From: an uncultured Flavobacteriales bacterium
GTDB lineage: Bacteria > Bacteroidota > Bacteroidia > Flavobacteriales_D > Crocinitomicaceae
Direction: 5' to 3'
Assembly: GCA_913020765.1 (NCBI GenBank)
Contig: CAJWAO010000002.1
Coordinates: forward strand, 1 to 64,000
Length of the DNA stretch: 64,000 bases
Shown: positions 1-64,000 of the stretch, piece after piece
Layout: each line of letters begins with the position of its first letter
How positions within the stretch are numbered: the first letter of the stretch is position 1
Position numbers and translations under genes: made by a program
Notes under the pieces: model-generated
Told to the model about the DNA's origin: nothing
Databases searched by the model: none
Seen by the model: the letters and a program-made list of their open reading frames with translations, nothing else

Positions 1-586
1 CTACTGCTTCTTCATTTGTAAAGCAATCTATAATTGTGGAGGGTTCAATTTTCCCAACACCGCCATCAATGATGACATTAACCTCGTTTTCATAGGCCTC
101 AAAAATTTGGTAAGGATCTGTGTAATATTCTAACAAGGGCTCTTTTTCATCATGCAATGAAGCCGATGCTATTGGATTTCCCAGTGCTTCTACCAAAGCC
201 TGAGTGATGGGGTTGTCCGTTATTCGAACACCAACCTCCTTTTTTTTGGAATCAAATAGCTTAGGAACTCTTGTATTTGCCGATAATATAAATGTATATG
301 GTCCGGGTAGACACTGCTTTACAAGCTTAAAAGTTGATTTATTGAGATGCTTTGTGTGCGACGCAAGCTCTGTAATGTCTTTACATAAGATAGAAAAATG
401 AACCTTGCTGAGCTTTTCTTTTTTGAATTTAGCCAGCTGGTGCAGCGCGTTTTTGTTATTCAGATCACAACCTATTGCATAAACAGAATCAGTAGGAAAT
501 ATGATGAGCCCTCCAGATCTGAGTGCTTTTACAGCCTCAGAGATTAATCTTTGGTCAATATTGAATGGATTTATTTCAAAAAACAT
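1..586 (-). CDS. L-threonylcarbamoyladenylate synthase family (Sua5/YciO/YrdC), partial at left edge
   Basis: The reverse strand reads open from an ATG at 586 to the window edge (195 codons, C-terminus missing), so it is absent from the ORF track. The N-terminus MFFEINPFN is followed by a GGLIIFPTDSVYAIGCD stretch, which matches the YrdC-fold signature. Downstream come a CLPGPYTFIL segment and a VGVRITDNP segment, both in the expected family order. Known members make threonylcarbamoyl-AMP from threonine, bicarbonate and ATP for the t6A37 modification of ANN-decoding tRNAs. The start lies 1 nt after the stop of the EEP gene, so it is probably the last or a late gene of the mutL operon. It could be the YciO rather than the TsaC/Sua5 branch; the fragment does not decide this. 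Confidence 0.88.
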   Translation of the reverse strand, partial: MFFEINPFNIDQRLISEAVKALRSGGLIIFPTDSVYAIGCDLNNKNALHQLAKFKKEKLSKVHFSILCKDITELASHTKHLNKSTFKLVKQCLPGPYTFILSANTRVPKLFDSKKKEVGVRITDNPITQALVEALGNPIASASLHDEKEPLLEYYTDPYQIFEAYENEVNVIIDGGVGKIEPSTIIDCFTNEEAV

Positions 587-587
587 A

Positions 588-1706
588 TTAATAAATTACA
601 CAGGATATGGCCCGGTGGTCACTGAGCGGATTCTTTTGAATCTTAAAATTACTAGAATTTAATTCGTTTGAGTGAAAAATATAGTCGATTCGACCGGCAG
701 GAAGCAATCCAACGTATGTGGCACCAAACCCATTAGATGTATTTCTAAAGGCATCTGTGAGGTTATTTTCGAAGCGATGATAGGTATACGACATGGGGGT
801 ATCGTTAAAGTCTCCACAAACCAGCACTGGATATGGTGAGTTCATCATATGGTCACTTACAGCTGAACTTTGCGCGGCACGAATGGCAAAAGCTTTTTTT
901 AATTTGGCATAGGCGCGTTTTATTCCTGCGGTTGTTTCTTCTTTATTTCCTTCAGCCATGTGATTTGTTTGGGAATCTGTTTGGAGCTTTATAGATTGAA
1001 GGTGAACATTATAAATCCGAATGGTATCCTGTTTTTTTACAATATCTACATAAATGCAATAGTTTTTATTCTTTTCGTTTCGTCCTTGATGCTGAACGCT
1101 GCCTTTATGAATGATCGGTAGCTTTGAGAAGATTGCGAGTCCAAAAGTTTGCTTTGATTTATTTAGCTTTAATCCTTTCTTGTGGAACCATGGCCCCTGC
1201 ATAATCTGCATGATGGAATCTGAGATTTCAAAAAAGGTTGGTTTTTCTTGCTGATAATACTCTTGAAGACAAAGAATGTCTGCGTTTTCCTTTCGAAGGT
1301 AGCCGAAGATTGAATTTCTCGTATTCAGCGCTTCTTTTGTCTTTGGATTATAAACATCAAAAAGTCTAACATTATAGCTCATTAATTTAAACTGACTTTT
1401 ACTGTGCGCTGGTATGTCTGTTGTAATAATATTCAGTGAAAATATCTTTAGCTGAAAAGGAATGCTAATTATTACCGTCAATAGTACACCCCAGAACCAT
1501 GGGCTTCGCTTGGAGAGCCAAAATAGCCCAAAAATAATATTTAGCAATAGCAATACAGGGAATCCTAGGCCAAGAAATGGAAGCCAGGGCAGGTGAGTAG
1601 GATTGATGTAAGGAGTACAAAGTGACATCAAAAAAGCTCCCCCAATGACTATATTGCCCAGTTTTACCAATAGCACAAAGAGAGACCTATTCCTTTTTTT
1701 AGGCAT
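588..1706 (-). CDS. Endonuclease/exonuclease/phosphatase (EEP) family membrane protein
   Basis: 372 aa. Three hydrophobic segments (about residues 13-31, 41-64 and 69-91) precede a DNase I-like domain. That domain has its first metal-site region at KLMSYNVRLFD (about 107), a CLQEYY glutamate motif, the GDFNDTP motif, and the closing DYIF and SDHRAI motifs. All the usual catalytic Asp, Asn and His residues therefore appear present. The fold hydrolyses phosphodiester or phosphomonoester bonds in a Mg-dependent way; the substrate here (nucleic acid, lipid head group or inositol phosphate) cannot be told. The catalytic domain follows the anchors and probably faces the periplasm (inference). The gene overlaps the upstream rhomboid by 8 nt, which implies translational coupling in the mutL operon. 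Confidence 0.85.
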   Translation of the reverse strand: MPKKRNRSLFVLLVKLGNIVIGGAFLMSLCTPYINPTHLPWLPFLGLGFPVLLLLNIIFGLFWLSKRSPWFWGVLLTVIISIPFQLKIFSLNIITTDIPAHSKSQFKLMSYNVRLFDVYNPKTKEALNTRNSIFGYLRKENADILCLQEYYQQEKPTFFEISDSIMQIMQGPWFHKKGLKLNKSKQTFGLAIFSKLPIIHKGSVQHQGRNEKNKNYCIYVDIVKKQDTIRIYNVHLQSIKLQTDSQTNHMAEGNKEETTAGIKRAYAKLKKAFAIRAAQSSAVSDHMMNSPYPVLVCGDFNDTPMSYTYHRFENNLTDAFRNTSNGFGATYVGLLPAGRIDYIFHSNELNSSNFKIQKNPLSDHRAISCVIY

Positions 1707-2583
1707 TTTTGCTTTGATTGAATAGAAAGTCTTTTTCCTCTTTGGACAGAGCGTCGTATCCCGATTTGGATATTTTGTCTAATATGCGGTCTGTTTCGTC
1801 GTGTTTTTTCTTTTTTTCATGATTAATGTCTTCAAAAGTTTTTCGTTTTTTTTCTTTCACTTTTTTGCGGGTAATTTTTTGTATTCGAGTATGCACCACT
1901 ACGACAAAATTTTCGAGTTTTTCTAAAATATTTTTTTCAGTATTTAGGTTCTGCATGGCCAATAAACCAAATAGCGCACCGCCGAGGTGTGCAAAATGTG
2001 CGGTTCCATCTGCCGAGCCAATACCGATAAGATCTTTAGCGAAAAAAAACAAGGCTAAGACAAAAAGTCTAACGGGTAATAAACCAAATAAATAAATTTT
2101 TGTATTCGGGCTATAGAACGCGAGTGCGGCAAATATTGCCATTATTGAACCTGATGCGCCTACAACAATATGAAACTCCTCGGGGAAGAAAAGTGTGCTA
2201 GAAATTACTTCCGATAATCCACCTAATAGCCCGCCAAATAAATAGATCGTTAAGAGTTTTCGTCCGCTGAAATATCGCTCGAACAAATTGCCTGAGAAGT
2301 ATAAAAAGATTAAATTATAGATAATATGCATTAACCCAAAATGGGAGAAAATACTTGTAAGGAAACCCCATGGTTTGAGCAGGCAACCAAACAGAGTGGC
2401 ATCCAGCGTAAATATATTTCGAACAAATACTTCAAAGCCATCACTACCCGTGATTTTTCCAACGGCAAGGAATAAATGGATGCATAGAAACGTACAAATA
2501 TTTATAATGACAAGTCTATTTGTCATCGTTCCATTTCTAAGCTGGTGCTTTAGCTCTTCGAATAAATTTTTATTCTGCATCAT
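1699..2583 (-). CDS. Rhomboid family intramembrane serine protease with lysine-rich C-terminal tail
   Basis: 294 aa. The rhomboid core has about six membrane segments, the nucleophile motif GASGS (Ser about 144) and the catalytic His in AHFAHLGG (about 199). The loop between TM1 and TM2 is hydrophobic, as in other rhomboids. After the core there is a soluble tail of about 75 residues, very rich in Lys, Arg and Glu, ending in a segment (RILDKISKSGYDALSKEE) that resembles the helical tail (DUF6576-like) of Bacteroidota rhomboids. Known rhomboids cleave transmembrane helices near the membrane surface; the substrate is unknown. It lies 1 nt from the second rhomboid gene and overlaps the EEP gene by 8 nt. 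Confidence 0.93.
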   Translation of the reverse strand: MMQNKNLFEELKHQLRNGTMTNRLVIINICTFLCIHLFLAVGKITGSDGFEVFVRNIFTLDATLFGCLLKPWGFLTSIFSHFGLMHIIYNLIFLYFSGNLFERYFSGRKLLTIYLFGGLLGGLSEVISSTLFFPEEFHIVVGASGSIMAIFAALAFYSPNTKIYLFGLLPVRLFVLALFFFAKDLIGIGSADGTAHFAHLGGALFGLLAMQNLNTEKNILEKLENFVVVVHTRIQKITRKKVKEKKRKTFEDINHEKKKKHDETDRILDKISKSGYDALSKEEKDFLFNQSKNA

Positions 2584-2584
2584 T

Positions 2585-3295
2585 CTACCAAAAATTAGTT
2601 CGATCTTTTTTTCTCCATATGAGGACTATAATAGCTCCCACTATAGCACCGCCAACATGTGCGAGATGTGCGGTTGAGTCACCAGAATCATTTAGGTAGG
2701 AGAGATACACCTCAAAAAGGAAATAAGCACCAACAAACCATTTTGCTTTTATCGGTATCGCAAAATAAAGTCTAAATTCGGTGTTCGGGAAAAGAATTGC
2801 AAAAGCAGACATCACGCCAAATATGGCTCCTGATGCGCCAACCATCGGCGTATTTATCATGATCAAATACTCGTTAATTGTATCATTTGAGGTGAAAGCA
2901 GTGAGTCGATTGATCTCTCTAATTGAATTTCCTTGCTCAATAATCTGCGCCTTCAAGGTTTCTATTTCATAAACTCCAATAACATTAAAAAGTGCAAACG
3001 CACCAAATGCAGAAATAATGTAAAAAATGAAGAAGCGCTTTGGTCCCCATACGCGTTCCAAATATCCACCGAGCATTACAAAAATCCACATATTGAAAAA
3101 TATGTGAATGAAGTTTGCATGCATGAAAAAATGAGTCACGACTTGAAAAGGCTCGAAGTAGGGAGAATTTACGTAATGAGCACCAAGCTTTCCTGCAAGA
3201 TCAATACCTTGTGAGGCCAAAAAAAGTTTGGCAACAAAAAATATGATGTTTAGGATGAGCAAGTTTTTCGTAACCTGTGGTAAATTGTTGAGCAT
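2585..3295 (-). CDS. Rhomboid family intramembrane serine protease
   Basis: 236 aa, close to the minimal rhomboid length. The Ser nucleophile motif GASGA (Ser about 155) and the catalytic His in AHLAHVGG (about 213) are present. A HANFIHIFFNMW segment gives the conserved HxxxN region in TM2. An acidic/polar loop of about 35 residues between TM3 and TM4 (about 108-148) is a longer insertion than in the neighbouring paralogue. It lies between mutL (1-nt gap upstream) and the second rhomboid gene (1-nt gap downstream), so the three are almost certainly one transcript. The two rhomboids are divergent outside the catalytic motifs, so this is an old duplication rather than a recent tandem copy. Confidence 0.94.
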   Translation of the reverse strand: MLNNLPQVTKNLLILNIIFFVAKLFLASQGIDLAGKLGAHYVNSPYFEPFQVVTHFFMHANFIHIFFNMWIFVMLGGYLERVWGPKRFFIFYIISAFGAFALFNVIGVYEIETLKAQIIEQGNSIREINRLTAFTSNDTINEYLIMINTPMVGASGAIFGVMSAFAILFPNTEFRLYFAIPIKAKWFVGAYFLFEVYLSYLNDSGDSTAHLAHVGGAIVGAIIVLIWRKKDRTNFW

Positions 3296-3296
3296 A

Positions 3297-5117
3297 TTAG
3301 AATTTAGTAGTTAGTTCTTCTATCGTAAGTGTTTGCATAATGGGTTTTCCAAACGGACAAAATGAATGTTCTTCGCATGAAAATAGTTGGTTCACAAATG
3401 ATTCTATTTCACAATCCGACTTTACTTGAAAGTTTTGTGAGGCCACATATACAAGTTTGGATACAAGTGTATGGGCAAGCTCTCCTCGGTTTGGCCTCTC
3501 AGGTCCTGACAAGGAGTTTGTAATGTTATCAATACAAATATTATGGTTTTTCTCAGATATACACGAGGGAAGGCTCTCTATTTTGATTCCTCCGGAATCG
3601 TTTTTGAAATGAAATCCTAGCTGGGAAAGTAAAGATTTAGACTCTATCCATGCATCAATTTCATCTTGATTCAATTCTAAATCTATCGGAAACATAAGTT
3701 TTTGTGCACTCAAAGGCTTTGTAACAAAGGTTGACATCATTTCAGTATAAAGAATTCTTTGCTGTGCTCGATGTGTGTCTATGATTAGAATTCCGGATTT
3801 AACATTACTAAGTAGGTATTTGTTTTTTACAAGGTATTTATTTAGCGTATAGTCATCTTCTGCTTCGATAAGTTTCGTCTGACCTTCTTTACTTTCCTCT
3901 CGAATGGCATAAAAGTTTTCCCATTCTTTGCTATCACTTTTTTCACCAAATCCTTGCTTATGAAGTGCTTTATTTGTTCCAGTCCTCGTCGCTTTTTTGG
4001 TTTCGAATTTGGAAAAGGGATTGTAGCTTGGGTCGACTTTTATTTCTGGCTCAATCGGTAGCTCGTTTTTGTGAGAAATTGGCACGTCAAAGCTTGTTTC
4101 TACATCGAAGTCAAGGCTTGGTGCGATATTATATTTACCCAATGCTTGCTTTATACTTGACAAAAGAATAGTGTAAATAAACTTACCTTCTTCAAAGTTG
4201 ATTTCGGTTTTTGTAGGGTGAATATTTACATCAATTTTTGTGGTATCAATTGTAAAAAAAATGAAGTAGGCGGGGTGTGATTTATCCGGAATTAGTTGCT
4301 CGAAGGCCTTTGAAACTGCATGATGGAAATAAGAATGTTTAAAAAATCGATTGTTGACGAAAAAGTATTGCATCCCTCGAGATTTTTTTGCACTCTCTGG
4401 TTTGCCTACAAATCCACTTATTTCAACAATATCTGTTTTTTCTTCTATGGGAACAAGGCTTTCATTGCTCTTTTTCCCCATTACATCAGTGATTCTTTTT
4501 CTCGGATTTCCGGCCTTTAAATTATACACTTCGTTGCCATTGTTTGTGAGTGTAAAACTGGTTTCAGCATGTGCCAGGCATATGCGCTCAAATTCATTCC
4601 TAATGTGCGTAAATTCTGCGTTATCTGATTTTAGAAATGTTCTTCTTGCTGGGACATTAAAAAAAATGTTTTTGACCTCAATACTGGTTCCTTGTTCGCA
4701 AATACACTCTTCATTTCGCATTGGTGTTCCACCATTCATTTCAATTAGCGATCCAGTGTCCTCTTGATTTTTGTGCTTTGTTTTAAGCGTGACATGCGCA
4801 ATAGAAGCTATGGATGCGAGCGCTTCCCCACGAAATCCTTTGGTTTGTAAATGAAACAAGTCATCAACATTCTTAAGCTTACTTGTTGCGTGTCGTGTAA
4901 AGCATAGTGCAGCATCTTTTGGTGACATGCCAGTCCCATTGTCTTGAACCAAAATGCTTGTTCTGCCTGCATCTTTGATATGGACTTTAATTGATTTTGC
5001 ACCAGCATCAATGGCGTTTTCCAAGAGCTCTTTTACGACTGACCCGGGACGTTGAATCACTTCGCCTGCAGCGATTTGATTGGATATCTGCTCTGATAAT
5101 AAGTTAATAATATCCAT
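3297..5117 (-). CDS. mutL: DNA mismatch repair protein MutL
   Basis: 606 aa. The N-terminal GHKL ATPase carries its signature motifs ENAIDAGA (about 34-40), DNGTGM (about 59-64) and FRGEALASI (about 95-103). The MutL transducer domain follows (NVNIHPTKTEI about 297-306), then a low-complexity linker and a C-terminal dimerisation domain. MutL couples MutS mismatch recognition to strand incision and excision. The C-terminal endonuclease motif, usually DQHAxxE, here reads DTHRAQQ (447-453), and the CPHGRP metal motif reads CPFGKP (587-592), so nicking activity is doubtful. The start codon shares one base with the stop of the small upstream gene. Confidence 0.97.
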   Translation of the reverse strand: MDIINLLSEQISNQIAAGEVIQRPGSVVKELLENAIDAGAKSIKVHIKDAGRTSILVQDNGTGMSPKDAALCFTRHATSKLKNVDDLFHLQTKGFRGEALASIASIAHVTLKTKHKNQEDTGSLIEMNGGTPMRNEECICEQGTSIEVKNIFFNVPARRTFLKSDNAEFTHIRNEFERICLAHAETSFTLTNNGNEVYNLKAGNPRKRITDVMGKKSNESLVPIEEKTDIVEISGFVGKPESAKKSRGMQYFFVNNRFFKHSYFHHAVSKAFEQLIPDKSHPAYFIFFTIDTTKIDVNIHPTKTEINFEEGKFIYTILLSSIKQALGKYNIAPSLDFDVETSFDVPISHKNELPIEPEIKVDPSYNPFSKFETKKATRTGTNKALHKQGFGEKSDSKEWENFYAIREESKEGQTKLIEAEDDYTLNKYLVKNKYLLSNVKSGILIIDTHRAQQRILYTEMMSTFVTKPLSAQKLMFPIDLELNQDEIDAWIESKSLLSQLGFHFKNDSGGIKIESLPSCISEKNHNICIDNITNSLSGPERPNRGELAHTLVSKLVYVASQNFQVKSDCEIESFVNQLFSCEEHSFCPFGKPIMQTLTIEELTTKF

Positions 5118-5428
5118 TACCGCATGAGTTTGAAAATGACCTGATCAATCTCATCCAGCCCATTCAAAAGGAAATAACCTAGCACAATGATAACCGATAG
5201 AAGCACGAGCGTTCTTGTGTTTTGCGAATAAACGGTATTTTTCGAGACGCGGTTTTCTTGCTTTTGTTCCTCCATTTTCTCGCGCATCAGCATTACGCGC
5301 TCGTCTTCACTTAGCTTTTCTCCAGAGTAAAACTTCTTTTTTAAATCAGTTTTTTCTTTACGGGCATCATAATACCGCGGGTAGTAACCGAATTTTTTTG
5401 GTTTAATATTAGAATTCAAGAATTTCAA
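5117..5428 (-). CDS. Small conserved-type membrane protein upstream of mutL
   Basis: 103 aa, first gene of the operon. The first 75 residues are basic and hydrophilic with a predicted helical, charged region (GEKLSEDERVMLMREKMEEQ). A single membrane segment follows (about 76-91, TLVLLSVIIVLGYFLL), then a short tail. No enzymatic motif is visible. I recall similar short proteins beside mutL in Flavobacteriia, sometimes mislabelled as a riboflavin synthase subunit; that recollection is not evidence of function. A TATTTTTG -7 element lies 17 nt upstream of the ATG on the coding strand. The function is unknown. Confidence 0.8.
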   Translation of the reverse strand: MKFLNSNIKPKKFGYYPRYYDARKEKTDLKKKFYSGEKLSEDERVMLMREKMEEQKQENRVSKNTVYSQNTRTLVLLSVIIVLGYFLLNGLDEIDQVIFKLMR

Positions 5429-5445
5429 TAGGAATCTATTTCTAA

Positions 5446-5453
5446 CAAAAATA
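5446..5453 (-). promoter_or_regulatory. Candidate -7 promoter element for the mutL operon
   Basis: On the minus strand the sequence reads TATTTTTG, matching the Bacteroidota -7 consensus TAnnTTTG, 17 nt before the ATG of the first operon gene. No clear -33 TTTG was found at the usual spacing. Confidence 0.5.
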
Positions 5454-5492
5454 AGTAAAAACTTGACCGATTTGTTAGAATCTAAGCCTAAA

Positions 5493-6764
5493 TTAGAGAC
5501 GAACTACGGTTCCCATGTATTCCGGGCTTTCTCCTTGTTCAGGGTTCTGAAGAATCACCTTCCAAACGAAAGAAGTATTTTGCTTAACAAGTTCACCTGT
5601 ATTTTTGTTGATGCCTCTCCAGGCTTGGTTTGCATCTGAGGTTTCAAAGATTACGGCCCCGTTTGACGGATCTATAATAATCATCTTGAAAGGAGTATTC
5701 CTGTTTTTCAGCGCAAAGGGCATAAATGTGGTATTTCTATCATCAAAGCTATTCGGAGTGAAGGCATTGACGGCAAGCAGGTTATAGTTTTTTTCAACAA
5801 AGAACGAAACCTCATCAGAACTTTCACATCCGTTCGCATCTCTCGTGAATGCTTTTATAGAGTAACTTCCTTTATTGAACAACAAGAAGTTTTCTTTTAA
5901 GCCTGTTTTTGTAGATTGGACATTGTTGATGTACCAGCTTATTTGATTTTCAGAAAACGCTTGCACGTTTAGCTCGGGCAGTCCATTTTCAAAATTTAGA
6001 TAATCGTCTACTGAAAGCTGAATGTTCTTGGGCTCGTGCACATTAAAGGACAAAGCTGCTATGAATTCTTGATTTTGATTTAATGTACCTATTTGATATA
6101 CTCCTTTCTCATCCAATTTAAAATCGAGGGTTTGTTTTGAAGTAATTTCTTCAAGGTTTTCTTGTGGCGACAAGATAAAAATCGACTCTTCATTTGTGTT
6201 TTTGTAGGTAAAATTTTGATTTAGACAATGGTCTTTGGGCGTAGTAAGATGGAGCGGAGCTCTGGTTTCATCTGACTTCGTTGTAATAATTTCAACCTCT
6301 CTGTAGACAGGTTGTTGAAGTTCTGTACCTGTTTCTGACTTGGTGTTTTTAAGCATTGCCTCATCCGAGGGTTTTTGATGACTATCATCACAACAGGTAA
6401 TGGAATTTTCAGGTGATTTAACAACGACAGGTTCTTGTGTTTCAACTTCTATTTCGGTTTTATTGGATATCTCTGTTGCTGATTCTTTTTCAGTTTCTTT
6501 GCGCTTATCTTCTAATTTATTTTCTTGTTTGGTTATTTCGGCTTGAATTTGGCTAGGTTCGTTATCTGAATCTAAGAACAAGTATGCGGCTATAATTACT
6601 GCGGCCCCTCCAGCACCTAAAATCCATTTAAATCCATTTGAGGATTTTGGATTTCTTGCATCCAATTTTTTATTCATTCTAGACCACGCGTCCTTATTGT
6701 ATGGGAGCTCTTGGTCCTTTAATGCTTCTTTAAATAGATCTTCAATATTTCGCATCTTACTCAC
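5493..6764 (-). CDS. Anti-sigma-factor-like membrane protein with CHU_C/gliding-motility-type C-terminal domain
   Basis: 423 aa, overlapping the sigma gene by 8 nt. About 45 cytoplasmic residues (MRNIEDLFKEALKDQELPYN...AWSRM) resemble the short N-termini of Bacteroidota anti-sigma proteins. A single membrane helix follows (about 46-64), then an acidic Glu/Lys/Thr-rich linker, a CCDD cysteine pair, PKD/Ig-like segments (about 190-330), and a terminal region beginning NAFTPNSF. That last segment matches the start of the gliding-motility-associated C-terminal domain (CHU_C) used as the T9SS type B signal. A membrane anchor instead of a cleavable signal peptide is unusual for such a domain. Its role as a regulator of the sigma factor rests on position, overlap and topology. 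Confidence 0.72.
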   Translation of the reverse strand: MSKMRNIEDLFKEALKDQELPYNKDAWSRMNKKLDARNPKSSNGFKWILGAGGAAVIIAAYLFLDSDNEPSQIQAEITKQENKLEDKRKETEKESATEISNKTEIEVETQEPVVVKSPENSITCCDDSHQKPSDEAMLKNTKSETGTELQQPVYREVEIITTKSDETRAPLHLTTPKDHCLNQNFTYKNTNEESIFILSPQENLEEITSKQTLDFKLDEKGVYQIGTLNQNQEFIAALSFNVHEPKNIQLSVDDYLNFENGLPELNVQAFSENQISWYINNVQSTKTGLKENFLLFNKGSYSIKAFTRDANGCESSDEVSFFVEKNYNLLAVNAFTPNSFDDRNTTFMPFALKNRNTPFKMIIIDPSNGAVIFETSDANQAWRGINKNTGELVKQNTSFVWKVILQNPEQGESPEYMGTVVRL

Positions 6765-7329
6765 TTATTTTACTGAATTCTTCAGTTAATATTTGCTTTA
6801 AATTCTTTTTGGCCTTTGATAAATTTGATTTGGAAGTCCCTTCACTAATCCCAAGCATTTCAGCTATTTCTTTGTGGGAATAGTCCTCAATGACAAATAG
6901 ATTGAATACCGTCCTGTATCCAGGTGATAATTTTTGAATTGCTTCGACTGCTTTTTCCGCACGTAGCTCAATCATTTCGATTTTTTCGTTTTCTTCAATT
7001 TCATTTGAAGCATCCATTTTAAAATCGTTGTCATTGTCTTTTAATATTGGGGCTCTTTTAGCCTTTCTGATGGAATCAATGGCAGTATTTACGACAATAC
7101 GCCTTACCCATCCTTCAAAAGAACCTTTAAAATCAAAAACTTCCAATTTATCAAAGACCTTGATGAAACCTTCTTGCAACACCTCTTGTGCTGTATCGTG
7201 GTCTGAAATGTAGCGCATACAAACCGCTAACATTTTACCATAGAACATTTGAAACAAGGCCTCCTGCGATCTGCGGTTGTTTTGCAAACAACCCTCAACA
7301 ATTTCCTTTAATTTCTCTATATTCTCCAA
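6757..7329 (-). CDS. ECF-type RNA polymerase sigma factor (sigma-70 family)
   Basis: 190 aa, the usual ECF length. Region 2 covers about residues 25-95, with the DHDTAQEVLQEGFIKVF core-binding stretch and the -10 recognition helix around FEGWVRRIVVNTAIDSIRK. Region 4 covers about 130-185, with SPGYRTVFNLFVIEDYSHKE and the HTH IAEMLGISEGTSKSNLSKAK. Such factors direct polymerase to envelope or stress regulons. The downstream gene overlaps it and encodes a single-pass membrane protein, as expected for a sigma/anti-sigma pair. It is divergent from mdh with 133 bp between the starts. Confidence 0.95.
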   Translation of the reverse strand: MENIEKLKEIVEGCLQNNRRSQEALFQMFYGKMLAVCMRYISDHDTAQEVLQEGFIKVFDKLEVFDFKGSFEGWVRRIVVNTAIDSIRKAKRAPILKDNDNDFKMDASNEIEENEKIEMIELRAEKAVEAIQKLSPGYRTVFNLFVIEDYSHKEIAEMLGISEGTSKSNLSKAKKNLKQILTEEFSKISE

Positions 7330-7462
7330 GTCTCAACAAAATTTAAACGTATCAATAGTTTCAGCGTTGCCTTCCGAAGTAAATAAATCAACGTTAAATA
7401 AAACGATTTTATATTAAATGTATTATTTTCGTGTCGATATTTAAATAAATAAATAATTACAA

Positions 7463-8407
7463 ATGAAAGTAACGGTAGTAGGAGCTGGAAATGTTGGTGC
7501 AACTTGTGCAGATGTTTTGGCCCAAAGAGAAATTGCAAATGAAATTGTTCTACTTGACATAAAAGAGGGTTTTGCTGAAGGTAAAGCGCTAGACATTTGG
7601 GAGACTTCTCCAGTGAATTTGTATGATTCCAGAACAATTGGATCTACAAACAACTATGAAATGACAAAAGACTCTGAAGTTGTAGTAATTACTTCCGGAT
7701 TACCAAGAAAACCTGGTATGTCCCGAGATGATTTAATTGCTACAAATGCAGGGATTGTTAAGTCAGTGACAGAAAACATTGTAAAGTACTCACCAAATGC
7801 CAAAATTATTGTCGTATCTAACCCGTTAGATGTAATGACCTACTGTGCATATTTGAGTGCAAACTTTCCATCTAGTAGGGTATTTGGAATGGCGGGTGTT
7901 CTTGACACCGCTAGATACAGAGCTTTCCTTGCAACTGAGCTGAATGTTTCTCCAAAGGATATTCAGGCCGTTCTTATGGGGGGTCATGGAGATACGATGG
8001 TACCACTTCCTCGATATACGACCGTTGGGGGCATTCCAGTAACCGAATTGATCGAAGAAGAAAAGCTGAATGAAATTATTGAAAGAACAAAATTCGGTGG
8101 TGGAGAAATCGTAAAACTTCTTGGGACCTCTGCTTGGTATGCACCTGGTGCATCTGCTGCACAGATGGTTGAAGCCATTGTGCGCGACCAAAGAAGAATT
8201 TTTCCAGTTTGTACTTGGCTACAAGGTGAGTATGGCCTAAACGATATCTACTTGGGCGTGCCAGTGATACTTGGTAAAAATGGAATTGAAAAGATTATCG
8301 AGCTCGATTTGAATGAAAATGAAAAAGCATTGCTCGGCGAATCTGTTGATGCTGTGAAAAGTGTAATGGCAGTGTTAGATAATATGAATGCGAACGCGGT
8401 AAGCTAA
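7463..8407 (+). CDS. mdh: Malate dehydrogenase
   Basis: 314 aa, the length of the LDH-like bacterial MDH family. The N-terminal Rossmann motif is GAGNVGAT (about 7-14). The substrate loop Arg region is GLPRKPGMSRDDL (about 80-92) and the catalytic His lies in MGGHGDTMVPLPRY (about 173-186). It oxidises malate to oxaloacetate with NAD in the TCA cycle. It is monocistronic: the next gene is convergent and a strong hairpin follows the stop. Confidence 0.96.
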   Translation: MKVTVVGAGNVGATCADVLAQREIANEIVLLDIKEGFAEGKALDIWETSPVNLYDSRTIGSTNNYEMTKDSEVVVITSGLPRKPGMSRDDLIATNAGIVKSVTENIVKYSPNAKIIVVSNPLDVMTYCAYLSANFPSSRVFGMAGVLDTARYRAFLATELNVSPKDIQAVLMGGHGDTMVPLPRYTTVGGIPVTELIEEEKLNEIIERTKFGGGEIVKLLGTSAWYAPGASAAQMVEAIVRDQRRIFPVCTWLQGEYGLNDIYLGVPVILGKNGIEKIIELDLNENEKALLGESVDAVKSVMAVLDNMNANAVS

Positions 8408-8430
8408 ACCTTTTTGATTACAGTAAAGAA

Positions 8431-8460
8431 ATACGAAAGCGCCTTCGGGCGCTTTTTTCG
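8431..8460 (+). terminator. Rho-independent terminator of mdh
   Basis: An 8-bp perfect stem AAAGCGCC/GGCGCTTT closes a UUCG tetraloop (8444-8447) and runs into six T residues, 28 nt after the mdh stop. The c(UUCG)g closure is an exceptionally stable loop type. Confidence 0.93.
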
Positions 8461-8493
8461 TAACTAATAAAATTAGTTTATTTGCCCTCTGTA

Positions 8494-9879
8494 CTAATTC
8501 TGTTCAATTGCTCCTATATCCGGAGGATTATTTCTGAAGTTCCCTAAAATATCGGTGAAAACAGAGGTGCCAAAACCTGCCCCTTGAAGAACAGATTCAC
8601 CAGAAAAGCCATAATCAAATTCAGTAATATTATTAAAACCAGGAAGTAAACCGTTATCTAATGCAACACGCCAAATACAATTTTCATAAAACGAATCCTG
8701 GTACTGCTCCTCGGCTTGAATAAAACAATGTTGAATGTCAAAATTTAGCTGGCCACTAGGATTTTGAATCGTATCTAAAATAATTTCCGTTTCTAAATTT
8801 CCTGAAACCACACTATTGTACAATACTCCCTCTGTGATATCTGAGACTATTGTTGGGTCATCATAGTAATTTCTGATACCAATTGCAGGAGATTGTGCCG
8901 AGCCGTAGCCCATAATATTGCAATGGTTGAAATTAAATCTTCCGCCTTTTAGAACAAGAAGAGAGTGATATCCATTCTGCGAGACCAATAGGTTTTCTCC
9001 TTTCATGGATGCCCCATCAAAAAGAAAGATACCGTAACTTGAATGATTGAATATTTTGCTGTTTTTGACGGTAACTGCATAATCTCCTGTGGGTTGCTCA
9101 CTATAAACATGTAAACCTGAGGTACCATTTTTTATAATTGCATAATCAATGATTGATGGCTCTGCTTGGTTAAAGTAAATACCGTAGTATTGGCCTGGAA
9201 CATTATCATACAGTGGCTCTAATCGGTCTCCTTGAAAAACAACCTCGTTATCTAGAAAACCATTCACCTGCAATGATCCTTTGTAGATATACAATAACGA
9301 ACCCTTGTGTAGGTGAATCTGAGTCCCTGCTTCGATGACTAGCGTTTGTGCTGAGTCGACCAAACTATAACCGTAAATAACATGTGGTTTGTCGGAGGGC
9401 CAAATGCCTTGTGCTTGGTCCTGATAATGAAAGTATGCATCCTGTCCCCATACTGCCAGATTTACATATTGATCAAGTCCATTTGTCCTGAAACGAATAG
9501 AATCCTCTATTACCATTGGAGTTACTTGATTATTTATATCAAGTGTGACCTCGACAAACATATATAGACTATCATTTCCAACAATACTCACATCTTCATG
9601 TGTGATGCCACTAATTCCATCTAAATTTAAACGAAAGGGAGAGTCCTCACCACCCATGAGCTGAACCTCTTCAATTAAAATATTTTTATTGTTCGTGTTG
9701 TATATTTTGAATTGTTCTGTAGTCGAACCAATTGTAGTAAATACGGTATCAAATACGAGGGTGTCTAGCGAGAATTGGAGATTACCGGTTGTGGTAAAGC
9801 TATCTTTTCTGCAGCCCGTGCTAGTAATGACGAGTAGGACTAGTGAAATGAACGAAACAACAAATGTGAGAAATCGCAT
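8494..9879 (-). CDS. Right-handed beta-helix repeat lipoprotein
   Basis: The ORF track starts at 9978, but the internal Met at 9879 begins a textbook lipoprotein signal (MRFLTFVVSFISLVLLVITSTGC, Cys about 23), so I use it, giving 461 aa. After the lipobox comes a Bacteroidota-typical region (LDTLVFDTVFTTIGSTTEQF) resembling an Ig-like domain. A parallel beta-helix follows (about 170-430), with repeated short turns such as IDYAIIKNGTSGLHV and NSKIFNHSSYGIFLF. The tail NNPPDIGAIEQ is the common ending of such proteins. Members are surface or periplasmic and some bind or cleave polysaccharides; no catalytic residues can be assigned here. Confidence 0.85.
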   Translation of the reverse strand: MRFLTFVVSFISLVLLVITSTGCRKDSFTTTGNLQFSLDTLVFDTVFTTIGSTTEQFKIYNTNNKNILIEEVQLMGGEDSPFRLNLDGISGITHEDVSIVGNDSLYMFVEVTLDINNQVTPMVIEDSIRFRTNGLDQYVNLAVWGQDAYFHYQDQAQGIWPSDKPHVIYGYSLVDSAQTLVIEAGTQIHLHKGSLLYIYKGSLQVNGFLDNEVVFQGDRLEPLYDNVPGQYYGIYFNQAEPSIIDYAIIKNGTSGLHVYSEQPTGDYAVTVKNSKIFNHSSYGIFLFDGASMKGENLLVSQNGYHSLLVLKGGRFNFNHCNIMGYGSAQSPAIGIRNYYDDPTIVSDITEGVLYNSVVSGNLETEIILDTIQNPSGQLNFDIQHCFIQAEEQYQDSFYENCIWRVALDNGLLPGFNNITEFDYGFSGESVLQGAGFGTSVFTDILGNFRNNPPDIGAIEQN

Positions 9880-10009
9880 AGACAAAGAACGATATTTCTG
9901 CTGAAATATTGAGTTTATTCTATAATTTGATATGAAATGAGTGATGATATTTATTAACTCATGAACCTTTTGGTGCAATAGTTGTACCCGAGTACATTAA
10001 TACCTTAAT

Positions 10010-10399
10010 ATGAAGATACTTTTATCTGTAGTTGCCCTAATATTGACAAGCGCTTTTTGGGCACAAACACCTGAAAATATAAATGAGAATAATTCACTTT
10101 TAAATTCTAAAAGTAAATTCAATGAAGTTGAGGTAAACAAAAAGGAAGTTTCTGAAGTTGAGGTTCCGATTGATACTCAGGAAACAGATTTAGTGATTGA
10201 TGTTACAATTTCCGAGGAGACTAGTTTGGTTGGTTCAATCCAAGAGGATTTTCGAGCAATTGAGTTTGACGAATTGAGAACTGATTTTGACAATGGTGCT
10301 GCGAATGCAAGAGATGATATTCACGAAATAGGAAAGTTTCTGATTCCGACAATTCAAGAAAGTCCCGAACTACTCGAAGGTCTTTTCATTACTTTCTAA
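10010..10399 (+). CDS. Small exported acidic protein of unknown function
   Basis: 129 aa. A clear signal peptide (MKILLSVVALILTSAFWAQ, cleavage after about 19) precedes an acidic mature protein rich in Glu, Val and Thr, with KFNEVEVNKKEVSEVEVP forming a short quasi-repeat. No known domain is recognised. It is divergent from the beta-helix lipoprotein gene, and its last 11 nt overlap the convergent methyltransferase gene. Confidence 0.6.
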   Translation: MKILLSVVALILTSAFWAQTPENINENNSLLNSKSKFNEVEVNKKEVSEVEVPIDTQETDLVIDVTISEETSLVGSIQEDFRAIEFDELRTDFDNGAANARDDIHEIGKFLIPTIQESPELLEGLFITF

Positions 10400-11153
10400 A
10401 TTTTAAAATAAAGTTTTCTTTCACCTGTTGGGGTCTTCTAACCAAAACACCCATTTTAAAAAAATCCAAGCTCAGATGGAAGGATTCTGCTGCGCTCAAT
10501 TTATTCCAGCTTTCGAGCATTGAATGACTCCATCGAATATCGTCAAGAACAAAGATGGTATGGTCATGTGTATATTTCGTAAGCGCATCCATATATTCGA
10601 GTAACGCTTCTCCATCGTGGTGTCCATCGATGAAAACGAGGTCAAATTTTTCTTCTGAAAAGCTGTTAATCGTATTTTTAAAGGTATTATTGATTAGCTT
10701 GATAGGATAGTTTTTTAGATTTTCCTTTGCGATTGAGTGGGTTTCAGGACAGCCTTCAATACTTATTAACCTACTTTTTGGATTTCCGAGGTGCATATAT
10801 AATGAGCCCATACCAATAGAGGTGCCAAGCTCTAAAATGTTTTGAGGTTTGAAATGCTTACATATTCTGAACAAAAGGATACCGTTTTTTCCAAATGAAG
10901 AGCTGATTTTAAATATCTGATCGATTGACCGATGTTTGTCCAGTTTCTTTGATTTTGCACCAAAGTCTTTTATTTCGAGCTTTTTACGATTTCTTTTTTG
11001 CTTTAACACGAAATTTTTTATCGCCATTTCATCTTTCGCATTTGGTCTTAACTTAGTGGATTTCTCCATAAAGTCGAAAATAAATGGAGAATGAATTCCA
11101 TGCAGCGTCCTTGCATTCCATCTATATTTAATATATTCGACGAAGATATTCAT
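10389..11153 (-). CDS. Class I SAM-dependent methyltransferase
   Basis: 254 aa. The SAM-binding motif I reads ILELGTSIGMGSLYM (about 111-125), followed by the acidic post-I residue in LISIEGCPE and a VFIDGHHDGEALLEYMD segment, the pattern of O-methyltransferase-like class I enzymes. The N-terminus (YIKYRWNARTLHGIHSPFIF) is characteristic of a Flavobacteriia subfamily, which supports the 11153 start. Substrate unknown. Only 12 nt separate its start codon from that of the divergent DUF4301 gene. Its 3' end overlaps the convergent small exported protein by 11 nt. Confidence 0.88.
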   Translation of the reverse strand: MNIFVEYIKYRWNARTLHGIHSPFIFDFMEKSTKLRPNAKDEMAIKNFVLKQKRNRKKLEIKDFGAKSKKLDKHRSIDQIFKISSSFGKNGILLFRICKHFKPQNILELGTSIGMGSLYMHLGNPKSRLISIEGCPETHSIAKENLKNYPIKLINNTFKNTINSFSEEKFDLVFIDGHHDGEALLEYMDALTKYTHDHTIFVLDDIRWSHSMLESWNKLSAAESFHLSLDFFKMGVLVRRPQQVKENFILKFRK

Positions 11154-11165
11154 AAGTCCAAATTT

Positions 11166-12572
11166 ATGTCATTCAACCATACCAATCATGCCTTAAATGC
11201 GCAGAGGGATAAAGTAAAATATGGAAGTCCAAAATTAAAAATAATAGCACCATGTAAAGTTGACAATGGCATTTTAAAATTAGAACCAGCTGCACAGGAC
11301 TATTATGAGGAGAGATTTCACGAGATTTCAGCTCCGATGTCCTTTTTTATTCCAGCGTCAGGAGCAGGTTCACGAATGTTTGACTTTCTACAGGTAGAGT
11401 TGGCATTAGGAAAACCGGAATTAGCTGAAAATACAAAAACCTTTATTGCCCAATTAGAGGAATTCGCCTTCTACAAAGTTTTAAGTTCATCTCAAAAAGA
11501 AAAAATCGCCTCTTTCACTTCCCAAAAGGAGCTTATTGATTTTATTTTGAAAGATGATAACAATGGAATAGGCCTGGGAAATTTTCCAAAAGGCTTGGTT
11601 CCCTTTCATTCATATGCGGAAGGACAGAATTCTGCTTTTTACGAGCACCTGCGACAAGGGATAGCCTTGTCAGAAAAGCAGATTAATTTTCATTTTACAA
11701 TTCAGAAAATCCACAAGGAGGCTTTCGAAGAGGCACTTTTAAATTTCAAATCAAAACATGATGAGGCCTTTACCGTAAGTTTTTCGTTTCAAGACTCAGC
11801 AACAGATGCTTTTGTTTTTGATGCGAACCATGAACCAATTTTAGCTCATGACAATACCTATTTAAGAAGGCCTTCAGGTCATGGAGCTTTGTTGTCAAAT
11901 TTAAATGCACTCACTGAGCAATATATTCTGATTAAGAACATAGATAACGTGCAGCACGAAAGTGTTGCAGGGTCCGGGATAAGGGTTTGGCGTATGTTGT
12001 GTGGAATACTTTATTCAGTTAAAAATGAGCTTAGAGAAATTTATGAAAACCCTGATCATAAGCGGTTAAAATCAGTTTGTGAAGAATTTAAATTGTTTTC
12101 TGATGAGGAGATTGAGGCGGCTCGAGACGAAACTTACTTGAAGCAGTTGGTTAATAAACCTATTCGAATCTGTGGTATGGTATTAAATGAGGGGAAGTCC
12201 GGTGGTGGGCCTTTTCATGTTGACCTTAAGGGAGAAAAAAGTAAGCAAATTGTTGAAGGAGTGCAGGTTACTGGTAAGGAACAGCAAGATATTTTCAATT
12301 CAAGTACGCATTTTAATCCTGTGATGATGGCCTTGGATACCTTTGATATAAATGGGCAAAAGATTGATTTAACAGGGTTTTCAAATGAAGATCAATACTT
12401 TGTTGTGCGAAAAAATTACGAAGGTAAGGAGGTTACCTTCATTGAAAGACCAGGATTATGGAATGGTTCTATGTGCTATTGGAATACTATTTTTATCGAA
12501 ATTCCTTCTGAAACATTTACCCCAGTAAAGACTGTTTTAGACCTTTTGAAGCCAGCGCACCAGCCATATTGA
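11166..12572 (+). CDS. DUF4301 family protein, possibly nucleotidyltransferase-like
   Basis: The ORF track starts at 11091, but the first 25 codons lie antisense to the methyltransferase start. The Met at 11166 (MSFNHTNHALNAQ) is a more natural start and gives 468 aa. Near residue 60 the segment FFIPASGAGSRMFDFL resembles the glycine-rich SGxGxR loop of nucleotidyltransferases. Other marked stretches are the HDNTYLRRPSGHGALL region, the RICGMVLNEGKSGGGPFHVD region and the C-terminal ERPGLWNGSMCYWNT region. I recognise the family as DUF4301, found mainly in Bacteroidota and without known function. The nucleotidyltransferase idea rests only on the loop. Confidence 0.8.
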   Translation: MSFNHTNHALNAQRDKVKYGSPKLKIIAPCKVDNGILKLEPAAQDYYEERFHEISAPMSFFIPASGAGSRMFDFLQVELALGKPELAENTKTFIAQLEEFAFYKVLSSSQKEKIASFTSQKELIDFILKDDNNGIGLGNFPKGLVPFHSYAEGQNSAFYEHLRQGIALSEKQINFHFTIQKIHKEAFEEALLNFKSKHDEAFTVSFSFQDSATDAFVFDANHEPILAHDNTYLRRPSGHGALLSNLNALTEQYILIKNIDNVQHESVAGSGIRVWRMLCGILYSVKNELREIYENPDHKRLKSVCEEFKLFSDEEIEAARDETYLKQLVNKPIRICGMVLNEGKSGGGPFHVDLKGEKSKQIVEGVQVTGKEQQDIFNSSTHFNPVMMALDTFDINGQKIDLTGFSNEDQYFVVRKNYEGKEVTFIERPGLWNGSMCYWNTIFIEIPSETFTPVKTVLDLLKPAHQPY

Positions 12573-12583
12573 TTTGTTTAATT

Positions 12584-12616
12584 TTTGATTTATTTAATCT
12601 GTTGTGCTTACCTTTG
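12584..12616 (+). promoter_or_regulatory. Promoter of the Nfu gene (-33 TTTG, -7 TACCTTTG)
   Basis: TTTG at 12584-12587, a 21-nt spacer, and TACCTTTG at 12609-12616 match the Bacteroidota housekeeping promoter layout. The ATG follows 17 nt later. Confidence 0.7.
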
Positions 12617-12633
12617 AGTAAAATACATGCTCA

Positions 12634-13236
12634 ATGAGAATTCCTGTTACCGTATATTCTGAAATTACTCCAAACCCCTCAACCATGAAGTTTGTTGCCA
12701 ACAAATATATTTTGCCCTCAGGTGAGTCTGCCAATTTCACCAGCCAATCGCAAACGATAGGTTATTCTCCTTTAGCCGAGGAGCTCTTTAAATTTCCATT
12801 TGTAGACGGTGTGTTTTTGGCGGCCAATTTTGTGACCGTTACCAAAACAGATAATGTTTCATGGGATTTTATTACAATGGAGCTTCGCGATTTTGTTAGG
12901 GAGTGGATCGCCGAGTGCAAGGAAATTTTGCTAAAAAGCCAAGACCCCGTCATGGAAGAAGAAGAACCTTCTGTGGAAGTACCCAAGATTGAGGAGAGCG
13001 AATACGATGAGAAAATCATTGCACTGCTCGACCAATATGTAAGGCCTGCAGTGGAGAACGATGGTGGAGCTATTGACTACGTTGGTTATTCTGAGGGTAA
13101 GGTTATTGTAAAAATGAAAGGCTCATGTGCAGGCTGTCCATCCTCAACTGCAACGCTTAAAGGTGGCATTGAGACTCTACTTAGGCAACATTTACCGAAT
13201 GTTCAAGAGGTGGTAGCTTTGAATCAAGCAATGTAG
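12634..13236 (+). CDS. Nfu/NifU-type iron-sulfur cluster carrier protein
   Basis: 200 aa. The N-terminal Nfu domain (about 8-90) starts with ITPNPSTMKFV, the family hallmark. An acidic linker rich in Glu follows (about 105-128). The C-terminal NifU domain contains CAGCPSSTATLKGGIE with the paired CxxC cysteines that bind the transferable 4Fe-4S cluster. Such proteins accept clusters from the SUF or ISC scaffold and deliver them to apoproteins. It has its own promoter and stands alone between the DUF4301 gene and recQ. Confidence 0.95.
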   Translation: MRIPVTVYSEITPNPSTMKFVANKYILPSGESANFTSQSQTIGYSPLAEELFKFPFVDGVFLAANFVTVTKTDNVSWDFITMELRDFVREWIAECKEILLKSQDPVMEEEEPSVEVPKIEESEYDEKIIALLDQYVRPAVENDGGAIDYVGYSEGKVIVKMKGSCAGCPSSTATLKGGIETLLRQHLPNVQEVVALNQAM

Positions 13237-13275
13237 AATCTGTTTTCCAATCAAACTCTTTAAGTAAGAAAATTT

Positions 13276-13317
13276 CGTATATTTAATATACGTACAGGTG
13301 GAACATGTGCCTGTTTT
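13276..13317 (+). repeat. Two adjacent inverted repeats between nfu and recQ
   Basis: CGTATAT-TTA-ATATACG (13276-13292) is a perfect 7-bp inverted repeat. A second, weaker one follows, ACAGG-11 nt-CCTGT, ending in TTTT (13294-13317). The second could be a weak terminator for the Nfu gene. The first could be an operator or a structure in the recQ leader. Confidence 0.45.
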
Positions 13318-13335
13318 CAAAATGAAGAGAAAACA

Positions 13336-15519
13336 ATGAGCAATTATAACTTAAAGGAATCCCTAAGGAGTTATTTTGGTTTCGATAAATTTAAAGGAAG
13401 TCAAGAAGAAGTCATCGAGAACCTTCTTGAAAAGAGGAACACCTTTGTCATTATGCCGACTGGCGGGGGTAAGTCATTGTGCTATCAGCTGCCTTCTTTT
13501 TTGCTTCCAGGAACGGCCGTTATAGTGTCCCCTTTAATTGCCTTGATGAAAAATCAGGTAGATGCCATCCGAAATTTAACGAATAACGAGCATATTGCTC
13601 ATTTCTTGAATTCCTCATTAGGTAAAACTGAAATTCAGAAAGTTAAAACCGACATTAGAGAGGGTAAAACCAAAATGTTATATGTAGCTCCTGAGTCTCT
13701 CACCAAAAAGGATAATATAGAATTTTTAACATCCGTAAACATTTCCTTTTTTGCCATTGATGAGGCCCATTGTATTTCTGAATGGGGACATGATTTTCGT
13801 CCTGAGTATAGAAGGTTAAGAGAAATTTTCGAGAGGATATCAAAGGTTCCGATTATCGCATTGACTGCAACGGCCACGCCTAAAGTTCAGCACGATATTC
13901 AGAAAAATTTAAATATGCTGGATGCAGTCGTATATAAATCTTCTTTTAATCGAGATAATTTATACTACGAGATTCGCCCGAAACGAGATGTGGAGAAACA
14001 GATTATTCGTTATATCAAAAGTCGTGAGGGTCAAAGTGGTATTGTCTATTGCTTGAGTCGTAAAAAAGTTGAGCAGATTGCCGAACTGCTTCAGATTAAT
14101 GGCATTAATGCTTTACCCTATCATGCCGGTTTGGAGGGAAATGTTAGAGCTAAACATCAGGACATGTTCTTGATGGAAGAGGCAGATGTTATTGTAGCTA
14201 CAATTGCTTTTGGTATGGGTATTGATAAACCTGACGTACGTTTTGTCATTCATCATGACATTTCGAAGTCCTTGGAAAGCTACTACCAAGAGACAGGTCG
14301 AGCAGGAAGAGATGGAGGTGTTGGCGAGTGCTTGGCTTTTTATAGTTATAAGGACATTGAGAAACTAGAGAAATTTTTACAGGGAAAGCCGGTGACGGAA
14401 CAAGAAATAGGTAGGCAATTACTCAACGAAATCGTTTCCTACTCCGAGACATCTGTTTGTCGAAGAAAATTCATTTTACATTATTTTGGAGAGTCTTTCG
14501 ATGAAAAAGGATGTGATGAAAAGTGTGACAACTGTAAAAACCCACGTGATCGCATGGAGGGTAAAGGATACATGGAGCTTTTACTAAGGTCTATTTTAAC
14601 TCTTGATGAAACCCAAAAATCCAAACATATTTGTGCATTCTTGTCCGGCTCCATAACACCTGATATCAAAGCTTACAAGCATGATCAACTCGAAGGTTTT
14701 GGTCTAGGTAAGGACCGTGATGAGCATTTTTGGAATGCAGTTTTACGGCAGGCAACGGTAGCAGGGCTATTGACAAAAGATATTGAAACCTTCGGAGTAC
14801 TTCGATTGACTGAGAAGGGGCACGCTTTTATTGAGAAACCAACCTCATTTATTTTACTGAAAGAACATGATTTTTCAAATACGGATGATACTGATTCTAT
14901 AGTTTCGGGCAGTACAAAAGGGGCTGCCTTTGACGAAACATTGTATCAGCTTCTCTTAGACTTAAGAAAATCAATTTCGAAAGAGAGAAGCATTCCTCCT
15001 TTTGTCATCTTTCAGGAGCCCTCTCTCAAGGATATGTGCTTTCAATACCCAGTGACTATGGAAGAACTTACCAATATTCAAGGTGTTGGAAATGGCAAGG
15101 CGCAAAGATATGGAGCACCCTTCGTGGCGTACATCGCCGAATATGTAGAAAAAAATGATATTGAAAGACCTCAAGATATCACGGTGAAAACACTTGTCAA
15201 TAAGTCTCAGCTTAAGGTTCAGCTGATTCAAAATATTGATAGAAAGCTTCCTTTGGATGACATTGCTCAATCTCAAGGGAAGTCGTTTGATGATTTGTTG
15301 TTAGAGATAGAAACAGTGGTGTCCTCGGGGACTCGTGTAAACATCAATTATTATCTTAATGATGTATTAGATGAAGACAGTCAAGAGGAGGTCTTTGATT
15401 ATTTCAATGAGGCTGAAAGCGATGATATAATTGATGCATACAAGGAATTTGATGGGCTGTATACAGAGGAAGAGCTCAGGCTGATGCGAATAAGATTTAT
15501 GAGTGAGGTGGCCAACTAG
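13336..15519 (+). CDS. recQ: ATP-dependent DNA helicase RecQ
   Basis: 727 aa. The helicase core has Walker A MPTGGGKSLCYQLP (about 40-53), the DEAH box IDEAHCISEWGHDFRPEY (about 141-158), motif III-type ALTATATP and motif VI ETGRAGRDG (about 320-328). The zinc-binding region has the cysteines of CRRKFILHYFG and CDEKCDNCKN (about 375-400). A winged-helix RQC domain follows, then an HRDC domain (about 535-610) and a further C-terminal helical region ending acidic. This matches the longer RecQ form seen in Bacteroidota. It unwinds DNA 3' to 5' in recombination and fork repair. Confidence 0.97.
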   Translation: MSNYNLKESLRSYFGFDKFKGSQEEVIENLLEKRNTFVIMPTGGGKSLCYQLPSFLLPGTAVIVSPLIALMKNQVDAIRNLTNNEHIAHFLNSSLGKTEIQKVKTDIREGKTKMLYVAPESLTKKDNIEFLTSVNISFFAIDEAHCISEWGHDFRPEYRRLREIFERISKVPIIALTATATPKVQHDIQKNLNMLDAVVYKSSFNRDNLYYEIRPKRDVEKQIIRYIKSREGQSGIVYCLSRKKVEQIAELLQINGINALPYHAGLEGNVRAKHQDMFLMEEADVIVATIAFGMGIDKPDVRFVIHHDISKSLESYYQETGRAGRDGGVGECLAFYSYKDIEKLEKFLQGKPVTEQEIGRQLLNEIVSYSETSVCRRKFILHYFGESFDEKGCDEKCDNCKNPRDRMEGKGYMELLLRSILTLDETQKSKHICAFLSGSITPDIKAYKHDQLEGFGLGKDRDEHFWNAVLRQATVAGLLTKDIETFGVLRLTEKGHAFIEKPTSFILLKEHDFSNTDDTDSIVSGSTKGAAFDETLYQLLLDLRKSISKERSIPPFVIFQEPSLKDMCFQYPVTMEELTNIQGVGNGKAQRYGAPFVAYIAEYVEKNDIERPQDITVKTLVNKSQLKVQLIQNIDRKLPLDDIAQSQGKSFDDLLLEIETVVSSGTRVNINYYLNDVLDEDSQEEVFDYFNEAESDDIIDAYKEFDGLYTEEELRLMRIRFMSEVAN

Positions 15520-15578
15520 TCCTTTTTTCAATCCAAGATTTCGTTTCTTGAGTCGTTTTGTTCCTTTTTGGGCTATGA

Positions 15579-17180
15579 TTATTTAATTTTGAGTATTCCG
15601 AATCGTTCTTTCCCGCCAATAAGTGCATAGAGCAGCATTCTATTTTGTGAGGTGTCGAGCTTGAACATTTTGGGTACAACAATAGATTTTAGTTCCTTTC
15701 GCGAGAACAGCATGTTCCTGACTTCGTTACCTGATGCGATATCTACAGTCGAAATTGCAGCAACATTTTTTCTTCTAGACAAATTAAAAGGGTAGCATTG
15801 CTCATTCGTCCGAATGAACTTGCCATCCTCGTTATAGTTTTTTAAGTTGTCATTGAATATGAAATAAAGCTTGAATCCATCTGTGAACGAGCTGTAGGAG
15901 GAGAAGGGACCTCCATCATTGGTAGAAATCTGTGATTTATTTATTTTTTTCTGCCAGTCAAATGTTTTGTTGTTCCCAATTTTAAAAGCAATAATGTCAT
16001 CATAATAATAGTAGTAAATGGTGGAGGTAAGTCCTGTTCTGCTGTCATAGCTGCTTCTCTCAAAGATATAATATTGCTCTATTGAGCCTAAAAGTGAACC
16101 ATCGTTGAGGGTAAATATGTCTCTTATTTTATAGTTATAGAGTTCTTGCCCTCGGTTTCGCTTTCTTCTAGAACGTAGAGTACTTTTTTCATTAAAGTCC
16201 ATATTTATGAATTCTTTTCTGAAAGGAATAAACCCCTTAAAAATCATTGAGTCTAACTCCGTATCAATACGAATTACAAAGATCCCTTCAACCAAGTGCT
16301 TTCTGCGATTTTGTTTTATTTCTGAACTACCATATATACCTGATAATGAAAATATACCTTCGTCATTGGAGGACATTTTTATATCATCAATGCGCTTGTC
16401 TTCAATATTAAGTGAGAACTCAGTGAGGGCATCGTTCTTTATTTTGTATACATGGAGCGCCTTGAAATTATCGTAATCTCTACTGAAAATCCTGTCGTTG
16501 GGCCTCTTGTGTTCTGTTAAACTCAAAAAGTAATCACCCGTATTCGAGATATGATGTTCATTGATAGTGGTCAGATTCCCATTAAGCGGAATGTTATATG
16601 CACCCTGTTGAAGTGGATTTAAATATTGATCGAGAATCACATAACCATAGGCATCACTGATGGTCTTTCTTCCTGGGATCTCCCAAACGACACCGATGTA
16701 TTCTTTATTTTTTGAAGAAATTACACCGAAATTTGGTTTGGCATTTATCTTGTCATTATTATATTTCGCTATAACAATAGACGAACCATCTGGTATCAAT
16801 TCTTTTGAGTAAGGCTGCACATATAAGACTAACTCACCGTTAACCTTATCAGATAAGAATACATATATCCTGTCTCCAATGTAATATGCGGTTTCGAAAT
16901 TTGCAATACCTGACTGGGCAACTTGTTTTATTCTTCCTTGGTTTGCCTGTTGAAGGTTTTGATGGTCTACGATTCTATATGTTCCAAATGCACGTCCACC
17001 GGACCAACGTAGAGAGTAAAAATCATTATTATTTTGTGGTAATATTTCGAGAAGTGATCCCGGAGATCTTTCTAGTGTGCCCCATTCTAAATTAAAGTTA
17101 TTACTGTATTCTTCTTGAGATAATATACTGAATGACAGTATATTATAAATTATAAATGAAATAATAACTTTATGACACAT
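15579..17180 (-). CDS. Exported protein of unknown function, downstream of purB
   Basis: 533 aa. A signal peptide (about residues 1-21, hydrophobic VIISFIIYNILSFSILS) precedes a beta-rich mature protein. It is full of short hydrophobic/aromatic strands and DxG-type turns, suggestive of a propeller or similar repeat fold but without a family signature I recognise. A run of five Tyr residues (TIYYYYYDD, about 385) and a basic stretch RSRRKRNRGQE (about 335) stand out. There is no T9SS tail. The start lies 2 nt after the purB stop, so it is probably co-transcribed with purB, although a functional link is not evident. Confidence 0.7.
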   Translation of the reverse strand: MCHKVIISFIIYNILSFSILSQEEYSNNFNLEWGTLERSPGSLLEILPQNNNDFYSLRWSGGRAFGTYRIVDHQNLQQANQGRIKQVAQSGIANFETAYYIGDRIYVFLSDKVNGELVLYVQPYSKELIPDGSSIVIAKYNNDKINAKPNFGVISSKNKEYIGVVWEIPGRKTISDAYGYVILDQYLNPLQQGAYNIPLNGNLTTINEHHISNTGDYFLSLTEHKRPNDRIFSRDYDNFKALHVYKIKNDALTEFSLNIEDKRIDDIKMSSNDEGIFSLSGIYGSSEIKQNRRKHLVEGIFVIRIDTELDSMIFKGFIPFRKEFINMDFNEKSTLRSRRKRNRGQELYNYKIRDIFTLNDGSLLGSIEQYYIFERSSYDSRTGLTSTIYYYYYDDIIAFKIGNNKTFDWQKKINKSQISTNDGGPFSSYSSFTDGFKLYFIFNDNLKNYNEDGKFIRTNEQCYPFNLSRRKNVAAISTVDIASGNEVRNMLFSRKELKSIVVPKMFKLDTSQNRMLLYALIGGKERFGILKIK

Positions 17181-17182
17181 AT

Positions 17183-18541
17183 TTACTTACCTACCAATTG
17201 TATACCAAGATAAGTTGAAGGCCCAATCTTCTTTAGTTCCTCCTTAAGTGTTGCACTGATCTCAAGTGTATCTATAAAAGCATGAACTGAAGCTTTTGTT
17301 ACTTTATCATGTGTTCTTGTCAGACCTTTAAGCGCCTCGTATGGTTTTTCAAAACCCTCGCGTCTGAGTACGGTCTGAATTGCCTCTGCTATAACGGCCC
17401 AATTATTTTCAAGTTCCATTGCTATTGCATCTTCATTTAATACGAGTTTATCCAGACCTTTCAGACTCGATTGAAATGCAATCACAGAATGCGCGAGTGG
17501 TACACCAATCGTTCTTAAAACCGTAGAGTCTGTCAAATCTCTCTGCAGGCGTGATATGGGAAGCTTTACTGATAGATGGGCATACAGGGCATTGGCAATA
17601 CCAAGATTCCCTTCTGAGTTTTCAAAATCAATCGGATTCACCTTGTGCGGCATTGCGGAAGATCCTATTTCTCCCTCCTTTAACTTTTGCTTAAAGTAGT
17701 CCATGGATATATAAGTCCATATGTCTCGATCCAAATCAATAAGTATGGTATTTATCCGTTTTAGCGCATCAAACAGACTGGCCGCATGGTCATAATGTTC
17801 GATTTGTGTTGTTGTTTGACTGCGGTTGAGTCCCAATGTTTCGTTGACGAAATTATTCGAAAAACGCACCCAGTCAATTTCTGGGTATGCCACAAAATGG
17901 GCATTAAAATTTCCTGTTGCTCCACCAAATTTTGCTGAAAACGGGATACCAAGAAGCATTTCTTTTTGAAGCTCAAGTCTTTCTCTAAACACTTTGAGCT
18001 CTTTACCTAATCGGGTGGGTGAGGCAGCCTGTCCATGTGTCCTCGCAAGCATTGGAACATCTTTCCATTCTAGCTCTAACTCCTTTAGCTTAGAAATTAT
18101 ATTTTCTAATAGCGGAAGATAAACCGTATTGATGCCCTCCTTCAGAGATAGTGGAACTGCCGTATTGTTTATGTCCTGTGACGTCAATCCAAAATGAATA
18201 AACTCTAAATAATTCTCCAGACCGAGTGCAGACATTTTCTCTTTCAAAAAATACTCAACCGCTTTCACATCATGGTTTGTGGTTTTTTCTGTTTGCTTGA
18301 TCCATAGCGCATCATCCTCAGAAAAATTCCGATATACATCGCGAAGCTCCTCGATTTTATCTTTCGGAAAGTCTTTTAAAGAGGGTAGTGGAATTGCCGC
18401 TAAAGCAATAAAATACTCAACTTCAACAAGCACTCTGTAACGGATTAATCCATACTCAGAGTAATACGCTTGAAGCGCTTTTGTTTTTGAATGGTACCTT
18501 CCATCGACTGGAGAGATAGCTTTGAGGGATGCGTTTTTCAT
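17183..18541 (-). CDS. purB: Adenylosuccinate lyase
   Basis: The ORF track begins at 18607, but homologues start at MKNASLKAISPVDGRY, so the Met at 18541 is chosen (452 aa, normal length). The fumarase/aspartase superfamily signature is present as GSSAMPHKVNPIDFENSEGN (about 266-285), together with TTNHDVKAVE and the HFGLTSQDINNTA segment. It performs two steps of purine synthesis, splitting SAICAR and adenylosuccinate and releasing fumarate. A TATCTTTG -7 element lies 14 nt upstream on the coding strand. An exported unknown protein follows after 2 nt. Confidence 0.97.
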   Translation of the reverse strand: MKNASLKAISPVDGRYHSKTKALQAYYSEYGLIRYRVLVEVEYFIALAAIPLPSLKDFPKDKIEELRDVYRNFSEDDALWIKQTEKTTNHDVKAVEYFLKEKMSALGLENYLEFIHFGLTSQDINNTAVPLSLKEGINTVYLPLLENIISKLKELELEWKDVPMLARTHGQAASPTRLGKELKVFRERLELQKEMLLGIPFSAKFGGATGNFNAHFVAYPEIDWVRFSNNFVNETLGLNRSQTTTQIEHYDHAASLFDALKRINTILIDLDRDIWTYISMDYFKQKLKEGEIGSSAMPHKVNPIDFENSEGNLGIANALYAHLSVKLPISRLQRDLTDSTVLRTIGVPLAHSVIAFQSSLKGLDKLVLNEDAIAMELENNWAVIAEAIQTVLRREGFEKPYEALKGLTRTHDKVTKASVHAFIDTLEISATLKEELKKIGPSTYLGIQLVGK

Positions 18542-18555
18542 GAGCTTACAAAAAA

Positions 18556-18563
18556 CAAAGATA
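18556..18563 (-). promoter_or_regulatory. Candidate -7 promoter element of purB
   Basis: The minus strand reads TATCTTTG, a full TAnnTTTG match, 14 nt before the chosen ATG. It lies downstream of the ORF-track start, which supports the shorter purB. Confidence 0.55.
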
Positions 18564-18644
18564 AGGCTTCCTAGCGTATTTCGGGAATGTTTCTTGCGCT
18601 TAAACAAAACTTAATTGAGGTGGTTTAAACAAGAAAGGATTCGG

Positions 18645-18652
18645 TAACTTTG
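18645..18652 (+). promoter_or_regulatory. -7 promoter element directly before the heme A synthase start
   Basis: TAACTTTG is a full TAnnTTTG match ending only 4 nt before the ATG at 18657, so transcription would begin at or next to the start codon. No good -33 element is visible. Confidence 0.5.
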
Positions 18653-18656
18653 AGTC

Positions 18657-19676
18657 ATGATTTTTTCTAAACGCTTTATTCGATTTAATTGGGTGGTGTT
18701 GATCCTCATTTATTTGGTCGTGATTGCGGGTAGTTTTGTTAGAATAACAGGCAGTGGAATGGGATGTCCTGATTGGCCTAAATGTTTTGGTCAATGGATT
18801 CCACCAACCACCGTTGATGCGCTCCCGTCAGATTACAGAGAAGCCTATCTCGAAAAGCGAAGTAAAAAGGTAGATAAATTCACAAAGATTCTTTCAGCTA
18901 TTGGTTTAGAAGAAACCTCAGTGTTGTTAAAGAATGACCCTTCCGTTTACAAAGAAGAGCCTTTCAATGCCACTAAAACATGGATAGAGTATGTGAATCG
19001 CTTGTTTGGTTTTCTAGCGGGAAATGCCATGCTGCTCGTTTTCTTTTGGTTGGTCTTGGCCTACAGGAAGTCAAAGCTTTTATGGATCAGCGGTATTAAT
19101 TTGATTCTAATGGGTTTTCAGGCATGGTTTGGCTCCATTGTGGTTGCAACAAATCTCGTCCCGTGGACAATCACTGTACACATGTTTATGGCGCTTTTGA
19201 TCATCGGAATTCAAATTTATTTCATAGCGGCAGCGACAAATAGACAGAACATCCTTCGACGCTTTGAGCTTCCAAAATGGATGCTTGTGATGCTTTGGTT
19301 CATATTCATCATCACGTTTTACCAGATGTTTTTAGGTACACAGGTAAGGGAATCGATAGATGTACTCATTAAAGAAGGAGTAGGTCAAGCCGAATGGACC
19401 GAAGGAGTTGGGCTACCTTTTTATATCCATAGAAGCTTTTCTTGGCTTGTGTTAATTTTACTCTGTGTGGTTTTTTGGCTCAACGAAAAAGGGAAACAGT
19501 TTGGGGCAATACGTCTCTCTTTCTTTGTTCTAGCCATGGAGCTGTTTTCGGGTGTGCTTCTTGCACACATTGATATGCCCGGATTGGTCCGAACGGCACA
19601 CCTCCTTTTCGCCTCCATCATGTTTGGGGCGTTGTGCTGGTTCTTACTACAAGCTAGATCGTATAAGACTTCTTAA
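18657..19676 (+). CDS. ctaA: Heme A synthase, COX15/CtaA family
   Basis: 339 aa with eight predicted membrane segments. The first extracytoplasmic loop has the family hallmark RITGSGMGCPDWPKCFGQW (Cys 37 and Cys 43). A long loop leads to TWIEYVNRLFG (Glu 111), the position of the conserved ExxHR motif, which here has Asn 114 in place of His. Further ligand His candidates are in ITVHMFMALL (His 175), YIHRSFSW and TAHLLFAS, so three of the four haem-ligand positions are filled. The enzyme oxidises the methyl group of haem O to make haem A for cytochrome oxidase. It is divergent from purB. Confidence 0.93.
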   Translation: MIFSKRFIRFNWVVLILIYLVVIAGSFVRITGSGMGCPDWPKCFGQWIPPTTVDALPSDYREAYLEKRSKKVDKFTKILSAIGLEETSVLLKNDPSVYKEEPFNATKTWIEYVNRLFGFLAGNAMLLVFFWLVLAYRKSKLLWISGINLILMGFQAWFGSIVVATNLVPWTITVHMFMALLIIGIQIYFIAAATNRQNILRRFELPKWMLVMLWFIFIITFYQMFLGTQVRESIDVLIKEGVGQAEWTEGVGLPFYIHRSFSWLVLILLCVVFWLNEKGKQFGAIRLSFFVLAMELFSGVLLAHIDMPGLVRTAHLLFASIMFGALCWFLLQARSYKTS

Positions 19677-19736
19677 TATTCTTTTTTTAAAATAATTTCA
19701 GGTCAGCATAAGCTTCGTAGGAACTGAATATTTTAT

Positions 19737-19744
19737 TATTTTTG
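19737..19744 (+). promoter_or_regulatory. Candidate -7 promoter element of the tRNA gene
   Basis: TATTTTTG fits TAnnTTTG and lies 25 nt upstream of the mature tRNA 5' end. Confidence 0.45.
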
Positions 19745-19769
19745 CACCCTCTATGATGGATTTCCATCG

Positions 19770-19843
19770 GGTCCTATAGCTCAGTTGGTTAGAGCACCTG
19801 ACTCATAATCAGGGGGTCCATGGTTCGAGCCCATGTGGGACCA
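19770..19843 (+). tRNA. tRNA with CAU anticodon (elongator Met or Ile2)
   Basis: The cloverleaf folds fully: acceptor GGTCCTA/TGGGACC (one G-T pair), D arm GCTC...GAGC, anticodon stem CCTGA/TCAGG with loop CTCATAA, and T arm CATGG-TTCGAGC-CCATG. The discriminator is A and the CCA end is not encoded. The anticodon is CAU. The paired first base excludes initiator Met, but elongator Met and lysidine-modified tRNA-Ile2 cannot be separated from sequence alone. Confidence 0.95.
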
Positions 19844-19848
19844 CATCT

Positions 19849-19884
19849 AAAACCCAGTAATACAAAGTGTTGCTGGGTTTTTTT
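19849..19884 (+). terminator. Rho-independent terminator after the tRNA gene
   Basis: AAAACCCAGTAA pairs with TTGCTGGGTTT (one G-T wobble) around a short loop and runs into a seven-T tract, only 5 nt beyond the tRNA 3' end. Confidence 0.88.
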
Positions 19885-19899
19885 GTGCGACTATGCGTA

Positions 19900-20247
19900 A
19901 TGTTTTTTATTTTTAAGGAAGCAATCCTTTGTATTTTGCCTGAAGAAATCACGTCCATAATTGATTATTTGCTTTTGCTGTTGGCGATATCACTCGTGAT
20001 TACAGTTTTTATAAGGCGGATAAGAATTTTTGTTACGGCTTACAGATTGATCACGAAGTTTTTAAGCGCGATACGCGCTGTAAATAAGCAGCATGCGAAA
20101 GACATAAAGGATCCCAAATTGCGTGAAAGGTTTTATATATCAAAAGAAAACGACATTAAACAAAAAGCTTGGCTAAAAAAAATTGATGATTTTGTGAAGG
20201 CTCAAGAAGCAAAAAAATCAAAAACCGACCAAGAGAAAATAAATTAA
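19900..20247 (+). CDS. Small membrane-anchored protein of unknown function
   Basis: The ORF track uses a GTG at 19867 inside the tRNA terminator stem, so the ATG at 19900 is preferred (115 aa). An N-terminal hydrophobic region (MFFIFKEAILCILPEE) and one strong membrane helix (about 21-36, IIDYLLLLLAISLVITVF) are followed by a basic tail. The tail is predicted helical and ends in Lys-rich sequence (VKAQEAKKSKTDQEK). No family is recognised. No promoter is evident between the tRNA terminator and the start. Confidence 0.55.
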   Translation: MFFIFKEAILCILPEEITSIIDYLLLLLAISLVITVFIRRIRIFVTAYRLITKFLSAIRAVNKQHAKDIKDPKLRERFYISKENDIKQKAWLKKIDDFVKAQEAKKSKTDQEKIN

Positions 20248-20262
20248 GGATAGCATCAGATT

Positions 20263-21150
20263 CTATTCGCTATTTTGCGTATTTAGTGATAGGGCTAGTT
20301 TTTTGAAAATTGCTTGGTTGTTCTTTATTTGGGTGATTCTATCTTGTATGTTTGATACATGTTTTTGGGTATTTGTATTTGGACCCGTCCATATTTCATC
20401 CCTATTTCTCAGTATTTCAGCCTTGTTCAAAAGCTCATCTAATGCTTGTGTGATTTCACCTTGTATAATTTCTGTTTCCGAAAGCAATTGATCCATCTGA
20501 TTCAGAATATCAATTCTTTGTCTATAGGTGCTATCATTGATCTTATCTTTAGCGCCTTCTAATTCTCTTTTAGAGCGTTTCATATTTCGGTTTGTGCGCT
20601 CTATAGAATTGCTAAGTTCGCTTAGGTTATTTTCAATATTCGTTTTTAATTCATTTTTATTCAAAATCTTGAAATCACTTGTAGAAATTGCGTTTGCGAA
20701 TGCATTAGAAGCTGAAACATACCTAGGCTTTAACTGATCAATTTCAGCCTTGATACCTTTCATTTTTTTCTTTATTTCCTTGAATTCTTGCCATATATCC
20801 TCATCAGATTTTATTTTTTTCTTCCCTTTAGCAAGGTTCTCAAATGTCATCTTTAATGCTTTTATTTCATTTGTTTTGAGACGCAAATCTTCATATGTCT
20901 TATTCATTTTAACCTTATGTCTTGTAATAGACTTAAATGGTTCTAATTCCTTGTTCAAAATGAATCCTTCGAGCCATTGATAGTTATCTAATTTATTGCT
21001 GTAGTCCTCGTTTGTTTTGGCTTGGTTGTCACTTGCAATAGCTAAACTGGAGTCGATGGTTTTTCGCACATCTGCAGTTTCGTAATATACTACGCATGAA
21101 GACAGCCATAAAATCGGAATTATAACGGGCAGGAAGATCTTTTTCATCAA
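20263..21150 (-). CDS. Coiled-coil lipoprotein of unknown function
   Basis: 295 aa. A lipoprotein signal with lipobox LSSC (Cys about 19) is followed by an almost entirely helical, charged protein. Heptad-like stretches occur around residues 80-140 (KMNKTYEDLRLKTNEIKALK), 165-215 (ENNLSELSNSIERTNRNMKR) and 225-260. It is probably an elongated periplasmic or outer-membrane-anchored coiled coil. No enzymatic motif and no known family were recognised. Confidence 0.75.
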   Translation of the reverse strand: MMKKIFLPVIIPILWLSSCVVYYETADVRKTIDSSLAIASDNQAKTNEDYSNKLDNYQWLEGFILNKELEPFKSITRHKVKMNKTYEDLRLKTNEIKALKMTFENLAKGKKKIKSDEDIWQEFKEIKKKMKGIKAEIDQLKPRYVSASNAFANAISTSDFKILNKNELKTNIENNLSELSNSIERTNRNMKRSKRELEGAKDKINDSTYRQRIDILNQMDQLLSETEIIQGEITQALDELLNKAEILRNRDEIWTGPNTNTQKHVSNIQDRITQIKNNQAIFKKLALSLNTQNSE

Positions 21151-21236
21151 ATTAAAGTACGAAAAAAGAAATTAGATATACAGTGATGTTTCTTTTTGTG
21201 TCATCACGGTACCTAAAAGTCATATTTTAGTTCAAT

Positions 21237-21260
21237 AAAAAAGGGGCCGGAGCCCCCTTT
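21237..21260 (-). terminator. Rho-independent terminator of the NTF2-like lipoprotein gene
   Basis: Read on the minus strand, AAAGGGG pairs with CCCCTTT around a 7-nt loop and runs into a T tract (the A run 21237-21242 on the plus strand), 22 nt after the stop codon. Confidence 0.9.
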
Positions 21261-21282
21261 CAGAATAATTGTTCATCGGAGA

Positions 21283-21846
21283 TTATTTACCTCCCATCAT
21301 TTGTGCAACCACCTCTTCTGGTAGGATTTGCATCATTGTTGCACCGAAATCTGCATAATGTGTAAGGGTTGTCATCAAACCTTCATCGTTGAAATCTGCA
21401 CTTCCGTATACTTTACAGTCTAGATTCTTTTCTCCAGATGCGAAATTCCAAGTGCCATAGTATCTAACCGAACCGTCCATAGCTAGTGTTGTGGTATCCA
21501 CGCCAGGAAGGAACATGGCTTGTTTTAATGTAGGCTTCATTATACCCATCATCGTTTCATTATTGGCTTTCCACTCCTCTTTAGTACGGTCTGGTTCACC
21601 AAGACCTGTTCCTCTTTCCATGAAGTCATCAGCCATCAAACTTAAAGCACCTTCAATGTCTTGCTCCTCCCATGCTTTGCAAAGCTTTTCGAAGCTTGCC
21701 ACATTGGCCTCATATGTTGCTTTTATGTCTGTGTTTTCGGTCGCTGTCTCAGCATTGCCCGAGGCCTCTTCATTTCCTGTTGCTGATTTGTTGTTGCACG
21801 AAATAACGAGTCCACCTATTAGAAGTGTAAAAAAAATCTTTTTCAT
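21283..21846 (-). CDS. NTF2-like (SnoaL/DUF4440-type) lipoprotein
   Basis: 187 aa. The lipoprotein signal has lipobox VISC (Cys about 17), followed by a Gly/Ala/Glu/Thr-rich linker. The folded part starts at about 45 with ANVASFEKLCKAWEEQDIEGALSLMADDF, the helical opening of the NTF2-like cone. Beta strands follow (GSVRYYGTWNF, NLDCKVYGSADFNDEGLMTTLTHYADF). Members may be binding proteins or enzymes; no active-site assignment is possible. It is monocistronic with its own terminator. Confidence 0.78.
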   Translation of the reverse strand: MKKIFFTLLIGGLVISCNNKSATGNEEASGNAETATENTDIKATYEANVASFEKLCKAWEEQDIEGALSLMADDFMERGTGLGEPDRTKEEWKANNETMMGIMKPTLKQAMFLPGVDTTTLAMDGSVRYYGTWNFASGEKNLDCKVYGSADFNDEGLMTTLTHYADFGATMMQILPEEVVAQMMGGK

Positions 21847-21879
21847 TTGTTTTGGTTTTAATTTGAAAATTTTTGTTTT

Positions 21880-21896
21880 GTTGTCAAAAGGACAAC
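21880..21896 (-). promoter_or_regulatory. Hairpin in the leader of the NTF2-like lipoprotein gene
   Basis: GTTGTC and GACAAC form a 6-bp stem with a 5-nt loop, lying between a TATCTTTG -7 element (21910-21917, minus strand) and the ATG at 21846. It would therefore be in the 5' leader of the transcript. Confidence 0.35.
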
Positions 21897-21909
21897 TTCA
21901 ATTGCAGTA

Positions 21910-21917
21910 CAAAGATA
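21910..21917 (-). promoter_or_regulatory. Candidate -7 promoter element of the NTF2-like lipoprotein gene
   Basis: The minus strand reads TATCTTTG, a full consensus match 63 nt upstream of the ATG, implying a leader of about 60 nt. Confidence 0.45.
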
Positions 21918-22003
21918 CAACTCGAATAGATTTATGAAGGGTGATTTACCAAAAAGTTAGTACCTAAATTGTGGTATATGAATGCTGGATTTGTTTTTTT
22001 ACT

Positions 22004-22708
22004 TCAAAATGGATTGGTAGCCCATACGTTGAGCTCATTGATGAATCCTCTATTATCCATCTCTAATGCAGAAGTTATGGCGTGGGCGATTTCTTTTGAG
22101 CTTAGCTTGTTGTCTACTTCCTCTCTTTCGATTCTATCCCGGCTACCGAATGCTGTTGTTACCTCGCTGGGATTGATTTGACATACCCTAATATTGTAGG
22201 GACGTAATTCTGCTTGCCAGCACTGTGTTAGACAACGAACTGCGAATTTAGATGAGGCATAAATACTGCCTGTTTTGTAACCTTTTAAGCTTGCGGTAGA
22301 GCCAATATTCATAATCGTTCCACCATTCTGAGATTTCATTACAGGCACAATCTCTTTTGTAAATAACGCGAGACCAAATACATTGACATTAAAAACTTTC
22401 ATGAAGGCATCAATGCTCAATTCTTCGATGGACTTTCGTTCTCCAAGCCCCGCATTATTGATCAAAACATCAACTCTACCATCCAAAATTTCTAAACACT
22501 GCTTTGCATTTTCTTCTATTTTCGAGGTGTCTCCAATGTCAAATGCTATTGTGTGACAGTCAATATTGTTAAATGCATCATGAAGGCGTTCTAGAGATCT
22601 TCCAGTGACGAGCACTTTGGCACCTTTTTCGATTAGGCTGTTAGCGGTCGCCTTACCGATGCCCAGACTCCCTCCGGTAACCACTACATGCTTTCCTTTT
22701 AGGTTCAT
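22004..22708 (-). CDS. Short-chain dehydrogenase/reductase (SDR)
   Basis: 234 aa, classical SDR length. The cofactor motif is TGGSLGIGKA (about 11-20), the structural NNAG motif lies at about 89-92, the catalytic Ser in MNIGSTAS (about 137), and the YASSK Tyr/Lys pair at about 150-154. The Arg in VTGRSLERL after strand 2 suggests NADP preference. The family is close to 3-oxoacyl-ACP reductase-like enzymes, but the substrate cannot be inferred. It may share a transcript with the upstream unknown gene (68 nt gap). Confidence 0.92.
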   Translation of the reverse strand: MNLKGKHVVVTGGSLGIGKATANSLIEKGAKVLVTGRSLERLHDAFNNIDCHTIAFDIGDTSKIEENAKQCLEILDGRVDVLINNAGLGERKSIEELSIDAFMKVFNVNVFGLALFTKEIVPVMKSQNGGTIMNIGSTASLKGYKTGSIYASSKFAVRCLTQCWQAELRPYNIRVCQINPSEVTTAFGSRDRIEREEVDNKLSSKEIAHAITSALEMDNRGFINELNVWATNPF

Positions 22709-22776
22709 TACTTTTTATTTGGCAGGATTCGAAATAAAGTGAACAGGATAAAAGCTGTTCACCAAAAATAATCTGC

Positions 22777-23187
22777 TTAGGATACTGTTTCGAGTTGATC
22801 TGCAAAGCGCCTCATATACCTGCTTACATGAGTTGGATTATTTCTTTCCATATATCTACTTTCTAACGGGAAGGTATCCGTAATCTTCGGGTCTGATAGG
22901 TTTTCTAGGTGCAGGACATCTTGATGAGACAAACCATACTCCTCTAGCTCTTGAAAAAGATCATCGATAAATTTGTGGGTTCCCTTACAGTACGCATCTG
23001 CGTATTCTGTCCACTCATCCAGGTGTCCATTGACCATTTCAACAACTTCTGACTGTGATTTATCCATTAAATTTTGGACCAAACAACCTGCATTGCAGCG
23101 TGCCATGTGCCCCCACTCGTACTCGCAACCATTGTCTAAATCGTTTGCTGTTTTTCTAAGCGCTTTAATTAATCTATTATTTTTCAT
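22777..23187 (-). CDS. Uncharacterised cytosolic protein with CxxxC-type motif
   Basis: 136 aa with no signal peptide or membrane segment. The N-terminal part contains GCEYEWGHMARCNAGCLVQN (about 19-38), with three cysteines and a His in a pattern that could hold a metal or cofactor. The rest is acidic and helical, ending in YMRRFADQLE. I do not recognise the family. A promoter-like pair (TTTG, 18 nt, TATTTTTG) lies upstream. Confidence 0.7.
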   Translation of the reverse strand: MKNNRLIKALRKTANDLDNGCEYEWGHMARCNAGCLVQNLMDKSQSEVVEMVNGHLDEWTEYADAYCKGTHKFIDDLFQELEEYGLSHQDVLHLENLSDPKITDTFPLESRYMERNNPTHVSRYMRRFADQLETVS

Positions 23188-23219
23188 GGTTTGGTCATAT
23201 TTGTGGTATACTGTTAATA

Positions 23220-23249
23220 CAAAAATATAAATGAAAAGTTTACCTCAAA
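23220..23249 (-). promoter_or_regulatory. Promoter of the uncharacterised 136-aa gene
   Basis: On the minus strand, TTTG (23246-23249) is followed after 18 nt by TATTTTTG (23220-23227). The ATG lies 32 nt further on. Confidence 0.6.
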
Positions 23250-23417
23250 TACCTTTATCATGGTATTCTCTTTTTTTTAGATTCAAGGCCTGAGGTCAAT
23301 CATACTTTTTTGGATTATATGTAACACATAGCCTAGGTCTGCTATTAAAATATAAACACGCAATAAGTTGATATATTCAAAGATTTTCAAGATTTTTAGG
23401 TTCTAAATTATCTCAAC

Positions 23418-26400
23418 ATGAAATACACTTGTCTTAGTCTTATGCTCTTTCTTTGGAGCTTCTTTTCTTTTTCACAAAATTTTAATCCCGATTACCAAGA
23501 TGGTAAAATAGTCTTTCAGGTGCCAATAGGCGCCCATATGTTTAAAGCTTTTCACGGCACTGTCCAACCCTCGGACAATCCTTTTTTAGAAAGCGCCTTC
23601 CAAGAATTTGGTATATACGAGGTTGTACAATTACACCCAAATATTAAAGATGAAAATTTAGTGCGTACATACGAAATACGGTTCACGGAAATCGAGAAAA
23701 CTGAACTACTCATCGAACGTGTCAAGTCCGAAGTTGATGTGGTTTACGCCGAAAAGAAGGAGTTACACAAAACTTGCTTAATGCCAAATGACACTTACTT
23801 CACCAACTCATTCAATAATGGTATGTGGTGTTTATTCCAAGTAAACGCCCCTCAGGCGTGGGATATTTCGACAGGAGACGCAAACATTGTTGTCGCTGTC
23901 ACAGATAATGCGATTCAAATTAATCATCCCGATCTTGTGAACAAAATGGTTCCAGGTAGAGATGTCGTGGATAACGACAATGACCCTTCTCCTTGCGGGG
24001 GAAATGATGGTTTCCATGGTTCTCACGTCTCTGGAACAGTTGGCGCTGAGACGAACAATAACTTAGGTGTAGCTTCAATTGGATTTAACGTGAGTGTCAT
24101 GCCGATTAAAATAGGGAATTGTTCCACAGGGGCCTTGACAGGCGGCTATGACGGAATTATATGGGCTGCGGACAATGGGGCAGATGCCATCAATATGTCT
24201 TGGGGAGGAGGAGGAGTTTCCACCTATGGACAGAATGTATGCAATTATGCTTGGAACGCCGGAGTTATACTTATCGCTGCTGCTGGTAACGACAATTCAA
24301 GCCAACAATTTTATCCAGCAGCCTACAATAATGTGGTAAGTGTTGCTGCAACGACAAGCGGTGATGCTAAGTCAAGCTTTTCTCAATATGGAACATGGAT
24401 CGATGTTGCAGCGCCAGGATCACAAATTTTAAGCACAAATGAAGGAACCTCCTATCAATTTTCACAGGGGACCTCAATGGCCTCGCCGATGGTCGCTGGG
24501 TTGGTTGGTTTGATGATTTCTCATGCGCCATCAGCAACACCTCAAGATATCGTTGATTGTTTGCTTTCATCTGCGGATAACATTGAATCTGCAAATCCAA
24601 ACTATCAAGGTCAATTAGGTTCTGGAAGAATAAATGCCGAAGAGGCATTGATTTGCTTAAACGCATTTACTTTTAGCTTAGATGCAGGAATTACTTCGAT
24701 TTCGAGTCCTCAAGGCCAGCTATGTACTTCAACTGTTTCGCCTGAATTTGAGCTGCGAAACTATGGTAGCCAGAATCTCACATCTGCGACTATTTCTTAT
24801 CAATATGATGGGGGAGGAGCTCAAACGTTCAATTGGACGGGTAATTTGCCACAAGGAGGTGTAGAAATGATTTCTCTACCAAATCAAAACTTAAGTGCAG
24901 GTGCACATGAGCTAACAATCTCTTGTTCTGCACCAAATGGAAATACAGACCAAAATAACTCTAATAATAGTCAAATTTCGAGTTTTACGGTTGTACCCTC
25001 TGGTGAAGCCGTGACTGTCGAGATTGTTACTGACTGCTATGGTTCGGAAATTGAATGGAACATTACAGAAGATGGTGGAACGGCAGTTCTTGCCTCAGGC
25101 GGACCATATCCTGACATAACTGGTGGAGAAATCTATCAGAGCGAGGTTTGCCTTGCAACAGGATTGTGTTATGTCTTCACAATTACAGATACCTATGGCG
25201 ATGGTCTATATGGAAGTCAATGGACTTGCACAGTTGATGGTTCATACAGCATTACGGAATCCAATGGAAATGTCTTGGCTACAATACAAGCAGAAAACTC
25301 CGATTTTGGTTATGAGGAGGTAAATCCCTTCTGTGTTTCTTCAAACGTAGCTTATGACGTTGGTATTAATGAAATCAGCTACCCTTATGGTACAATTTGT
25401 AATCCAGAGGTTGAGGCACAGATTGAAATATTTAATTACGGTTCAGAGGCCTTTTCTTCTGTGGATATCGTTTATGATTTTGGGACAGGCAATCAAAATT
25501 ATACCTATAATGGCACCCTTGCACCCGGTGCATCGGCAATGTTCACACTTCCTGCGGTTTCTTTGCCAGGTGGAGCGAGCACCTTAAATGTTACTCTGCA
25601 GAATCCGGATGGGAACGCAGATGGAAATACTGCCAATAATTCGATGAGTTCAGAACTTTATGTTTATGATACGTATCAGGGGCTTCCTTTCACAGAAGAC
25701 TTTGAAAGCAACAGTTTTGCAGCTAACAATTGGTATATGACAAATAGTGACAACGATATTACTTGGGAAATTGTACCTGTCGTAGGAACAAGTCCAGGAA
25801 ATAAGGCTGCGAAGATTGATTTTTTCAATTATTCGAATGGTGGTCAACGAGATGGTTTCCAGACCGCACCATTTGATTTTGGGCTTTTCACGAATATTCA
25901 AATGTCCTTTGAACATGCCTTCAGGCGATACAACCAACAATCAAGGGATTCTTTAGCAATTCTTATTTCAACGGACTGCGGTGCAAGTTTTACGCACATC
26001 GCAAGCTATGCTGAAGATGGAACAGGCTCATTTGCTACTGCCTATACCTCAACAGTCGAATTTGTCCCGACTGCGGACGATTGGTGCACGGGGGACGTTG
26101 GGTCTGATTGTAAAACAATTGACCTCAATGCATATTCGGGAATGAGCGGTGTGGTCATCCGATTTGAGTCAGTAAACAATGGTATTGCCGGGAACAATTT
26201 ATTTATCGATAATATCAACATTACAGGAGACCAATCGTCAAGTCCTCCAACGGCAAGTTTCAATGCGCAGAGCAACGTTTGCTTGGGAGAATTCATTCAA
26301 TTTGCGAACAACTCTCTTGGTGGTTCTAGCTATGCTTGGAATTTTGGAGATGGTTCAACAAGTACTGTTATGAATCCAACGCATGAATATTCGACTGCAG

Positions 26401-26957
26401 GAACATACAACGTTCAACTTACCGTCACCAATGTTTTTGGTTCTGACTCTTTTTCTCAAACAATCGTGGTAAGCGCGAATCCAACTGTAGAGATGAGTTC
26501 TCCATTTGCGACGGTCTGTAATACAGATGGAGGATTTAGTTTGAGTGGAAGTCCTTCTGGAGGGGCTTTCGCAGGTCCTGGAATTAATGGTAACGTCTTC
26601 AATCCTTCAACGGCAGGCGTTGGAAACCATGTCATAACCTATACCTACACAGACAACAACGGATGTTCTGGCAGTGATTTCTTGACCATTCTAGTGGACA
26701 ATTGTGTTGGCTTATTACCGAGTGAATTACAGAATGTCATGCTTTATCCAAATCCAAATAAAGGGAGTTTCTTCCTATCTGGCTTACCTGAAAGCGGCAA
26801 TATATCTGTTTATTCGGTAGAGGGAAGGCTGATCTCTTTCTTTGAGATCAAAGAGGAATCTCAGTCTTTCGATCTTTCGTCACCGAGTCCAGGGGTGTAT
26901 CGTATTTATATTCGAACAGAATTTGGAGAGCGGGTACTAAAAATGGTAATATCCTAA
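23418..26957 (+). CDS. Secreted S8 (subtilisin-like) protease with CARDB-like, PKD and T9SS type A domains
   Basis: 1179 aa. The signal peptide ends at about residue 20 (FFSFSQ) and a propeptide-like region follows (to about 135). The peptidase domain has Asp in VAVTDNA (about 163), His in FHGSHVSG (about 200), the oxyanion Asn in AAAGNDN (about 291) and Ser in GTSMASP (about 353), so the triad is complete. Two CARDB-like repeats follow (about 423-530 and 645-750), separated by a Cys-containing domain. Then come a jelly-roll/MAM-like region (about 755-925), a PKD domain (AWNFGDGSTST, about 975) and a type A T9SS tail (LYPNPNKGSF to the end). It is probably a surface or released protease for protein degradation. 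Confidence 0.95.
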   Translation: MKYTCLSLMLFLWSFFSFSQNFNPDYQDGKIVFQVPIGAHMFKAFHGTVQPSDNPFLESAFQEFGIYEVVQLHPNIKDENLVRTYEIRFTEIEKTELLIERVKSEVDVVYAEKKELHKTCLMPNDTYFTNSFNNGMWCLFQVNAPQAWDISTGDANIVVAVTDNAIQINHPDLVNKMVPGRDVVDNDNDPSPCGGNDGFHGSHVSGTVGAETNNNLGVASIGFNVSVMPIKIGNCSTGALTGGYDGIIWAADNGADAINMSWGGGGVSTYGQNVCNYAWNAGVILIAAAGNDNSSQQFYPAAYNNVVSVAATTSGDAKSSFSQYGTWIDVAAPGSQILSTNEGTSYQFSQGTSMASPMVAGLVGLMISHAPSATPQDIVDCLLSSADNIESANPNYQGQLGSGRINAEEALICLNAFTFSLDAGITSISSPQGQLCTSTVSPEFELRNYGSQNLTSATISYQYDGGGAQTFNWTGNLPQGGVEMISLPNQNLSAGAHELTISCSAPNGNTDQNNSNNSQISSFTVVPSGEAVTVEIVTDCYGSEIEWNITEDGGTAVLASGGPYPDITGGEIYQSEVCLATGLCYVFTITDTYGDGLYGSQWTCTVDGSYSITESNGNVLATIQAENSDFGYEEVNPFCVSSNVAYDVGINEISYPYGTICNPEVEAQIEIFNYGSEAFSSVDIVYDFGTGNQNYTYNGTLAPGASAMFTLPAVSLPGGASTLNVTLQNPDGNADGNTANNSMSSELYVYDTYQGLPFTEDFESNSFAANNWYMTNSDNDITWEIVPVVGTSPGNKAAKIDFFNYSNGGQRDGFQTAPFDFGLFTNIQMSFEHAFRRYNQQSRDSLAILISTDCGASFTHIASYAEDGTGSFATAYTSTVEFVPTADDWCTGDVGSDCKTIDLNAYSGMSGVVIRFESVNNGIAGNNLFIDNINITGDQSSSPPTASFNAQSNVCLGEFIQFANNSLGGSSYAWNFGDGSTSTVMNPTHEYSTAGTYNVQLTVTNVFGSDSFSQTIVVSANPTVEMSSPFATVCNTDGGFSLSGSPSGGAFAGPGINGNVFNPSTAGVGNHVITYTYTDNNGCSGSDFLTILVDNCVGLLPSELQNVMLYPNPNKGSFFLSGLPESGNISVYSVEGRLISFFEIKEESQSFDLSSPSPGVYRIYIRTEFGERVLKMVIS

Positions 26958-26980
26958 AGACGTTCTAATTATTTTGAATG

Positions 26981-27006
26981 AAAAAGAGGCTTCGGCCTCT
27001 TTTTTA
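26981..27006. terminator. Bidirectional terminator between two convergent T9SS cargo genes
   Basis: AAAAAGAGGC-TTCG-GCCTCTTTTTT forms a 10-bp stem with a UUCG tetraloop. It has a T run on each strand and lies between the stops at 26957 (+) and 27022 (-), so it can serve both genes. Confidence 0.93.
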
Positions 27007-27021
27007 TGTTTAACGTAAAAT

Positions 27022-29445
27022 TTAAGGTTTAAAGATTTTCTTGCGGTAAACAAGACCGTTTGAGTCTGTAAGCATTGCGATGTATATGCCAGATGGTTTT
27101 GCACAATAATAATTTTTACACTCCGTTAGGTTTTCTTTTTGAAGGTCAAGGTGCATGACTTTTTGACCACGTAAGTTGTACAAATCGAGTTTGTTAAGCT
27201 CATTTTGTCGAGAACAGATTTGTAGCTCATCAACACTCATTTTGATATGAATTTCATTGTCGTTTTCAGGAATGCCAGCATTGTTGATATATGGTATGGA
27301 TATGGTCACTTGTTCAGTACAATCATACGCATCTATTACCAAAAGTTCATAGGAGCCTGCATTGAGTCCATCAACAAATGATTCAACGGTATCTCCGTCA
27401 AGAATATAGGTAAATGGAGGAGTTCCTCCAAAAATAAAAATAGAGATACTTCCTTGCGCATCCTCTGTTTGTGCAGAAGTTATAAATTGAATATTGAATA
27501 ATTCCGTGCTTCCGATGGAAAACTCAGAGGTGTAGGAACATAAGTTATTGGTAATGAAAGTATAGGAATGGTCAGACGCCTCAGATAAACTATCTGCATT
27601 CATTCCCGTATCTCCATTTGACCAGAAAATAGAATCAATAAATGATGGGTCTGCAAATGAAAGTGTTGCGGATCCTGAGTATTGATTGCTACAGTTAATC
27701 TCTTCCGTAATTAGCTGAAATAATGGCGGAGTTTCCAATTGAACAATAAGGTCATTTGATCTATATATGGTATCACCAGCTGTATTAAATGCTTCAAAAT
27801 AATACGTGCCTGGGCTTGTAATTATGAGACTAGAATCTTGTGATCCCGTGCTCCATAGGTAGTTCTCAAAATTACTAAGTTCGATGACGATACTATCACC
27901 ATCACAAAGTAAGATTGAATCAACTTCTTGTATAAGGTCGAAATGTATTGTAGTGTACAATTCTTCATAAATGTTTATGGATTGATTTACAGGAATTTGG
28001 TACCGCTTTGCAATAAGGCCACTTGGGAAATAAACATGAATAGAATCTACAATTTCGTTGTTTCCTACACCAAATATTTTATGTTGAGAATTTTGTGCAA
28101 AAAGCTGCTCACCGCAAAAGACAGTTTGTAATTGTTGTATGCCATTTGTAAATAGCCTGATTTCGGAACCTATAGCCATACGATTTGACTCTATACCAAC
28201 TGGAGTGATTTTGATAAAATTGTTATCGTTGCCTTGGTTCAACAAGATGTCAGGTGCGGTATCCATATTTAGTACGGCAATATCATAGAATCCATCATTG
28301 TTTATGTCTCCTTTAACAGGACAAAATGAAACAGCAGGGGGATTTCCAATAATCGAGTCGTTTATTTTGGTAAAGCCAGTACCACTATTGTTTTGATAGA
28401 GAATAGAATTGGTGTACCCTCCTTGGTTACTCGAGGAATTACCTGTAGCTATGTATAAATCCTCATACATATCGTTGTTGTAGTCCACCCATACGGCGCC
28501 CCAACCAAAGTCATTCACCGTCATATTGTATTCGGGTGCCTTGTCAATAAAAGAATTGCCATTTTCGTTTTCAAATAGCTTGTAATGAAATGGACCGTCA
28601 CCAGTGAGAATAGAATCTACACCGAAGTCGGTTAAAAAAATATCCTGAAACCCATCATTGTTGTAATCCGAAATTGACGAGGTCATTGGATTTTGGCCTT
28701 GATTTGAAATTCCTAATGGTACAGCCACGTCGTTGAAAATTCCATTTCCTGAGTTTTCATACAGTGCATCTGTGCCGATATCACGGTCATTGATTACATG
28801 AAGGTCTATCAATTGATCATTATTGTAATCAAACCATACGCCCATAAAGCTCGGCTGGGTGTCATTGGATATTCCGAGTTCAATAGATTTTTCAATAAAG
28901 GTTCCGTTTCCTTGATTTTCAAAAAACATATTTGTTGCTCCACTGCTCGGATCTGAATAATCAGTGAGATATATATCTAAGTCATGATCATAATCATAAT
29001 CAACAAAGCTAAAACCGTAAGGGTTACTTACAGAAGGATAAACTCCTGAGGATACGCTCACATCTAAAAATTCAAAACCGCCCTGATTCTGGTATATTCT
29101 GAGACCATCGCTGTCATAGGAGATACACAAGTCTAGGTCACCGTCATTGTCATAATCAACCCAGGTCAATTGCCTAATTTCTCCGTCACCGTAAAGATAA
29201 GAACCGATTTTATGAAATTGTCCATTTACATTCTTGTAGAATATGATTGAATCATTGTTCATCGGGTAGGTTAGGTCATCCCATCCATCTTCGTCAAAGT
29301 CATAAAAACTCATGCCGTTTGCATTGGACATTGAAAAATCCTGAAATTCAAGAATATTTTGTTGCACCGTTACATTCACAAGTAATTGTCCATGCACAAT
29401 CCCGGTGAGCAGTATACCAAATGTTAAAATCACTTTAATTATCAT
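27022..29445 (-). CDS. FG-GAP/VCBS repeat protein with ASPIC/UnbV domain and T9SS type A tail
   Basis: 807 aa. The signal peptide (about 1-19) is followed by about seven FG-GAP/VCBS-type blades whose calcium-binding loops repeat DxDxDGxxD patterns (YDNDGDLDLCIS, YNNDGFQDIFLT, INNDGFYDIAVL). An ASPIC/UnbV (CRTAC1-type) domain spans about 415-500 (RMAIGSEIRLFTNGIQQLQT). Two SprB/Ig-like segments follow, then a T9SS type A tail (KLDLYNLRGQKV to KIFKP). These form extracellular beta-propellers for binding; no enzymatic role is evident. Its start overlaps the stop of the haloperoxidase-type gene by 4 nt, so the two are translationally coupled. Confidence 0.92.
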   Translation of the reverse strand: MIIKVILTFGILLTGIVHGQLLVNVTVQQNILEFQDFSMSNANGMSFYDFDEDGWDDLTYPMNNDSIIFYKNVNGQFHKIGSYLYGDGEIRQLTWVDYDNDGDLDLCISYDSDGLRIYQNQGGFEFLDVSVSSGVYPSVSNPYGFSFVDYDYDHDLDIYLTDYSDPSSGATNMFFENQGNGTFIEKSIELGISNDTQPSFMGVWFDYNNDQLIDLHVINDRDIGTDALYENSGNGIFNDVAVPLGISNQGQNPMTSSISDYNNDGFQDIFLTDFGVDSILTGDGPFHYKLFENENGNSFIDKAPEYNMTVNDFGWGAVWVDYNNDMYEDLYIATGNSSSNQGGYTNSILYQNNSGTGFTKINDSIIGNPPAVSFCPVKGDINNDGFYDIAVLNMDTAPDILLNQGNDNNFIKITPVGIESNRMAIGSEIRLFTNGIQQLQTVFCGEQLFAQNSQHKIFGVGNNEIVDSIHVYFPSGLIAKRYQIPVNQSINIYEELYTTIHFDLIQEVDSILLCDGDSIVIELSNFENYLWSTGSQDSSLIITSPGTYYFEAFNTAGDTIYRSNDLIVQLETPPLFQLITEEINCSNQYSGSATLSFADPSFIDSIFWSNGDTGMNADSLSEASDHSYTFITNNLCSYTSEFSIGSTELFNIQFITSAQTEDAQGSISIFIFGGTPPFTYILDGDTVESFVDGLNAGSYELLVIDAYDCTEQVTISIPYINNAGIPENDNEIHIKMSVDELQICSRQNELNKLDLYNLRGQKVMHLDLQKENLTECKNYYCAKPSGIYIAMLTDSNGLVYRKKIFKP

Positions 29446-32400
29446 AACACGATGAGTCTTAAAGATTGTTGATTTATTTGCATGAAATATACTCCTGTCG
29501 GAACATTTATCGGCTCAGAGGTCCAGAGGTCCCCAAGTTTTTCGATACTAATTGATTTGACATACTTCCCTTCAGATGAAAGCAAGTCACAGTTTTTTGT
29601 TATTGATTGTTCTGAAATATTTTTAAAATATATCCTTGTTCCCTGGGTAATCAGATTTGGGTACAATTGAATTCGTTCCGATGTCAGCTGTTCGATATTC
29701 AATAAACCTTGGATTGTAATTAAGTCATCTAAAGTTAGCGGAACCATTAAGTTTCCTGCCAAATCGGTTGAATTCGTTACGCTCACATCATACACCTCCG
29801 CCTCATCTGCTGCAGACAAAAGCTCATAAGATGCATTTAAAGAATCGTTCTCTATCCATGTGAAATCAGTTTGCTGCAAGACTGTGGGGGGTGTCAAAAA
29901 TGGATAGAAATCAAATTGTATAGCCTCATTTTGAGTCATTTCCTCATCAAATAAAACATGAAAAAGAAGCTCGTTTTCGTTTAAACTTAACTCGTTTGTA
30001 TTAATCTCAAGATCAATGATGGAAGGATTTTTTGTATCGAGGGATGTAAATGCTGTTTCCAAATATGCTTGCTGGGTATTATTTGCAAAATCTTTGGCGT
30101 ATGAAATTGTAAGATCGATATCCTCAACTTCTATATTTTCATCGTTTATTTGGAAAATCGCGCGATAGTTGTAGGGGTCAATAAAAAAGCTTTGATCGAT
30201 ATTGTATTGGATTGAATTATTGAGGTCAATCTCATTTTCATGCAGCACAAGTGGCTTGATTGACATATTCATAGGTTCATTAAAAACGACGTCAATAAAA
30301 TAGTTTGAGCTTCCAAGTAAACTATCAGAAATAATTGTGGATAAGGTGTTTATCGAAAGGACCTCTGGACCTTTCATATCTGAGCTCATGACGGACAAAT
30401 AGATACTATCGGATACAAGGTTCCCGTTGTGGTCTTTTGCATTTAAACAAACCAAATCTAGATTAAGCATATCATTGTCATTCGGTAATACCCATATTTC
30501 CGCAATCAATGAATTTGAGTTAAGCCAATGCGTTTCAAAAGAATTCATGGCGAGGCTAGGGTAAACATTATTTTCATTCCTAAATTCGATTTCAGGAATA
30601 AGTGAGGTGTCCATTGACTCATTAAAATCTATCGTTGTTATGAATTGAGGAGATTCGTTAGGGCTGTTTGTATTAATTAATGTATCGGAGATAAGTAAAG
30701 ATTCAATAAATGGGTTTTTTGTATCTATACTGAGTTTATCTGGATGGAATGGATTGGTAAGTGGATTTCCATGAATATCTTTTATTTCCTCAATGGTTAT
30801 ATCAACTGATTCAACGTTTTCATTAAAGTCGTCTGCACTCAGAATTGCATTGAAAGAAGATGGGCTGAACCAACTTGAAATGCTGTTGTTCATTGTAATG
30901 CTTTCATTGCTGTATCCCGAACCTGAAAAGGAAACCATCGGCTGAGTTGCGATGTTGCAATCTTCCGTAAAGACAAATGTAGCAGAGAGTCCGGAGCTTG
31001 TGATGTCGTCATTGATCATCTCGTGGTCAATTTCAATGGTAAGTACTTTTGGTAGCTTAGTATCTACAATGATGAAGTCTTCCAAAACAATATCGTCAAG
31101 CATCGATCCATTTGCTGAATAAACGCCGTAGATCCGAATTAAGGAAGAAAGTTGCTCCAAGACGACCTGTTGAGCCGTGAATTTAACTTGCAGCTGCAAT
31201 GCATTTTCCCAAGCTACAGTGACGTCATCAAAGAATTGATTTAAATTGTTTGGGCTGAAATTCATCGATGGAAGTAATGTTGTATCCATTGGAAGGTTAA
31301 AATTACATACCAGAACTGAGGTATCTCCTATTTCAAATGAATTGACAACTGTATCGCTAATATATGCTGAGATTAATGCTGGTTTATCGATAGCAAAAAT
31401 TGAGTCAGCTTTTTCAAAACAAGTTTCACCAATCGTCGAACCAATATATCGACCAGGAATGTCATCAATAGGTGGATGAATACCTCCCCAAATTCTGCTC
31501 AGGCTGCACTGGTCAGCAGCATCCTGATAACTTGCCCACTGCAATGTAATCGTCGAGCTCGGGCCATTTTCAAATTGTAAGAAGGCATTTTGTTCTGCCA
31601 CAAACTCACCAAGCCCCCCAGGAAAGTATGGGGAGCCGGTAATATATTCTAGTATACCTGCTGCTGCCCTAGAAAATGTTGAATGACCTGATACAAAACC
31701 AGCAAAGGGAGGAGTAACAAAGGTAGGACGTTGATAAGGCCACCAGTTTTCTCCTAAAATCCATCCCACACCAGCAACATCAGTTTCCGTATCGTTGATA
31801 TAGTCGTGTCCTCTCCATGTGTATAGCTTTATTTTACCGACGTGCTCGAAGTCTTGCCCTGCTAGGGCATCAGATGAATCTACTAATTCAATAAAGTTCT
31901 CGAGTAATGGTATTCCATTAGGATGGTAGTTGGGCAAAAGCATGTCTGAACTTTGACCATTTCCTGCCATATATCGGATTGAGGACACGGGGCGTATGTA
32001 ATCATAATAGCCTTTTAAGCTCCAAGCGGCAATGGCGGCATCATGCATTGTTCCCCCAAGTGTTAGGTGTGCTTTTAAATCGTACTCCAAAACGCTAAGC
32101 TCGGGCCCTTGACCTTGCCATTTCCTTTCAAACAGTGGCTGATCTGTCACATAATGATAGATTTCAAACCAATGTCCTGGAGGGGTTTCTGAATCAATAC
32201 CATCCGCCCAAAATTCGGCCAATACTCGCGTGTAGTCTCCACGTGCTACCATTTGAGTTTCGTATGGTAAACCGGTGACAGGATTCAGGTTATATCCTGT
32301 TGACGGATCTCCACCCTCCTCTAAATTGTAAAAAGCACTGTACTCAGAGATTGAGCTATTCGAAGGGTACCATTGGTTATTACCCATAGATGCTGGAGAA

Positions 32401-33320
32401 ATATCCCAAAGAACCCCATCAGCTGTATCAAGGTGCGATTGCCAGACACTTACCAAGGAATGGTTCCACTTATAGAATGAGTCCCAATCTGACGCAATTG
32501 TAGTATCGAGATAGGCAGGTTGAACGGTATCGAAATAAACCCTGTATTCGTCCCCATCTCTAAAATGCTGTTCTGACATGGATGGCAGCAATGCAAATGG
32601 CTTAACATTTCCCCATTCAGGAGAAAGAAAAGGCAAGGTATTGTCTACAAGATTACCTGATTGATCAATCGTAGAATCAAGTGTAAGTGTTTGCCATCGA
32701 TTTGGATCAATAATGTCTGGATTTCCCGCTTCACCCATGATCAATGGGGGATTAATTGAATTGTAAAAGGTGTTTTCAAAATCTAGAAACTCATTGGAAC
32801 CATCACTATTTCCAAAGTTGAGCATTTGATGTGCTATAAAGTTCCCCAGTTCTGCGGCGCCTCCATTTTCGTAGTCGATATTTGAATTATTGATACTATA
32901 TCCATGATCCATCATATAATTGAACATCAACAAATACGTTGTATTGAAGTCAGGAGAATCCCCGTACCGTTCATTTATGAAATAAAAGGATGCATAGGAA
33001 ATTGTTTCGTCAATGGCCTCATTGATTTCCAAAGGAATATTTATTCCGTCAAAACTGCTGACGTATCCATTCAGTGTGTCACCAATGAGATAGGTGTCTT
33101 TAGATGGGTTGTAAACGGCCCAGCAATCGTATGCGATAATTGAGTGATGGTATAAATTTCTGGCATGGACAGTTGGGCGGGCAAAGTCGTTTCTGATGGC
33201 TTCAAGTAAAATTTCATTCCATTCTCTCGCTACCGATACTTGAGCATAGGTGTTATTTGCGGCAGCTATTAGATATAGACAAAATGCCGCTAATTTGATA
33301 CTTGAGAAAATGAGTTTCAT
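29442..33320 (-). CDS. Secreted vanadium-haloperoxidase/PAP2-type protein with T9SS tail
   Basis: 1292 aa. A signal peptide (cleavage after TYAQ, about 27) leads into a helical domain of about 620 residues. This carries all three vanadate/phosphate-site motifs of the PAP2 superfamily: KX6RP (KGYYDYIRP, 436-444), SGH (VSGHSTFS, 544-546) and SRX5HX3D (SRIWGGIHPPID, 608-619). Motif spacing and the REWNEILLEAIR N-terminus fit vanadium-dependent haloperoxidases better than membrane phosphatases. About 580 residues of bacterial Ig-like repeats (recurring Dxx(S/N)P and DxxGN turns) follow, then a T9SS type A tail (IQLYPNLI). Halide oxidation is inferred; phosphatase activity is the alternative. Confidence 0.9.
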   Translation of the reverse strand: MKLIFSSIKLAAFCLYLIAAANNTYAQVSVAREWNEILLEAIRNDFARPTVHARNLYHHSIIAYDCWAVYNPSKDTYLIGDTLNGYVSSFDGINIPLEINEAIDETISYASFYFINERYGDSPDFNTTYLLMFNYMMDHGYSINNSNIDYENGGAAELGNFIAHQMLNFGNSDGSNEFLDFENTFYNSINPPLIMGEAGNPDIIDPNRWQTLTLDSTIDQSGNLVDNTLPFLSPEWGNVKPFALLPSMSEQHFRDGDEYRVYFDTVQPAYLDTTIASDWDSFYKWNHSLVSVWQSHLDTADGVLWDISPASMGNNQWYPSNSSISEYSAFYNLEEGGDPSTGYNLNPVTGLPYETQMVARGDYTRVLAEFWADGIDSETPPGHWFEIYHYVTDQPLFERKWQGQGPELSVLEYDLKAHLTLGGTMHDAAIAAWSLKGYYDYIRPVSSIRYMAGNGQSSDMLLPNYHPNGIPLLENFIELVDSSDALAGQDFEHVGKIKLYTWRGHDYINDTETDVAGVGWILGENWWPYQRPTFVTPPFAGFVSGHSTFSRAAAGILEYITGSPYFPGGLGEFVAEQNAFLQFENGPSSTITLQWASYQDAADQCSLSRIWGGIHPPIDDIPGRYIGSTIGETCFEKADSIFAIDKPALISAYISDTVVNSFEIGDTSVLVCNFNLPMDTTLLPSMNFSPNNLNQFFDDVTVAWENALQLQVKFTAQQVVLEQLSSLIRIYGVYSANGSMLDDIVLEDFIIVDTKLPKVLTIEIDHEMINDDITSSGLSATFVFTEDCNIATQPMVSFSGSGYSNESITMNNSISSWFSPSSFNAILSADDFNENVESVDITIEEIKDIHGNPLTNPFHPDKLSIDTKNPFIESLLISDTLINTNSPNESPQFITTIDFNESMDTSLIPEIEFRNENNVYPSLAMNSFETHWLNSNSLIAEIWVLPNDNDMLNLDLVCLNAKDHNGNLVSDSIYLSVMSSDMKGPEVLSINTLSTIISDSLLGSSNYFIDVVFNEPMNMSIKPLVLHENEIDLNNSIQYNIDQSFFIDPYNYRAIFQINDENIEVEDIDLTISYAKDFANNTQQAYLETAFTSLDTKNPSIIDLEINTNELSLNENELLFHVLFDEEMTQNEAIQFDFYPFLTPPTVLQQTDFTWIENDSLNASYELLSAADEAEVYDVSVTNSTDLAGNLMVPLTLDDLITIQGLLNIEQLTSERIQLYPNLITQGTRIYFKNISEQSITKNCDLLSSEGKYVKSISIEKLGDLWTSEPINVPTGVYFMQINQQSLRLIVL

Positions 33321-33556
33321 AGTTTAGCGTTAACAATATAGTATTTTTTTTTCGCCGATACAATTATTCTGTTCTTTTAAAACAGTTCCATGATTTAATA
33401 CAAGGCGTAAAATACAAAATGCTTTCAAATGAATTGTGATGTAAGCTGATTCAATATATAATTTTCTACAATCATTAATGACGATTTTTCGAGTGGTCAA
33501 ATTAAAATTAGTAAAGCAAATTGCATTCTAATTGCTTACATTTATAAAAAATAAAA

Positions 33557-34168
33557 ATGCAGCATTTTTTGGCTATTTTATGGAATTACGGTTTAAGTTT
33601 TAAGGAAATAGGAGTTGCCTCTATGGTGCTTTTTGCTGTGATCGATATTGTCGGAAGTATACCTTTAATTATCGCTTTAAGAGAAAAAACTGGGCAGATT
33701 TACCCCTTACGAACAGCATCGGTGTCCTTACTTATTTTGGTTGGCTTCTTGTTTGTTGGGGAGAGCATACTCGGTGTAATTGGTGTTGGAATCAATGAAT
33801 TTGCTGTCGCGGGTTCATTTGTTCTATTTTTTATGGCCCTCGAAATGATTTTAGGTATAGAAATTTTCAGGGATAATGGAGAGGGTACAACTAAAGTTGC
33901 TTCTGTCGTTCCCTTAGCATTTCCTATGATCGCAGGTGCAGGAACGATGACCTCATTGATCTCGCTGCGTGCTGAATTTGAATTGGTGAATATTTTGATA
34001 GCGATTTTGCTTAATATCGTCGTCGTTTGGATTGTACTTAAACTTACAACAACTTTTGAGAAAATTATAGGAGAGACGGGGATTGCAATACTAAAAAAAG
34101 TATTTGGTATCATTTTATTGGCAATTGCCATTAAGTTATTTAGTAGCAATATTAGAGCGTTGTTTTAA
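33557..34168 (+). CDS. MarC family integral membrane protein
   Basis: 203 aa with six predicted membrane helices in two blocks of three, matching the MarC/UPF0056 family. Typical stretches are VLFAVIDIVGSIPL (about 24-37) and PLAFPMIAGAGTMTSLI (about 117-133). The family was once linked to multiple antibiotic resistance but has no proven transport substrate. It starts 14 nt upstream of the PLP enzyme gene and is probably co-transcribed with it. A near-consensus -7 box (TACATTTA) precedes it. Confidence 0.92.
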   Translation: MQHFLAILWNYGLSFKEIGVASMVLFAVIDIVGSIPLIIALREKTGQIYPLRTASVSLLILVGFLFVGESILGVIGVGINEFAVAGSFVLFFMALEMILGIEIFRDNGEGTTKVASVVPLAFPMIAGAGTMTSLISLRAEFELVNILIAILLNIVVVWIVLKLTTTFEKIIGETGIAILKKVFGIILLAIAIKLFSSNIRALF

Positions 34169-34182
34169 TGATTATTTGATCC

Positions 34183-35349
34183 ATGAAAGAACAGTTTCTA
34201 TTGGACCCAAACATAACTTACCTGAATTTCGGCTCTTTTGGAGCCTGTCCAAAACCTGTTTTTGAGGCTTATCAGCAATTACAGCTGCAGCTTGAGCAAA
34301 GTCCTGTCCAATTTATAGTTGAATCAGGTATGGAGCTTTTAAAAGCATCGCGGCATTCCCTATCCTTATATTTGGGCTGCGCACCAGATGACCTAGTTCT
34401 GATGACAAACCCATCCTATGCCATAAATACGATCGCCAAGTCAATCCCCTTAAATGTTGGAGATGAGGTGCTCACAACAAGTTTAGAATACGGTGCGATG
34501 GATCGAACCTGGGATTATTATTGTAAAAAATCAGGAGCGAAATATCGGCAATCTAAAATCAATTTCCCTATCGAATCCAAAGCTGCTTTTTTAAAAGATT
34601 TCTGGAGTGGTTATAATGAGAATACCAAAGTTGTTTTTATCAGTCATATTACAAGCGCTACAGCACTAATTCTTCCAATTAAGGATATTTGTCTTGAGGC
34701 GAAAAGGCTTGGTTTGTTAACAATTATTGACGGTGCTCATGTGCCAGGTCAACTGCCGTTGAATATTGACGAGCTAAATCCCGATGTTTATGTTGGTGCA
34801 TGCCATAAATGGATGATGGCACCGAAGGGAGCCTCATTCTTATATGTTAAAAAATCTCAACAACATTGGGTGGACCCTCTACTTATTAGTTGGGGCTATC
34901 AAAGCGATACTCCATCGCATTCTACCTTTTTGGATTATCATGAAACTGCAGGGACACGCGATTTTTCCGCTTTTCTGGCAGTTCCTTACTGCATTGATTT
35001 TATGAACAAGTATGACTGGGTAGAAAAGCGTTCTTTTTGCCAAGCAAAGACGCTTGAATGGGCACAGATATTTCAGAGCTATTTTAGATTTAAATCAATT
35101 GCACCGATTGATGAGGCATTTATTGGACAGATGTATAGCATTCCGATAGAAACTGAGGATGTGGCTGGTTTAAAGTCTTTACTTTACGAACGGTTTCATA
35201 TTGAGGTTCCTGTTTTCACAAGTAATTCTCAGGTGTTTATTCGCTTTTCTTATCAAGTTTTTAATTCAGATCAAGATATGCAAAGACTTTTTGATGCAAT
35301 GAAAACTTTAAAAGCAGAAGGATATTTTAAGATTGAAAAATTTGAGTAA
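34183..35349 (+). CDS. Class V aminotransferase-fold PLP enzyme (isopenicillin-N-epimerase-like)
   Basis: 388 aa. The N-terminus TYLNFGSFGACP is typical of the isopenicillin N epimerase/EgtE-like branch. The PLP ring-stacking Asp and His lie in IIDGAHVPGQ (Asp 183, His 186), and the Schiff-base Lys is in ACHKWMMAPKG (Lys 209). Possible activities include epimerase, C-S or C-N lyase, or desulfurase. No substrate partner genes are adjacent, so the reaction is open. It lies directly after marC. Confidence 0.88.
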   Translation: MKEQFLLDPNITYLNFGSFGACPKPVFEAYQQLQLQLEQSPVQFIVESGMELLKASRHSLSLYLGCAPDDLVLMTNPSYAINTIAKSIPLNVGDEVLTTSLEYGAMDRTWDYYCKKSGAKYRQSKINFPIESKAAFLKDFWSGYNENTKVVFISHITSATALILPIKDICLEAKRLGLLTIIDGAHVPGQLPLNIDELNPDVYVGACHKWMMAPKGASFLYVKKSQQHWVDPLLISWGYQSDTPSHSTFLDYHETAGTRDFSAFLAVPYCIDFMNKYDWVEKRSFCQAKTLEWAQIFQSYFRFKSIAPIDEAFIGQMYSIPIETEDVAGLKSLLYERFHIEVPVFTSNSQVFIRFSYQVFNSDQDMQRLFDAMKTLKAEGYFKIEKFE

Positions 35350-35494
35350 AAGTTCATTCTAATTATGATTTCCATGAAGCTTATTCCTCCACTGATTTAA
35401 GGGCTTTTTTTGGCATATATTTTATCCTTTGAGATGAAAAAAGCATAACTCGTCTTAAAAGTGGAGATGATCGGTTCTAATGATTTTGTTTTGT

Positions 35495-37084
35495 CTAATT
35501 TTCAATCAATATGGTGAAATCTTTTGTCAGAGGATCAATTACACTGTAAAGTTGTTCTATCCAGTTTTTTGGAGAATCACTATTACAAAAGTGAAGCAGA
35601 TTTAGTGTTCTTTCTTGGAGCTTTTGGTTTGGGAACAAATTCTCTTTTAGTTTAGCTACTTTTTTTAATTGTCCATCGAAGGAGTTTTTTTTCGATTTTT
35701 CAATTTTATGTTGAATAGATTTGTGTTGTTTTCTGATTTTATTCAGCTCAGCACCCAACCAGTTCATTAGCTCTGGATTATTTTTAATCGATTCTTGATA
35801 AGTCTTTTCGGTAATGTCTAAGGTAGATAAAATCTTTCCTTGATCGATGGGATGCATATCTGACTTTGAGAGTATTTTTTTCTGGAGCGTCTCAGTACTA
35901 TCAAATAATTCGTCAACCTTCAATCCTAACTGATTAAAATTTTTGCGGGCATTCTTATCTATCCATAGTAGGTTTGATCTCAACTGAATCATTGGATAAG
36001 GAACTTTGCATTCCTTAAAAGCTGATTTGAGCTGAGCCCAGTACTTTAATTCTGCCATACCTCCTGTGTAACATAAATTTGGGAGTATTAATTCCTGATA
36101 TATGGGTCGAAGTGCGACGTTTGGGGAGAAAAAGTTTGGATGCTCATTTAATAGGGAAATGAGCTCAGCTTTTGTAAGGCTTTTGTCTCCTACCGAATAA
36201 ATTCCTTTTTCATTTTCAATAATTCGATCGCGTTTATTTTTTTCGGTATAAAAAACATTGATTTTTCTTGAATATAACTGTGTTGTTCTTTTTTCTTTAA
36301 GTAGCGCTTGATTTGTTTTCTCAATACAACCATTTGAAAAGTTGTCGAGTAACTCTTTTTGAAGAATAGGAATCATCTGTTGTTTCAGTTCCTTTTGATC
36401 TGCGTCTAGCACAAGCAGTCCTCGGTCGCCGAAAATATGGTGAACCCATCTTTTAAAGGCATCACCATACGTTTTGCCCTCCAAAGCATTTAAATAATTG
36501 TCTAATTCGCTTCCTTTCGGTGCCCTGAAAAGTTCTAGGAGCTGTTTTTTCACCTCAGCCATATTCCGCATGTCGAATCTACCGACAGCACCAATTTGTT
36601 CATGGTTCCAACTGATGGTCTTTCCAAATAGATGCAAGCTCTTTATTTCATCGCTATCGTGGTCTTCGGAGGCCATCCAAAAGATGGGAATGAAATTATA
36701 ACCGGGATAATGTTCTTTGAGAACCTCACTGAGCCGAATTGTATGAATGATCTTGAGAAAGAAATAAAGCGGACCTCCATACAGACACAATTGATGACCC
36801 GTTGTGACGGTATAGGTGTTTTTTTCTTTTAATAGTTTAATTTGAGCTAGGGCTTGCTTTTTCCTCGGAACTGCCTTGTAATTTTCCTCAAGTGTGTTGG
36901 CCAATATGAGTCTTTGTTCGTGGCTGAAAAACTTTTCTTTTTTTTCTATTTGTTTTTCGAAATTTGCGATATCAAATGGCAGATCAATAAATTTTGAAAG
37001 CTCGCCTTGATTATAGATTAGGTCCATTTCTTCCTTTGAAAAAATTGGGAGCTTTGAACGTGGTATGGAGGTTGTTTTGATCAT
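35495..37084 (-). CDS. bshC: Bacillithiol biosynthesis cysteine-adding enzyme BshC
   Basis: 529 aa, the normal BshC length. Recognisable family stretches are VTTGHQLCLYGGPLYFFLKIIH (about 94-115), IFWMASEDHDSDEI (about 138-151), SWNHEQIGAVGRFDM and LCYTGGMAELKYWAQLK (about 336-352). A C-terminal coiled-coil arm (about 425-475, KIRKQHKSIQHKIEKSKK) is also characteristic. The enzyme joins cysteine to glucosaminyl-malate to form bacillithiol. The other pathway genes (bshA, bshB) are not in the window. It is 9 nt downstream of the permease gene, suggesting one transcript. Confidence 0.95.
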   Translation of the reverse strand: MIKTTSIPRSKLPIFSKEEMDLIYNQGELSKFIDLPFDIANFEKQIEKKEKFFSHEQRLILANTLEENYKAVPRKKQALAQIKLLKEKNTYTVTTGHQLCLYGGPLYFFLKIIHTIRLSEVLKEHYPGYNFIPIFWMASEDHDSDEIKSLHLFGKTISWNHEQIGAVGRFDMRNMAEVKKQLLELFRAPKGSELDNYLNALEGKTYGDAFKRWVHHIFGDRGLLVLDADQKELKQQMIPILQKELLDNFSNGCIEKTNQALLKEKRTTQLYSRKINVFYTEKNKRDRIIENEKGIYSVGDKSLTKAELISLLNEHPNFFSPNVALRPIYQELILPNLCYTGGMAELKYWAQLKSAFKECKVPYPMIQLRSNLLWIDKNARKNFNQLGLKVDELFDSTETLQKKILSKSDMHPIDQGKILSTLDITEKTYQESIKNNPELMNWLGAELNKIRKQHKSIQHKIEKSKKNSFDGQLKKVAKLKENLFPNQKLQERTLNLLHFCNSDSPKNWIEQLYSVIDPLTKDFTILIEN

Positions 37085-37093
37085 TTGAGCTCG

Positions 37094-38401
37094 TTAATTA
37101 AATTTTATTGACTTTGCCGGCGATATTCTTGCAATTACATAGCTTGGAACCAAAAGACTTGTCATACATGTAATAAAGGTAATGGCATTGATAAAAAGTA
37201 TGGAAAGAATAGATAGCTCAATGGGCACATGAGAGAGGAAATAAATACTAGAGTCTAAGGTGATCAGCTGAAATTCATACTGCAAATAACATAGTCCAAG
37301 CCCAATGATATTTCCAATCAGCATCGCTTTTAAAATAAGAAAGCCTGTCTGGTAAAGAAAAACTTTTCGGATGCTCCAGTCGGAGGCGCCAAGAGATTTT
37401 AGTACGCCAATGAAATTACTTCTTACTACGATCATTACCAAGAGTACAGATCCTATATTAACTATTCCAATAATAATCATTAATGATATAATAATCAGAA
37501 CATTAGTGTCTAAAAAACCGAGCCATGAAAAGATATCTATTTCAGACTTTAAGACAGACATACATTGTAAAAGAGCACCATGTTCATTTGGTTTTAGTTC
37601 AGCCAAATCTTTGACTTTTTGCTCAACATATTCTAATGATTTCCAATCTTCAATGTGTATTTCGAAACCTGAAACGAAATGGGTATTCCCTTTTTTACGG
37701 TCACCAAAATCACATAGCTCTTGTACTTTTTTTAAAGGAGCAAAAACAATCTGTCGATCAATTTTATCGATTCCCGTTTCGAAAATGCCTACTATTTTGA
37801 AACGTTGCATTAATGATCTTTTTTTAACGAAAAATAGAGCGATATCGTCACCAACTTTAAAATTTAGCTCTGAACAGATTTTTTGTGAGAGATATATTTC
37901 GTTTTGATTTTGATCAAACGAGGGAACATTTCCTTTTACAAGAATACTTTTGAGGTATGATTTAGGATAGTTTTTTGTAATTCCTTTAATCACAACTCCA
38001 TTAACCTCCTGCTTTTCCAAGTCAGTTTTGACTCCCGCCACATAGCGTTCTTCTTTGATTTTTTCAGAACGAAGGAGAGCAGGCTTGTACAAGACGGGCG
38101 TAGTTTGTTGAACTCCTTGTATCCGCTGAATATCAGAAAGGACGGTTTGTTCCTCATGGAGTGGATCGGCCTCGTAAATATTTTCGTTCCCTGCCTTGAG
38201 TAAGAAAATTGGTGCATTGAAGCCAACGATTTTTTGTCTGATTTCACTTTGAAATCCATGGACAATAGCAAGTGTAATGAGGTTTACAATTATCGTTAGC
38301 GCGACACTTATTAAAGAAATACGGAGTATAGGTCTAGAAACTTTTATACCTTTCTCTTTACTTTTAAGAATTTTATTCGCTATGAAATATTCAAAAGACA
38401 C
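37094..38401 (-). CDS. ABC transporter permease, FtsX/LolCE-type
   Basis: 435 aa. It has the MacB/LolC-type layout: one N-terminal membrane helix (about 26-46, ISLISVALTIIVNLITLAIVHGF), a periplasmic domain of about 240 residues, and three C-terminal helices (about 295-320, 345-370 and 400-425). The N-terminus [25 protein letters not shown] matches Bacteroidota lipoprotein-release permeases. No ATPase gene is adjacent, so it must use a LolD-type partner encoded elsewhere. Its first 20 nt overlap the start of the divergent NamZ-type gene. Confidence 0.9.
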   Translation of the reverse strand: MSFEYFIANKILKSKEKGIKVSRPILRISLISVALTIIVNLITLAIVHGFQSEIRQKIVGFNAPIFLLKAGNENIYEADPLHEEQTVLSDIQRIQGVQQTTPVLYKPALLRSEKIKEERYVAGVKTDLEKQEVNGVVIKGITKNYPKSYLKSILVKGNVPSFDQNQNEIYLSQKICSELNFKVGDDIALFFVKKRSLMQRFKIVGIFETGIDKIDRQIVFAPLKKVQELCDFGDRKKGNTHFVSGFEIHIEDWKSLEYVEQKVKDLAELKPNEHGALLQCMSVLKSEIDIFSWLGFLDTNVLIIISLMIIIGIVNIGSVLLVMIVVRSNFIGVLKSLGASDWSIRKVFLYQTGFLILKAMLIGNIIGLGLCYLQYEFQLITLDSSIYFLSHVPIELSILSILFINAITFITCMTSLLVPSYVIARISPAKSIKFN

Positions 38402-39638
38402 GATCGGATTATTGCTTTTTCAAAAATACGCAAAGCTATTGGGTCTTGTGCTCTTTTTTGTTTTTTTACTTTTCTCATGTCAGTCGCATCCCGAACGATC
38501 AGAGCGTTCACTTCAAATCGGGGATTCAAAGGTTTTCAAAGACTCTAGTCTTATTCTTGGTGCAGAGCGTTTGGATGAACTAATAGAAATAATAGGGGAT
38601 AGGACCATTGCAATTGTTGGTAACCAGACATCCATACTCAGTAATAGCACACATCTTGTAGATACCCTGTTAAGTCGTGATGTTAAGCTAGTCAAAGTTT
38701 TTTCGCCCGAGCATGGTTTTCGCGGAACAGTTAGTGCAGGTCAAAAAATAGATAATTCTAAAGACAATAAAACGGGATTGCCTATTGTTTCCTTATATGG
38801 CGATCACAAAAAACCTACGAGGCAAGATTTAAAGGGTCTTGACTTAGTAATTTTTGACATCCAAGATGTAGGTGTGCGTTTCTATACCTATATATCGACA
38901 CTTCATTACGTCATGGAGGCATGTGCAGAGGTTGGTTTACCAGTATTGATTTTAGACCGTCCAAATCCGAATGGAGATTACATTGACGGTCCAGTTCTTG
39001 AGATTGCGCACAAAAGCTTCGTGGGCATGCATCCCGTACCAATTGTTCACGGCATGACAATTGGAGAATATGCATTAATGATTAATGGTGAGCGATGGTT
39101 AAAGGATAGTCTACAATGTGATTTACAGATTTTAGAGTGCCAGAATTACCATCATTCCATGCGGTATAGTCTACCTGTTCCTCCTTCTCCAAATCTACGC
39201 TCAGACATTTCGATAAGGCTGTACCCGAGTCTCTGTTTTTTTGAGGGTACCACGATTAGTGTAGGAAGAGGAACAGCACAACCCTTTGAGCTTTATGGCC
39301 ATCCTAGAATGGACAAGGGTAATTTTAGCTTCAAACCTAAATCTATGATGGGTGCAATGTATCCGAAACACCTCAACCTTACATGTGGAGGAGTGAATCT
39401 GAATAAAGAGCCTCTTGACTCAAGATTTACGCTTCGTTATCTTCTAGATGCCTTGAGTATTATTGGAGATCCTGTCTCAACAATAAATAGAAAGAACTTT
39501 TTTGTTCTTTTGTCAGGTACAGAAACGTTATACAATCAAATCGTCAATGGGTTATCTGAGGATGAGATCCGAAAAACTTGGCAAAAAGACTTAGCAGCAT
39601 ACAGAGAGGTTCGTGCTAGGTATTTAAAATATGATTAG
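38382..39638 (+). CDS. DUF1343/NamZ-type exo-beta-N-acetylmuramidase lipoprotein
   Basis: The ORF track start (38277) lies deep inside the divergent permease gene. The Met at 38382 begins a lipoprotein signal ([15 protein letters not shown]) and gives 418 aa, although it still overlaps the permease start by 20 nt. The DUF1343 core shows [41 protein letters not shown] and LDRPNPNG in family order. Characterised members (NamZ, GH171) release N-acetylmuramic acid from peptidoglycan fragments. A role in wall recycling at the periplasmic face is inferred. Its stop overlaps the purE stop by 4 nt (convergent). Confidence 0.9.
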
Positions 39639-40123
39639 CGCAGTGCGTTTTGGCTTTTTTCGACCTTTTCCCTCATCTTTTGCTGATACTGCTCAAGGAC
39701 TTTTGTGACCTCTATATCAACGCTACCAATGATCCGAGCCGCGAGGATTCCCGCATTTTTTGCTCCGTTTAGTGCGACTGTCGCAACTGGAATTCCATTT
39801 GGCATTTGTAAGATACTCAGAATAGAGTCCCATCCATCGATTGAATTCGACGACTTAACGGGAACACCAATTACAGGAAGTGTTGTAAGAGATGCTGTCA
39901 TTCCTGGTAAATGCGCTGCACCACCGGCACCTGCAATAATCACTTTGAGGCCCCTTTCAGCGGCGCTTTTCGCATAACTTACCATTTTTTCGGGAGTGCG
40001 GTGCGCAGAAACAATTTCCACTTCAACTTCAATATCGAACTCTTTCAAAATATCAATTGCAGCTTGCATTACCGGAAGGTCAGATGCACTGCCCATAATT
40101 ATTCCAACACTAGCTTTTTTCAT
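39635..40123 (-). CDS. purE: N5-carboxyaminoimidazole ribonucleotide mutase PurE
   Basis: 162 aa, standard length. The nucleotide-binding GSASDLPVM (about 11-19), the active-site His in SAHRTPEKM (about 39-47) and the [11 protein letters not shown] loop (about 66-76) are all present, followed by VGVPVKSS. It converts N5-CAIR to CAIR in purine synthesis. Its start overlaps the tatA stop by 14 nt, so the two are coupled. No purK lies in the window. Confidence 0.97.
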
Positions 40124-40436
40124 TTTTCTGGGATTTCTTAGGTTCGTAGTTTATGGTGTGTTCTATGTCTGTCATCATTTGATCCATCGGAAGCTGAATT
40201 TCCTCCTCTGTTTCTTTGATAAGCGCGTCTACATTCAGGTCTTTTTTAATATTTCCTGTGGAATTTTTAATCTCACTTTTCAGATCATTAGAGGCATTTT
40301 TAATTTGATAAATTGCTTTACCCATCGTTTTTGCGATACCAGGGATACTGTTGGCTCCAAAGAAAATTAGCACAAATACAAGGATCAGTAAAATTTCTGT
40401 TCCAGCGATATCGTTAAGAAAGAGAGCGCAGTTCAT
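40110..40436 (-). CDS. tatA: Sec-independent translocase component TatA/TatE family
   Basis: 108 aa. A short N-terminus leads into one membrane helix (about 12-28, [16 protein letters not shown]), then an amphipathic helix ([27 protein letters not shown], about 31-57) and an acidic, charged tail. This is the TatA layout; the FG hinge appears as FFGA. Bacteroidota usually have a separate tatC, which is not in the window. A TAAATTTG -7 box (40444-40451, minus) lies 7 nt before the start. Confidence 0.92.
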
Positions 40437-40443
40437 AATGCTA

Positions 40444-40451
40444 CAAATTTA
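40444..40451 (-). promoter_or_regulatory. Candidate -7 promoter element for tatA-purE
   Basis: The minus strand reads TAAATTTG, a full TAnnTTTG match ending 7 nt before the ATG. No -33 element is clear. Confidence 0.45.
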
Positions 40452-40492
40452 CAACTATTTTGTGGTGTATAGAAATCGAAACTTAGAGTGGT

Positions 40493-41389
40493 TTAGCCAC
40501 GAATGTCATAACCACATCGGTAGGTATTGGCATGTGCCTCGACAATCGTATTGATTTCTTTGCTATATCCTCCACCCATTGTGGTGACAATCGGAACCTC
40601 AAGCTGTCTGCTAAAGTCAAAGACTATTGCATCTCTTTCCTTGCAACCTTTTAACGAAAGACATAGCCTTCCTAGTTTATCACTTTCTAGTACATCGACT
40701 CCAGCTTGATAAAAAATAAATGAAGGTTCGAAGTGTTTCATAATGCGTTCCAAACCCATTTTCAGTTCATTCAAATAAACCATATCTTTTGTCCCGTCGT
40801 CTAGTTCGATGTCGATATCTGAGCATTGCTTGTGAAGGGGGTAATTGTTTTTTCCATGCATACTAAAGGTATAAATACGATCGCTCTTCGCGCACAAGGC
40901 AGCGGAACCATTACCTTGGTGGACATCAAGATCGATAATAAGTACATTTGAAATTAATTTCTTGTCCAAAAGCCATTGCGCGGCAATCACTTGATCATTG
41001 AGTAAACAAAATCCTTCACCCCGGTCTGAAAAGGCATGATGTGTCCCACCCGCAATATTGAAGCAGATATTTTTCGTCATAGCAAGCTCTGCTGCTTTTC
41101 TTGTCCCTTCCATTATGGTCCATTCACGTTGAATTAAGGTTTTGTTGTGCACGAAACCTGAAACGCGTTGTTCTTTTTTGGTCATTTCGAGGTTGCGCAA
41201 ACGTTGAAGGTAGTTTCCGCAATGAACGGCCTCCACATGCCTGTTGTCAATTGAACTGGGTGCAAAAAATTGACTTTGTTCAATTGTCCCCTCATGAATG
41301 AGCTGTCTTGGAAGGAGATCATACTTTTCCATAGGAAAACGATGGTTTTCGGGTAGCTCATGAACGTATATGGGGTGAAAGGCAATCAT
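40493..41389 (-). CDS. Histone deacetylase/AcuC-AphA-family hydrolase
   Basis: 298 aa. The zinc-dependent deacetylase core is visible: the His pair in GGTHHAFSDRGEGFCLLND (about 136-154), the metal ligands Asp and His in IIDLDVHQGNGSA (about 171-183), the third ligand Asp in YQAGVDVLESD and the GGGYS loop near the C-terminus. All catalytic positions appear intact. Bacterial members deacetylate small molecules such as polyamines or acetoin-related compounds, or proteins; the substrate is unknown here. Confidence 0.93.
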   Translation of the reverse strand: MIAFHPIYVHELPENHRFPMEKYDLLPRQLIHEGTIEQSQFFAPSSIDNRHVEAVHCGNYLQRLRNLEMTKKEQRVSGFVHNKTLIQREWTIMEGTRKAAELAMTKNICFNIAGGTHHAFSDRGEGFCLLNDQVIAAQWLLDKKLISNVLIIDLDVHQGNGSAALCAKSDRIYTFSMHGKNNYPLHKQCSDIDIELDDGTKDMVYLNELKMGLERIMKHFEPSFIFYQAGVDVLESDKLGRLCLSLKGCKERDAIVFDFSRQLEVPIVTTMGGGYSKEINTIVEAHANTYRCGYDIRG

Positions 41390-41426
41390 AGAAAAGGAAA
41401 CATACGAAAATAGTACAATGTTGTAT

Positions 41427-41924
41427 TTAAGATTGAATTATTTTACCTACAATTCTTGCAACGGCTGGACATACCTCGGTATTGTTTATGGTCAAATCAA
41501 TAATTTGTAAAACATTTTTACGATCCGTATGGGGATACTCTCGGCATGCTAAGGGGCGAAAGTCATATACACTGCAGGTATTGTCCATATTCAAAAATGA
41601 ACATGGGGCAGTTTTTAAAACATAATCGTTGTCTTCATCAAGTTTTAAATACTGTTCAGTAAATGATCCAACTTTCATGTTTAGATGCTTCGCCAAACGT
41701 TTGATATCGACATTCCTAAATATTGGACTTGTTGTTTTGCAGCAGTTTGCACACTTTAAACAATCCATCGTTTCAAATTCATCGTCATGAAGTAAATTGA
41801 AGCGCTCGTTGATCTGTTTAGGATGTTTTTTTTTGAGGTGCAAAAGTTTTTTTCGGTATTCTTTGCGCTTCGTTTTTGCCTGACTCAAACTACTGCGATC
41901 TTGATGGCTTAAGAGACTGTTCAT
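41427..41924 (-). CDS. YkgJ-type cysteine-cluster (Zn/Fe-chelating) protein
   Basis: 165 aa. A basic helical N-terminus is followed by MDCLKCANCCKT (about 54-64) and by CSFLNMDNTCSVYDFRPLAC (about 107-126) and REYPH. Together these make the cysteine pattern of the YkgJ/UPF0153 family, thought to bind zinc or an Fe-S cluster. The function is not established. It lies 37 nt downstream of the HDAC-like start region on the same strand but may have its own promoter. Confidence 0.9.
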   Translation of the reverse strand: MNSLLSHQDRSSLSQAKTKRKEYRKKLLHLKKKHPKQINERFNLLHDDEFETMDCLKCANCCKTTSPIFRNVDIKRLAKHLNMKVGSFTEQYLKLDEDNDYVLKTAPCSFLNMDNTCSVYDFRPLACREYPHTDRKNVLQIIDLTINNTEVCPAVARIVGKIIQS

Positions 41925-42021
41925 AACTTTAAAATTCGCAACTAAGTTATGAATTTATAGATTGGGAAATTATATTTATGTTTCACAACTATTGAATACA
42001 TTTACACTCCAATATCTTAAA

Positions 42022-42249
42022 ATGCTAGTCTATCCGATTTATCGAAAATTATCTAATGACAAATCATTTTACAGAATTCTATCTGAAAACGAATTTGAGG
42101 AAATTCAGTGCATAGGTTCAACTCGAATCAAAACCCATTGTAAGGCAGAAAAATACCCCGAAATACTCAGAATAAAAGAAATGGTCTCTTGTAATGTGCC
42201 CTTTGAACAGATTTCGGAGGAAGAGTATTATGCTCAGGAGCTTGCGTAA
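42022..42249 (+). CDS. Small uncharacterised protein
   Basis: The track start is 41962, but the later Met at 42022 (MLVYPIYRKLSNDKSFYRI) gives a natural 75-aa soluble protein. It reads as an N-terminal strand-rich part (SFYRILSENEFEEIQCIG), a middle basic segment and an acidic C-terminus (FEQISEEEYYAQ). No domain is recognised. I have a vague recollection of similar 70-80 aa proteins in other Flavobacteriia. A TATATTTA near-consensus box lies upstream. Confidence 0.6.
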   Translation: MLVYPIYRKLSNDKSFYRILSENEFEEIQCIGSTRIKTHCKAEKYPEILRIKEMVSCNVPFEQISEEEYYAQELA

Positions 42250-42291
42250 CCATACTATTTTAAAAGGTTATACTTAGTAAATATCTTCTTT

Positions 42292-42831
42292 ATGAAACCT
42301 ATTTCTTTATGTATCATTTTGAGCATGGTTGTTCTATCGTTTAAGATGCCCAATGAAGGATCTATCAAGGTTAAATTTGATACTAATCCATCTGGCCAAG
42401 AACATGTAAGGGTTTTGAATCGTGCTTACGAAAAAGAGCTTATTGATTTAATCAATCAATACCGTCATAAACATGGTCTAAATCATCTCAAGGTGCACTC
42501 TGATTTAATGCGTGCCAGCCGCTATCATGCTGCGGATATGGCCCATGAGGATTACCATGAGCATGCGACCTTCAATAGGACCCATAATGGTTTAAAACGG
42601 GAAATGAATACCTTTCGAAGAATCTCTAATTTCTACAAAGGGTTTCCTAATGCCGAAAATATTGCGGCAGGCTATGGCAGTCCGGCAGATGTTTTTAAGG
42701 CATGGATGCAAAGCCCAGGTCATAACAGAAACTTATTGAATGAAAATGCGATCCGCATGGGGGTTGGTTATTATCGAAATTTCAATAGTAAGTTTAAAAG
42801 TTATTGGGTTTTTGAGACGGCGGCTAACTAA
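42292..42831 (+). CDS. CAP (SCP/PR-1-type) domain protein
   Basis: 179 aa. A hydrophobic N-terminus (about 3-17) suggests export, though no clear cleavage site is seen. The CAP domain occupies about 43-175. It has LIDLINQYRHKHGLNHLKV, the cavity His residues in SRYHAADMAHEDYHEHATFNR, NAENIAAGYGSPADVF and the signature WMQSPGHNRNLLNENAIRMGVGYY. Bacterial CAP proteins are exported, and their biochemical role is mostly unknown. Confidence 0.92.
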   Translation: MKPISLCIILSMVVLSFKMPNEGSIKVKFDTNPSGQEHVRVLNRAYEKELIDLINQYRHKHGLNHLKVHSDLMRASRYHAADMAHEDYHEHATFNRTHNGLKREMNTFRRISNFYKGFPNAENIAAGYGSPADVFKAWMQSPGHNRNLLNENAIRMGVGYYRNFNSKFKSYWVFETAAN

Positions 42832-42889
42832 TGGAACGGCCCACTTTTTATTCTATTCTAAACCGTCTACACATTTGACATGAATTTTG

Positions 42890-42897
42890 TACCTTTG
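42890..42897 (+). promoter_or_regulatory. Candidate -7 promoter element for icmF
   Basis: TACCTTTG matches TAnnTTTG and ends 24 nt before the ATG at 42922. A TTTG lies only 12 nt upstream, too close for a standard -33. Confidence 0.5.
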
Positions 42898-42921
42898 ATG
42901 GCGTTTTAAATCGTAAATCGA

Positions 42922-45900
42922 ATGGAACAAATCCCCCCTTACAAGCCCAAAAATAAAATAAGAATTGTTACAGCCGCTTCTCTATTTGATGGACACGATG
43001 CCGCGATCAATATTATGCGTCGAATCATTCAATCTACAGGTTGTGAGGTAATTCATTTAGGTCATGATCGTTCGGTTGAGGAGGTTGTAGATTGTGCAAT
43101 ACAAGAGGATGCACAAGCAATTGCCATGACCTCATATCAGGGTGGTCACAATGAGTATTTTAAATATATGTATGATCTTCTTTGTGAAAAAGGAGCTCCG
43201 CATATTAAAATTTTTGGTGGAGGTGGTGGAACCATATTGCCTGAAGAGATCACAGTTTTACAGGATTACGGCGTAGAAAGAATTTATCATCCGGATGACG
43301 GCAGAACCATGGGCTTACAGGGTATGATCAATGATTTAATTGAAAGATGTGATTACGGCCTGGGTGAAAACCTAGTTCATGATATAAAAAAGATAAAAGC
43401 CAAAAATGTTCCTGCAATTGCACGGACGATATCAGCAGCTGAAAATTTTCCTAAAATACATGAAGAAGCGTTAAATGAGATTAGAAACGTGGCTTCAAAA
43501 AGTTCTATTCCTGTGCTCGGAATTACCGGGACCGGTGGGGCAGGTAAATCCTCATTGGTGGATGAATTGGTACGTCGGTTTCTTGTTGATTTTAAAGACA
43601 AACAAATTGCGGTTGTTTCGGTGGATCCCTCAAAGCGAAAAACTGGAGGGGCCTTACTCGGTGACCGAATCAGAATGAATTCGATTAAAAATAGCCGAGT
43701 TTACATGCGTTCTTTGGCAACGAGACAATCCAATTTGGCTTTGTCGAAGCACGTTGCCGAGGCACTTTCAATCCTAAAAGCTGCAGATTATGATTTGATA
43801 ATTCTTGAGACCTCTGGTATTGGACAATCGGATACAGAGATATTAGACCATTCTGATGTTTCACTTTACGTCATGACACCAGAATATGGAGCAGCAACGC
43901 AACTTGAGAAAATTGACATGCTTGATTTCGCTGACGTAATTGCACTGAATAAATTTGACAAAAGAGGCGCTCTTGATGCACTTCGAGATGTCAGGAAGCA
44001 ATACCAGCGAAATCATAATCTGTGGGATACCAATGTGGATGATATGCCAGTCCACGGAACGATTGCCTCTCAATTTAATGATCCAGGGATGAATTCATTG
44101 TACAAGGTAATCATGGATCAGCTTGTGGAAAAAACGAACTCGTCTCTTCATTCGACTTTTGAAATAACGCGCGAAATGTCTGAGAAAATTTTTGTTATTC
44201 CGCCGGATAGAACGAGATATTTATCTGAGATTTCCGAAAACAATAGAGCCTATAATCAATGGGTAGAAGCTCAGGTTAAAGTTGCTGACAAATTATTTGG
44301 TTTGACGCAAACGATTGAAACCTTGGAAGAATCTGATTACGATGATAAAGATCGTCTTATAAAAAATGTTCAAGAGCTTTTGGTGAAGGAAAAGTTAAAT
44401 TTTGATCCAAAAAATTGGGAGATATTACAAAATTGGAATGAAAGGAAGCAGTCTTTTAAGAATCCAACATTTGAATTTAAAGTAAGAGACAAGAAGTTGT
44501 CTATTCAAACCCACACTAAATCTCTTTCTCACTCTGATATTCCGAAGGTAGCCTCCCCAAAATATAAGGGTTGGGGGGATATTCTTAGATGGGTACTTCA
44601 AGAGAATTTTCCGGGGGAATTTCCTTACACTGCCGGCTTATTTCCATTTAAAAGGGAGGGGGAGGATCCGACACGAATGTTCGCAGGAGAGGGTGGCCCC
44701 GAGCGCACGAATAAAAGATTTCATTATGTGAGTTTGGGAATGCCAGCCAAGAGATTATCCACTGCATTCGATTCTGTGACACTCTACGGCAATGATCCAG
44801 ATCTAAGACCAGATATATATGGTAAGATTGGAAATGCCGGGGTTTCTATTTGCTGTTTGGATGACGCGAAAAAATTATATTCAGGTTTTGACTTAAGCCA
44901 TCCAGCAACTTCTGTATCTATGACAATAAACGGCCCAGCGCCGATGCTATTGGCTTTCTTTATGAATGCGGCAATTGATCAAAATTGTGAAAAATATATC
45001 AAGTCTGAAGGTCTCGAGGAAGAAATAGAAGAGAAAATTAAGACCATTTATAAAAAGAAAGGAGTAAAACGTCCAAGTTATAATGGTGAACTTCCTGAGG
45101 GAAATGATGGTCTTGGTCTAATGTTGCTAGGGATTACTGGAGATCAAGTTTTACCCAAAGGGATATACAATGAGATCAAAGCTAAAACACTCACTCAGGT
45201 TAGAGGAACAGTTCAAGCAGATATTTTAAAAGAGGACCAAGCGCAAAATACTTGTATTTTTTCCACTGAATTTGCTTTGAGATTAATGGGGGATGTTCAA
45301 GAATACTTTATCCATGAGGGTATTCGGAATTTTTACTCCGTATCTATTTCCGGTTATCATATTGCGGAAGCCGGAGCTAATCCAATCACACAGCTCGCTT
45401 TTACACTTGCCAACGGTTTTACTTACGTGGAATATTACCTGAGCAGAGGAATGAATATTAATGACTTTGGGCCAAATCTATCCTTTTTCTTTTCCAATGG
45501 AATTGACCCGGAGTATGCCGTCATTGGTAGGGTTGCACGAAAAATATGGTCCAAAGCAATGGCTAAAAAATATGGCGCGAATTCGAGGGCACAAATGTTA
45601 AAATACCACATCCAAACTTCAGGTCGCTCGCTGCACGCACAGGAGATTGATTTTAACGATATCCGAACAACATTACAGGCTTTATATGCCATTTACGACA
45701 ACTGTAATTCACTTCATACAAATGCCTATGACGAGGCCATAACGACACCTACTGAGGAATCTGTTAGACGTGCAATGGCGATACAGCTAATTATTAACAG
45801 AGAGCTTGGTTTGGCTAAAAATGAAAACCCACTTCAGGGAAGCTTTATCATCGAGGATTTAACAGATCTAGTTGAAGAGGCTGTTCTCTCTGAGTTTGAC

Positions 45901-46302
45901 AGAATAACCGAACGTGGCGGGGTCTTGGGCGCCATGGAGACGATGTATCAAAGGTCGAAGATTCAAGAAGAGTCACTCTATTATGAGACGCTTAAGCACA
46001 CTGGGGAATTCCCAATTATAGGTGTAAATACCTTTTTAAGCTCGAAAGGGTCTCCTACAATATTGCCGAAAGAGGTCATTCGTGCAACAGAGGAAGAAAA
46101 GCAATACCAAATAGAGATGTTGAATAATTTACATGAGGCAGAGAAGGCAAGCACGAAAAAAGGAATTAAGCGGATTCAAGAAGCTGCAGTGAACAATCAG
46201 AATCTTTTCGAAGAGCTCATGGAGATATGTAAGCATGCTTCACTTGGGCAAGTAACAAAAGCTCTGTTTGAGGTTGGTGGCCAATATCGAAGAAACATGT
46301 AA
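42922..46302 (+). CDS. icmF: Fused isobutyryl-CoA mutase IcmF (B12 domain, G-protein chaperone, mutase)
   Basis: 1126 aa, three modules in one chain. The B12-binding domain (about 12-140) has the axial His in FDGHDAAIN (His 25) and a [11 protein letters not shown] loop. The MeaB-like GTPase has the P-loop [12 protein letters not shown] (200-211) and the base-recognition [10 protein letters not shown] (about 336). The acyl-CoA mutase barrel (about 540-1110) has [24 protein letters not shown] and [19 protein letters not shown]. IcmF enzymes interconvert isobutyryl-CoA and n-butyryl-CoA, some also pivalyl-CoA; exact specificity is not readable here. The chain matches the known fused type. An Smr-domain gene follows after 8 nt. 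Confidence 0.95.
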
Positions 46303-46310
46303 TATAATCT

Positions 46311-46832
46311 ATGAAGTTTTCTGTTGGTGAGGTTATTTCTATTTTACACGAAACAGGTCGCTATACCATTGAATCTATTGAGCGCGATTTAATTCATGTT
46401 GTTGATGAACATGGGTTTTCGCTCAAGGTCCCAATGAATAAAGCGGTTAAAATCCATTTCTTTAAAACAGGAGATGTTCAAACTAAAGAGATTGATCGTG
46501 CAAAGCCGAAAAAGAATAAAATAGACTCGGAGGACACCCCCGAATTAGACCTTCATTTTGAGTCATTTGACTCAAACAAATACGACGCTTCGGCTCATGA
46601 AAAATTCACCATTCAAATGAATACCTTCAAGCGATTTGTGAATGCACATTTAAAGAAAAAGACAAAACGTATTCTTATCATTCATGGAGTTGGTGAAGGC
46701 CGTTTGAAAAGTGAAATTTTATATTGTCTTCGCGGAAGGAAGGGATACGATATGTATGATGCAAATTACAGTCAAAGGGGAGTGGGAGCATCTTACATTG
46801 ATATCAAGGTTTCTATTGCTGAGCCCCTGTAA
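46311..46832 (+). CDS. Smr-domain protein with N-terminal DUF2027-like part
   Basis: 173 aa. An N-terminal beta-rich segment of about 55 residues (VGEVISILHETGRYTIESIE) precedes a Lys-rich linker. The C-terminal Smr domain begins at LDLHFESF (about 80, the LDLH motif) and contains HGVGEGRLKSEI (about 126-137), the second family signature. Smr domains bind or nick nucleic acids; this stand-alone form is typical for Bacteroidota. It is 8 nt downstream of icmF, with no evident functional link. Confidence 0.88.
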   Translation: MKFSVGEVISILHETGRYTIESIERDLIHVVDEHGFSLKVPMNKAVKIHFFKTGDVQTKEIDRAKPKKNKIDSEDTPELDLHFESFDSNKYDASAHEKFTIQMNTFKRFVNAHLKKKTKRILIIHGVGEGRLKSEILYCLRGRKGYDMYDANYSQRGVGASYIDIKVSIAEPL

Positions 46833-47021
46833 GACCAATAACCATATTTTTAAACCACGTTTTTGATCTGTTCTCATGATATACAATCTAAAATGTAATA
46901 TCAAATATAGTTGCTTTGAATAATGCGTAGTTCATATATGCATTCGATTGATCTAAGTGTTTTTATTCACATTTTAATCCAAAATTGACTCATTCTTCAA
47001 TCCTACGAAAGAGAAGCTTAT

Positions 47022-47029
47022 TATATTTG
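47022..47029 (+). promoter_or_regulatory. -7 promoter element directly before the acyl-CoA reductase start
   Basis: TATATTTG is a full consensus match and ends 4 nt before the GTG start at 47034, the same spacing as at ctaA. Confidence 0.5.
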
Positions 47030-47033
47030 CAAC

Positions 47034-48080
47034 GTGAAAAGAGAACCTTTAATTCTAGCCTTCAGTCAGCTCGGTATTGTTTTAAGAAATGTAGGTGAAA
47101 ATAAGCCTTGGAAAAATTTTGAAATCGGTATTACTGAGCATGAGTATGATCGGTTGATTTCTACGATTTCTAGACTAAAACATCATAATGGATGGTTTAC
47201 AGAGGCTATGGTTAGAAAGGCAATGCTCAACATTGGAAGGTCATTAGATTCCGATCTTTTAGCCTCATGGTGTTCGAAATATACATTTTCGAGTCAACCT
47301 AAAACAGTAGCGGTGATTATGGCGGGTAACATTCCGCTTGTTGGGTTTCATGATTTTCTTTGTGTACTTCTTTCAGGAAATAAAGTGCTGGCTAAAATGA
47401 GCTCGGAAGATGATAAAATTTTACCCATACTAGTTGAATTCTTGGTTTGTTTTTATCCCGAAGTGAGTCAATATATCTCATTTTCTAATCGAAATATGAA
47501 AGGTTTTGACGCTGTAATTGCAACGGGAAGTAATGCTAGTTTTCTTCATTTTGAACAATATTTCTCAAAGTATCCACATATATTCAGAAAAAATAGGACT
47601 TCAATTGCCGTCTTAAATGGTCTTGAATCAGCGTTCGAGCTGAAGTCTCTTGGTAACGATATATTTGATTATTTCGGACGTGGCTGCCGAAGTGTTTCTC
47701 ATCTTTTACTTCCGAAATCCTATGATCTAAATAACATTTTTGAGCACATCGTTCACCAAGGTGAGGTAATCAATAATAAGAAGTATGGGAATAATTACGA
47801 TTACAACAAGGCGGTTCATTTAATGAATCAAGAAAAGCTTTTAGATAATAATTTTGTTCTATTCAAGGAAACGGAAGAGCTTCATTCTCCATTGGGTATG
47901 ATTTATTATCATTTCTACAACGAATTAAATGATGTGCACCTTTATACGGAGCAGCACAAAGATTCTATTCAATGTATAATCGGGTTAAATGGCCTGCCTT
48001 TTGGATCAGCACATTGTCCCGCTTTAGATGATTACGCAGATCAAGTAGATACAATGAAATGGCTGAATAAATTAAGTTAA
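47034..48080 (+). CDS. Acyl-CoA reductase (LuxC-type, PF05893-like)
   Basis: 348 aa, beginning with GTG. Recognised by VAVIMAGNIPLVGFHDFLCVLLSGNKVLAKMSSED (about 86-120), the Rossmann-like aldehyde-dehydrogenase-fold region, and by DYFGRGCRSVSHLLLPKSYD (about 208-227) with the likely catalytic Cys in GRGCRS. LuxC-type enzymes reduce activated fatty acids to aldehydes. Bacteroidota members are widespread without luciferase genes, so bioluminescence is not implied. It lies alone, 27 nt before the map promoter. Confidence 0.88.
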   Translation: MKREPLILAFSQLGIVLRNVGENKPWKNFEIGITEHEYDRLISTISRLKHHNGWFTEAMVRKAMLNIGRSLDSDLLASWCSKYTFSSQPKTVAVIMAGNIPLVGFHDFLCVLLSGNKVLAKMSSEDDKILPILVEFLVCFYPEVSQYISFSNRNMKGFDAVIATGSNASFLHFEQYFSKYPHIFRKNRTSIAVLNGLESAFELKSLGNDIFDYFGRGCRSVSHLLLPKSYDLNNIFEHIVHQGEVINNKKYGNNYDYNKAVHLMNQEKLLDNNFVLFKETEELHSPLGMIYYHFYNELNDVHLYTEQHKDSIQCIIGLNGLPFGSAHCPALDDYADQVDTMKWLNKLS

Positions 48081-48102
48081 CCATCGATCAATGAGAATTA
48101 TC

Positions 48103-48110
48103 TACCTTTG
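48103..48110 (+). promoter_or_regulatory. -7 promoter element of map
   Basis: TACCTTTG is a full consensus match that includes the TTG used as the start by the ORF track, which rules that start out. Confidence 0.6.
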
Positions 48111-48137
48111 CCACCCATGGCTCTATTTAATAAATAC

Positions 48138-48917
48138 ATGATATTATATAAATCTAAAGAAGAAATAGCAATCATGCGTGATGCAGCTCAGGTTGTCAGT
48201 AGAACACTTGGTAAGGTTGCCAAGCTGATAAAGCCAGGGGTGACGCCACTTTCTTTGGATAAAATGGCACATGACTATATACTATCGCAAGATGCGAAAC
48301 CCGGGTTTCTCGGTCTTTATGGTTGCCCTAGTACTTTACTTATTTCTGTGAATGAACAGGTCGTACATGGCTTACCTACTGAAAAACCGTTCGAGGAAGG
48401 TGATATCGTTTCGGTAGACTGTGGTGCTGTATATAAAGGATACTATGGTGATCACGCCTACACCTTCAAGGTCGGTGCGGTTTCTCCAGAACTCCGTCAT
48501 TTGCTAAAAGTCACCAAGGAATGTCTTTATAAGGGTATTGAGCAATGTACAACATCTAATCGTCTAGAGGATATTGGTTGGGCAATACAGCAGCATGCTG
48601 AAAAAAATAATTTTGGCGTCGTAAGAGATCTCGTTGGGCATGGACTGGGTAAAACGCTTCATGAAGAACCTCAGGTTCCTAACTTCGGTAGGAGGGGTCG
48701 AGGTAAAAAAATCCAAAATGGTTTAACAATCGCAATCGAGCCTATGATAAATATGGGCACTGAAAAGGTAAGAACACTAGCCGATGAATGGACGATTGTC
48801 ACCGAAGACGGCATGCCTAGTGCACATTTTGAACATGACATAGCCATCGTTGATGGTAAGGCTGAAATCCTTTCTACCTTCGACTACATCTATGATGTAA
48901 TCGGTTCTGATGATTAG
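48138..48917 (+). CDS. map: Type I methionine aminopeptidase
   Basis: The track start (TTG, 48108) lies inside the -7 promoter box. Family alignment by eye places the start at MILYKSKEEIAIMRD (48138), giving 260 aa. The metal ligands are visible: VSVDCGAVYKGYYGDHAYTF (two Asp), GHGLGKTLHEEPQVPNFG (His), and IEPMINMG plus FEHDIAI (two Glu). It removes the initiator Met from nascent proteins. The downstream membrane protein overlaps it by 8 nt. Confidence 0.96.
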   Translation: MILYKSKEEIAIMRDAAQVVSRTLGKVAKLIKPGVTPLSLDKMAHDYILSQDAKPGFLGLYGCPSTLLISVNEQVVHGLPTEKPFEEGDIVSVDCGAVYKGYYGDHAYTFKVGAVSPELRHLLKVTKECLYKGIEQCTTSNRLEDIGWAIQQHAEKNNFGVVRDLVGHGLGKTLHEEPQVPNFGRRGRGKKIQNGLTIAIEPMINMGTEKVRTLADEWTIVTEDGMPSAHFEHDIAIVDGKAEILSTFDYIYDVIGSDD

Positions 48918-49473
48918 AGAGCAGAAATTTGTTTTCCTAGCTGTCTTGACTCTTTTAGCCTATGGCTTGGGGTTGTTTTTTGAGGTTCATTTTTTTATAC
49001 TTCCCTTTCCTATTTTTGATTTTGTGTTGCTTTGGGGTGTTTTGCGATTTATTGGAATGAATACAAGCAGCAGATTAATTTATAGCTATTTGTTTCTGCT
49101 CGCTGTGCTGTTTAAGATAAGTATGAATCCTATTCTATTGGCCTTTGTATTCAGTCAAAATCAGCTGACTGATTTGAACGCATCTTTTATACCTAAATTA
49201 TTTTTGAGTTTAAGCCTTTTGCTCTTCATAATTAGCTTTATTACGTGGAAAGTCAGAGAAAAACTAACAATTCATTTGTCTTGGTATGTGCTTCATACTT
49301 TATTTGGTTTTCTAACACTGACTTTCGATGCGCGTCTTGAATTATTTGTTGGTTTGATACCTGCACTTTTATTGTACCGAACAAATAAAGAAAATAACTT
49401 CCGTCACATTTGGAACTTATATTTCATTCTTGAGCTAATGACAGCTGTAATGCTGTACTTTGTTGTCAGTTAG
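48910..49473 (+). CDS. Integral membrane protein of unknown function
   Basis: 187 aa with about six hydrophobic helices separated by very short loops and almost no soluble part. The helices run through VFLAVLTLLAYGLGLFFEVHFF, VLLWGVLRFI, LIYSYLFLLAVLFKI, LFLSLSLLLFIISFITW, LHTLFGFLTLTF and YFILELMTAVMLYFVV. No conserved catalytic motif was recognised. It overlaps map by 8 nt and is therefore translationally coupled to it. Confidence 0.75.
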   Translation: MIREQKFVFLAVLTLLAYGLGLFFEVHFFILPFPIFDFVLLWGVLRFIGMNTSSRLIYSYLFLLAVLFKISMNPILLAFVFSQNQLTDLNASFIPKLFLSLSLLLFIISFITWKVREKLTIHLSWYVLHTLFGFLTLTFDARLELFVGLIPALLLYRTNKENNFRHIWNLYFILELMTAVMLYFVVS

Positions 49474-49503
49474 ACTTATAATTTAAACTTTGGTGAAATT
49501 AAT

Positions 49504-50895
49504 CTACAGGTGGATTACTTCGCCATAGGCAGCCGCAGCCGCCTCCATTACTGCCTCTGACATTGTTGGGTGCGGATGAATCGTTTTAATCAATTCTTCT
49601 CCTGTTGTTTCAAGTTTGCGTATCGCAACAATTTCTGCAATCATTTCGGTAACATTCGCACCAATCATGTGTGCTCCTATAAGCTCACCATATTTTGCAT
49701 CGAATAATAACTTCACAAAACCATCTTTTGCTCCTGCGGCACTCGCTTTACCTGAAGCAGAAAAAGGAAATTTTCCAATTTTTACTTCGATCCCAGCCTC
49801 CTGTGCTGCTTTTTCTGTCATGCCTACAGAAGCTATTTCAGGCGAGCAGTATGTACATCCAGGAATATTTCCGTAATCAATTGTCTCAGGATGATGACCT
49901 GCAATTTTTTCGACACAAACAATCCCTTCTGCTGATGCGACATGCGCCAATGCAGGACCCGGTACAACATCTCCTATGGCGTAGTACCCTGGCATATTGG
50001 TTTGGTAAAAGTCATCAACAAGAATTCTTCCCTTGTCAACAACAATACCAACATCTTCCAAGCCTATATTTTCAATATTTGCCTGGATTCCTACGGCAGA
50101 TAATACGATATCACATTCAATTTTTTCCTCACCTTTAGCCGTCTTAACGGTAACGATGCAATGTTTACCCGAGGTGTCCACACTTTCTACAGATGAACCT
50201 GTCATTACCTTAATACCCGACTTTTTAAATGTTTTTTCTAGCTGCTTTGATACATCTGTATCTTCAACTGGGACTATATTTGGTAGGTATTCTACAACTG
50301 TTACCTCCGTTCCAATTGCGTTGTAGAAATAGGCGAATTCAACACCAATTGCACCTGAACCCACAACCACCATTCTCTTGGGTTGTGTTTCTAAGGTCAT
50401 CGCCTGTCGATAACCGATTATTTTTTTGCCATCTTGGGGTAGGTTGGGTAATGCTCTTGACCTCGCCCCAGTTGCAATGATTACACCTTTCGAGGCTGTG
50501 TAGTCTACACTTTTTCCATCCTCACCGGTTACTGTGACTGTTTTATTTGCTTTAATAACTCCGTTTCCAGTCAGTACATCAATTTTATTTTTTTTCATCA
50601 AGAATTTGATGCCGTTGCTCATACCATCTGCAACATCTCGGCTTCTTTTGATCATTCCGCTGAAGTCCGCTTTAGCATCTTTGACAGAAATGCCGTAATC
50701 TGAGGCATGACTTAAGTACTCAAATACATTTGCAGATTTTAAAAGAGCTTTTGTTGGAATACAACCCCAATTGAGACATATTCCACCTAAAGCTTCGCGT
50801 TCAACGATTGCTGTTTTCAAACCTAATTGTGATGCTCGAATAGCAGTAACGTATCCTCCTGGTCCGCTCCCTACTACAATAATGTCGTAATTCAT
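49504..50895 (-). CDS. lpdA: Dihydrolipoyl dehydrogenase (E3)
   Basis: The track starts at 50916; the Met at 50895 (MNYDIIVVGSGPGGY) is the conserved start, giving 463 aa. The FAD motif is GSGPGGYV, the redox-active cysteines lie in GGICLNWGCIPTKALL (about 38-53), the NAD motif is VVGSGAIGVEFAYF (about 174-187), and the C-terminal His-Glu pair is in HPHPTMSEAVMEA. It reoxidises lipoamide in the pyruvate and 2-oxoglutarate dehydrogenase and glycine cleavage systems. gcvT is also in this window. A TATTTTTG box lies 18 nt upstream. Confidence 0.97.
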   Translation of the reverse strand: MNYDIIVVGSGPGGYVTAIRASQLGLKTAIVEREALGGICLNWGCIPTKALLKSANVFEYLSHASDYGISVKDAKADFSGMIKRSRDVADGMSNGIKFLMKKNKIDVLTGNGVIKANKTVTVTGEDGKSVDYTASKGVIIATGARSRALPNLPQDGKKIIGYRQAMTLETQPKRMVVVGSGAIGVEFAYFYNAIGTEVTVVEYLPNIVPVEDTDVSKQLEKTFKKSGIKVMTGSSVESVDTSGKHCIVTVKTAKGEEKIECDIVLSAVGIQANIENIGLEDVGIVVDKGRILVDDFYQTNMPGYYAIGDVVPGPALAHVASAEGIVCVEKIAGHHPETIDYGNIPGCTYCSPEIASVGMTEKAAQEAGIEVKIGKFPFSASGKASAAGAKDGFVKLLFDAKYGELIGAHMIGANVTEMIAEIVAIRKLETTGEELIKTIHPHPTMSEAVMEAAAAAYGEVIHL

Positions 50896-50913
50896 AGTAC
50901 TTATTTTAGGGAA

Positions 50914-50921
50914 CAAAAATA
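50914..50921 (-). promoter_or_regulatory. Candidate -7 promoter element of lpdA
   Basis: The minus strand reads TATTTTTG, 18 nt before the chosen ATG. It overlaps the longer start used by the ORF track, which argues against that start. Confidence 0.5.
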
Positions 50922-51025
50922 CTTAAAATTATGAAATTCGATAGGCTTTTAAATACTTTATCAAATATGGTTTTCGGGTGCATTTAATTCTTTTTCATTA
51001 TGGAAAGAGATACCTATTTTATCCT

Positions 51026-51033
51026 TACTTTTG
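51026..51033 (+). promoter_or_regulatory. -7 promoter element of purL
   Basis: TACTTTTG is a full consensus match that contains the TTG called as start in the ORF track. The ATG at 51052 lies 18 nt downstream, as expected. Confidence 0.6.
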
Positions 51034-51051
51034 TCTGACAATAACGAACAA

Positions 51052-53289
51052 ATGAGCGAAACCCTCCAAAAAGAAGCAACTCTTGAGCAAGCCATTGATT
51101 TAGGTCTGAGAGCAGATGAATTTGAAATGATCAAGGAAATACTTGGTCGTACGCCAAATTTTACAGAAACCGCGATATACTCGGTAATGTGGTCCGAGCA
51201 TTGCTCTTACAAGAATTCTATTTTATGGTTGAAGACTCTTCCGAAAGATGGCCCTCACATGTTGGTAAAGGCTGGTGAAGAGAACGCAGGTTTGGTGGAT
51301 ATAGGTGATGGTATGGGTTGTGTTTTTAAAATAGAGTCACATAATCACCCGAGTGCATTGGAGCCTTATCAAGGAGCTGCCACGGGAGTAGGAGGAATAA
51401 ATAGAGATATATTTACAATGGGCGCTAGACCGATTGCACAATTAAATTCTTTGCGTTTTGGAAATATAGAACGTGATAGAACAAAATGGTTGGTGAAAGG
51501 AGTAGTAAAAGGAATAGGAGATTACGGTAATGCCTTTGGTATTCCGATTGTTGGAGGTGAAGTTGCCTTCGATGACTCATACAATACGAATCCTTTGGTA
51601 AATGCATTTTCAGCGGGTACCATTGATACGACCAAAATGATTTCAGCTACAGCGAAAGGCCCTGGAAATCCGGTTTTTATTGTGGGTTCTTCAACAGGTA
51701 AGGATGGAATTGCTGGTGCAGCATTTGCATCAAAAGATATTACAGAAGATTCAGCATCAGATTTGCCCTCTGTTCAGGTTGGTGATCCTTTTATGGAGAA
51801 ATTATTACTTGAGGCAACAATGGAATTGTCTGAAACGGATGCTATAGTTGGAATGCAGGATATGGGTGCCGCTGGAATTACATGCTCCACTTGTGAGATG
51901 AGTGCGGCTGGTGGGGTCGGAATGGAAATTGATTTAGATAAAGTCCCGACGCGACAGTTAAATATGCTACCATATGAAATTCTACTTTCTGAATCTCAAG
52001 AGCGTATGTTGGTTGTTGTTCAAAAGGGTAAGGAGCAAATTGTTAAAGATATTTTTGATAAATGGGACCTTCATGCCGAAGAAATTGGCGTAGTAACGGA
52101 CACACAAAGAATCCGATATTATATGAATGGTGAGCAGGTTGGAGATGTTCCTGCAGAATCGTTGGTTCTTGGTGGAGGTGCTCCTCAGTACGAACGCGAA
52201 TATAAAGAGCCTGCGTATTACCAAGAGTATAAGAAATTTGATATCAATTCAATCGAGCAGCCTGAGGATTTGAAAAAAGTTGCTGATGCTATGCTTGCTA
52301 TGCCAAATATAGCCTCAAAGCGATGGGTATATGAGCAGTACGACTCTATGGTTGGGACTAGGACGATGACAACTAATGTTCCTGCGGATGCCGGTGTTGT
52401 CAATATCAAAGGAACCAATAAGGCATTAGCCATGACCGTGGATTGTAATTCACGTTATGTAAATGCCGATCCAGAGGTGGGAACCATGATTGCTGTCTCT
52501 GAGGCCGCAAGGAATATTGCTTGTTCAGGCGGAGAGCCGAGTGCAATCACAAATTGCCTGAATTTTGGTAACCCATACAATCCAGAGTCCTACTGGCAGT
52601 TTGTGGGTGCAATCAAGGGAATGTCTGCAGCTTGCTTAAAATTCAGTACACCTGTCACAGGGGGGAATGTTTCCTTTTACAATCAATCTGTAATTAACGG
52701 GGTAGAGGTTCCTGTTTTCCCTACACCGACGATTGGAATGATTGGTATACTCGAGGATAAGAATAAACTTATGTCTTTAGATTTTAAGGACAAAGGAGAC
52801 TTGATTTTTTTGATTGGAAAATATGAAGAGGATATTTCCTCATCGGAATATTTAGCAAATTATCATAAAGTGAAAGCTTCTCCTGCTCCATATTTTGATT
52901 TGGATTATGAGTATCGAGTACATTCTGTCACAAAAGAGCTGATTCAGTATGATTTGATCAACGCTGCGCATGATGTAGCTGATGGCGGTTTATATGTCTC
53001 GTTAGTTGAAATGTCTTTACCTCGAGAGCTAGGTTTTGATATTGTGACTGATTCTGAAATCAGAGAAGATGCCTTCTTGTTCGGTGAAGGGCAAGGGAGA
53101 ATTTTAGTAACTGTATCTGAAGATCAGGAAGATTTGTTCCTCGAACATATGGTTAATTCAAAAGTTAATTTTACCTTGTTGGGACATGTCACTAAGGGAA
53201 AACTTGTTGTGGACGAACAACATTTCGGTTTCGTGGATGATGCGAAGGAGATTTACAACAACGCCTTAGGTAAATTGTTACAAGACTAA
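51052..53289 (+). CDS. purL: Phosphoribosylformylglycinamidine synthase subunit PurL
   Basis: The TTG start of the track lies in the promoter; the ATG at 51052 gives 745 aa, the length of the small PurL type. Signatures include [17 protein letters not shown] (about 42-58), [27 protein letters not shown] (about 90-116), the [18 protein letters not shown] segment (about 275-292) and [14 protein letters not shown] near the end. It catalyses ATP-dependent FGAR amidation together with PurS and PurQ, neither of which is in the window. It leads a three-gene unit with DUF4290 (3-nt gap) and murA. Confidence 0.97.
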
Positions 53290-53292
53290 ATT

Positions 53293-53919
53293 ATGGAATA
53301 CAATACAACAAGAGAAAAACTTATTCTTCCGGAATACGGAAGAAATGTTCAAAATATGATTTCTCATGCAATGGAGATTAAAGACCGTTCTGAGAGAAAC
53401 AGTGCAGCTCAAGCCATTATTGAGGTTATGGGACAATTGAACCCCCACCTCAGAGATGTAGACGATTACAGGCCTAAATTATGGACACATCTTTTCGTGA
53501 TGTCTGACTTTCAATTAGATGTTGATTCCCCTTATGAGATGCCGAACAAAGAGGTTTTAAGTGAAAAACCGGACCTTATGATTTATCCGAAAGGAAGAAT
53601 TAAATATGGTCATTATGGAAAGTATACTGAGAAAATTTTAAGTGAAGCAAATGAGGTTAATGACCCTGAGGCAAAGGAGGCTTTAAAAATGTCAATGGCC
53701 AATTTCATGAAAATGCAATATTTAACGCACAATAATAATGCAGTTGAGAACAATGTTATAGCTGAAAATATCAAAGAACTATCCAATAACGAACTTGTTT
53801 TGGACAATCCAGATGAGCTGACCAATACCAATCAAATACTCAGAACAATTGGACACAACAAAAAGAATACAAGGACAAATAACAATTATAAGTCTAAAAA
53901 GAAGAGGTATAAAAGATAG
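53293..53919 (+). CDS. DUF4290 family protein
   Basis: 208 aa. The first 165 residues show the DUF4290 pattern (MEYNTTREKLILPEYGRNVQNMI, RDVDDYRPKLWTHLFVMSDF, DLMIYPKGRIKYGHYGKY). The last 20 residues are highly basic and Asn-rich (NKKNTRTNNNYKSKKKRYKR), possibly an RNA-contacting tail (inference). The position directly before murA is common in Bacteroidota as I recall it. It has no known function and no signal peptide. Confidence 0.9.
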   Translation: MEYNTTREKLILPEYGRNVQNMISHAMEIKDRSERNSAAQAIIEVMGQLNPHLRDVDDYRPKLWTHLFVMSDFQLDVDSPYEMPNKEVLSEKPDLMIYPKGRIKYGHYGKYTEKILSEANEVNDPEAKEALKMSMANFMKMQYLTHNNNAVENNVIAENIKELSNNELVLDNPDELTNTNQILRTIGHNKKNTRTNNNYKSKKKRYKR

Positions 53920-53924
53920 CGCTT

Positions 53925-55232
53925 ATGGCTTCGTTTGAAATTTATGGAGGGAAATCCCTCAAAGGTGAGCTAACACCACAAGGAGCAAAAAACGAGGCAT
54001 TACAAGTATTGTGTGCCCCCTTATTAACCTCAGAAAAGGTCACTATTTCCAATATTCCTGATATTATTGATGTGAACAAGCTTATTGCACTTATGCAGGC
54101 GATGGGTGTGAAAGTAGAAAAGGTTGAAAAAGGAACATATATGTTCCAAGCTAAGGAAATCAATCTCGATTATTTACAATCTGAGGATTTTAAGATTCGT
54201 GCTGGCTCTCTTCGGGGTTCTGTAATGATTGTTGGTCCCTTACTTGCCCGATTTGGTGTAGGTTACTTGCCAAAACCAGGAGGTGATAAAATTGGTCGGA
54301 GAAGGCTGGATACACATTTTGCAGGTATGATTGCCCTGGGTGCTAAATTTAATTATGATGCGGGTGAACATTTTTATGCTGTAGAGGGTAAAGCGCTTGA
54401 AGGTACTTATATTCATATGGATGAGGCCTCTGTTACTGGAACCGCTAATATTGTTATGGCAGCAGTAATGGCAAAAGGGGAGACAACGATTTACAACGCC
54501 GCATGCGAGCCATATCTGCAGCAATTGTGTAAAATGTTAAATTCCATGGGTGCCGAAATTTCGGGTATTGGTTCGAATATGTTGAAGATTCAAGGTGTTG
54601 ATAATATGGGTGGGTGTTACCACCGAATTCTTCCAGATATGATTGAGATTGGTTCTTTCATTGGACTCGCGGCGATGACGAAATCTGAAATAACCATAAA
54701 GGACGTAAGCTGGGAAAACCTCGGAATTATACCGACTATTTTTCGAAGACTGGGTATCAAACTAGAACGTAAAGGAGATGATATTTTCGTTCCTGCTCAA
54801 GAACTCTATGAAATAGAGACCTTTATTGACGGTTCTATCATGACAATTTCCGATGCTCCTTGGCCAGGATTTACTCCAGATTTATTATCGATTATTCTCG
54901 TAGTTGCAACCCAAGCCAAAGGTTCAGTATTGATTCATCAAAAAATGTTTGAATCTCGTCTATTTTTTGTAGATAAATTGATAGATATGGGTGCACAGAT
55001 CATTCTCTGTGACCCCCACCGAGCCACAGTTATCGGTTTGAATCGAAAAAATGCGTTAAGAGGAATACAGATGACCTCTCCTGATATTAGGGCTGGTGTC
55101 TCACTACTCATCGCAGCACTATCCGCGAAAGGAAAAAGTACCATCCATAATATTGAGCAAATTGATCGAGGATATCAAGATATAGATATTCGATTAAATA
55201 ATATTGGTGCTGATATAAGAAGGATCGGTTAA
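53925..55232 (+). CDS. murA: UDP-N-acetylglucosamine 1-carboxyvinyltransferase MurA
   Basis: 435 aa. The EPSP-synthase-like fold is recognised by QGAKNEALQVLCAPLLT (Lys 22), AGSLRGSVMIVGPLLARFG, the DMIEIGSFIGLAAM segment and SDAPWPGFTPDLLSIILVVA (the general acid/base Asp region). The loop that carries catalytic Cys 115 in E. coli reads PKPGGDKIGRRRLDTH here, with Asp 121 in place of Cys. MurA makes the first committed precursor of peptidoglycan. The Asp form is active in other bacteria and insensitive to fosfomycin. It ends 5 nt from the convergent phosphorylase gene. Confidence 0.97.
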   Translation: MASFEIYGGKSLKGELTPQGAKNEALQVLCAPLLTSEKVTISNIPDIIDVNKLIALMQAMGVKVEKVEKGTYMFQAKEINLDYLQSEDFKIRAGSLRGSVMIVGPLLARFGVGYLPKPGGDKIGRRRLDTHFAGMIALGAKFNYDAGEHFYAVEGKALEGTYIHMDEASVTGTANIVMAAVMAKGETTIYNAACEPYLQQLCKMLNSMGAEISGIGSNMLKIQGVDNMGGCYHRILPDMIEIGSFIGLAAMTKSEITIKDVSWENLGIIPTIFRRLGIKLERKGDDIFVPAQELYEIETFIDGSIMTISDAPWPGFTPDLLSIILVVATQAKGSVLIHQKMFESRLFFVDKLIDMGAQIILCDPHRATVIGLNRKNALRGIQMTSPDIRAGVSLLIAALSAKGKSTIHNIEQIDRGYQDIDIRLNNIGADIRRIG

Positions 55233-55237
55233 TTCAA

Positions 55238-56104
55238 CTAAAACCTTTCCAAAGCATGTTGAATAAGCTCCTTCATTTGAATGCTGTAGTTGCTTGAAAA
55301 TTCTTTTGCCGGTCTATTCGCAATACCCAAGCAAATTGTGGCACAGGAGTGACCCAGTGCTGACCCAAGTGCGTATAGTGCGGAGCTTTCCATTTCAAAA
55401 TTCACAAATCTGTGCTCACGATGCTTAAAGCCTCCTAGTTTTTCATGAAGATCTGTTGTGTGTGTCGGTAAACGTAGCGCCCTTCCTTGTGGACCATAGA
55501 AACCAGAGCTTGTTACGGTTATACCTTTAATAGTTTTTTCTGTCTCGAATTTTTTTAGGAAGTTGGGTGAAGCCTTTTTCAAGTATGGGGTTATATGCTC
55601 TGGGAACAATGAGCATTTCTGAATGGACTTTAAAAGCTCTTGCTCAGAATTTGTGTAATTGAGTTTGTAATAATGCCCTACATTATCTAATCCTAAGGCA
55701 TAATTGCTTAAAATATATGAATGTACAGGTATGTCAGCTTGCAATAAACCACAGGTTCCAATTCTTAGAAGCTCTAGTTTTGTTTGAACGATTTTTTCTT
55801 CTTTTGTTTCAAGATTTATATTGAAGGCGGCATCTAGCTCATTTATTACAATGTCAATGTTGTCTGTACCAATTCCTGTAGATAAAACTGATATTCGTTT
55901 ATTTTGAAATGTGCCAGTATGACAGAAGAATTCCCTATGGTTAGATTTGAATTCAATTGAATCGAATTGTTCAGAGACCAGTGCAACCCTTTCTAGGTCG
56001 CCAACGAGAATGATTTTAGTCGAAACGTCTTCAGCGCTAACTCCAAGGTGGTAGACTTGGTTTTTAGAATTTACGACAAGCTCAGTAGGGGCAAATTTTC
56101 TCAA
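55238..56104 (-). CDS. Nucleoside phosphorylase (PNP/UDP family)
   Basis: 288 aa. The family pattern is present: ILVGDLERVALVSEQFD (phosphate/Arg loop, about 30-46), STGIGTDNIDIVINEL (about 75-90), LRIGTCGLLQADIPV (about 112-126) and FVNFEMESSALYALGSALGH (about 233-252, the ribose/base Glu motif). This suggests uridine or purine phosphorolysis for salvage; base specificity is not readable. It is the last gene of a leftward unit with DUF4197 (6-nt gap) and the SprB/CHU_C gene. Confidence 0.9.
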   Translation of the reverse strand: MRKFAPTELVVNSKNQVYHLGVSAEDVSTKIILVGDLERVALVSEQFDSIEFKSNHREFFCHTGTFQNKRISVLSTGIGTDNIDIVINELDAAFNINLETKEEKIVQTKLELLRIGTCGLLQADIPVHSYILSNYALGLDNVGHYYKLNYTNSEQELLKSIQKCSLFPEHITPYLKKASPNFLKKFETEKTIKGITVTSSGFYGPQGRALRLPTHTTDLHEKLGGFKHREHRFVNFEMESSALYALGSALGHSCATICLGIANRPAKEFSSNYSIQMKELIQHALERF

Positions 56105-56110
56105 AGAATA

Positions 56111-56866
56111 TCAATTGGTTAAACTTCCAAAAACCTTACTTAATAGATCAGTGACTCTTGCTATTGGGTCTATTCTAATTTTATTTTCTTCGGCTTCAAC
56201 CATAAAAAATAGACCCTCAATTGCCCTTTGCGTTATGAATGTATCAAGCTCTGGATTTATTTTATCACCACCAGTTACCATCATGGCAGTATTGTATTTA
56301 TTGATTAGTGGGTTCCAATAATCTGTTAGTTTAACTTTTGAAATGGCTAATTGAACCTTCGGTGTAAATGAATTGATAAGACGGTCGGTTGTCTGTTCTT
56401 TTAAATATTTTGTAGCAGCACCATTTCCACTGTTCAGTATTTCAAATCCATCACTCAATGTCATTTCTTTAATCGCATCTTTAAAAATAGGCAGTGCCTC
56501 TTTACATGCTTCTTCTGCCGCTCTGTTTAAAGTTATTTCAAACTTTTCTACTTGTGCCCCTAAACCAACATTTAAAGCCTGTTCTTTTACCTTTATTGCG
56601 TCGGGAGGAAAGGGTAACTTTATCGAGCTATTTTCTAAGAATCCGTCAGTAACCGATGTAATTGCCACTGAGTTTTCAATTCCAATATTTAAAGCCTCTT
56701 TTAAACCTGAGATTACTTCTGTATTTGTAAGATTCGTAGTTGCCTGACTATTTGATGAGTTTTCTTTTAATAGATTATTCTTAGCGTCTGAGGCCGCTTT
56801 ATTCAGTAGATCACAGGATGTAAAGATGAAGTAGCTTGTAAGGAAGATAATGGTCAATTTAGTCAT
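56111..56866 (-). CDS. DUF4197 family lipoprotein
   Basis: 251 aa. The lipoprotein signal has lipobox TSC (Cys about 19), then a short Ser/Asn/Thr-rich linker. The DUF4197 domain runs to the end, recognised by VISGLKEALNIGIENSVA, LPFPPDAIKVK, MTLSDGFEILNSGNGAATKYL and DYWNPLINKYN. It is predicted largely helical and has no known function. It is 10 nt downstream of the SprB/CHU_C gene and 6 nt upstream of the phosphorylase. Confidence 0.92.
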   Translation of the reverse strand: MTKLTIIFLTSYFIFTSCDLLNKAASDAKNNLLKENSSNSQATTNLTNTEVISGLKEALNIGIENSVAITSVTDGFLENSSIKLPFPPDAIKVKEQALNVGLGAQVEKFEITLNRAAEEACKEALPIFKDAIKEMTLSDGFEILNSGNGAATKYLKEQTTDRLINSFTPKVQLAISKVKLTDYWNPLINKYNTAMMVTGGDKINPELDTFITQRAIEGLFFMVEAEENKIRIDPIARVTDLLSKVFGSLTN

Positions 56867-56876
56867 GTTTTCTTCT

Positions 56877-59600
56877 TTAGCGAATCACATTTACGTATCC
56901 GGTGTGTATTTTTCGTCCGTCATTTTCACGCTCCTTGTACATGGCTCTCCAAATATAGGTTCCATCTGGTACAACCGTGTTATTGTATGTTCCATCCCAT
57001 TCCGCCTTGATATCATTTGTTTCCCAGATCGTTTCCCCCCACTTGTTAAAAATTTCTAGGGTGAAGTTTTGAAAATCAATTCCCTCAACAAAAATTGTCC
57101 AAGTTTGATTGTGCTCATCGTCATCAGGTGTAAATGAGTTTGGAGCATAAAATATGACATCAGGAACAATTTCAACTTCTAAAGTTGTTGTATCCGAGCA
57201 TCCCTCGTTGGTTGTTGCGACAAGAGTGATTGGGTAGGTTCCAGATACACCTTCGGGAAAGGTGATTAATGCACTTCCCTCATTACTTACCAATGATATA
57301 GCACCGGGGCTTATCCATTGGAAGTCAATGACATCACCTACGCATGCTTCGGTTGTTTGTATTTCAGTTTCAAACCAGGTTGCAGGGTTTTTAGATAAAG
57401 TAAAGTTAGCGGTTGGTGGAGGAGTAACAGTTACAATGTTTTGAAACTCTTCGGTATAGATGCAGCCATACGTAGAAGTTATGGTCACAAAACAGTCATA
57501 AGTTCCGGCAAATTCGAAAGTGGCTTGTATTGATTCTGTACCGTTTGCTAAGATTGTTTCTCCATTTGAAAAAGCAAATTGTGTGGTTTGGACTTCTGCT
57601 CCTTGAATCGTGTTATTGTATATTGTAAAATCTCCGGGGACACATTGTGCATCAATGTTGGGTGCTATAATGGGTGAAATATTCGTCGGGAAAGTAACCG
57701 AAAGGCATTCGGTTGTCTCCGGCGAACCACATTCTTCGCTGAGTGTAACGCAATATTGGGTATTACTCGCTACTGGGTTCACAGTAATGGACTGTCCTAC
57801 GTCTACACTTGATCCATTTGCAGTCCAGGTGTAAACATAGGGACTTGACCCTCCATTTCCCGTAGCTTCAAGATTTATAAAAGCATCGCTACAGATAGTG
57901 CTATCTGGTGTTAAATTCGAAATACTTAATGCATCTGGTTCACCTATCGTAGCTGTAATTTGATCAGAGCATCCATTGTCATCGGTTACGGTTATTACGT
58001 AGGTTCCCGCGTATAGATTTGTTGCTTCATTTGTTGTGCTCGAATTTTGATCCCAGCTGAAGGTATAGGGTGGTGTACCTTCCGAAACACCGACCTGAAT
58101 CGAGCCATTGTTCGCACTGTTGCATGTTGCGTCATTTTGATCTGCAATATTTAAATTCATTATTGGGATTTCACCAACGGTTACAGAAATGTTCCCTACA
58201 CAACCAGAACTTGCCGATATTTCACATGTATAAACACCTGCAGCAAGATTAGTAGCCGTTGCAGTGGTTTGTCCGTTACTCCAAATAAACGTTTCTGACC
58301 CATCAGAGGGTGTCATTATGGCCGTGGCGGTCCCGTCTGTTCCACCTGCGCAGCTCACAGGTGTCGAGGTTGAGGTAAATGAAGAAGGGTTGTCACCTAC
58401 AGTCACAAGTGCGGTGGCTCCACAACCGTTACCATCCATCTGCGATACCGTGTAAGTTCCTGGCAGCACATTGCTAACCGTCGATGTTGCCGCTCCAAGA
58501 GCTGGCCAAGAGTACGAGTAAGGCGGCGGAGACCCTGGGCCTGGTGTTGCTGTAACAGAACCAACTCCTTGACCACAAATATCATCGGTGGACGATACAA
58601 TCACCTCCGGGGAGGCTGTAGTTATATAAGTCGTGTCTATTGAAAGCCCACCAATCGGCGTTTCGCAGGAAATTGCTCCTAAAAACCATCCGACCACACC
58701 CACAGCAGCGTCTGCTGTTACCTCAAGAGGCTGACCTGGAACAAAATCAATATCTTCTCCTAGTGTACTTTGCCAAGACATTGAAACACCAGAACCGGTT
58801 ATCTGAAGGTATGGAATGGCTGTAATGTTATAATCATTTCCCCCTAAATACTCCCATTTGTATCCATCTTGATCTGCAACCCAAACGCTATTATTTCTAC
58901 CTGGTGTCATGTGCGCAATTGTGCCGTTAGAATTCTGAATGCCTTGAATTGCGAGACTCCCATTCCATGTCCCGCAGATTGATTTATTTCCGATGTGAAT
59001 TTCAATATCATTGGAAGTCTCAAACAATATAACACTCAAGTAATTACATTCTTGTATTCCACATTGAAATTGACCAATTTCTTTGTAGATAATGACGCAC
59101 ATACGATTTGGTGCTGTTCCAATCGTTTGGTACTGAATGTTGCCCAAGGGGCTTGTCAAAGCACTAGGGTTCATGTCTTGGTAGGCTGGCATAATTGCGT
59201 TGTGCGTAGCCGCTGTTGCTGTTGAAGGCAATGGTCCTACTGCTCCCAGTGCCCATGGACAATATCCTCCGGCATTTCCCATGTCGAAAGAAATTATTCC
59301 ATTTGAACCTATCACAAATTGGTTGTATGTACTGTCATAAAAAGTGAAATCAAAACCAATGTTTGCAGCATCACTCCAAGAATCGTCCGTTAGTGTGGGA
59401 ATGATTGTTGGGGCGTCCAAATATATTCCACTAATGTTCAAACCTTGTCCAATGGTACTACATAAATCAACAAGAACAGTTTCGCCTTCACATACTGTTG
59501 TATCTTCACCCAAACAAATATTTACTTGACCGGAGATATTTGCGGTTAATAACAGGAAAAGGGTCCAACAAAAACTGTTTTTAAAACTTCTTTTCATCAT
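56877..59600 (-). CDS. Gliding-motility-associated (CHU_C, T9SS type B) protein with SprB-like repeats
   Basis: 907 aa. After the signal peptide (about 1-24, LLLTANISGQ) comes an N-terminal domain of about 280 residues with several Cys. Next follow at least three SprB-like repeats of about 75 residues, recognisable as the recurring GTYT/GVYTC...G/NGCxxxxxxxxGxP pattern (about 345-575). A PKD/Ig-like region with further Cys follows, then the CHU_C domain beginning FYAPNSFTPDDDEHN (about 815) and ending in TGYVNVIR. It is probably secreted by the T9SS and attached to the cell surface, perhaps as an adhesin (inference). It heads the DUF4197/phosphorylase unit. Confidence 0.92.
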   Translation of the reverse strand: MMKRSFKNSFCWTLFLLLTANISGQVNICLGEDTTVCEGETVLVDLCSTIGQGLNISGIYLDAPTIIPTLTDDSWSDAANIGFDFTFYDSTYNQFVIGSNGIISFDMGNAGGYCPWALGAVGPLPSTATAATHNAIMPAYQDMNPSALTSPLGNIQYQTIGTAPNRMCVIIYKEIGQFQCGIQECNYLSVILFETSNDIEIHIGNKSICGTWNGSLAIQGIQNSNGTIAHMTPGRNNSVWVADQDGYKWEYLGGNDYNITAIPYLQITGSGVSMSWQSTLGEDIDFVPGQPLEVTADAAVGVVGWFLGAISCETPIGGLSIDTTYITTASPEVIVSSTDDICGQGVGSVTATPGPGSPPPYSYSWPALGAATSTVSNVLPGTYTVSQMDGNGCGATALVTVGDNPSSFTSTSTPVSCAGGTDGTATAIMTPSDGSETFIWSNGQTTATATNLAAGVYTCEISASSGCVGNISVTVGEIPIMNLNIADQNDATCNSANNGSIQVGVSEGTPPYTFSWDQNSSTTNEATNLYAGTYVITVTDDNGCSDQITATIGEPDALSISNLTPDSTICSDAFINLEATGNGGSSPYVYTWTANGSSVDVGQSITVNPVASNTQYCVTLSEECGSPETTECLSVTFPTNISPIIAPNIDAQCVPGDFTIYNNTIQGAEVQTTQFAFSNGETILANGTESIQATFEFAGTYDCFVTITSTYGCIYTEEFQNIVTVTPPPTANFTLSKNPATWFETEIQTTEACVGDVIDFQWISPGAISLVSNEGSALITFPEGVSGTYPITLVATTNEGCSDTTTLEVEIVPDVIFYAPNSFTPDDDEHNQTWTIFVEGIDFQNFTLEIFNKWGETIWETNDIKAEWDGTYNNTVVPDGTYIWRAMYKERENDGRKIHTGYVNVIR

Positions 59601-59775
59601 CTCAAATAATCTTCAAATGGTTAACGTATTCGACTCTATTAGGTTGCTTAAGATTCGGTAAAATTAATGCAATTTATTGTCTATAAAAATTAGATGAAAA
59701 CTTAATGAACAGTGAATATGTCCAAATCACTTTTAACTTTTTGATAAATAACATTTAACATTAGCAAATCTTGCT

Positions 59776-59783
59776 TACTTTTG
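59776..59783 (+). promoter_or_regulatory. Candidate -7 promoter element of gdhA
   Basis: TACTTTTG matches TAnnTTTG, 32 nt before the ATG; a weaker TTTA lies 19 nt upstream in the -33 position. Confidence 0.5.
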
Positions 59784-59809
59784 CCTCGATTTGAACCTTT
59801 AAAATTTAA

Positions 59810-61171
<1,362 letters not shown>

Positions 61172-61199
61172 TTGTAATATTCCCTAAGAATTTTATCTA

Positions 61200-61229
61200 A
61201 TAGCGCAGGTCCTCTTGCGCTATTTTTTT
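61200..61229 (+). terminator. Rho-independent terminator of gdhA
   Basis: TAGCGCA pairs with TGCGCTA around an 8-nt loop and leads into seven T residues, 28 nt after the stop. Confidence 0.92.
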
Positions 61230-61273
61230 GCCCAATTTATTTATTTTCCCAGATTTACTCTTTCGAAAGTAAC

Positions 61274-61281
61274 TATCTTTG
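61274..61281 (+). promoter_or_regulatory. Candidate -7 promoter element of the 48-aa gene
   Basis: TATCTTTG is a full consensus match, 45 nt past the gdhA terminator and 19 nt before the ATG at 61301. Confidence 0.55.
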
Positions 61282-61300
61282 TTTCAATAATTTCTGAGTA

Positions 61301-61447
61301 ATGTCCAGCATAGAACAGTCTATTTCCGATTCGAAGAGTTTGGATTTATTTTCAACTGATTGCTCGCTTTCCTGCCAGAAAAAAAAGAAGTGCTGTAAGA
61401 AATACAAAAAGAAAGGCTATGCGTGTAAAAAGTGTCCGAAGTTTTAG
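61301..61447 (+). CDS. 48-residue cysteine- and lysine-rich protein (too short for the ORF track)
   Basis: ATG at 61301 to TAG at 61445-61447. The first 20 residues are ordinary and acidic/polar (MSSIEQSISDSKSLDLFSTD). The remaining 28 carry six cysteines (CSLSCQ, KCCKK, ACKKCPK) among 13 lysines, a pattern expected of a small metal-binding or nucleic-acid-binding protein. A full TAnnTTTG box precedes it by 19 nt and the gdhA terminator isolates it from readthrough, both of which favour a real gene. Its stop is 1 nt from the gcvT stop on the other strand. I vaguely recall a similar KKYKKKG-CKKCPK ending in other Bacteroidota; no function is known to me. Confidence 0.7.
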   Translation: MSSIEQSISDSKSLDLFSTDCSLSCQKKKKCCKKYKKKGYACKKCPKF

Positions 61448-61448
61448 G

Positions 61449-62531
61449 TTAACTTTTGTAAAAGGGTAGTTTGACTACTTTCGCCTTTAGCATTTTGTTT
61501 CGAACCGCTACATAGATTTCAGTATTCAGTTTATTTAAGGGCAAATTGACATATCCAAGTCCAATTCCCACTTTTAAAGAAGGAGACATTGTTCCAGATG
61601 TCACTTTCCCGATACAGTTTGATTCAGCATCGAAAATTTGATAATCTTTTCTTGGAATACCCCGATCGATCATTTCAAAGGCAACAAGTTTTTTGGTAAC
61701 ACCATCTTCCTTCTGCTTCTTTAAAAAATCGCTATCCACAAAGTCTTTTGTGAATTTCGTAATCCATCCAAGACCAGCCTCCAATGGTGATGTTTCGTCA
61801 TTGATGTCATTTCCGTATAGGCAGAATCCCATTTCTAAACGAAGCGTATCTCTCGCAGCAAGACCAATTGGTTTTATGTTAAATGCCTTACCAGCCTCAA
61901 AAACGCTATCCCAAAGTTTATTGGCATCTTTGTTTCTCACATAAATTTCAAATCCACCAGAACCAGTATATCCTGTGGCCGAAATCATGACATTCTCAAT
62001 ACCTGCAAAACGATTGTTTTCAAAGGTATAGTAAGTCATATTACTGAGGTCGACCTCTGTTAGGCTTTGCATTGCTTTTGCAGCATCTGGACCTTGTATT
62101 GCGAGCAATGAGTAATCATCGGAAACATTGGCCATCTCGACACCTAAGTCATTTTGTGCAGAAATCCATTCCCAATCTTTTTCAATGTTAGATGCGTTGA
62201 CCACCAAGAAGTATTCGTTTTCGTTTATTCGATAGATGATTAAATCATCAATAATTCCGCCTTTCCCATTGGGCATACAGCTATACTGGGCTTTTCCGTC
62301 GTAAAGTTTTGAGGCGTCATTAGATGAAAACCTTTGAATTAGCTCCAAAGCTCTGTCTCCTTTTAAAATGAATTCTCCCATGTGTGAAACATCAAAAACA
62401 CCAACTCCATTTCGGACGGTTTCATGTTCTATGGTAACACCCTCATATTGAACTGGCATTGCATATCCTGCGAATGGTACCATCTTGGCGCCTAAGGCAA
62501 TATGTCTTTCAGTGAGCGCTGTATTTTTCAT
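61449..62531 (-). CDS. gcvT: Glycine cleavage system aminomethyltransferase (T-protein)
   Basis: 360 aa, normal length. Signatures: [16 protein letters not shown] (about 17-32), [16 protein letters not shown] (about 44-59), the folate-site region [23 protein letters not shown] (about 187-198) and [17 protein letters not shown] (about 227-243). It transfers the methylene group from the H-protein aminomethyl-lipoyl arm to tetrahydrofolate. It follows efp by 3 nt, so the two are one transcript; no other gcv gene is in the window, but lpdA (the L-protein) is. Confidence 0.97.
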
Positions 62532-62534
62532 TAA

Positions 62535-63101
62535 TTAATTTTTTACGCGTTCAACATATACACCGGTTCGCGTATCCACCTTTATGACCTCTCCGGTATT
62601 TATAAACAAGGGCACTCGGATTTCGGCACCCGTAGCAATTGTAGCGGGTTTCATACTGTTGGTTGCAGTATCACCTTTTACACCCGGTTCGGTGTAGGTT
62701 ATTTCCGAAACAATATGCATCGGTAAATCAATGACTAGTGGGAGCTCTTCCTCGGCATGAAATAATATATTGACCATCATTCCTTCTTGCAAGAACTCCG
62801 CTTTTTCAACCATATTCAGCGGTATATTTACTTGTTCATAGGTTTTTGAATTCATAAAAATGTACGTGTCACCATCTTGGTAAAGGTACTGGTAGTCTCT
62901 ATTTTCTATTCGTACGATTTCGATTTTATGCCCCGCAGAGAAAGTGTGATCCAGTACTTTTCCAGATTCAATTTGTCGCATCTTTGTCCGAACGAATGCT
63001 GGACCTTTTCCAGGCTTAACATGCTGGAATTCTATAATTTGAAAAAGTTTTCCGTTGTGCTTTATGCATAGCCCATTTTTAATGTCAGAAGTGTTTGCCA
63101 T
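62535..63101 (-). CDS. efp: Translation elongation factor P
   Basis: 188 aa, standard three-domain EF-P. Domain I has the tip loop FQHVKPGKGPAFVRTK, with Lys 32 at the position modified in other bacteria. Domains II and III are recognised by NIPLNMVEKAEFLQEGM and ATIATGAEIRVPLFINTGEVIKVDTRTG. EF-P relieves ribosome stalling at polyproline. Which modification applies is not readable; no epmA or other modification gene is adjacent. A strong promoter lies upstream. Confidence 0.97.
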   Translation of the reverse strand: MANTSDIKNGLCIKHNGKLFQIIEFQHVKPGKGPAFVRTKMRQIESGKVLDHTFSAGHKIEIVRIENRDYQYLYQDGDTYIFMNSKTYEQVNIPLNMVEKAEFLQEGMMVNILFHAEEELPLVIDLPMHIVSEITYTEPGVKGDTATNSMKPATIATGAEIRVPLFINTGEVIKVDTRTGVYVERVKN

Positions 63102-63117
63102 AACTAATAAATATGTG

Positions 63118-63148
63118 CAAATATATGTTTTTAAAGAAACTGCGACAA
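63118..63148 (-). promoter_or_regulatory. Promoter of efp-gcvT (-33 TTG, -7 TATATTTG)
   Basis: On the minus strand, TTG (63146-63148), a 20-nt spacer and TATATTTG (63118-63125) match the Bacteroidota layout. The efp ATG follows after 16 nt. Confidence 0.7.
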
Positions 63149-63235
63149 CTTGAAATATTTGAATTTCATAATTTTATAATTGAGACAATGTAGCTACAAC
63201 TTTTTAGCACCCTTTGCGTTACTTATATAAAAAAT

Positions 63236-64000
63236 ATGAAATTATATTTATGCACATTTTGTTTTATGTTGTTTGTCGCTTCATGGGCGCAAATTGAAAC
63301 GGATAAAATTGATATTTACAGAGATAAATATGGTGTTCCGCATATTTACGGTGTAACTGATGAGGCTGCGGCATATGGTTTGGCATGGGCACATGCTGAA
63401 GATGACTTTGAGACCATCCAATATACTTTTTTACCATCGAAGGGAATGATGGGATTGCATACAGGTAAAGATGGTGTGATTATGGATTATCTTGTTGGTC
63501 TTTTGCGCTGCAGGAAAACTGCCAAGGCGCATGTTAACGATTTATCTCCTGAAGTTTTGAAGGTAATCGAAGGATATGTAGCAGGAATTAATGCCTATGC
63601 AAAAAAGTTTCCAGATGAGGTTCTTGTGAAAAACAGCTTTCCCATGACTGTCATTGATTATTTAACAGGATATAATCTCGTAATTCATTTCTTTTCTGAT
63701 ACGGGAGATATTCTAGGAGAGCTACTTTCAGGAAGAAATAAGTCCGTTGATGAAGAAATGGAGGAGAAGACCATTGGTTCCAATGCATTTGCTTTTAGCC
63801 GAAAAATAATGGAGCACAACAAAACAGTTTTAAATGTCAATACGCACCAACCTCTTGAAGGACCTTTTTCCTGGTATGAGGCACATATTAATTCGGAAGA
63901 AGGTTGGAATTTACTTGGAGGTTTATTCCCGGGGTCTCCTTTTCCTATGATTGGAACAAACGAGCATTTGGGATGGACACATACCTATAATTATCCTGAT
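63236..64000 (+). CDS. Penicillin-acylase-family (Ntn hydrolase) protein, partial at right edge
   Basis: The ORF is open from the ATG at 63236 to the window end (255 codons, C-terminus missing), so it is not in the ORF track. A signal peptide (about 1-16, MLFVASWAQ) precedes DKIDIYRDKYGVPHIYGVTDEAAAYGLAWAHAEDDF, the typical alpha-subunit start. The autocleavage and nucleophile site is visible as TIGSNAFAF (Ser about 182, matching the family SNxxA motif). The segment NTHQPLEGPFSWYEAHI follows. Such enzymes hydrolyse N-acyl side chains (beta-lactams, acyl-homoserine lactones or amides); the substrate is unknown. Export to the periplasm is expected. Confidence 0.9.
   Translation, partial: MKLYLCTFCFMLFVASWAQIETDKIDIYRDKYGVPHIYGVTDEAAAYGLAWAHAEDDFETIQYTFLPSKGMMGLHTGKDGVIMDYLVGLLRCRKTAKAHVNDLSPEVLKVIEGYVAGINAYAKKFPDEVLVKNSFPMTVIDYLTGYNLVIHFFSDTGDILGELLSGRNKSVDEEMEEKTIGSNAFAFSRKIMEHNKTVLNVNTHQPLEGPFSWYEAHINSEEGWNLLGGLFPGSPFPMIGTNEHLGWTHTYNYPD

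Follow-up and report, generated by a model that had tools for sequence, protein, structure and literature searches.

In the window, the whole stretch of 64,000 nucleotides that was analysed, an ECF sigma factor gene is directly followed by a gene for a single-pass membrane protein whose C-terminal domain (CTD) is related to the sorting signals of type B T9SS cargo; this observation is confirmed as real. The membrane protein is probably an anti-sigma factor carrying a non-exportable mimic of the type B signal, by which adhesin expression would be coupled to T9SS export. For the wider proposal, a Bacteroidia-wide class of anti-sigma factors using such a mimic as periplasmic sensor for a sigma factor that transcribes signal-bearing genes, the chances appear evenly balanced. 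The computed basis consists of the pairing, the architecture, a self-regulatory site, targets biased to type B cargo, CTD homology and motif loss; what we infer are the binding of the sigma factor, the release mechanism, the signal and its sign. The features of the operon are the following:

5493..6755, reverse strand: gene for a 420-aa membrane protein, the putative anti-sigma factor, starting with the ATG at 6755
5496..5789, reverse strand: C-terminal domain homologous to the type B CTD (CHU_C), residues 323-420, RWG motif absent
5790..6239, reverse strand: two PKD/Ig-like domains, residues 173-322, pLDDT about 95
6240..6566, reverse strand: acidic linker, residues 64-172, predicted to be disordered, pLDDT < 50 over most of it
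6567..6623, reverse strand: single transmembrane segment, residues 45-63, hydropathy 1.79
6627..6755, reverse strand: cytoplasmic N-terminal module, residues 1-43, helices predicted at 4-13 and 21-32, W24 invariant
6757..7329, reverse strand: ECF sigma factor gene, 190 aa, TTG start
7344..7371, reverse strand: predicted self-regulatory sigma promoter, GGCAACG-N15-CGTTTA, its motif found in 90/98 sigma upstream regions

The product of the sigma gene matches Sigma70_r2 with 55 bits and Sigma70_r4_2 with 64 bits, both well above the cut-off, and its composition, regions 2 and 4 only in about 190 aa, is that of the ECF class, in agreement with the sequence-only reading, which had placed a 190-aa ECF sigma gene beside the membrane-protein gene. 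Close relatives of the sigma gene have a non-ATG start at a conserved position. The same reading had reported an 8-nt overlap of the two genes, which is not borne out: it assumed a GTG start at 6764 that is absent from close relatives. Counted from the conserved ATG at 6755, the spacing is 1 nt, and at other loci it is usually between -8 and +20 nt, all gene starts being predictions.

Homologues were gathered at several levels, in relatives, in the order and in the class, as well as on named contigs, and several loci are draft metagenome assemblies. At 112 non-redundant loci of the class Bacteroidia the membrane gene immediately follows an ECF sigma gene, so that it is encoded with its own sigma factor, as anti-sigma factors are; the only homologues with no adjacent sigma gene (L025, L108, L109 and L230) are all fragments at contig ends. 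The survey of homologues thus upholds a conserved pairing, and the repetition of both pairing and domain order in 112 non-redundant pairs excludes chance. A phylum-wide search at E 1e-45 returned no full-length homologue beyond the class. Co-occurrence with SprA was considered as evidence for a link with the T9SS and was dropped: SprA is present in 191/198 class genomes, which makes co-occurrence uninformative, and a match to the membrane protein is missing from five SprA-negative genomes (G163, G170, G178, G210, G275) and likewise from nine SprA-positive ones. In the genus g32 of family f3 (G052, G068, G079, G089, G092, G098, G110, G131) no full-length homologue is found among the matches listed, and T9SS cargo-type matches persist in most of these genomes; a loss of the pair in this genus is suggested.

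The topology of the membrane protein is, by prediction, that of an anti-sigma factor, with a cytoplasmic N-terminus, a membrane segment and an extracytoplasmic sensor part. The single strong hydrophobic stretch at residues 45-63 bears out the earlier description of a single-pass protein with a short cytoplasmic N-terminus, and every family member has one hydropathy peak ahead of the linker. A cleavable signal peptide, named beforehand as an observation that would speak against the reading, was looked for and is absent, the transmembrane segment starting at residue 45 behind a charged cytoplasmic segment. The linker has a median length of 113 residues across the family and is net acidic in 94/112 members; the CC pair reported within it is present at 125-126, but only in close relatives. 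The Ig/PKD-like parts are also present as described, and in orthologues the PKD profile exceeds its cut-off. The N-terminal helices are modelled with moderate confidence, and the folded periplasmic part has a predicted pLDDT of about 95. Among the invariant or nearly invariant residues are W24 of the cytoplasmic module and two periplasmic cysteines, C177 and C310. In L094, L095 and L096 the cytoplasmic module, the candidate for sigma binding, is present twice in tandem. A PDB sequence search with the window protein gave no match, and Foldseek on the predicted model returned generic Ig-like adhesins only.

The combination of PKD domains with a type B CTD homologue, as in cargo, could also indicate a protein of the cell surface, or T9SS cargo, lying beside a sigma gene by chance. 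This is very improbable, as the linkage to the sigma gene is fixed, a 43-residue cytoplasmic module with an invariant W24 precedes the transmembrane segment, and two hallmarks of type B cargo, a cleavable Sec signal peptide and the RWG-bearing CTD motifs, are both missing.

Known anti-sigma profiles in Pfam and NCBIfam do not match the N-terminus of the membrane protein, and mutual information between the sigma factor and this N-terminus is no higher than for other regions. Gene order and topology suit a sigma regulator of either sign, and FecR-type regulators have short cytoplasmic N-termini; the protein might thus be a positive co-factor or signal receptor required by the sigma factor, as FecR is for FecI, instead of an inhibitor. 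Such a role seems unlikely, with no TonB receptor gene adjacent, FecR profiles unmatched, and single downstream membrane partners being more often inhibitors. For the preferred anti-sigma function, we infer that residues 1-43 may bind the sigma factor, since their two-helix size resembles that of class II anti-sigma factors (PMC7406223). A class I anti-sigma neighbour is known for few Bacteroidetes ECF sigma factors, namely 6% (PMC7406223).

The C-terminal segment starting NAFTPNSF had been described as CHU_C-like. The segment is present; the window copy, however, misses the CHU_C cut-off (15.2 bits, cut-off 27) because its genus has lost the GDGxND loop, and it gives no match to TIGR04131. 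Homology is supported through relatives: five of the orthologues L035-L040, from other Flavobacteriales families, reach 45-60 bits with CHU_C and have PKD over its cut-off, and hhalign aligns the tails of the window lineage with those of the genome's own type B cargo at 97.2%, E 4.3e-11. Judged by these profile comparisons, the tail is homologous to the type B sorting domains of the T9SS (CHU_C/TIGR04131).

In 14/14 of the type B cargo CTDs checked, the second strand carries an RWG-type motif. Conversely, regular expressions for RWG match only 3-5/112 of the anti-sigma CTDs, and the inspected matches look unlike genuine RWG. GDGxND is lost in the window genus and kept in some orthologues, so that the argument for lost secretability leans mainly on RWG. 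In F. johnsoniae, secretion depends on all five motifs of the type B CTD (PMC12618676). The CTD of the membrane protein may thus be recognisable by T9SS partners yet non-exportable, and it may sense the availability of these partners.

A second ECF sigma/membrane pair occurs in the same genome on contig C80 (L144, G000:C80:2500-4300), with genes at 196-726 and 716-1672, both on the forward strand; its membrane protein of 319 aa has a similar N-terminal module, one transmembrane segment and no PKD match. This protein is above the cut-off for both CHU_C and TIGR04131, and its CTD reads NRQNQ at the position where cargo has NRWGQ.

The CTD-like domain of the window protein could instead be no more than an unspecific Ig-like sensor of the envelope, or a spacer, with the protein still acting as anti-sigma factor to a sigma factor of adhesin and T9SS genes; the signal would then be unrelated to cargo handling, such as envelope stress, surface contact or ligand binding. 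Extracytoplasmic sensors commonly have PKD/Ig modules, RWG is lost, as is GDGxND in the window genus, and the structural matches are generic Ig-like adhesins, all of which would suit this explanation. Against it, the type B CTD is retained across many families in the 112 pairs, and the second sigma/CHU_C pair of the genome is independent; together with the target bias described below, which favours genes with the same CTD class, these observations leave a generic sensor as a minority possibility, of roughly one chance in four.

Upstream of the sigma genes, the element GGCAACC-N16-CGTYWW is found in 90 of the 98 loci, and in none of the 98 in a reversed control, a few loci of this set being counted twice as they were fetched by two routes. 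The sigma operon would thus be transcribed from its own predicted, promoter-like site. Only two matches to the strict pattern occur in this genome, at the sigma operon and at a gene for type B cargo on contig C66.

With 17 TIGR04131 and 72 TIGR04183 matches, the genome has both types of T9SS cargo. A promoter matrix, trained on the sigma-operon sites alone and scored from -150 to +60 nt around gene starts, gives a median of 5.8 for type B cargo (n=14; 8/14 at >= 5.5), -5.8 for type A cargo (n=20; 2/20 at >= 5.5) and -4.1 for the control genes of the window; type B scores differ from type A scores with p=2e-4 and from dinucleotide shuffles with p=2e-5. One type A cargo gene (C3) has a site; of the two type A genes at >= 5.5, one, L151, sits just behind a type B gene and is ambiguous. 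In other families the bias recurs, clearly in G030 (p=1.5e-4) and weakly in G037 (p=0.009). Strict sites agree in position: in this genome, 3 of 8 non-self matches lie right before type B cargo, where 0.004 are expected, and in G030 2 of 7 do so. In the closest relative, G017, at least three precede type B cargo, including one of 4395 aa, and others lie before a small gene that precedes a 2622-aa cargo gene and before porT/sprT (NF052311 equivalog). A porT site is found in this genome as well (L239, G000:C10). Roughly half of the type B cargo genes lack a recognisable site, and a loose pattern is not enriched genome-wide, forward counts being close to the control, so that the evidence for the regulon is positional.

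Within the window, the predicted target is an adhesin gene:

56877..59600, reverse strand: predicted target gene, coding for a type B T9SS cargo protein of 907 aa that has SprB repeats (SprB repeat 66, CHU_C 62, TIGR04131 47 bits)
59619..59651, reverse strand: predicted target promoter before the SprB-repeat adhesin gene, matrix score 12.7

This score is the second highest among the 52 window genes, the first being that of the sigma gene itself. From these predicted sites, the sigma factor appears to turn on type B cargo genes, and the occurrence of the predicted motif before type B cargo genes and porT/sprT gives independent support to a link with the T9SS. The sequence-only reading, in which the domain was proposed as a periplasmic sensor of T9SS function that controls the sigma factor, is partly supported overall. 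In two species the site at porT/sprT (L249:377-1084, forward strand; L239, G000:C10) ends 6 nt before the ATG, suggesting a leaderless or very short-leader transcript, if the site is used. In G017, an identical site precedes the same 4395-aa cargo gene start on two contigs (C1:1543224 and C6:14945); either the gene was duplicated recently or the assembly contains it twice.

We propose that the ECF sigma factor and the anti-sigma factor, which is co-transcribed with it and sits in the inner membrane, act together as a feedback switch that controls the type B adhesins of the T9SS. The two-helix cytoplasmic N-terminus would retain the sigma factor, and the transmembrane segment with the linker of about 100 residues would place the PKD domains and the CTD look-alike in the periplasm, within reach of the outer-membrane translocon. 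With its fold kept and RWG gone, the look-alike could meet the partners of cargo CTDs and yet escape export. Binding of free cargo-handling partners to the look-alike would then release the sigma factor; alternatively, with opposite sign, crowding by cargo might displace the look-alike. The released sigma factor would transcribe its own operon, type B cargo genes and porT/sprT from GGCAACC-N16-CGTYWW promoters.

In the literature found, the control of type B adhesins is sparsely described, and the pair supplies a candidate family of sigma partners together with a clear promoter motif and predicted targets that can be put to the test. It suggests that a secretion signal was co-opted to sense the route by which it is itself exported; if this is true, adhesin production would be matched to T9SS capacity and the export machinery.

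Among open-licence papers, a search of the literature on CHU_C or gliding C-terminal domains with sigma or anti-sigma factors gave nothing relevant, and no CTD-bearing anti-sigma factor is described. The PorXY-SigP system of Porphyromonas gingivalis includes an ECF sigma factor that controls T9SS genes, porT among them, and a CTD-bearing protein, PorA, that affects the PorXY-SigP signal (PMC4800418, PMC7712824). It resembles the window pair in that an ECF sigma factor is tied to T9SS genes including porT and that a CTD protein is involved. However, SigP is governed by the response regulator PorX and its reported motif is unlike GGCAACC-N16-CGT; PorA is a surface CTD protein restricted to Porphyromonas, whereas the CTD of the window system is fused to the membrane partner of the sigma factor; and the predicted targets in the window system include type B cargo, unlike those of PorXY-SigP.

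In F. psychrophilum, GldN and PorU are expressed from SM6 promoters with a CGT box, as is the ECF/anti-sigma operon THC0290_1774-1773 (PMC9723704). The CGT -10 box, the T9SS genes and the presence of an ECF/anti-sigma operon among the targets are shared with the window system, and the SM6 regulon would fit it; for THC0290_1774-1773 the main text of that paper gives no anti-sigma architecture or CTD, and the likeness to the window family is one of regulon description. Anti-sigma factors of the CnrY type (class II) are membrane proteins whose cytoplasmic part is a very short domain of two helices and whose genes adjoin an ECF sigma gene (PMC7406223). The window protein would be similar in its two-helix cytoplasmic domain, predicted with moderate confidence, and in its adjacent sigma gene, while CnrY is a metal-response regulator with neither PKD domains nor CTD, so that the likeness is one of size and layout, no sequence relationship being shown. 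With type B T9SS cargo (CHU_C/TIGR04131, SprB family) the window protein shares the C-terminal PKD domains and type B CTD; unlike cargo, it has no signal peptide, is predicted to be anchored in the inner membrane, is paired with a sigma factor and lacks RWG. Finally, the proposed substrate-mimic loop follows a logic like that of flagellar FlgM control, but it would be built from the secretion signal itself.

Follow-up and report, generated by a model that had tools for sequence, protein, structure and literature searches.

A 48-codon open reading frame lying between gdhA and gcvT in an uncultured Flavobacteriales bacterium (Crocinitomicaceae) is a real gene, and its family is widespread in Bacteroidota, apparently unnamed and absent from the protein-family libraries searched. 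The family appears to be part of the iron-starvation regulon of the phylum. As most members are Fur-boxed and the four cysteines fixed in the family are like those of the Fe-S tail of FhuF, a part in iron or electron handling under iron scarcity is probable for the small protein. The link to the iron regulon and the FhuF-like cysteine pattern of this gene are new here. The window, i.e. the whole stretch of 64,000 nucleotides that was analysed, comprises bases 1-64000 of contig C2 in a genome of 2.1 Mb (114 contigs, 88.6% complete). Genomes with Weeksellaceae-like loci share no rank below the class with it, so that an order other than Flavobacteriales, the one named in the preliminary description, is probable. 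The features around the gene are the following.

59816..61171, + strand: gdhA, NADP-specific glutamate dehydrogenase, the upstream neighbour of the small gene.
61199..61231, + strand: intrinsic terminator of gdhA, with an 11-bp stem (61199-61224) and then a T run, conserved in the relatives G058 and G026.
61274..61281, + strand: -7 promoter box TATCTTTG, which fits the Bacteroidota consensus TAnnTTTG.
61281..61299, + strand: decayed sequence GTTTCAATAATTTCTGAGT, at background level, in the place of the Fur box of close relatives (GTTTAGAATNATTCTAAAT).
61301..61447, + strand: the small gene, 48 aa, ATG start, TAG stop, MSSIEQSISDSKSLDLFSTDCSLSCQKKKKCCKKYKKKGYACKKCPKF.
61449..62531, - strand: gcvT, glycine cleavage aminomethyltransferase, the convergent neighbour.

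The frame was present where the preliminary description had placed it, and the -7 box indeed lies exactly 19 nt before the ATG. TAnnTTTG is the -7 consensus in F. psychrophilum (PMC9723704). Such a box precedes the start in most family copies (the closest sister, G058, reads TATCTTTT), which bears out the earlier proposal that the gene has its own promoter. The insulation from gdhA by a strong terminator also held, as this terminator is the best in the region and separates the two genes. It should be noted that gdhA neighbours the small gene at other loci as well (L003-L007, L010, L016-L019, L025), and that the convergent gcvT arrangement was observed only in the window clade. The gcvT gene ends at 61449, leaving the 1-nt gap between the two stops that had been reported, and no - strand terminator was found. 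Antisense transcription from gcvT across the small gene, as suggested previously, is compatible with the sequence, but it would be specific to the window clade, the gene heading an operon elsewhere. The protein is basic, with a pI of about 9.5. Its last 28 residues contain six cysteines, as had been counted, together with 12 lysines; the 13 lysines formerly assigned to this segment are those of the whole protein.

The length of the frame alone is no evidence for a gene, because dozens of frames of 30-80 aa lie nearby. It stands above chance because the frame and the C-terminus are conserved, the dN/dS ratio is about 0.11 and the operator is conserved in relatives. In a search of 100 relatives, homologues were found in 44 genomes at E<=1. 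Within the genus, about 24 of 60 genomes gave matches at E<=1e-3, every one of them with an intact frame. When 396 genomes of the phylum were searched with a profile, 18 gave a match (17 besides the window's own), other families included, and at least one Acidobacteriota MAG has a member. Two loci from the phylum search were left out of the family counts, L080, which is not member-like, and L084, which has an internal stop. All homologues share CC-x8-10-CxxC in a lysine-rich C-terminus, their N-terminus being variable, and they measure roughly 40-60 aa (about 33-75 aa depending on the start). In the 31-row alignment, C31, C32, K36, C42 and C45 (window numbering) are invariant, the four cysteines being those fixed throughout the family, and K30, K33, K34, G39, K43 and P46 are conserved in at least 90% of rows. 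The spacer between CC and CxxC is 9 residues in 18 of the 31 members, 8 in 12 and 10 in one.

We then considered selection on the gene. Its closest relative, in G058, is 88% identical, with a dS of 0.60 and a dN of 0.066, giving the low ratio mentioned above. Residues 24-48 differ from G058 by five synonymous changes and no amino-acid change, and the N-terminal half evolves faster. Few substitutions underlie these figures, yet they clearly point one way: the small gene is under purifying selection. Loss of the frame and frameshifts in close relatives were looked for, and the frame proved to be conserved, so that the earlier suggestion of an unannotated real gene stands. That the stretch is merely intergenic with a chance frame, or holds a non-coding RNA or leader element, has next to no likelihood. 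Equally long frames are indeed numerous nearby, and the small protein had no match at threshold in Pfam, NCBIfam or PDB; against this, many genomes lack frame breaks, the ratio is low, and start, promoter and operator are conserved in relatives. A chance frame was rejected on frame conservation and low dN/dS, and no Rfam element was matched at the site, which argues against a non-coding RNA. No literature on the peptide motif was found.

The gene is patchy within the genus and is dispensable on that account. Spread by plasmids was also considered, and was rejected as no plasmid match was found with a Weeksellaceae-type member.

Within the genus the layout of the upstream region is fixed, a TAnnTTTG box being followed by GTTTAGAATNATTCTAAAT and then by the start codon. 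A Fur box (ATTTAGAATTATTCTAAAT) was found at a level of at least 15 of 18 positions upstream of 31 of the 43 copies, which span several families and include close relatives, and are thus not 43 independent events. Elsewhere in the same loci, none of 95,284 positions reached this level. The box is that of Riemerella anatipestifer, 5'-ATTTAGAATTATTCTAAAT-3', whose promoter fragments were bound by purified Fur in EMSA (PMC5609570); the abstract of that paper prints a classical E. coli-type box, whereas ATTTAGAATTATTCTAAAT appears in the results text, in Table 5 and in the discussion. Fur evidence has also been described for a further Riemerella promoter (PMC10986502). Overall, most copies carry a Fur box, and the family seems to be under iron-starvation control; from these boxes we infer that scarcity of iron induces it.

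A recognisable box has been lost at the window copy and in G058: the best match upstream of the window copy is 12 of 18 positions, which is background, and G058 is likewise without one. The genome itself encodes Fur-family proteins and has near-perfect Fur boxes elsewhere. The operator having decayed in the window clade, expression there may therefore no longer follow iron. In 12 same-genus genomes, Fur-box sites with at most one mismatch number 0-5 per genome. The other genes behind them, named by eye from sequence like the operon neighbours below, encode TonB receptors, HmuY-like, DUF4856/imelysin-type and sufS-like proteins, c-type cytochromes and a response regulator, or are nqrA.

Apart from the small gene, the layout of promoter box, Fur box and start codon recurs at the gene of a LuxR-type response regulator in four same-genus genomes (L041, L047, L052, L054), which suggests that this regulator is iron-controlled. 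Fur-box-like sites also lie before nqrA and before a c-type cytochrome gene resembling an alternative complex III subunit (L036, at C1:5800 of the window's own genome, L038, L053, L056; L034, L044, L050, L051, L058, L060, L062, L066). Parts of the respiratory chain may accordingly be under iron control in the genus.

Outside the window clade, most loci of the genus have the small gene in first place, followed by genes for an exported protein of about 175 aa and a lipoprotein of about 263 aa resembling glycerophosphodiester phosphodiesterase (GDPD-like). The genes upstream of this three-gene unit vary (gdhA, gyrA/parC-like, glyA, a DEAD helicase gene, an OmpA-like gene). G015 and G019 have no small gene at the site equivalent to that of the window copy, where the pair for exported protein and lipoprotein lies between gdhA and gcvT; a genome-wide site scan gave no Fur box there. 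The pair is also kept in G042, again without the small gene and without a Fur box. Window-clade genomes have retained the small gene alone, its partners being absent; no lipoprotein homologue was found in any of the six. The Fur box thus travels with the small gene: it persists after loss of the partners, and loci that lack the small gene lack the box too. Outside the genus the small gene is usually alone, and in the Acidobacteriota MAG it starts 27 nt behind a TonB-receptor gene.

The two-gene unit of exported protein and GDPD-like lipoprotein was gained or lost independently of the small gene (L006, L008, L010-L016, L019-L023; L107, L108, L111). Glycine-metabolism neighbours were observed at three unlike sites, namely gcvT in the window clade, gcvP (L087, L089) and glyA upstream (L105), and this proximity may be coincidence.

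A second palindrome, ATACC-N8-GGTAT, was found with at most one mismatch at five copies, all from other families. At one of the five it occurs together with a Fur box, so that 35 of the 43 copies carry one or the other site. It also precedes sufA-like, feoB, TonB-receptor and DUF4856 genes, and is modestly enriched (4-8 per genome against 2-3 for the control), several sites lying inside genes. Loci with this palindrome, often beside a Fur box and including HmuY-like genes, are L130, L131, L135, L141, L142, L144, L145, L148 and L152; within the window, one site separates two divergent genes (23249-23266).

The same palindrome precedes a ZnuA/MntA-like gene in the window's own genome (L137), as might be expected if the small protein were an iron-starvation-induced zinc-binding module or metal buffer, metallochaperone-like, serving general metal homeostasis. 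Zinc, like an Fe-S cluster, can be bound by four cysteines arranged as CC and CxxC. We nevertheless consider a zinc module unlikely, as the operators are mainly found at iron and Fe-S genes and, as a weaker point, the motif is in register with that of FhuF and not with a generic Cys4 pattern.

The lead to FhuF was a single match to TIGR03950 (siderophore ferric reductase C-terminus) at E=0.11. FhuF, itself Fur-derepressed, binds a [2Fe-2S] cluster through CC-x10-C-x2-C, a pattern described as unprecedented (PMC8068687); the C-terminus of the E. coli protein reads CCQRYRLPDVQQCGDCTLK. When the family profile was compared with one built from seven FhuF C-termini (from E. coli K-12 and plasmid records), the motifs aligned in register, with E=0.0017 and a probability of 15%. 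After shuffling of all columns, 0 of 150 permutations scored as high as the real alignment, and with the cysteine columns fixed 2 of 150 did. No family member matched the FhuF_C model (PF11575) at E<=10, searches of PDB and Pfam, FhuF_C included, gave no match to the family, and none of 40 relatives had FhuF_C above the cut-off. One FhuF_C match in G021 (L085) was judged to be chance, being short, below the cut-off and in an open frame of 20 aa. The AlphaFold model of the small protein is weak (pLDDT 61), too weak for a fold search. The likeness to the FhuF motif is suggestive and is not proof of common descent. Given this suggestive match and the different spacer, the small protein may work like the cluster region of FhuF and was not filed as a FhuF member.

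The charge of the protein could be read in another way. The lysine-rich face might bind RNA and aid an iron-stress sRNA, the cysteines forming a zinc or redox-sensing structural site, by analogy with Bacillus FbpB, a basic, Fur-regulated protein of 48 aa suggested to be an RNA chaperone (PMC7430163). The size of 48 aa, the pI and the Fur box of relatives all match FbpB. Such an iron-sparing helper seems to us rather improbable, however, for it is the four cysteines and not charge alone that are most conserved, and RNA binding by FbpB itself is only suggested (PMC7430163).

Taken together, these observations are consistent with an iron-starvation-induced, stand-alone Cys4 mini-protein that binds an Fe-S cluster or iron and acts as an electron carrier or in iron handling, a reading to which we give about an even chance. 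Its metal cofactor and its part in electron or iron handling are what we infer. The family would consist of small basic proteins, without an evident signal peptide, that are produced under iron scarcity. For most members, Fur with plentiful iron would block transcription at or near the promoter, and starvation would release it. The CC-x8-10-CxxC motif would most likely hold an Fe-S cluster or iron, after the C-terminal [2Fe-2S] motif of FhuF, and the lysine-rich face could dock on a negatively charged partner. When iron is limiting, the small protein would then serve as a minimal carrier of electrons or as a factor that handles iron. More tentatively, and with somewhat less confidence, the family may be a phylum-wide set of mini Fe-S proteins that stand alone and use the rare ligand set CC-x8/9-CxxC, a Fur-controlled counterpart of the FhuF cluster region that replaces FhuF in Bacteroidota as electron carrier or iron-release factor.

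If an Fe-S cluster is carried, the CC-type [2Fe-2S] motif of FhuF-type reductases would have a second context in the family, which would also provide a candidate for the cytoplasmic iron-release step in relatives without FhuF. The small gene also offers a simple entry point for functional study in culturable Bacteroidota.

Comparison with known systems places the family closest to FhuF in motif. Both have a vicinal CC ahead of a CxxC close to the C-terminus, basic and aromatic residues occupy matching places (R-x-CC-x-R-Y-R in FhuF, K-K-CC-K-K-Y-K in the small protein), and Fur control applies, to FhuF and, judged by the box, to the small-gene family. In contrast, FhuF has about 260 aa with a helical core catalytic domain, whereas the small protein has about 50 aa without a reductase domain, and the spacer is 10 in FhuF but 8-9 in the family, with 10 in one member. 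In Bfd, the bacterioferritin-associated ferredoxin, a CxC and a CxxC about 32 residues apart provide the ligands; this spacing is absent from the small family, all 31 members of which have CC-x8-10-CxxC. Bfd is likewise a small iron-starvation protein with four cysteines (PMC12363616). Finally, FbpA, FbpB and FbpC of Bacillus subtilis are small, basic and Fur-regulated like the small-gene family, a comparison made by size, charge and regulation only; set against them, the invariant Cys4 core is the hallmark of the family.
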